Source: Patescibacteria group bacterium (GTDB lineage Bacteria > Patescibacteriota > Kazan-3B-28 > UBA10110). Taken from it: DNA of 13,882 nucleotides. The notes under the pieces are model-generated. The model did no database searches, had not been told where the DNA came from, and saw nothing but the letters and a program-made list of their open reading frames with translations. Each line of letters begins with the position of its first letter. Position 1 is the first letter of the stretch. Of the stretch, positions 1 through 13,882 are shown piece by piece. The position numbers were made by a program, and so were the translations under genes. The stretch covers positions 4,276-18,157 of the forward strand of contig DQGN01000020.1 of the NCBI GenBank assembly GCA_003524745.1, read 5' to 3'.

Positions 1-30
1 GCGAAGGACGGGGCAACAATCAGTCAACAT
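1..30 (-). CDS. 5' end of a divergent gene, product unknown (partial)
   Basis: On the minus strand an ATG at 30-28 is preceded by a perfect AGGAGGT (34-40) with a normal short spacer. Ten codons (MLTDCCPVLR) are open before the window ends. Strong SD sites are rare among the other starts here, so one in front of an ATG is unlikely to be chance. Too little is visible to name a product. The gene would diverge from rsmH. The competing reading is the 3' end of a plus-strand gene, since two plus frames are open from base 1, to 42 and to 72. Confidence 0.45.
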   Translation of the reverse strand, partial: MLTDCCPVLR

Positions 31-48
31 TTCACCTCCTAAGTGAAA
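30..48. repeat. Small inverted repeat around the SD of the divergent gene
   Basis: TTTCAC (30-35) and GTGAAA (43-48) are perfect 6-bp arms around a 7-nt centre. In the minus-strand transcript the AGGAGG lies in the loop and on the edge of one arm, so folding could affect initiation. An arm this short could also be chance. Confidence 0.3.
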
Positions 49-123
49 CTTTCCCTCCACCCAAGGGAATAAAATAAAAATTTTGCCTCCCTGCGAAAAC
101 TGCAATTAACTTTTATTAATAAT

Positions 124-1020
124 TTGGAAACACAATCGTTGCATATTCCGGTATTAGTGGACGAAGTGATCGAGTTGCTGGACTTACAACCGGGAGAGAT
201 TGCTATCGATGCCACGGTCGGTGATGGGGGACACGCCGAAAAAATATTGGAACACATTATTCCTGGGGGATTTTTACTCGGATTAGACCGTGACCCAGAA
301 GCCGTTGCCTTTGCTTATGAGAAACTATCTCTTCACCAACCAAAAAATCAGTTCGCTATTCACCATGGTTCTTACCTTGACCTTGATGATATCCTTAAAA
401 GTTACGGATACCGAGGCGCTGACGCAATATTATTCGACCTTGGTTTATCATCTCGGGAATTAGCCGGCGGACGCGGATTTTCTTTTCAAACCGATGCACC
501 TTTAGATATGCGATTTGACCCTGAATCGGAGCTTACGGCCGAAACCATTGTTAACTCTTGGCCTAAAGATAAAATAGCTGATTTGCTGTGGTCATCGGGC
601 GAGGAAAGAGCTTCTCGGCGCATTGCCGATGCTATTTTTAGAGCCCGGCAGAAGGGTCGCATCACCACTACCGCTGCGTTGGCCGATTTAGTCAGCCAAG
701 CGAAGGGCGGGCGGACAGGTAAAATCCATCCGGCTACCCAAACTTTTCAGGCCTTGCGCATAGCCGTTAATGACGAATTAGGAGCATTAACTATAACTCT
801 GCCTAAAGCCATTGCTTTGTTAAATCCGGGCGGGCGATTAGCGGTAATTAGCTATCACTCGTTGGAAGATAGGATCGTCAAACAACAATTTCGCAGCTTG
901 AGCCAACAAAAGCAAGTTAACTTAATAACTAAAAAACCGCTTGGCGCTACTCGACCAGAGATATTAAAAAATCCTCGGGCACGGAGCGCTAAACTGCGCG
1001 TGATCGAAAAAATTAATTAA
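124..1020 (+). CDS. rsmH: 16S rRNA (cytosine1402-N4)-methyltransferase RsmH (MraW)
   Basis: RsmH methylates N4 of C1402 in the 16S rRNA decoding centre using S-adenosylmethionine, and is usually the first or second gene of dcw clusters. The 298-residue length is normal. Visible motifs are the SAM loop GDGGH (residues 33-37), LGLDRDPEA, FDLGLSS, the family signature GFSFQTDAPLDMRFD, then HPATQTFQALRIAVNDELG, ISYHSLEDRIVK and a C-terminal NPRARSAKLRVIEK. The start is uncertain. TTG at 124 has no SD, while an in-frame TTG at 139 gives the typical N-terminus MHIPVL with a weak GGA about 10 nt upstream. No mraZ is visible upstream. A TAAAAT at 70-75 could be a -10 box but has no convincing -35. 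The next gene starts 6 nt after the stop. Confidence 0.96.
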   Translation: METQSLHIPVLVDEVIELLDLQPGEIAIDATVGDGGHAEKILEHIIPGGFLLGLDRDPEAVAFAYEKLSLHQPKNQFAIHHGSYLDLDDILKSYGYRGADAILFDLGLSSRELAGGRGFSFQTDAPLDMRFDPESELTAETIVNSWPKDKIADLLWSSGEERASRRIADAIFRARQKGRITTTAALADLVSQAKGGRTGKIHPATQTFQALRIAVNDELGALTITLPKAIALLNPGGRLAVISYHSLEDRIVKQQFRSLSQQKQVNLITKKPLGATRPEILKNPRARSAKLRVIEKIN

Positions 1021-1026
1021 TTCATT

Positions 1027-1488
1027 ATGACTCATCGGACTTTTCAACAAAATAAGTTCACTAACCAAGGTATGGTTAAGTTGCATAGTTTTAGAAAAGT
1101 GAGATGGGGAAATTTTTCTATTACTTCGATATCAATTATGTTATTCGTGGCTTTAGCCGTTTCCTATGTAGTAGTAATTAATGTAGTTTCGACTAAAGGA
1201 GCGCAGATTCACACTTTAGAGCTCACCAAGAAAAGTTTTGTGGCAGAAAACGAACGCTTAGCCGTAGAAGCTGCCCGTTTGCAATCACTCGCGGTCATCG
1301 AAAAAGGCGCTACGGAACAAATCGAAATTGGCGATGACGGTACTCCTACTGGAAAAACTAAACCCGCCGATCAATTTATTAACGACGCTTCTGCTACTGA
1401 TACGACCACTTACGAACCCAAGATGATCTTGATGAGCAAACTTTCCTTTATTGATGATGTTGGCGGTGACGCGATAGCGCAAAGATAG
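1027..1488 (+). CDS. FtsL-like single-pass division protein
   Basis: This protein has 153 residues, a basic N-terminus, one transmembrane helix at about residues 32-54 (SIMLFVALAVSYVVVINVV) and then a polar heptad-like stretch (LELTKKSFVAENERLAVEAARL) that should form a coiled coil. The C-terminal 70 residues are low-complexity and hydrophilic. That topology, in the slot between rsmH and ftsI, is what FtsL occupies in dcw clusters, where it pairs with DivIC/FtsB and activates FtsWI. FtsL sequences diverge too far for recognition by eye, so the call rests on position and topology. ATG 1027 lacks an SD. A second in-frame ATG at 1072 (MVKLHSF) sits just after CCAAGG and would still keep the helix. 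A short terminator follows the gene. Confidence 0.7.
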   Translation: MTHRTFQQNKFTNQGMVKLHSFRKVRWGNFSITSISIMLFVALAVSYVVVINVVSTKGAQIHTLELTKKSFVAENERLAVEAARLQSLAVIEKGATEQIEIGDDGTPTGKTKPADQFINDASATDTTTYEPKMILMSKLSFIDDVGGDAIAQR

Positions 1489-1518
1489 ACCAGAGACCAA
1501 TGTAGCTATAGCAGAATC

Positions 1519-1540
1519 GGGGTCCATCAGGACTTTTTTT
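1519..1540 (+). terminator. Short Rho-independent terminator after the FtsL-like gene
   Basis: GTCC (1522-1525) and GGAC (1530-1533) pair around an ATCA loop, with two possible G-U pairs extending the stem outward. Seven T residues (1534-1540) follow at once. The stem is short, so termination may be partial. With the promoter just downstream it marks a transcription boundary inside the dcw block. Confidence 0.5.
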
Positions 1541-1566
1541 ATACCCATAACTCCACTAATCTCGCC

Positions 1567-1575
1567 TGATATAAT
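1567..1575 (+). promoter_or_regulatory. Extended -10 promoter abutting ftsI
   Basis: TG at 1567-1568, one base, then a perfect TATAAT at 1570-1575. No good -35 is seen at 17 bp, which an extended -10 can tolerate. The expected start of transcription is about 1582, while the ftsI ATG is at 1584, so the mRNA would be leaderless or nearly so. Confidence 0.6.
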
Positions 1576-1583
1576 ACAGCTAT

Positions 1584-3296
1584 ATGGCTTATAACGCTTC
1601 TAACGAATCACTACAATTAAAGAGAGTCAATTTGTTGGGGCTGGTTTTCGCTGCCTTATTGGTATTAATCATGGGGCGGATATTCCAGCGCCAGATCATT
1701 GAGCACAGTAGTTTCTTAGCTTTAGCCAAGGATCAGCATGTTGTGAATGAAGAAGTGGTGGCCAAAAGGGGCAAAGTGTTGGTCTACGACCAGCAATTAG
1801 AAGCCTACTATCCGCTGGCGACCAATGTATCGCTGTATAGTTTGAATGTCGTGCCCACCCAAGTTACCCAATCAGAATTAGTAGCGACAAAATTGTTGCC
1901 GTTCTTAAGCGATATTACCGAAACCGCTTTATTGGAAATTTTGCAATCGAACAAAGTTTATGTTCCGCCGCTCAAGCGTCGAGTGGAAGTGAGAGAAAAA
2001 GAAGCCATTGAGGCATTGGCTTTAGACGGAGTGTATTTGCGCACAGAAGAATACCGGTATTATCCCGAAGATGATCTCGCCTCTAATTTATTAGGATTTG
2101 TTAATCGTGACCGCAAAGGTCAATATGGCGTAGAGGGTTATTTTGATCAGGAATTAAGTGGTAGAGCAGGTTTAGCACAAGTAGAAAAGAGTTCGCTGGG
2201 CACTCATATCACCATCGGTAGTCGTAAAGTCATTAATCCAGAAAATGGTGCCGATGTGGTATTGACCATTGATCGGGCCATTCAATATTTTGTTGAGAAA
2301 AAACTCCAAGAATATGTGGAGAAATACAAGGCAACCGGAGGCGCAGTTATTATTATGGAACCACAAACGGGCAAAATTGTGGCACTGGCGAATTATCCGG
2401 ATTTTAATCCCAATTATTACAATGAATTCCCGTTAGAAAATTTTACTAATCCCAATGTTTCTCTGGTCTATGAGCCGGGATCAGTATTTAAGGTGTTTAC
2501 TATCGCTGCTGGCATTGATGCAGGCTTGATTTCTCCCAGCACAACCTATACCGATGTAGGGGAGGTGAAAGTGACCGATAAAATTATTCGTAATTCTGAT
2601 TTGGCTGCGCATGGTGTGCAAACGATGACCCAAGTTTTAGAAAAATCATTAAATACCGGTGCGGTGTTTGTGGTGCAGAAATTAGGTCGCCAATTATTCT
2701 ATAAATATCTCAAAGACTTAGGGTTTGATGCAGTCACTAATGTGGGTTTAGCGGGTGAGGTGCCAGCGAATATGAGACCATTTCGGGAATGGCCAGAAAT
2801 GGATTTGGCCACCATGTCTTTTGGCCAGGCCATTGCGGTGACCCCAATGCAGTTAGTGACAGCGATCGGGGCGATTGCTAATCAGGGTAAATTAATGAAG
2901 CCACAAATTGTGGAAAAGGTGATTTATCAAGATGGAGCGGTAGCGTTTGATCCCCAGATAGTTAAGGTCGTGTTTAAACCGCAAACAGCGCAACTGGTCT
3001 CCGCGATGATGGTCAATGTGGTGGAAAAAGGCCACGGGAAGCAAGCCGGAGTGGCAGGCTACCGGGTGGCAGGCAAAACCGGCACGGCGCAAATTGCCGG
3101 TCCGGGTGGTTACGAAAAAGAAGTCAGCATCGGTAGTTTTATTGGTTTTGCTCCGATGACTAATCCCAGATTTGTGATGTTGACTCGGATCGATCGGCCC
3201 GAGGGAATGATTTATGCAGAAAGTTCAGCCGCGCCGTTGTTTGGTGAAATTGCCGAATATTTATTAAATTATTGGCAAGTTCCGCCAGAAAGATAA
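1584..3296 (+). CDS. ftsI: Septal class B penicillin-binding protein (FtsI/PBP3-type transpeptidase)
   Basis: FtsI cross-links peptidoglycan at the division site as partner of FtsW. The 570 residues show a single N-terminal membrane helix (about residues 17-36), then the PBP dimerisation region with RGKVLVYD and GVEGYFDQELSGRAG, and the transpeptidase domain. All three active-site motifs are intact: SVFK with nucleophile S300 and K303, SLN at 355-357, and KTGT at 498-501. There is no C-terminal PASTA domain. The ATG sits 8 nt after a perfect TATAAT and has no SD, suggesting leaderless translation. Other class B PBPs (PBP2/SpoVD) are possible by sequence, but the dcw position favours FtsI. murF begins 12 nt after the stop. 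Confidence 0.95.
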   Translation: MAYNASNESLQLKRVNLLGLVFAALLVLIMGRIFQRQIIEHSSFLALAKDQHVVNEEVVAKRGKVLVYDQQLEAYYPLATNVSLYSLNVVPTQVTQSELVATKLLPFLSDITETALLEILQSNKVYVPPLKRRVEVREKEAIEALALDGVYLRTEEYRYYPEDDLASNLLGFVNRDRKGQYGVEGYFDQELSGRAGLAQVEKSSLGTHITIGSRKVINPENGADVVLTIDRAIQYFVEKKLQEYVEKYKATGGAVIIMEPQTGKIVALANYPDFNPNYYNEFPLENFTNPNVSLVYEPGSVFKVFTIAAGIDAGLISPSTTYTDVGEVKVTDKIIRNSDLAAHGVQTMTQVLEKSLNTGAVFVVQKLGRQLFYKYLKDLGFDAVTNVGLAGEVPANMRPFREWPEMDLATMSFGQAIAVTPMQLVTAIGAIANQGKLMKPQIVEKVIYQDGAVAFDPQIVKVVFKPQTAQLVSAMMVNVVEKGHGKQAGVAGYRVAGKTGTAQIAGPGGYEKEVSIGSFIGFAPMTNPRFVMLTRIDRPEGMIYAESSAAPLFGEIAEYLLNYWQVPPER

Positions 3297-3308
3297 CAAT
3301 AGAAAGTA

Positions 3309-4589
3309 ATGATTCGTCAATTACTAAAAAATTGGTTACGTTTCCTGGCCCGCCAAGTCTTAAAAAAATATCGTCCTCGTATCGTGGCGATTACTGGCAG
3401 CACCGGTAAAACTAGCACGAAAGAGGCGATTTTAGCAGTCTTAAAAAAATTACCTAATGATGACCGAGTAGCGGGTACGCAGGGTAATTTGAATACAGAG
3501 TTTGGTGTCACCGCTACCATTATTCAACCGGGTTTTGTGGGTACCGCCAGCGGCCGCGATGTAAAACTAACGCTAAAGAATGTCCTGCAGCTGACTTGGT
3601 ACACGGTAAAATCAATTTTCATCCAATTGCCTTACCCCAAAATATTAGTATTAGAATTAGCTGCCGATCGGCCGCACGATATTCAGTATTTTATGAGTTT
3701 TATCACGCCGGAAGTGAGTGTCCTGACTAATATTGGGGATGTGCATCTCGAATTCTTTGGTTCCAAGGCCGAGTTGATCGAAGAGAAAAGTTTGATTGTC
3801 TCGCATGTTCATCCCCGAGGCATCGCTATTCTTAACAAAGAGGACGAATTTAGTAAATTGATTTCTCGCAAAACTAATGCCAAGAAGGTTTTAATTAGTG
3901 CAGAAGATAAGACTGATTTTTATGCCCGAGATATTGCCTTCGGCGGAGCCGGGGTGCATTTTAACTTGGTCAGCGGTAATCAGATCGTGCAAGTGGATTT
4001 GCCGGTTTTCGGCTATCAATTTATTTATGCCGCTTTGTTCGCCATTGCCGTCGGTGATTATTTCGGCGTCACTAAACATGTAGCAGCCCAGAGATTAAAA
4101 AGCCTAACTTTGCCTAAAAGCCGCTTTGAGATTATTCGGCTCGGGGGAGTCATCTTGGTGGATGATACTTATAATGCTAATCCTACCTCGATGGTGGCAG
4201 CTCTCCGCAGCCTGGCTCGTTTGGGGGTTAACCGTAAAAAAATCGCTATTTTGGGTGATATGCGTGAATTGGGTAGCGCCCATCAAAAAGGGCATCAGAC
4301 CGTAGGAGAATGCGTGGCGAAGGTGGTAGACCAGCTCTGGGTAGTGGGTGAGGGAGGGCAATTGATCAAAACAGCTGCCCTGAATGCCGGGTTAGCGCAG
4401 GAAAAGGCGCGCGAATTCTCGCCTGATGCTATTTTGTCAATTTTGCAGGATAATGGAATAGTCCTAATTAAAGGCTCCAAAGCCGTAAAAATGGATAAAA
4501 TTGTTGAATTAATTAAAGCTAAATTCTATGAGCGATCTGGCGAGAATAGTGACAGAAAATGGGGATCTGATTCGCATCCTAATTATTAG
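3309..4589 (+). CDS. murF: MurF-type Mur ligase lacking the N-terminal domain
   Basis: MurF adds D-Ala-D-Ala to UDP-MurNAc-tripeptide with ATP. Recognisable parts are the P-loop GSTGKTSTK (about residues 30-38), GNLNTEFGV, LELAADRPHDI, LTNIGDVHLEFFGS and the MurF signature DDTYNANPTSM, followed by AILGDMRELG and KGSKAVKMDKIVELI. The protein has 426 residues and its P-loop lies near residue 30, whereas canonical MurF has a uridine-nucleotide-binding domain of roughly 90 residues first. That domain is absent; an amphipathic basic segment (LLKNWLRFLARQVLKKY) stands in its place. A segment at about residues 80-115 between the GFVGT and LELAADRP motifs is longer than usual. The last 20 or so residues lie beyond the conserved fold and overlap mraY. 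Start ATG has only a weak AGAAAG upstream. Confidence 0.9.
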   Translation: MIRQLLKNWLRFLARQVLKKYRPRIVAITGSTGKTSTKEAILAVLKKLPNDDRVAGTQGNLNTEFGVTATIIQPGFVGTASGRDVKLTLKNVLQLTWYTVKSIFIQLPYPKILVLELAADRPHDIQYFMSFITPEVSVLTNIGDVHLEFFGSKAELIEEKSLIVSHVHPRGIAILNKEDEFSKLISRKTNAKKVLISAEDKTDFYARDIAFGGAGVHFNLVSGNQIVQVDLPVFGYQFIYAALFAIAVGDYFGVTKHVAAQRLKSLTLPKSRFEIIRLGGVILVDDTYNANPTSMVAALRSLARLGVNRKKIAILGDMRELGSAHQKGHQTVGECVAKVVDQLWVVGEGGQLIKTAALNAGLAQEKAREFSPDAILSILQDNGIVLIKGSKAVKMDKIVELIKAKFYERSGENSDRKWGSDSHPNY

Positions 4590-5577
4590 TTTGTTTGGTT
4601 TTTTGTTGTCCATTGGTCTGACTCCTTTATGTACGAGCGTTTTGTATAAGTATAAATTTTGGAAGCAGGCCAAAGAGGAAACGCTGTATGGCAGCTACGC
4701 AACGGTTTTTCAAAAATTGCATGGCGAAAAACATAAACGCAATATCCCCACGATGGCGGGGATATTAGTTTGGGGGACTATCCTGATCATTACTTTACTG
4801 TTTAATTTAACGCGTAATCAAACGTATCTGCCTTTGTTTTTCATGGTGGCGGTAGGTATTCTGGGAGCGATCGACGATTGGTTTAATATTCGTGGCATTG
4901 GCGGAGTAAAAGGCGTGCGTGCGAGGCATAAATTTATGTGGTTATTCGCTATTGCTGCTTTCGGTGCTTGGTGGTTTTTTGCCAAGTTGGGCATGGCGAG
5001 CATTCATATTCCGGCCTACGGGGATATCATGATGGGTTGGTGGTATGTCCCGGTCTTTATGTTCGTCATCTTGGCTACCACTAACGCCGTTAATATTAGT
5101 GACGGCTTAGATGGTTTATCGGGCGGGTTATTAGCTACGGCCTTTACTGCCTATGGCGTGTTAGCATTTTTGAACGGCCAAATTAGTTTAGCTATTTTTT
5201 GTGGGACGGCCGCCGGAGCGCTGGTTGCCTATCTTTGGTTTAATGTTTATCCGGCTCGGTTTTTTGGGGGCGATACTTATGCTCTATCCATGGGGGCAAC
5301 CTTAGGAGTAGTAGCGATGCTGATCAAAAGCAATGTGGGGATGGCGGTTTTGCCGTTGATTGCTTTTGTGCCGATGGTAGAAACCCTCTCGGTGATTTTA
5401 CAGTTAGGCTACCGCAAGTTGTTTCACAAAAAGCTATTTTTAATTGCGCCGTTGCACCATCATTTCGAAGCTTTAGGCTGGCCGGAAACTAAAGTAACAA
5501 TGCGGCTCTGGATTATTGGCGCTTTCATGGCTTTATTAGGCGTGATTGTGGGTATTATCGGTGGCGGTGCCAATTAG
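4528..5577 (+). CDS. mraY: Phospho-N-acetylmuramoyl-pentapeptide transferase MraY
   Basis: MraY transfers phospho-MurNAc-pentapeptide to undecaprenyl phosphate, making lipid I at the inner membrane face. The 349 residues are strongly hydrophobic with about ten membrane segments. Conserved motifs are RNIPTMAG, the acidic pair D116-D117 (AIDDWFNIRG), NISDGLDGL with D192 and D195, FFGGDTYALSMG with D249, and the cytoplasmic loop PLHHHFE with H310-H312. The usual GDxGSLALG reads GDTYALSMG and PTMGG reads PTMAG, both variants with the acidic residues kept. The start overlaps murF by 62 nt. An alternative GTG at 4549 would shorten the overlap to 41 nt. No clear SD is seen, so translation is probably coupled to murF. 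Confidence 0.96.
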   Translation: MSDLARIVTENGDLIRILIISLFGFLLSIGLTPLCTSVLYKYKFWKQAKEETLYGSYATVFQKLHGEKHKRNIPTMAGILVWGTILIITLLFNLTRNQTYLPLFFMVAVGILGAIDDWFNIRGIGGVKGVRARHKFMWLFAIAAFGAWWFFAKLGMASIHIPAYGDIMMGWWYVPVFMFVILATTNAVNISDGLDGLSGGLLATAFTAYGVLAFLNGQISLAIFCGTAAGALVAYLWFNVYPARFFGGDTYALSMGATLGVVAMLIKSNVGMAVLPLIAFVPMVETLSVILQLGYRKLFHKKLFLIAPLHHHFEALGWPETKVTMRLWIIGAFMALLGVIVGIIGGGAN

Positions 5578-5581
5578 ATTG

Positions 5582-6955
5582 ATGAATAAAACAGACAAAA
5601 TAGCGGTATTGGGGCTGGGTCGAGAAGGGCTCGATTTATTGCGTTTTTTGCATAAGATGAAAATCAAACCCGTGGGCCTGAATGCTGATGAAATTTTGGC
5701 TACGGATCCGCGTTATCGGGATGTGCACAAAATGACCAGCCGAATATATTGGGGCAAAGACTATCTCGATCATTTGGGGGAGTTTGATTTGGTGTTCCGG
5801 AGTCCGGGCGTACCGTTAGATTTGCCGGCGATCAAATCAGCTAAAAAGCGAGGGGTGCAATTTAGCTCGTTGACGCAATTATTTTTCGATGTGTGCCCGG
5901 CCAAGATTATTGGTGTGACTGGAACCAAAGGCAAAAGCACCACGACTTCGCTGATTTATCATTTGCTCAAAGGTGACTATAAAAACAAGGTTTATTTTGG
6001 TGGCAATATCGGTTATCCGCCATTGATGCTGCTGAACAAATTAACCAAACGAGATATCGTCGTGTTCGAATTATCCAGTTTTCAATTAGAAGATTTGGCC
6101 AAAAGCCCGCATGTCGCGGTTATGTTGATGGTAGCTCCGGAACATTTAGATCGGCATAAAACTTATCGGAAGTACTTAAAAGCGAAATTAAATTTAGTTA
6201 AGTATCAGACTAAGCACGATTTTGCCGTGGTGAATATTGATGATAAATTGGCTGGTAGCGTAGCCAAGGCTACCCCCGCCAAATTAATCAAGCATTCTTT
6301 GCGCAAGATTCTCCCTAGAGGAGTTTATGTGGCAGGCCAAGACATCGTGTTTCGAGATTTTCAGACTGGCCGCCGGCAAGTGATCATGCCCACTAATGAG
6401 ATTACGCTGTCGGGGGAGCACAATTTAGTTAATGCGTTAGCGGCCATTACTGCAGTTTTAATTATGGGAATTGCTCCAACTAAGATTCGCCAGCGCCTGA
6501 AAAGTTTTGTGGCATTGGAACACCGGCTGGAATTAGTCGGTCATCTGGGACAGGTCAATTTTATTAACGATTCCATGGCGACTACGCCGGTAGCGACCAT
6601 GGCTGCTTTGCAAGCCGTTACAGGGAATGTCAGCGTGATTTTGGGCGGGGTCAGCAAAAAAGAAGATTTCAGGGGATTGATCAAATACTTAGTAGAGCGG
6701 TCATTAGCCGGAGCGGTTTTAATCGGACAGACTGGCCCCCAACTTAAGATAATGTTTAAATCAACCAAAGTAACTTTTCCGGTAACTCTAGCCAAAGATT
6801 TTCCCAGCGCAGTTAAGATGGCCTACGATTTGGTTAAGCCGGAGGGGACGGTTATTTTGTCGCCCGCCTGCGCGAGTTTTGGCTGGTTCAAGGATGCTTA
6901 CGACAGGGGCGATCAATTCAAATTGTTAGTCAAAGAACTGATAGGGGGAAAATAA
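5582..6955 (+). CDS. murD: UDP-N-acetylmuramoylalanine--D-glutamate ligase MurD
   Basis: MurD adds D-Glu to UDP-MurNAc-L-Ala. At 457 residues it has the family's usual length and all three domains: an N-terminal nucleotide-binding fold (AVLGLGREGL, FRSPGVPLDLP), the ATP-binding P-loop GTKGKSTT (residues 114-121) with FELSSFQLEDL and APEHLDRH, and a C-terminal domain with FINDSMATTP and SPACASFGWFKDAYDRGDQFK. The frame is open upstream to a GTG at 5546, but ATG 5582 is chosen. It lies 5 nt after the mraY stop and gives the expected short N-terminus MNKTDKIAVLGLG. No strong SD is near. The stop overlaps the ftsW start as TAATG. Confidence 0.97.
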   Translation: MNKTDKIAVLGLGREGLDLLRFLHKMKIKPVGLNADEILATDPRYRDVHKMTSRIYWGKDYLDHLGEFDLVFRSPGVPLDLPAIKSAKKRGVQFSSLTQLFFDVCPAKIIGVTGTKGKSTTTSLIYHLLKGDYKNKVYFGGNIGYPPLMLLNKLTKRDIVVFELSSFQLEDLAKSPHVAVMLMVAPEHLDRHKTYRKYLKAKLNLVKYQTKHDFAVVNIDDKLAGSVAKATPAKLIKHSLRKILPRGVYVAGQDIVFRDFQTGRRQVIMPTNEITLSGEHNLVNALAAITAVLIMGIAPTKIRQRLKSFVALEHRLELVGHLGQVNFINDSMATTPVATMAALQAVTGNVSVILGGVSKKEDFRGLIKYLVERSLAGAVLIGQTGPQLKIMFKSTKVTFPVTLAKDFPSAVKMAYDLVKPEGTVILSPACASFGWFKDAYDRGDQFKLLVKELIGGK

Positions 6956-8157
6956 TGCGACGGTTTCATTCACCAGATCCATATTTGATCATCGCCACAG
7001 TAGTGTTGGTGATTTTCGGTGTCATTATGGTCTCTTCTGCTTCGGTGGTGGAGTCTTATCAAGCGACGGGCAGCAACACATATTATTTTTTCCGGCAGGC
7101 GATTTTTGCAGCCATCGGCCTGGGTCTCTGGTTTATTTTGCAAAAAGTTGATTACCATCAATATCGTTTAGTCGCCACCTTGGCTTTATTCGCCGGGTTA
7201 TTATTATTACTTTTGGTATTTATTCCGGGTTTGGGAGTAGAGGCAGGCGGCTCTCGGCGCTGGTTAGGGGCCGGTGATTTGACTTTACAAGTAACCGAAG
7301 TGATGAAATTGGGGCTAATTATTTATTTGGCTTATTGGTTTGAGCGCAAAGGTCCTAAAATCACCAGCTTTTATTACACTTTCCTGCCTTTTATTCTAAT
7401 GCTGGCGGTAATTTGCGGCTTGATTATTGCTGAACCCGATATGGGAACCACCATGGTTGTAGCTGGAATTGGTCTGGCCATGTTTTTTGCTGCCGGAGGC
7501 AGCTGGCCCCATCTAACTTTGTTGGTTGCTTCCGGGGCGGCGATAGTTTGGGGGTTAATTTTAGCTGCACCCTATCGGTTAGCTCGATTGCTCACTTTTT
7601 TGGACCCAGCCAATGATCCCTTGGGGGCGGGCTATCATATTAACCAAGCTTTGATTGCCTTGGGATCAGGCGGGTTGTTCGGATTTGGGTTTGGGCGCAG
7701 CCGGCAAAAATTTAATTTTTTGCCCGAGGCTTCCTCGGACTCAATCTTCGCCGTTATCGGTGAAGAGTTAGGTTTTATCGGCATTGTTTTATTAGTAGTC
7801 CTGCCTTTTGCGGTCTTTGTCTGGCGGGGGCTGCAGATTGCCAAAAGAGCTCCCGATGCCTTTGGGCGGCTCTTGGCTACGGGCATTACGGCTTGGATTG
7901 GGCTCCAGGCAATTATCAATATTGGGGCAATTATTGGGCTAATTCCTTTAACTGGCGTTCCTCTGCCTTTTATCAGCCAAGGAGGAACTTCCTTAGTGTT
8001 TATTTTGATCGCTTCTGGTATATTATTAAACATCTCTCGACAAACCATCTATACTAAGAATGATGAAGATCCTTTTGGTTGGTGGGGGCACATCTGGGCA
8101 CGTTTTACCGGCATTATCCGTCGGTCGCGCTATTTTGAAAAAAGCTCCACAGAGTGA
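6955..8157 (+). CDS. ftsW: Lipid II polymerase / division protein FtsW (SEDS family)
   Basis: FtsW is the SEDS glycosyltransferase that polymerises lipid II at the septum with FtsI. The 400 residues form about ten membrane helices. Family features include an early SSASV, GSRRWLGAGDLTLQVTEVMKLG (the usual QPSE appears as QVTE), EPDMGTTMVV, INQALIALGSGGLFGFGFG, LPEASSDSIFAVIGEELGF with the conserved acidic residue D262, and PLPFISQGGTSLV followed by GILLNISRQ. The ATG overlaps the murD stop by one base and follows AGGGGGAA, one of the better SDs here. The conserved region ends near residue 363. The remaining hydrophilic tail, residues 369-400, is encoded by DNA that also encodes the MurG N-terminus. 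Confidence 0.96.
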   Translation: MRRFHSPDPYLIIATVVLVIFGVIMVSSASVVESYQATGSNTYYFFRQAIFAAIGLGLWFILQKVDYHQYRLVATLALFAGLLLLLLVFIPGLGVEAGGSRRWLGAGDLTLQVTEVMKLGLIIYLAYWFERKGPKITSFYYTFLPFILMLAVICGLIIAEPDMGTTMVVAGIGLAMFFAAGGSWPHLTLLVASGAAIVWGLILAAPYRLARLLTFLDPANDPLGAGYHINQALIALGSGGLFGFGFGRSRQKFNFLPEASSDSIFAVIGEELGFIGIVLLVVLPFAVFVWRGLQIAKRAPDAFGRLLATGITAWIGLQAIINIGAIIGLIPLTGVPLPFISQGGTSLVFILIASGILLNISRQTIYTKNDEDPFGWWGHIWARFTGIIRRSRYFEKSSTE

Positions 8158-9148
8158 AGTGCTTTTTGTGGGCTCTTTGCGGAGCGCCGATCGCGCTGAA
8201 GTAGTCGCAGCCGGTTTTAAGTTTGTCAGTATCCCAGCGGGTAAATTGCGACGGTATTGGGACTGGCAGAATTTGGCTGATGTATTTCGGACTTTGGCAG
8301 GTTTTTTTGTAGCGCTCGGGATTATGTTGCGGTTTTGGCCAGATCGAGTTTTTATTAAAGGGGGTTACGTGGGAGTGCCAGTAGGTTTAGCGGCTAAATT
8401 GCTTGGTCGCCCCATGGTGGTGCACGAATCAGATTCTCATATCGGTTTGGCTAATCGGCTATTATTACCATTGGCTAAAACGGTCTGCGTAGCTTTCCCG
8501 GTGGATTCGTATAGATTATCTCGATTATACAGCCAACGCCTCATTCATACGGGCATCCCTTTGAATGAGCTTTTTTATGCCAGCGAGATTCCTAATAACA
8601 CGGGCGTAGTTTTTCCTCAACATCAGCCTCTACTACTAATCTTGGGCGGGTCGCAAGGGGCACACACGATTAATCAAACCATCAAGACTGTCTTGCCGCA
8701 ATTACTGCGCGACTATGTAGTAGTGCATTTATCCGGTAGTCATGACTTCTCGGGACTAAAGGAATGGGCGATGAACGAGAGATTTCGCAATTATTTTTTG
8801 TTTGAGAGTTTGTCTAACGAACAAGTTGCTTACCTCATGAAAAAATCTGCTTTGATTATTTCTCGGTCGGGCGCCACTACTATTGCGGAGATCGCGGCTA
8901 TCGGCAAGCCGGTAATTTTAGTACCGTTGCCGGGGTCGGCGAGCGAACATCAATTGCGCAACGCCGAATATTTAGCCGGTAAAGGCGCCGCAGTTATGAT
9001 TGAACAAGATAATTTGTCGCCGGAGATATTGCAGGAACTCATCTTCAAAATCCTAAATTCTGATTTAGGCGCCCGCTTGGTTTTTAATATCAAATCCATG
9101 ACCCAAAAAGGGGCGGATGATAAAATTGCCGATTTAATTTTGCAATAA
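8060..9148 (+). CDS. murG: MurG, UDP-GlcNAc transferase forming lipid II
   Basis: MurG adds GlcNAc to lipid I on the cytoplasmic membrane face. The 362 residues show the GT-B layout: an N-terminal lipid-I-binding loop GGGTSGHVLPALS (usually GGTGGH), FIKGGYVGVPVGLAAKLLG, HESDSHIGLANR (HEQNAVPGLANR in most homologues), then the donor-binding half with LILGGSQGAHTIN, SRSGATTIAEIAAIGKPVILVPLPGSASEHQLRNAE and a C-terminal SPEIL helix. The start cannot lie much further downstream because the glycine loop begins at residue 8. ATG 8060 is followed at once by ATG 8063 and either may be used. The first 98 nt overlap ftsW in another frame. There is no clear SD, so coupling to ftsW is likely. Confidence 0.96.
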   Translation: MMKILLVGGGTSGHVLPALSVGRAILKKAPQSEVLFVGSLRSADRAEVVAAGFKFVSIPAGKLRRYWDWQNLADVFRTLAGFFVALGIMLRFWPDRVFIKGGYVGVPVGLAAKLLGRPMVVHESDSHIGLANRLLLPLAKTVCVAFPVDSYRLSRLYSQRLIHTGIPLNELFYASEIPNNTGVVFPQHQPLLLILGGSQGAHTINQTIKTVLPQLLRDYVVVHLSGSHDFSGLKEWAMNERFRNYFLFESLSNEQVAYLMKKSALIISRSGATTIAEIAAIGKPVILVPLPGSASEHQLRNAEYLAGKGAAVMIEQDNLSPEILQELIFKILNSDLGARLVFNIKSMTQKGADDKIADLILQ

Positions 9149-9157
9149 TTTTAATTT

Positions 9158-9163
9158 TATAAT
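9158..9163 (+). promoter_or_regulatory. Possible -10 box just upstream of the Gmad2 gene
   Basis: A perfect TATAAT ends 4 nt before the ATG at 9168. No TG extension or good -35 is seen, and the region is very AT-rich, so chance is a real possibility. If used, the transcript would begin at or very near the start codon. Confidence 0.3.
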
Positions 9164-9167
9164 CAAT

Positions 9168-9605
9168 ATGAAAAATTGGGGAGTAGTTGTTGTTTTGGTT
9201 TTAATTGTGAGCGCTGGTTTGTTACTATGGCAATATCGCCAGCCAGCGAAGGTCTGCCGGTATAGCGATGCGAGTAATACGATAGAAGAGATTTGTGTTT
9301 ACAACCTTAAGGCAGCAACGGCAGTTAAGAATCCCTTGGTGCTAACTGGCGTGGCGAGAGGTAATTGGTTTTTTGAAGCCTCATTTCCGGTAGAAATTCT
9401 GGATGGCAACAATAATGTGTTAATGCAAGGTTTAGCCCAGGCGCATGGCGAGTGGATGACGGCAGACCTGGTGCCATTTACGGTTACCGAATTAAAATTT
9501 GTTACTCCCGCGACTCCTACTGGTGTCATAGTGCTGAAAAAAGACAACCCTTCTGGTCTCCCGCAAAATGATGCCAGTTTTACCATTCCCATCAAATTCA
9601 AATAA
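9168..9605 (+). CDS. Membrane-anchored protein with Gmad2-like immunoglobulin-type domain
   Basis: This is a 145-residue protein with an N-terminal membrane anchor (residues 5-22, VVVVLVLIVSAGLLLW) and an extracytoplasmic domain. The domain pattern of residues 55-144 (NPLVLTGVARGNWFFEASFPVEI, DGNNNVLMQGLAQA, FTVTELKF, TGVIVLKKDNPSG, ASFTIPIKF) matches Gmad2, the beta-sandwich found with GerMN in spore-germination proteins and widespread in non-sporulating CPR bacteria. There is no lipobox. Two cysteines (about residues 30 and 43) flank a short polar linker and could form a disulfide. Its stop overlaps the truB start as TAATG, and a GerMN protein follows truB. The cellular role is unknown, probably envelope-related. 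Confidence 0.75.
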   Translation: MKNWGVVVVLVLIVSAGLLLWQYRQPAKVCRYSDASNTIEEICVYNLKAATAVKNPLVLTGVARGNWFFEASFPVEILDGNNNVLMQGLAQAHGEWMTADLVPFTVTELKFVTPATPTGVIVLKKDNPSGLPQNDASFTIPIKFK

Positions 9606-10393
9606 TGCCGGGTATTTTTTTAATAAATAAGCCTAAGGGCATCACTTCGCATGATGTGGTGAATTATTTGCGTAGGGTAACCGGTGAAAAAACGATTGGG
9701 CATGCTGGGACATTGGATCCATTAGCTTCCGGCCTGATGATCGTAGCTGTGGGGCGGGAATTTACTCGCCAAATTTCTAATTTTTCTAAATTAGATAAAA
9801 CCTATTTGGTTGAAGCGACTTTAGGCGCCACCAGTACTACTTACGACGCCGAAGGAGTTATTACCCCCGCTCGTCATTCCGAATCATCTCTTCGTCATCC
9901 TGAACTTGATTCAGGATCTCTGGCACAGATTCCGGATCAAGTCCGGAATGACGGGATAGCAAAACCGAATCAAGAGAAAGTTAATAAAACACTCCAGAGT
10001 TTTGTGGGCCGGCAAAACCAGATGCCGCCGATATTTTCGGCTAAGAAGATCGGTGGTCAAAAAGCTTATGATTTGGCTAGACAAGGGAAACCAGTAGAGC
10101 TAAAAGCCGTGCCAGTCAATATCTATGAGATAAAGTTATCAGAATACCACTATCCCATACTCAAATTTAGCACCAAAGTTTCGTCCGGCACCTATATCCG
10201 TTCTTTAGTCCACGATATCGGGCAGAAGTTGGGTAGTGGAGCGTATATGTCGGGGTTAATTCGTGACTCGATCGGTGAATTTAAGTTATCAGAAGCCATG
10301 GATTTGTATCAAATTAAATCTCTCGCCGATTTACACCCCCACCAGCTCCCCCTTATTAAGGGGGAGAGTAGGGGGAGTATAATTAAATCGTGA
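9605..10393 (+). CDS. truB: tRNA pseudouridine(55) synthase TruB carrying two repeat-derived segments
   Basis: TruB converts U55 of the tRNA T-loop to pseudouridine. Family motifs are INKPKGITSHDVV, GHAGTLDPLASGL with catalytic D38, KTYLVEATLG, QMPPIFSAKKIGGQKAYDLARQG, and SSGTYIRSLVHDIG followed by LIRDSIGEFKLSEA. Between DAEGVI and the PPIFSAKK motif about 30 residues are added compared with usual homologues. Residues 90-117 (HSESSLRHPELDSGS, then IPDQVRNDG) are the translation of a palindromic DNA element. The last residues (LPLIKGESRGSI) translate a second, unrelated palindrome. Both keep the frame and leave the catalytic core whole, so the enzyme is probably functional. The 262-residue total is within the family range. 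The stop TGA overlaps the GTG of the next gene. Confidence 0.96.
   Translation: MPGIFLINKPKGITSHDVVNYLRRVTGEKTIGHAGTLDPLASGLMIVAVGREFTRQISNFSKLDKTYLVEATLGATSTTYDAEGVITPARHSESSLRHPELDSGSLAQIPDQVRNDGIAKPNQEKVNKTLQSFVGRQNQMPPIFSAKKIGGQKAYDLARQGKPVELKAVPVNIYEIKLSEYHYPILKFSTKVSSGTYIRSLVHDIGQKLGSGAYMSGLIRDSIGEFKLSEAMDLYQIKSLADLHPHQLPLIKGESRGSIIKS
9872..9953. repeat. Palindromic element inside truB, translated in frame
   Basis: The outer ends CGTCATTCCG (9872-9881) and CGGAATGACG (9944-9953) are a perfect 10-bp inverted repeat. Inside are two hairpins with 8-bp arms: ATCCTGAA (9897-9904) with TTCAGGAT (9910-9917), and ATTCCGGA (9929-9936) with TCCGGAAT (9942-9949). Their 5-nt loops, CTTGA and TCAAG, are complementary, so the halves are imperfect inverted copies. 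The layout resembles dispersed palindromic elements known in many bacteria, including those in Rickettsia that insert within genes. Confidence 0.85.
10346..10376. repeat. C/G-tract palindromic repeat at the 3' end of truB
   Basis: CTCCCCCTT (10346-10354) and AAGGGGGAG (10358-10366) form a perfect 9-bp stem around ATT. A second GGGGGAG copy follows at 10371-10377. Repeats of this look are dispersed in many bacterial genomes. Here it is read as TruB residues LPLIKGESRG. It lies directly upstream of a TATAAT and the next gene's GTG. Confidence 0.75.
10378..10383 (+). promoter_or_regulatory. -10 box placing the GerMN GTG at the predicted transcript start
   Basis: A perfect TATAAT ends exactly 6 nt before GTG 10390, so by standard spacing +1 would be the G of that GTG. 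There is no TG extension, and the -35 region falls in the G-rich repeat, so strength is doubtful. Translational coupling from truB is an alternative route to expression. Confidence 0.4.
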
Positions 10394-10872
10394 TAAAATA
10401 TATTATCTGGTTATTGATTGGAGTAGTTTTAGGAGCTGGAGTTTACTGGCTGTATCAGCGATACAATTCTGCACCAGTTAATTCTCCCGGAGAACAGATG
10501 ACCATCTCGGTTTATTTTGCCAAAAGTGAACCCACAGATATCGCTATCGTGTCGGTTAAGCGGACTATTCCTAAAACCGTGGCAGTAGCTACCGCTGCTA
10601 TGCAGGAATTATTAAAGGGGCCAACAGATGCAGAAAAAGCGCAGGGCTTAAGCACGGCGATTAACTCGGGCACCATTCTGAATTATGTCAGAATCGAGAA
10701 TGGTGTAGCTACTGTAGATTTCAACGATAGGTTCGATTTCCAGATGGGAGGTTCGGCTAGGGTGATGGCGATTAATCAGCAAATTCTAAAGACGCTTACT
10801 CAATTTCCCACCATCAAGACAATTAAATTAACGATTAACCAAGGGGAACGTCCAGCTAATTTAGAACCGTAG
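10390..10872 (+). CDS. Membrane-anchored GerMN-domain protein
   Basis: This 160-residue protein has an N-terminal membrane anchor (residues 4-23, YIIWLLIGVVLGAGVYWLYQ) followed by a short linker and an extracytoplasmic GerMN domain. The GerMN pattern is clear: ISVYFAK near residue 38, AMQELLKGPTDAEKAQGLSTAI, GTILNYVRIENGVATVDFNDRF, then the C-terminal helix and strand (INQQILKTLTQFPTIKTIKLTING-like). GerMN occurs in GerM of spore formers and in many non-sporulating lineages, where its ligand is not established. A Gmad2 protein lies just upstream of truB, and the two domains are often fused in one polypeptide elsewhere. The GTG overlaps the truB stop (GTGA) and lies 6 nt after TATAAT. Confidence 0.85.
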   Translation: MIKYIIWLLIGVVLGAGVYWLYQRYNSAPVNSPGEQMTISVYFAKSEPTDIAIVSVKRTIPKTVAVATAAMQELLKGPTDAEKAQGLSTAINSGTILNYVRIENGVATVDFNDRFDFQMGGSARVMAINQQILKTLTQFPTIKTIKLTINQGERPANLEP

Positions 10873-10890
10873 ACAATTATTTGGTATAAT
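10861..10890 (+). promoter_or_regulatory. Promoter of the DUF378 gene
   Basis: A perfect extended -10 (TG at 10882-10883, TATAAT at 10885-10890) lies 18 bp after a moderate -35, TTAGAA (10861-10866). The predicted leader is about 27 nt and contains GGGGG (10915-10919) as a possible SD. An AT-only hairpin (10888-10894 with 10099 replaced by the arm at 10899-10905) overlaps the start region and may be incidental. Confidence 0.6.
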
Positions 10891-10923
10891 AATATTGTTA
10901 TTATTAATTTATTCGGGGGTTGC

Positions 10924-11121
10924 ATGAATACAGTCAAGTGGATTGCCATGATTCTCATGGTTATCGGCGCTCTCAACTGGGGGTTAATCGGATTCTTCGG
11001 TGGTTTCGACCTTGTGGCTACCATCTTCCAAGAGGGTAGTTTGTTGACCACGATCGTTTATGACCTCGTTGGTTTGTCCGCCGTGTACGCTTTGTTTTGG
11101 ATTTTGCCAAAGATGAAGTAA
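10924..11121 (+). CDS. DUF378 family small membrane protein
   Basis: A 65-residue protein with two hydrophobic helices (residues 5-27 and 41-62). The family pattern is complete: WIAMILMVIGALNWGLIGFFGGFDLVATIF, a short polar turn, then TTIVYDLVGLSAVYALFW. DUF378 (YuzA-like) proteins are short integral membrane proteins without established function. GGGGG sits 4 nt before the ATG. The gene has its own extended -10 promoter, with 51 nt separating it from the GerMN gene, and 92 nt separate it from the next gene. It is probably monocistronic or weakly linked to its neighbours. Confidence 0.88.
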   Translation: MNTVKWIAMILMVIGALNWGLIGFFGGFDLVATIFQEGSLLTTIVYDLVGLSAVYALFWILPKMK

Positions 11122-11146
11122 TTCATCAATTAATGTAAGAAAATCT

Positions 11147-11175
11147 TTGCTTCAGCCATCCTAGAAAATTATACT
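11147..11175 (+). promoter_or_regulatory. Promoter of the PD-(D/E)XK nuclease gene
   Basis: TTGCTT (11147-11152), a 17-nt spacer, then TATACT (11170-11175), among the best -35/-10 pairs in the window. Expected +1 is near 11182, giving a leader of about 32 nt with AGGA (11201-11204) 9 nt before the ATG. Confidence 0.65.
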
Positions 11176-11187
11176 GGGGTGGCTGAA
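11151..11187. repeat. Inverted repeat spanning the nuclease promoter
   Basis: TTCAGCCA (11151-11158) and TGGCTGAA (11180-11187) are perfect 8-bp arms, extendable inward by G-U-type pairs. They flank the -10 box and their centres are 29 bp apart. No T-run follows the downstream arm, so a terminator is unlikely. An operator for a dimeric regulator is possible. Confidence 0.5.
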
Positions 11188-11213
11188 AGCATCTTAACGC
11201 AGGAAATAAACTT

Positions 11214-11981
11214 ATGTCGAAATATTACCAGGGCAAGCGCACAACTCGATTGTTTGATCCCAAAGCCACGGTGCCGTTTAAGATTAGTCGGAGCAAAATT
11301 GACAATTTTGTTAAATGTCCCCGGTGTTTTTATATTGATGTGCGTTTAGGGGTAGCTCAACCGCCCTCAATGCCATTTACGCTTAACTCGGCAGTCGACC
11401 ATCTTTTAAAAAAGGAATTTGATATCCACCGCGCTAAAGAAGAACCTCATCCTCTGATGAAAAATTATGGATTAGATGCGGTGCCGTACCAACATCCCGA
11501 CATGGATAAATGGCGCGATTCTCTGCGGGCAGGAATTGAGTATTCTCATCAACCCACTAATTTAGTTATTCACGGCGGGATTGATGATGTATGGGTTAAC
11601 CCGGCAGGGGAACTGATTATTGTCGATTACAAAGCTACCGCCAAGGACCAAAAACCTACTCTGGATGCCCCATGGCAAGATGGTTACAAGCGCCAGATGG
11701 AAATTTATCAATGGTTGTTCCGCCAAAATAACTTCCCGGTCGCGGAAACAGGTTATTTTGTATATTGCAACGGGAAACGGGACGCCAAAGCCTTCGATGC
11801 TAAATTGGAGTTCGATATCGACCTAATTCCTTATAAAGGAAAAACCGACTGGATTGAACCGACGCTATCAGACATTAAAGCTTGTCTGATGTCTGATAAA
11901 ATCCCACCCTCTGGGGCCGAATGTGATTTCTGTGCTTACCGGACTGCGATCCAATCATTAAAACCAAAATCGCTGGTATAA
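11214..11981 (+). CDS. Stand-alone PD-(D/E)XK nuclease with two CxxC pairs (RecB/Cas4-like)
   Basis: This 255-residue protein matches the RecB-type PD-(D/E)XK nuclease core. SRSKIDNFVKCPRCFYI (residues 25-41) is the usual N-terminal SxxxxxxxxCP helix. D124/D125 (GGIDDVW) and VDYK with D138 and K140 are the metal-binding and catalytic residues. QMEIYQWLF (Q161, Y165) is the conserved QxxxY helix. C35/C38 near the N-terminus and C237/C240 (ECDFCAYR) near the C-terminus form two CxxC pairs. The combination recalls Cas4 and AddB, which use four cysteines for an iron-sulfur cluster, although their spacing differs. No cas genes, CRISPR array or helicase are nearby. Function is probably DNA processing or repair; the substrate is unknown. 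It has its own promoter and the SD AGGA. Confidence 0.8.
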   Translation: MSKYYQGKRTTRLFDPKATVPFKISRSKIDNFVKCPRCFYIDVRLGVAQPPSMPFTLNSAVDHLLKKEFDIHRAKEEPHPLMKNYGLDAVPYQHPDMDKWRDSLRAGIEYSHQPTNLVIHGGIDDVWVNPAGELIIVDYKATAKDQKPTLDAPWQDGYKRQMEIYQWLFRQNNFPVAETGYFVYCNGKRDAKAFDAKLEFDIDLIPYKGKTDWIEPTLSDIKACLMSDKIPPSGAECDFCAYRTAIQSLKPKSLV

Positions 11982-11982
11982 T
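11974..11982 (+). promoter_or_regulatory. Extended -10 promoter of the chagasin-like lipoprotein gene
   Basis: TG (11974-11975) plus a perfect TATAAT (11977-11982) overlap the last codons and stop of the nuclease gene. No clear -35. The predicted leader is about 22 nt and contains no SD. Confidence 0.55.
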
Positions 11983-12010
11983 TGAGTTGTAAAAAAGTAA
12001 TTTTAATACG

Positions 12011-12670
12011 ATGAACAGATTAATTCTTTGGCTGACGCCGGTTATAATTTTAGGGGGATGCGCATTAGTGCAGCAGCCTTTGCCGCAATTAACCCTGAAG
12101 GATCACCGAACTAATGTAGATTATCCGGCAGAGCAAAAATTCCAAGTGGTGTTGCCGTCTAACGGTACTACTGGGTTTAAGTGGGAATTAGATGATATGA
12201 CAACAGGTGTATTAGAGAAATTGAGCGACGAATACCAGGTGACTGAAAAATATGCAGAGAATGTTGTCGGAGCTGGCGGAGAAGAAATTTGGACTTTTCA
12301 AGTCATTAAAGTAGAACGATCGCATATTGTCATGAAATACCGCAAACCGTGGGATAAACTGGAAGTTGCTAACGAATTTCTGGTTACAATCAACGGTAAT
12401 CCCGGTGATGACGGTCTGTTGACATACTTAGGTAAGATCGAGAGTAATACTGCTGGTGCCCAGTTTGATGATTGTTTTGTGACAGACACCGGGGACAAAT
12501 TTGGGATTACGCCAATAACGCAAAATCAAATTGACGATCCGGGGATCAAAGCTAAGATCGCTGAATTTATTAACCAAGATGTTTTAGTAGAAATTAGAGG
12601 CAGTATGACAGAGCCAGCCATCGATTGCAACGGCAAACAACTGATTGTCAGCGAAATTCAGGCCAAATAA
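12011..12670 (+). CDS. Lipoprotein with chagasin-like (I42) cysteine protease inhibitor domain
   Basis: This 219-residue protein begins with a lipoprotein signal ending in the lipobox LGGC, with C17 as the lipidation site. Residues about 27-125 follow the chagasin/I42 pattern of three inhibitory loops: NGTTGFKW at 51-58 (canonical NPTTG, with Pro replaced by Gly), GAGGEEIWTF at 87-96, and YRKPW ending at W114. Chagasins block papain-like cysteine proteases. Residues about 130-219 form a second region (YLGKIESNTAGAQFDDCF, then VLVEIRGSM and LIVSEIQ) that looks like a small beta-barrel. I cannot assign it to a family, and its two cysteines may pair. The protein would be anchored outside the cytoplasmic membrane. 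The start has no SD. Confidence 0.75.
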   Translation: MNRLILWLTPVIILGGCALVQQPLPQLTLKDHRTNVDYPAEQKFQVVLPSNGTTGFKWELDDMTTGVLEKLSDEYQVTEKYAENVVGAGGEEIWTFQVIKVERSHIVMKYRKPWDKLEVANEFLVTINGNPGDDGLLTYLGKIESNTAGAQFDDCFVTDTGDKFGITPITQNQIDDPGIKAKIAEFINQDVLVEIRGSMTEPAIDCNGKQLIVSEIQAK

Positions 12671-12693
12671 AAGGAATTCTATTGAATTCCTTT
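12670..12693. terminator. Bidirectional hairpin terminator between convergent genes
   Basis: AAAGGAATTC (12670-12679) and GAATTCCTTT (12684-12693) form a perfect 10-bp stem with a TATT loop. It sits between the chagasin-like gene and the convergent zinc-ribbon gene. On the minus strand the stem is followed by TTTTATTT, a better U-tract than on the plus strand. Confidence 0.65.
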
Positions 12694-12713
12694 AATCTTG
12701 GCGATCGTACTGC

Positions 12714-12953
12714 TCAGTTTTGTCGGGAGAGAAATGGCAACACTTCTTCTCGGTATCTCTTAACCGCTTTGTTGTACTCACCATCAGAGATGGGGGTTCT
12801 TTTTTTACATTTCTGGCAGGTCTTACGCTCACTACCAGCTATCTTGATCCGTAGGTCGGGATAGGGGGATTGGTAAGAGTATGCATGTTGCGTTTCTTCC
12901 TGGCAATAATCGCAGTATCCCCAGAGACAATTCTCTTGATATTTTGGTGCCAT
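12714..12953 (-). CDS. Small zinc-ribbon protein, function unknown
   Basis: A 79-residue protein with two CxxC pairs, C14/C17 (GYCDYCQEE) and C46/C49 (TCQKCKKR), spaced like a zinc ribbon. A basic, helical C-terminus follows (YNKAVKRYREEVLPF). ATG 12953 is chosen because GAGGTGG lies about 7 nt upstream; a TTG codon directly before it would sit too close to that SD. It is the only internal gene on the minus strand, lying between a convergent terminator and the divergent murC promoter. The fold suggests nucleic-acid or protein binding, but no specific function can be named. Confidence 0.7.
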   Translation of the reverse strand: MAPKYQENCLWGYCDYCQEETQHAYSYQSPYPDLRIKIAGSERKTCQKCKKRTPISDGEYNKAVKRYREEVLPFLSRQN

Positions 12954-13009
12954 CAAACCACCTCTTAAGGTACGAAAGGTGCAAATTTCAAGTCAATGCT
13001 TGATACATA

Positions 13010-13038
13010 ATTTTAGCAATTTTGTTAGAATTCTCCAA
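13010..13038 (-). promoter_or_regulatory. Promoter of the zinc-ribbon gene
   Basis: Read on the minus strand: TTGGAG (13038-13033), 17 nt, then TAAAAT (13015-13010) preceded by TGC, an extended -10. The predicted leader is about 50 nt and includes the SD at 12958-12964. The -35 matches only moderately. Confidence 0.45.
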
Positions 13039-13058
13039 ATCAACTGGTCTGACAAATT

Positions 13059-13067
13059 TGATACAAT
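13059..13067 (+). promoter_or_regulatory. Extended -10 promoter of murC
   Basis: TG (13059-13060), one base, then TACAAT (13062-13067). No good -35 is seen at 17 bp. By standard spacing +1 falls at 13074, which is the in-frame GTG of murC. It diverges from the zinc-ribbon promoter about 50 bp away. Confidence 0.55.
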
Positions 13068-13073
13068 AGGAAG

Positions 13074-13882
13074 GTGGAAAAAGCAACTCTCCCTCCGGGC
13101 CAGAGGCCCTCAAGGGCCGGAGGCAAGTATTATTTTATGGTGGGGATCGGTGGTATCGGGATGCAGGCCCTGGCGGATGTGCTTTTAGGTTTAGGCTATA
13201 AAATTACCGGGAGCGATATCCAAGATTTTGTGGGGAGAGACCGACTGGAAAGTAAAGGGGCGACCGTGATAATTGGGGAACAAACAGCTACAAATATTCC
13301 TGCAGATATTGATGGACTAATCTATACTTCGGCAGCGGTGCGGCACAATTCTCAGCATCCGGAAATTGAACAAGCCAAAAGTATGGGAGTACCTGTCTGG
13401 AAACGGTCAGAGTTTATCGGCGAGTTGATGGCAAACAAAATCGGCATTGCCGTATCCGGCACCCACGGCAAAACCACCACTTCTACGCTGATAGCTTTGA
13501 TGTTGCAGGAAGGGGGATTAGACCCGTCGGCTTTAATTGGCGCCGAGGTACGCAATTTGGCTGGGTGTGGCATCTTGGGCAATAGTGATTATATGGTGGT
13601 CGAGGCCTGCGAATACGACCGCGCTTTTTTGGATATGAAACCAAAAATCGCCGTTCTCACCAACATTGAGGCCGATCATCTGGATTACTACCAAGATATT
13701 AATGAAATTAAACAGGCATTTGCTCAATTTGTGCAGTTAGTTCCCAAAGATGGCTTAGTTGTGGCCTGTGGCGATGATGCCAATATTCGAGAAATTTTGC
13801 CAGAGGCTACTGCTAAAGTTATCAAATTCGGTTTCAACCCCAGTAATGATTGGGTGGCCAAAAATGTGGCCTATCAGAACGG
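13074..13882 (+). CDS. murC: UDP-N-acetylmuramate--L-alanine ligase MurC (3' end beyond the window)
   Basis: MurC starts the peptide stem by joining L-Ala to UDP-MurNAc. The visible 269 codons contain the N-terminal Rossmann motif YYFMVGIGGIGMQALADVL, SDIQDF, YTSAAV, the ATP loop SGTHGKTTTSTL, VVEACEYDRAFL and LTNIEADHLDYY, all typical. The start is debatable. ATG 13137 would remove the KYYF part of the first conserved strand, so the upstream in-frame GTG 13074 is preferred; it is preceded by TACAAT with exactly 6 nt between. That choice makes a GC-rich palindrome code for an unusual leader (LPPGQRPSRAGG). With ATG 13137, GGAGG at 13119-13123 would be a distant SD. Seven genes separate murC from murG. 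Confidence 0.93.
   Translation, partial: MEKATLPPGQRPSRAGGKYYFMVGIGGIGMQALADVLLGLGYKITGSDIQDFVGRDRLESKGATVIIGEQTATNIPADIDGLIYTSAAVRHNSQHPEIEQAKSMGVPVWKRSEFIGELMANKIGIAVSGTHGKTTTSTLIALMLQEGGLDPSALIGAEVRNLAGCGILGNSDYMVVEACEYDRAFLDMKPKIAVLTNIEADHLDYYQDINEIKQAFAQFVQLVPKDGLVVACGDDANIREILPEATAKVIKFGFNPSNDWVAKNVAYQN
13092..13123. repeat. GC-rich palindrome at the 5' end of murC
   Basis: CCTCCGG (13092-13098) and CCGGAGG (13117-13123) are perfect outer arms. Inside, GGGCC (13097-13101), GGCCC (13105-13109) and GGGCC (13114-13118) alternate, so the middle block can pair with either neighbour, giving two exclusive hairpins. In one fold GGAGG is sequestered by CCTCC. The element stands out in an AT-rich intergenic stretch. 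Confidence 0.75.

What the first reader, a model, noticed from the sequence alone, without database searches (positions are those of the whole stretch)
9872..9953. Palindromic element inserted in frame inside truB
An 82-bp element with perfect 10-bp ends and two internal 8-bp hairpins lies within truB and is translated as about 28 extra residues, between the DAEGVI and PPIFSAKK motifs, without breaking the frame. In-gene palindromic elements are established for Rickettsia. One in an essential-type RNA-modification gene of a probable CPR bacterium suggests a mobile repeat that remodels proteins.
Basis: partly seen in the sequence, partly recalled or inferred. Interest (0 to 1): 0.75.

Follow-up and report, generated by a model that had tools for sequence, protein, structure and literature searches.

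The report
Palindromic repeat pair inside truB
A short dispersed DNA repeat, of a kind already known from other bacteria, sits inside a tRNA-modifying enzyme gene of an uncultured Patescibacteria bacterium and is read as extra amino acids, and close relatives of this enzyme carry different extra segments in the very same loop.

Summary
The 82-bp segment is a 61-bp inverted pair of 27-bp palindromic units (9893-9919, 9927-9953) plus an upstream remnant (9872-9892). Each unit has an unpaired CGTC tag, 8-bp stem and 5-nt loop: the published features of a CGTC-superfamily REP in a head-to-head dimer (PMC3733652). Hits occur in 88 of 379 Patescibacteria genomes and number 13-22 in four of nine class genomes; the window's own genome is not held. 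The stem covaries. The insert is in frame and predicted as a floppy loop on a confident TruB. The loop is a hot spot: 11 of the 16 closest TruBs (the window's included) carry inserts of several types, against 5 of 93 others. In related genomes, in-frame units lie in TrmD, MnmA, MiaA, MiaB, KsgA, TrhP, TsaD, Fpg, RecG and tRNA synthetases. In-gene REPs, truB included, were reported in 2013 for Proteobacteria and Rickettsia, so the kind is known. Additions: the phylum, the multi-type truB hot spot, pair-preserving stem changes inside genes. A bias to RNA-modification genes is suggestive only (p = 0.013, post hoc).

The parts
9605..10393 (+). truB, tRNA pseudouridine-55 synthase carrying the insert in frame
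   Evidence: open frame of 262 codons; Pfam TruB_N 3.3e-43 and TruB_C_2; PDB TruB matches
9893..9953 (+). 61-bp head-to-head REP dimer (CGTC tags outside), read as RHPELDSGSLAQIPDQVRND
9893..9919 (+). REP unit 1: tag CGTC, stem ATCCTGAA/TTCAGGAT, loop CTTGA, tail CT
9920..9926 (.). 7-nt spacer between the two units
9927..9953 (-). REP unit 2, inverted: tag CGTC, stem ATTCCGGA/TCCGGAAT, loop CTTGA, tail CT
9872..9892 (+). upstream remnant; its first 10 bases equal the start of unit 2; read as RHSESSL
   Evidence: sequence itself; absent from the TruB proteins P0002 and P0003. 'Truncated third unit' is inference
10346..10366 (+). unrelated 21-bp near-palindrome in the 3' end of truB, read as part of QLPLIKGES; similar peptides occur at the C-terminus of P0004 and P0009 and in the hot-spot loop of P0009 and P0010
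   Evidence: one match in one of 9 class genomes within 2 mismatches, so not shown to be a repeat family there

Best explanation
The element is a CGTC-superfamily REP (repetitive extragenic palindrome) in a head-to-head heterodimer that landed in the truB gene of a Patescibacteria bacterium, in the loop between the TruB strand after DAEG and the helix before the PPIFSAKK motif. Units of this family are scattered through related genomes, most of them not inside long open frames. Landings in genes survive when three filters are passed: the element stays open and in frame, the frame encodes a polar peptide, and the site is a permissive loop. Shown: family features, dispersal in relatives, open in-frame reading, predicted disorder of the loop, recurrence of inserts at this loop, and pair-preserving stem changes in copies inside genes. 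Inferred: movement by a hairpin-recognising enzyme acting in trans (not identified), repeated independent landings and losses in truB, and a near-neutral effect on TruB.
For: Family: stem of 8 pairs, 96.9% of 672 cells paired, 5 of 8 pairs changed on both sides; paired share, doubly changed cells and covariation score reached by 0 of 500 shuffles, the two counts of pairs and types by 3 and 2 of 500. Dispersal: at E <= 1 G001 1, G002 21, G003 5; at E <= 0.1 G005 6, G006 0, G007 0, G008 13, G009 22, G010 17; 88 of 379 phylum genomes at E <= 0.001. In-gene copies: 36 of 235 unit clusters lie in open frames of at least 150 codons with at least 25 codons on each side. In-gene dimers have length 1 mod 3 in 18 of 20 cases against 29 of 114 other multi-unit clusters; 11 of the 12 fifty-four-bp dimers first examined have stops in all six frames. 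Of 35 classifiable in-gene clusters 24 use the RHPE frame, 9 antisense frames, 2 the hydrophobic VILN frame. Hot spot: stretch after DAEG at least 35 residues in 11 of 16 close TruBs and 5 of 93 others, 29 in all 5 class relatives read from DNA. P0006 (CGTC-type insert) and P0009 (LPLIKGG insert) are sisters with 100/96 support. Model: blocks over residues 91-120 have pLDDT 49-62; most core blocks are 90 or more. Orthologous in-gene copies: 0 of 32 stem bases differ in TrmD while the gene differs at 22%; changed stem pairs in LeuRS and Fpg all stay paired, by T-A to C-G or T-A to T-G.
Against: The window's own genome is not held, so copies in the same genome are unseen. Inserts of the close TruB relatives were seen only as protein; their repeat nature is inferred from start and end peptides (RH/CH ... 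QDD/RND/QND). No clean target-site duplication or empty site could be read: net length differences do not equal the element (LeuRS 120 nt filled, 66 in four relatives, 60 in one). No enzyme partner: PF01797 is found in 2 of 9 class genomes, not in the unit-rich ones, and no unit lies in the fetched PF01797 loci. 291 of 379 phylum genomes had no hit. The length-mod-3 result partly follows from requiring a stop-free frame. At least one of the 11 TruBs dropped from the loop count (P0108) also has a long loop.
Confidence: 0.87

Rival explanations
1. The segment is an ordinary lineage-specific protein insertion that happens to be palindromic; the peptide is selected for TruB function.
For: P0002 and P0003 share a similar peptide, RHPELxSGSxAQIPDxVRND.
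Against: The same 27-bp units occur in unrelated genes and between genes of relatives; the other close TruBs have different peptides or nothing at the site; the loop is predicted disordered.
Confidence: 0.04
2. A REPIN moved by a RAYT (IS200-like tyrosine transposase) of the classical GTAG type.
For: The inverted-pair architecture is REPIN-like; Y1_Tnp-family genes exist in G001 and G005.
Against: The tag is CGTC/TGTC, not GTAG; Y1_Tnp was not found in G002, G008, G009 and G010, which have 13-22 unit hits each; no unit lies in the Y1_Tnp loci fetched. PMC3733652 reports no transposase association for CGTC REPs.
Confidence: 0.07
3. The hairpin acts at RNA level inside the truB message (pausing, stability or processing) and is kept for that.
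For: RNA and DNA folds beat shuffles; stems inside genes change in a pair-preserving way, with two amino-acid changes in LeuRS.
Against: 13 of the 16 close TruBs do not show this dimer's peptide; the same pattern follows from re-insertion or conversion by other copies; the units lie in many unrelated genes.
Confidence: 0.1

Closest known systems
CGTC-superfamily REPs (Di Nocera, De Gregorio and Rocco 2013, PMC3733652)
   Same: CGTC/TGTC tag, AT first in the stem, 8-bp stem and 5-nt loop (the lengths given for family CGTC-2), head-to-head dimers, in-gene copies encoding 20-30 residues, no known transposase partner, truB among the reported targets
   Different: [quoted passage not shown] here Patescibacteria. 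[quoted passage not shown] here several genes are hit at the same loop, truB by different insert types
Rickettsia palindromic elements RPE-4 and RPE-6 (CGTC-4 and CGTC-1 according to PMC3733652) and RPE-1
   Same: In-frame palindromes in protein genes; R. conorii truB is reported to carry RPE-1 (PMC3733652)
   Different: RPE sequences were not seen here; the paper calls RPE-1 longer; the host phylum differs
REPINs with RAYT (GTAG REPs)
   Same: Two inverted palindromic units with outward tags
   Different: The tag differs and no RAYT partner was found

Membership tests
CGTC-superfamily REP | unpaired CGTC (or TGTC) tag at one end | tested here: met
   both window units are CGTC; first base C 44, T 76, G 2, A 1 in 123 units, whose collection required GTCAT
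CGTC-superfamily REP | 8-9 bp stem beginning with AT pairs, loop of 4-5 nt | tested here: met
   8 pairs, 96.9% of cells paired; columns 5-25 A-T in 82 and 6-24 T-A in 81 of 84 rows; 5-nt loop
CGTC-superfamily REP | short 3' tail, mostly fitting CCA | tested here: inconclusive
   of 123 units column 26 is C in 113 and column 27 T in 85, C in 36; a third tail base was not examined
CGTC-superfamily REP | head-to-head dimers predominate | tested here: inconclusive
   32 such dimers, the window's included; other orientations were not counted
CGTC-superfamily REP | many dispersed copies in a genome | tested here: met
   met in relatives only: 13-22 hits in G002, G008, G009, G010; the window's own genome is not held
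CGTC-superfamily REP | no association with a transposase gene | tested here: inconclusive
   only Y1_Tnp (PF01797) was tested: 2 of 9 genomes, no unit in the loci fetched; other transposases not tested
Rickettsia palindromic element (RPE-4/RPE-6) | sequence identity to an RPE family | not tested
   no Rickettsia RPE sequence was fetched; equivalence to CGTC-4/CGTC-1 is quoted from PMC3733652
REPIN/RAYT system | GTAG tag and a RAYT gene flanked by the units | tested here: not met
   tag is CGTC/TGTC; no unit in the Y1_Tnp loci fetched

The most novel reading that the evidence does not exclude
In Patescibacteria, CGTC REP dimers accumulate preferentially in genes of RNA-modifying enzymes (TruB, TrmD, MnmA, MiaA, MiaB, KsgA, TrhP, TsaD), and the TruB loop is a docking site that exchanges different palindromic families over time; stem pairing is kept by selection inside the coding sequence, even at the cost of amino-acid changes. 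The repeat would then be an evolving, hairpin-selected module that repeatedly decorates the tRNA-modification machinery.
Probability: 0.2. Interest if true: 0.75.

Novelty: new member of a known kind. Interest (0 to 1): 0.52.

Why it matters
It extends in-frame palindromic repeats from Rickettsia and Proteobacteria to the candidate phyla radiation, whose small genomes one would not expect to tolerate repeats inside housekeeping genes, and it offers a natural series of TruB loops (empty, several insert types) on which tolerance, frame filtering and stem selection can be tested. Annotators should also know that peptides such as RHPELDSGS...QVRND in Patescibacteria proteins can be repeat-derived.

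Tried and rejected
A single-protein scan of genome contigs matched 41 stretches, none a relative; the second scan, with an alignment, kept the best 80 of 549 loci, at most 55% identical. Viral contigs: 8 stretches, no relative. Rfam: no match. That the second palindrome (10346-10366, LPLIKGE peptide) is a dispersed family in this class was not supported: one match in 9 genomes within 2 mismatches. RAYT mobilisation was tested and not supported. A target-site duplication was sought by comparing filled and empty LeuRS, TrmD and Fpg sites; the flanks have diverged too far. The window's CTGGCAC spacer was sought among 101 dimers of 120 loci and not found. Enrichment for DNA repair or replication genes, noted in PMC3733652 for other phyla, was not significant here (4 of 18 vs 3 of 24, p = 0.44). 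The tree of 25 TruBs is poorly resolved (5 of 22 inner branches starred), so 'at least 6 changes of insert class' is a rough count.

Full report
Observation. The segment is as described. The ends CGTCATTCCG and CGGAATGACG are perfect inverted copies, two 8-bp hairpins lie inside, and the segment is open and in frame in a 262-codon truB. The RNA and DNA folds beat dinucleotide shuffles (z -3.55 and -3.69). Against T. maritima TruB the window protein has residues 91-121 opposite four residues, so about 27 residues are extra. The protein cluster stands for 3 sequences on 6 contigs from several sources.

What the unit is. The proper unit is a 27-mer, present twice in inverted order at 9893-9919 and 9927-9953 with a 7-nt spacer; the two differ at 6 of 27 positions. 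Their joint consensus matches twice in the window and never in 200 shuffles. 9872-9892 begins with the same 10 bases as unit 2 and looks like a truncated third unit; the TruB proteins P0002 and P0003 have the dimer-like peptide without it.

Copies elsewhere. The window's genome is not held. Among relatives, BLAST hits to the element were G001 1, G002 21, G003 5 and G004 4 at E <= 1 (G004 is not in the class set), and G005 6, G006 0, G007 0, G008 13, G009 22, G010 17 at E <= 0.1. The nine class genomes held are G001-G003 and G005-G010. Over the phylum 88 of 379 genomes have a hit at E <= 0.001 and 291 have none; mostly two candidates per genome were scored in that call, so it measures presence, not copy number.

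Structure. Of 123 unit occurrences in six genomes and the window, 84 are distinct. On the 8-pair stem 96.9% of cells are paired and 5 pairs change on both sides; the paired share, the cells changed on both sides and the covariation score are reached by 0 of 500 shuffles, the number of doubly changed pairs by 3 and of pair types by 2. Sliding the partner by one column drops pairing to 55.2% or less. Caveats: units were found by similarity to five palindromic reference units and had to hold GTCAT, and in at least one place the same palindrome was read on both strands.

Match to known family. PMC3733652 (abstract, sections 6 and 15, part 1 of section 17, and passages seen) describes CGTC REPs: unpaired CGTC or TGTC tag, stem of 8-9 bp starting with AT, loop of 4-5 nt, head-to-head dimers (heterodimers predominate in families 2 and 3), in-gene copies encoding 20-30 residues, no transposase. 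The window element fits; stem 8 and loop 5 are the lengths of its family 2, but I did not see its consensus figure. The paper reports in-gene REPs in truB of S. maltophilia, E. litoralis and S. alaskensis and RPE-1 in R. conorii truB. It lists five phyla for CGTC REPs, without Patescibacteria. Of PMC12306157 I saw passages only; the term Patescibacter does not occur in its main text. The rows listed by searches (titles and starts of abstracts) show no paper on in-gene REPs in Patescibacteria; the lists are capped and the library holds only open-licence papers.

The truB hot spot. In 109 of 120 TruB proteins the stretch between the D..G motif and the PP.FSA motif could be cut out by pattern; 11 did not match and were dropped, at least one of them (P0108) with a long stretch. 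It is 30-82 residues in the 16 closest proteins, at least 37 in 11 of them (the window's cluster included), and at least 35 in 5 of the other 93. In five class relatives read from DNA it is 29. By peptide ends (RH or CH to QDD, RND or QND) nine of the eleven inserts look CGTC-type, in six different versions; two are a different peptide, NLPLIKGG or NLPLVRGG. P0006 and P0009, sisters at 100/96, carry different types at the same place. DNA of these relatives was not available, so this classing is inference. In the alignment of the 16 only this loop and the C-terminal tail vary strongly in length, and the window's tail holds a second, unrelated 21-bp near-palindrome, found once in nine class genomes.

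Structure of the protein. The AlphaFold2 model has mean pLDDT 88.8; blocks over residues 91-120 are 49-62 and the C-terminal blocks 58 and 65; residues 141-160 are 81-84 and the other core blocks 90 or more. It matches TruB structures 2ab4, 1r3e and 1k8w. The insert lies between strand 86-88 and helix 123-132. Distance to the active site was not measured.

Other genes. In relatives, units and dimers lie in frame in many conserved proteins. Of 235 unit clusters in 187 fetched loci, 36 lie in open frames of at least 150 codons with at least 25 codons on each side. Best family matches: Fpg, a group II-like reverse transcriptase, TrmD, LeuRS, ArgRS, MnmA, KsgA/RsmA, a NifS/IscS cysteine desulfurase, MiaA, MiaB, TrhP, RecG, a sensor kinase, RmlD, TsaD, ValRS, DNA polymerase I, a mycosin-like protease (its unit match is probably chance) and a generic methyltransferase; three frames (L252, L298, L319) had no match. 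Several of the matches fall below the NCBIfam cut-off. Fpg, TrmD, LeuRS and the reverse transcriptase are hit at the same place in two or three genomes; in Fpg, G010 carries a different insert at that place, and in the reverse transcriptase the dimer of G002 is matched by single units in G008 and G010.

Frame filter. In-gene dimers have length 1 mod 3 in 18 of 20 cases, other multi-unit clusters in 29 of 114. In the first 32 dimers, 11 of 12 with length 54 have stops in all six frames; all 9 in-gene ones are open in at least one frame, and 6 of the 23 others are. Part of this follows from the open-frame requirement. Among the 36 in-gene clusters the frames were RHPE 24, antisense QVQDD 7, antisense KSGMT 2, VILN 2, unclassified 1. 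The hydrophobic VILN frame is also open in a single unit but rarely kept, which suggests filtering for polar loops.

Stems inside genes. Between G008 and G009 TrmD, 0 of 32 stem bases differ against 22% of the gene's bases. In LeuRS (G009, G010) 2 of 32 differ, a T-A to C-G change in one pair that alters two amino acids. In the three Fpg comparisons 2-4 of 32 differ: one T-A to C-G change (synonymous) and two T-A to T-G changes, all still paired. Re-insertion or conversion by another copy would give the same picture, so selection is not proven.

Gene-class bias. At E <= 1e-30, 7 of 18 named families with in-gene units (TruB left out; unnamed frames and the weaker methyltransferase dropped; the mycosin kept) are RNA-modification enzymes; of 40 randomly drawn unit-free ORFs from the same loci 24 were named and 1 was (RsmH). 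Fisher p = 0.013; for all nucleic-acid enzymes 14 of 18 vs 10 of 24, p = 0.029; DNA repair and replication 4 of 18 vs 3 of 24, p = 0.44. The classes were chosen after seeing the hits and assigned by me, so this is a lead.

Mechanism. Best reading: an unknown machinery spreads CGTC dimers, perhaps through single-stranded hairpins as for IS200-like transposases (inference); landings in genes survive in permissive loops when frame and polarity allow. No duplication or empty site at base precision was found. Dimers are flanked by pyrimidine-rich DNA on the tag side (72% vs 49% further out in 32 dimers), which may reflect target choice. Y1_Tnp genes occur in 2 of 9 class genomes with no unit in the loci fetched.

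Verdict. Real, correctly seen, and a member of a known kind in a phylum where I found no report. The multi-type truB hot spot and the pair-preserving stems inside genes are the parts worth following.

Noticed in passing
window 10346-10366: A 21-bp near-perfect palindrome CTCCCCCTTATTAAGGGGGAG forms part of the truB 3' end and is translated within QLPLIKGES; similar peptides occur at the C-terminus or in the loop of some TruB relatives.
   Followed up: partly
   Followed up: partly
L111, L153, L174: A group II-like reverse transcriptase carries an insert at the same site in three genomes, once a dimer and twice single units.
   Followed up: partly
32 dimers in L105-L179 and the window: The 6 bases outside the CGTC tags are 72% pyrimidine on the tag strand against 49% further out.
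   Followed up: partly
L203 and L204 (LeuRS of G009 and G008): Where G009 has the REP dimer, G008 has KFQIPNSKFQI, a short AT-rich direct repeat, in the same loop.
   Followed up: no
window 9168-9605 and 10390-10872: truB sits between a Gmad2-domain gene and a Germane-domain gene, in a stretch that runs from an MraW-family gene past a MurG-like gene to a Mur ligase gene.
   Followed up: no
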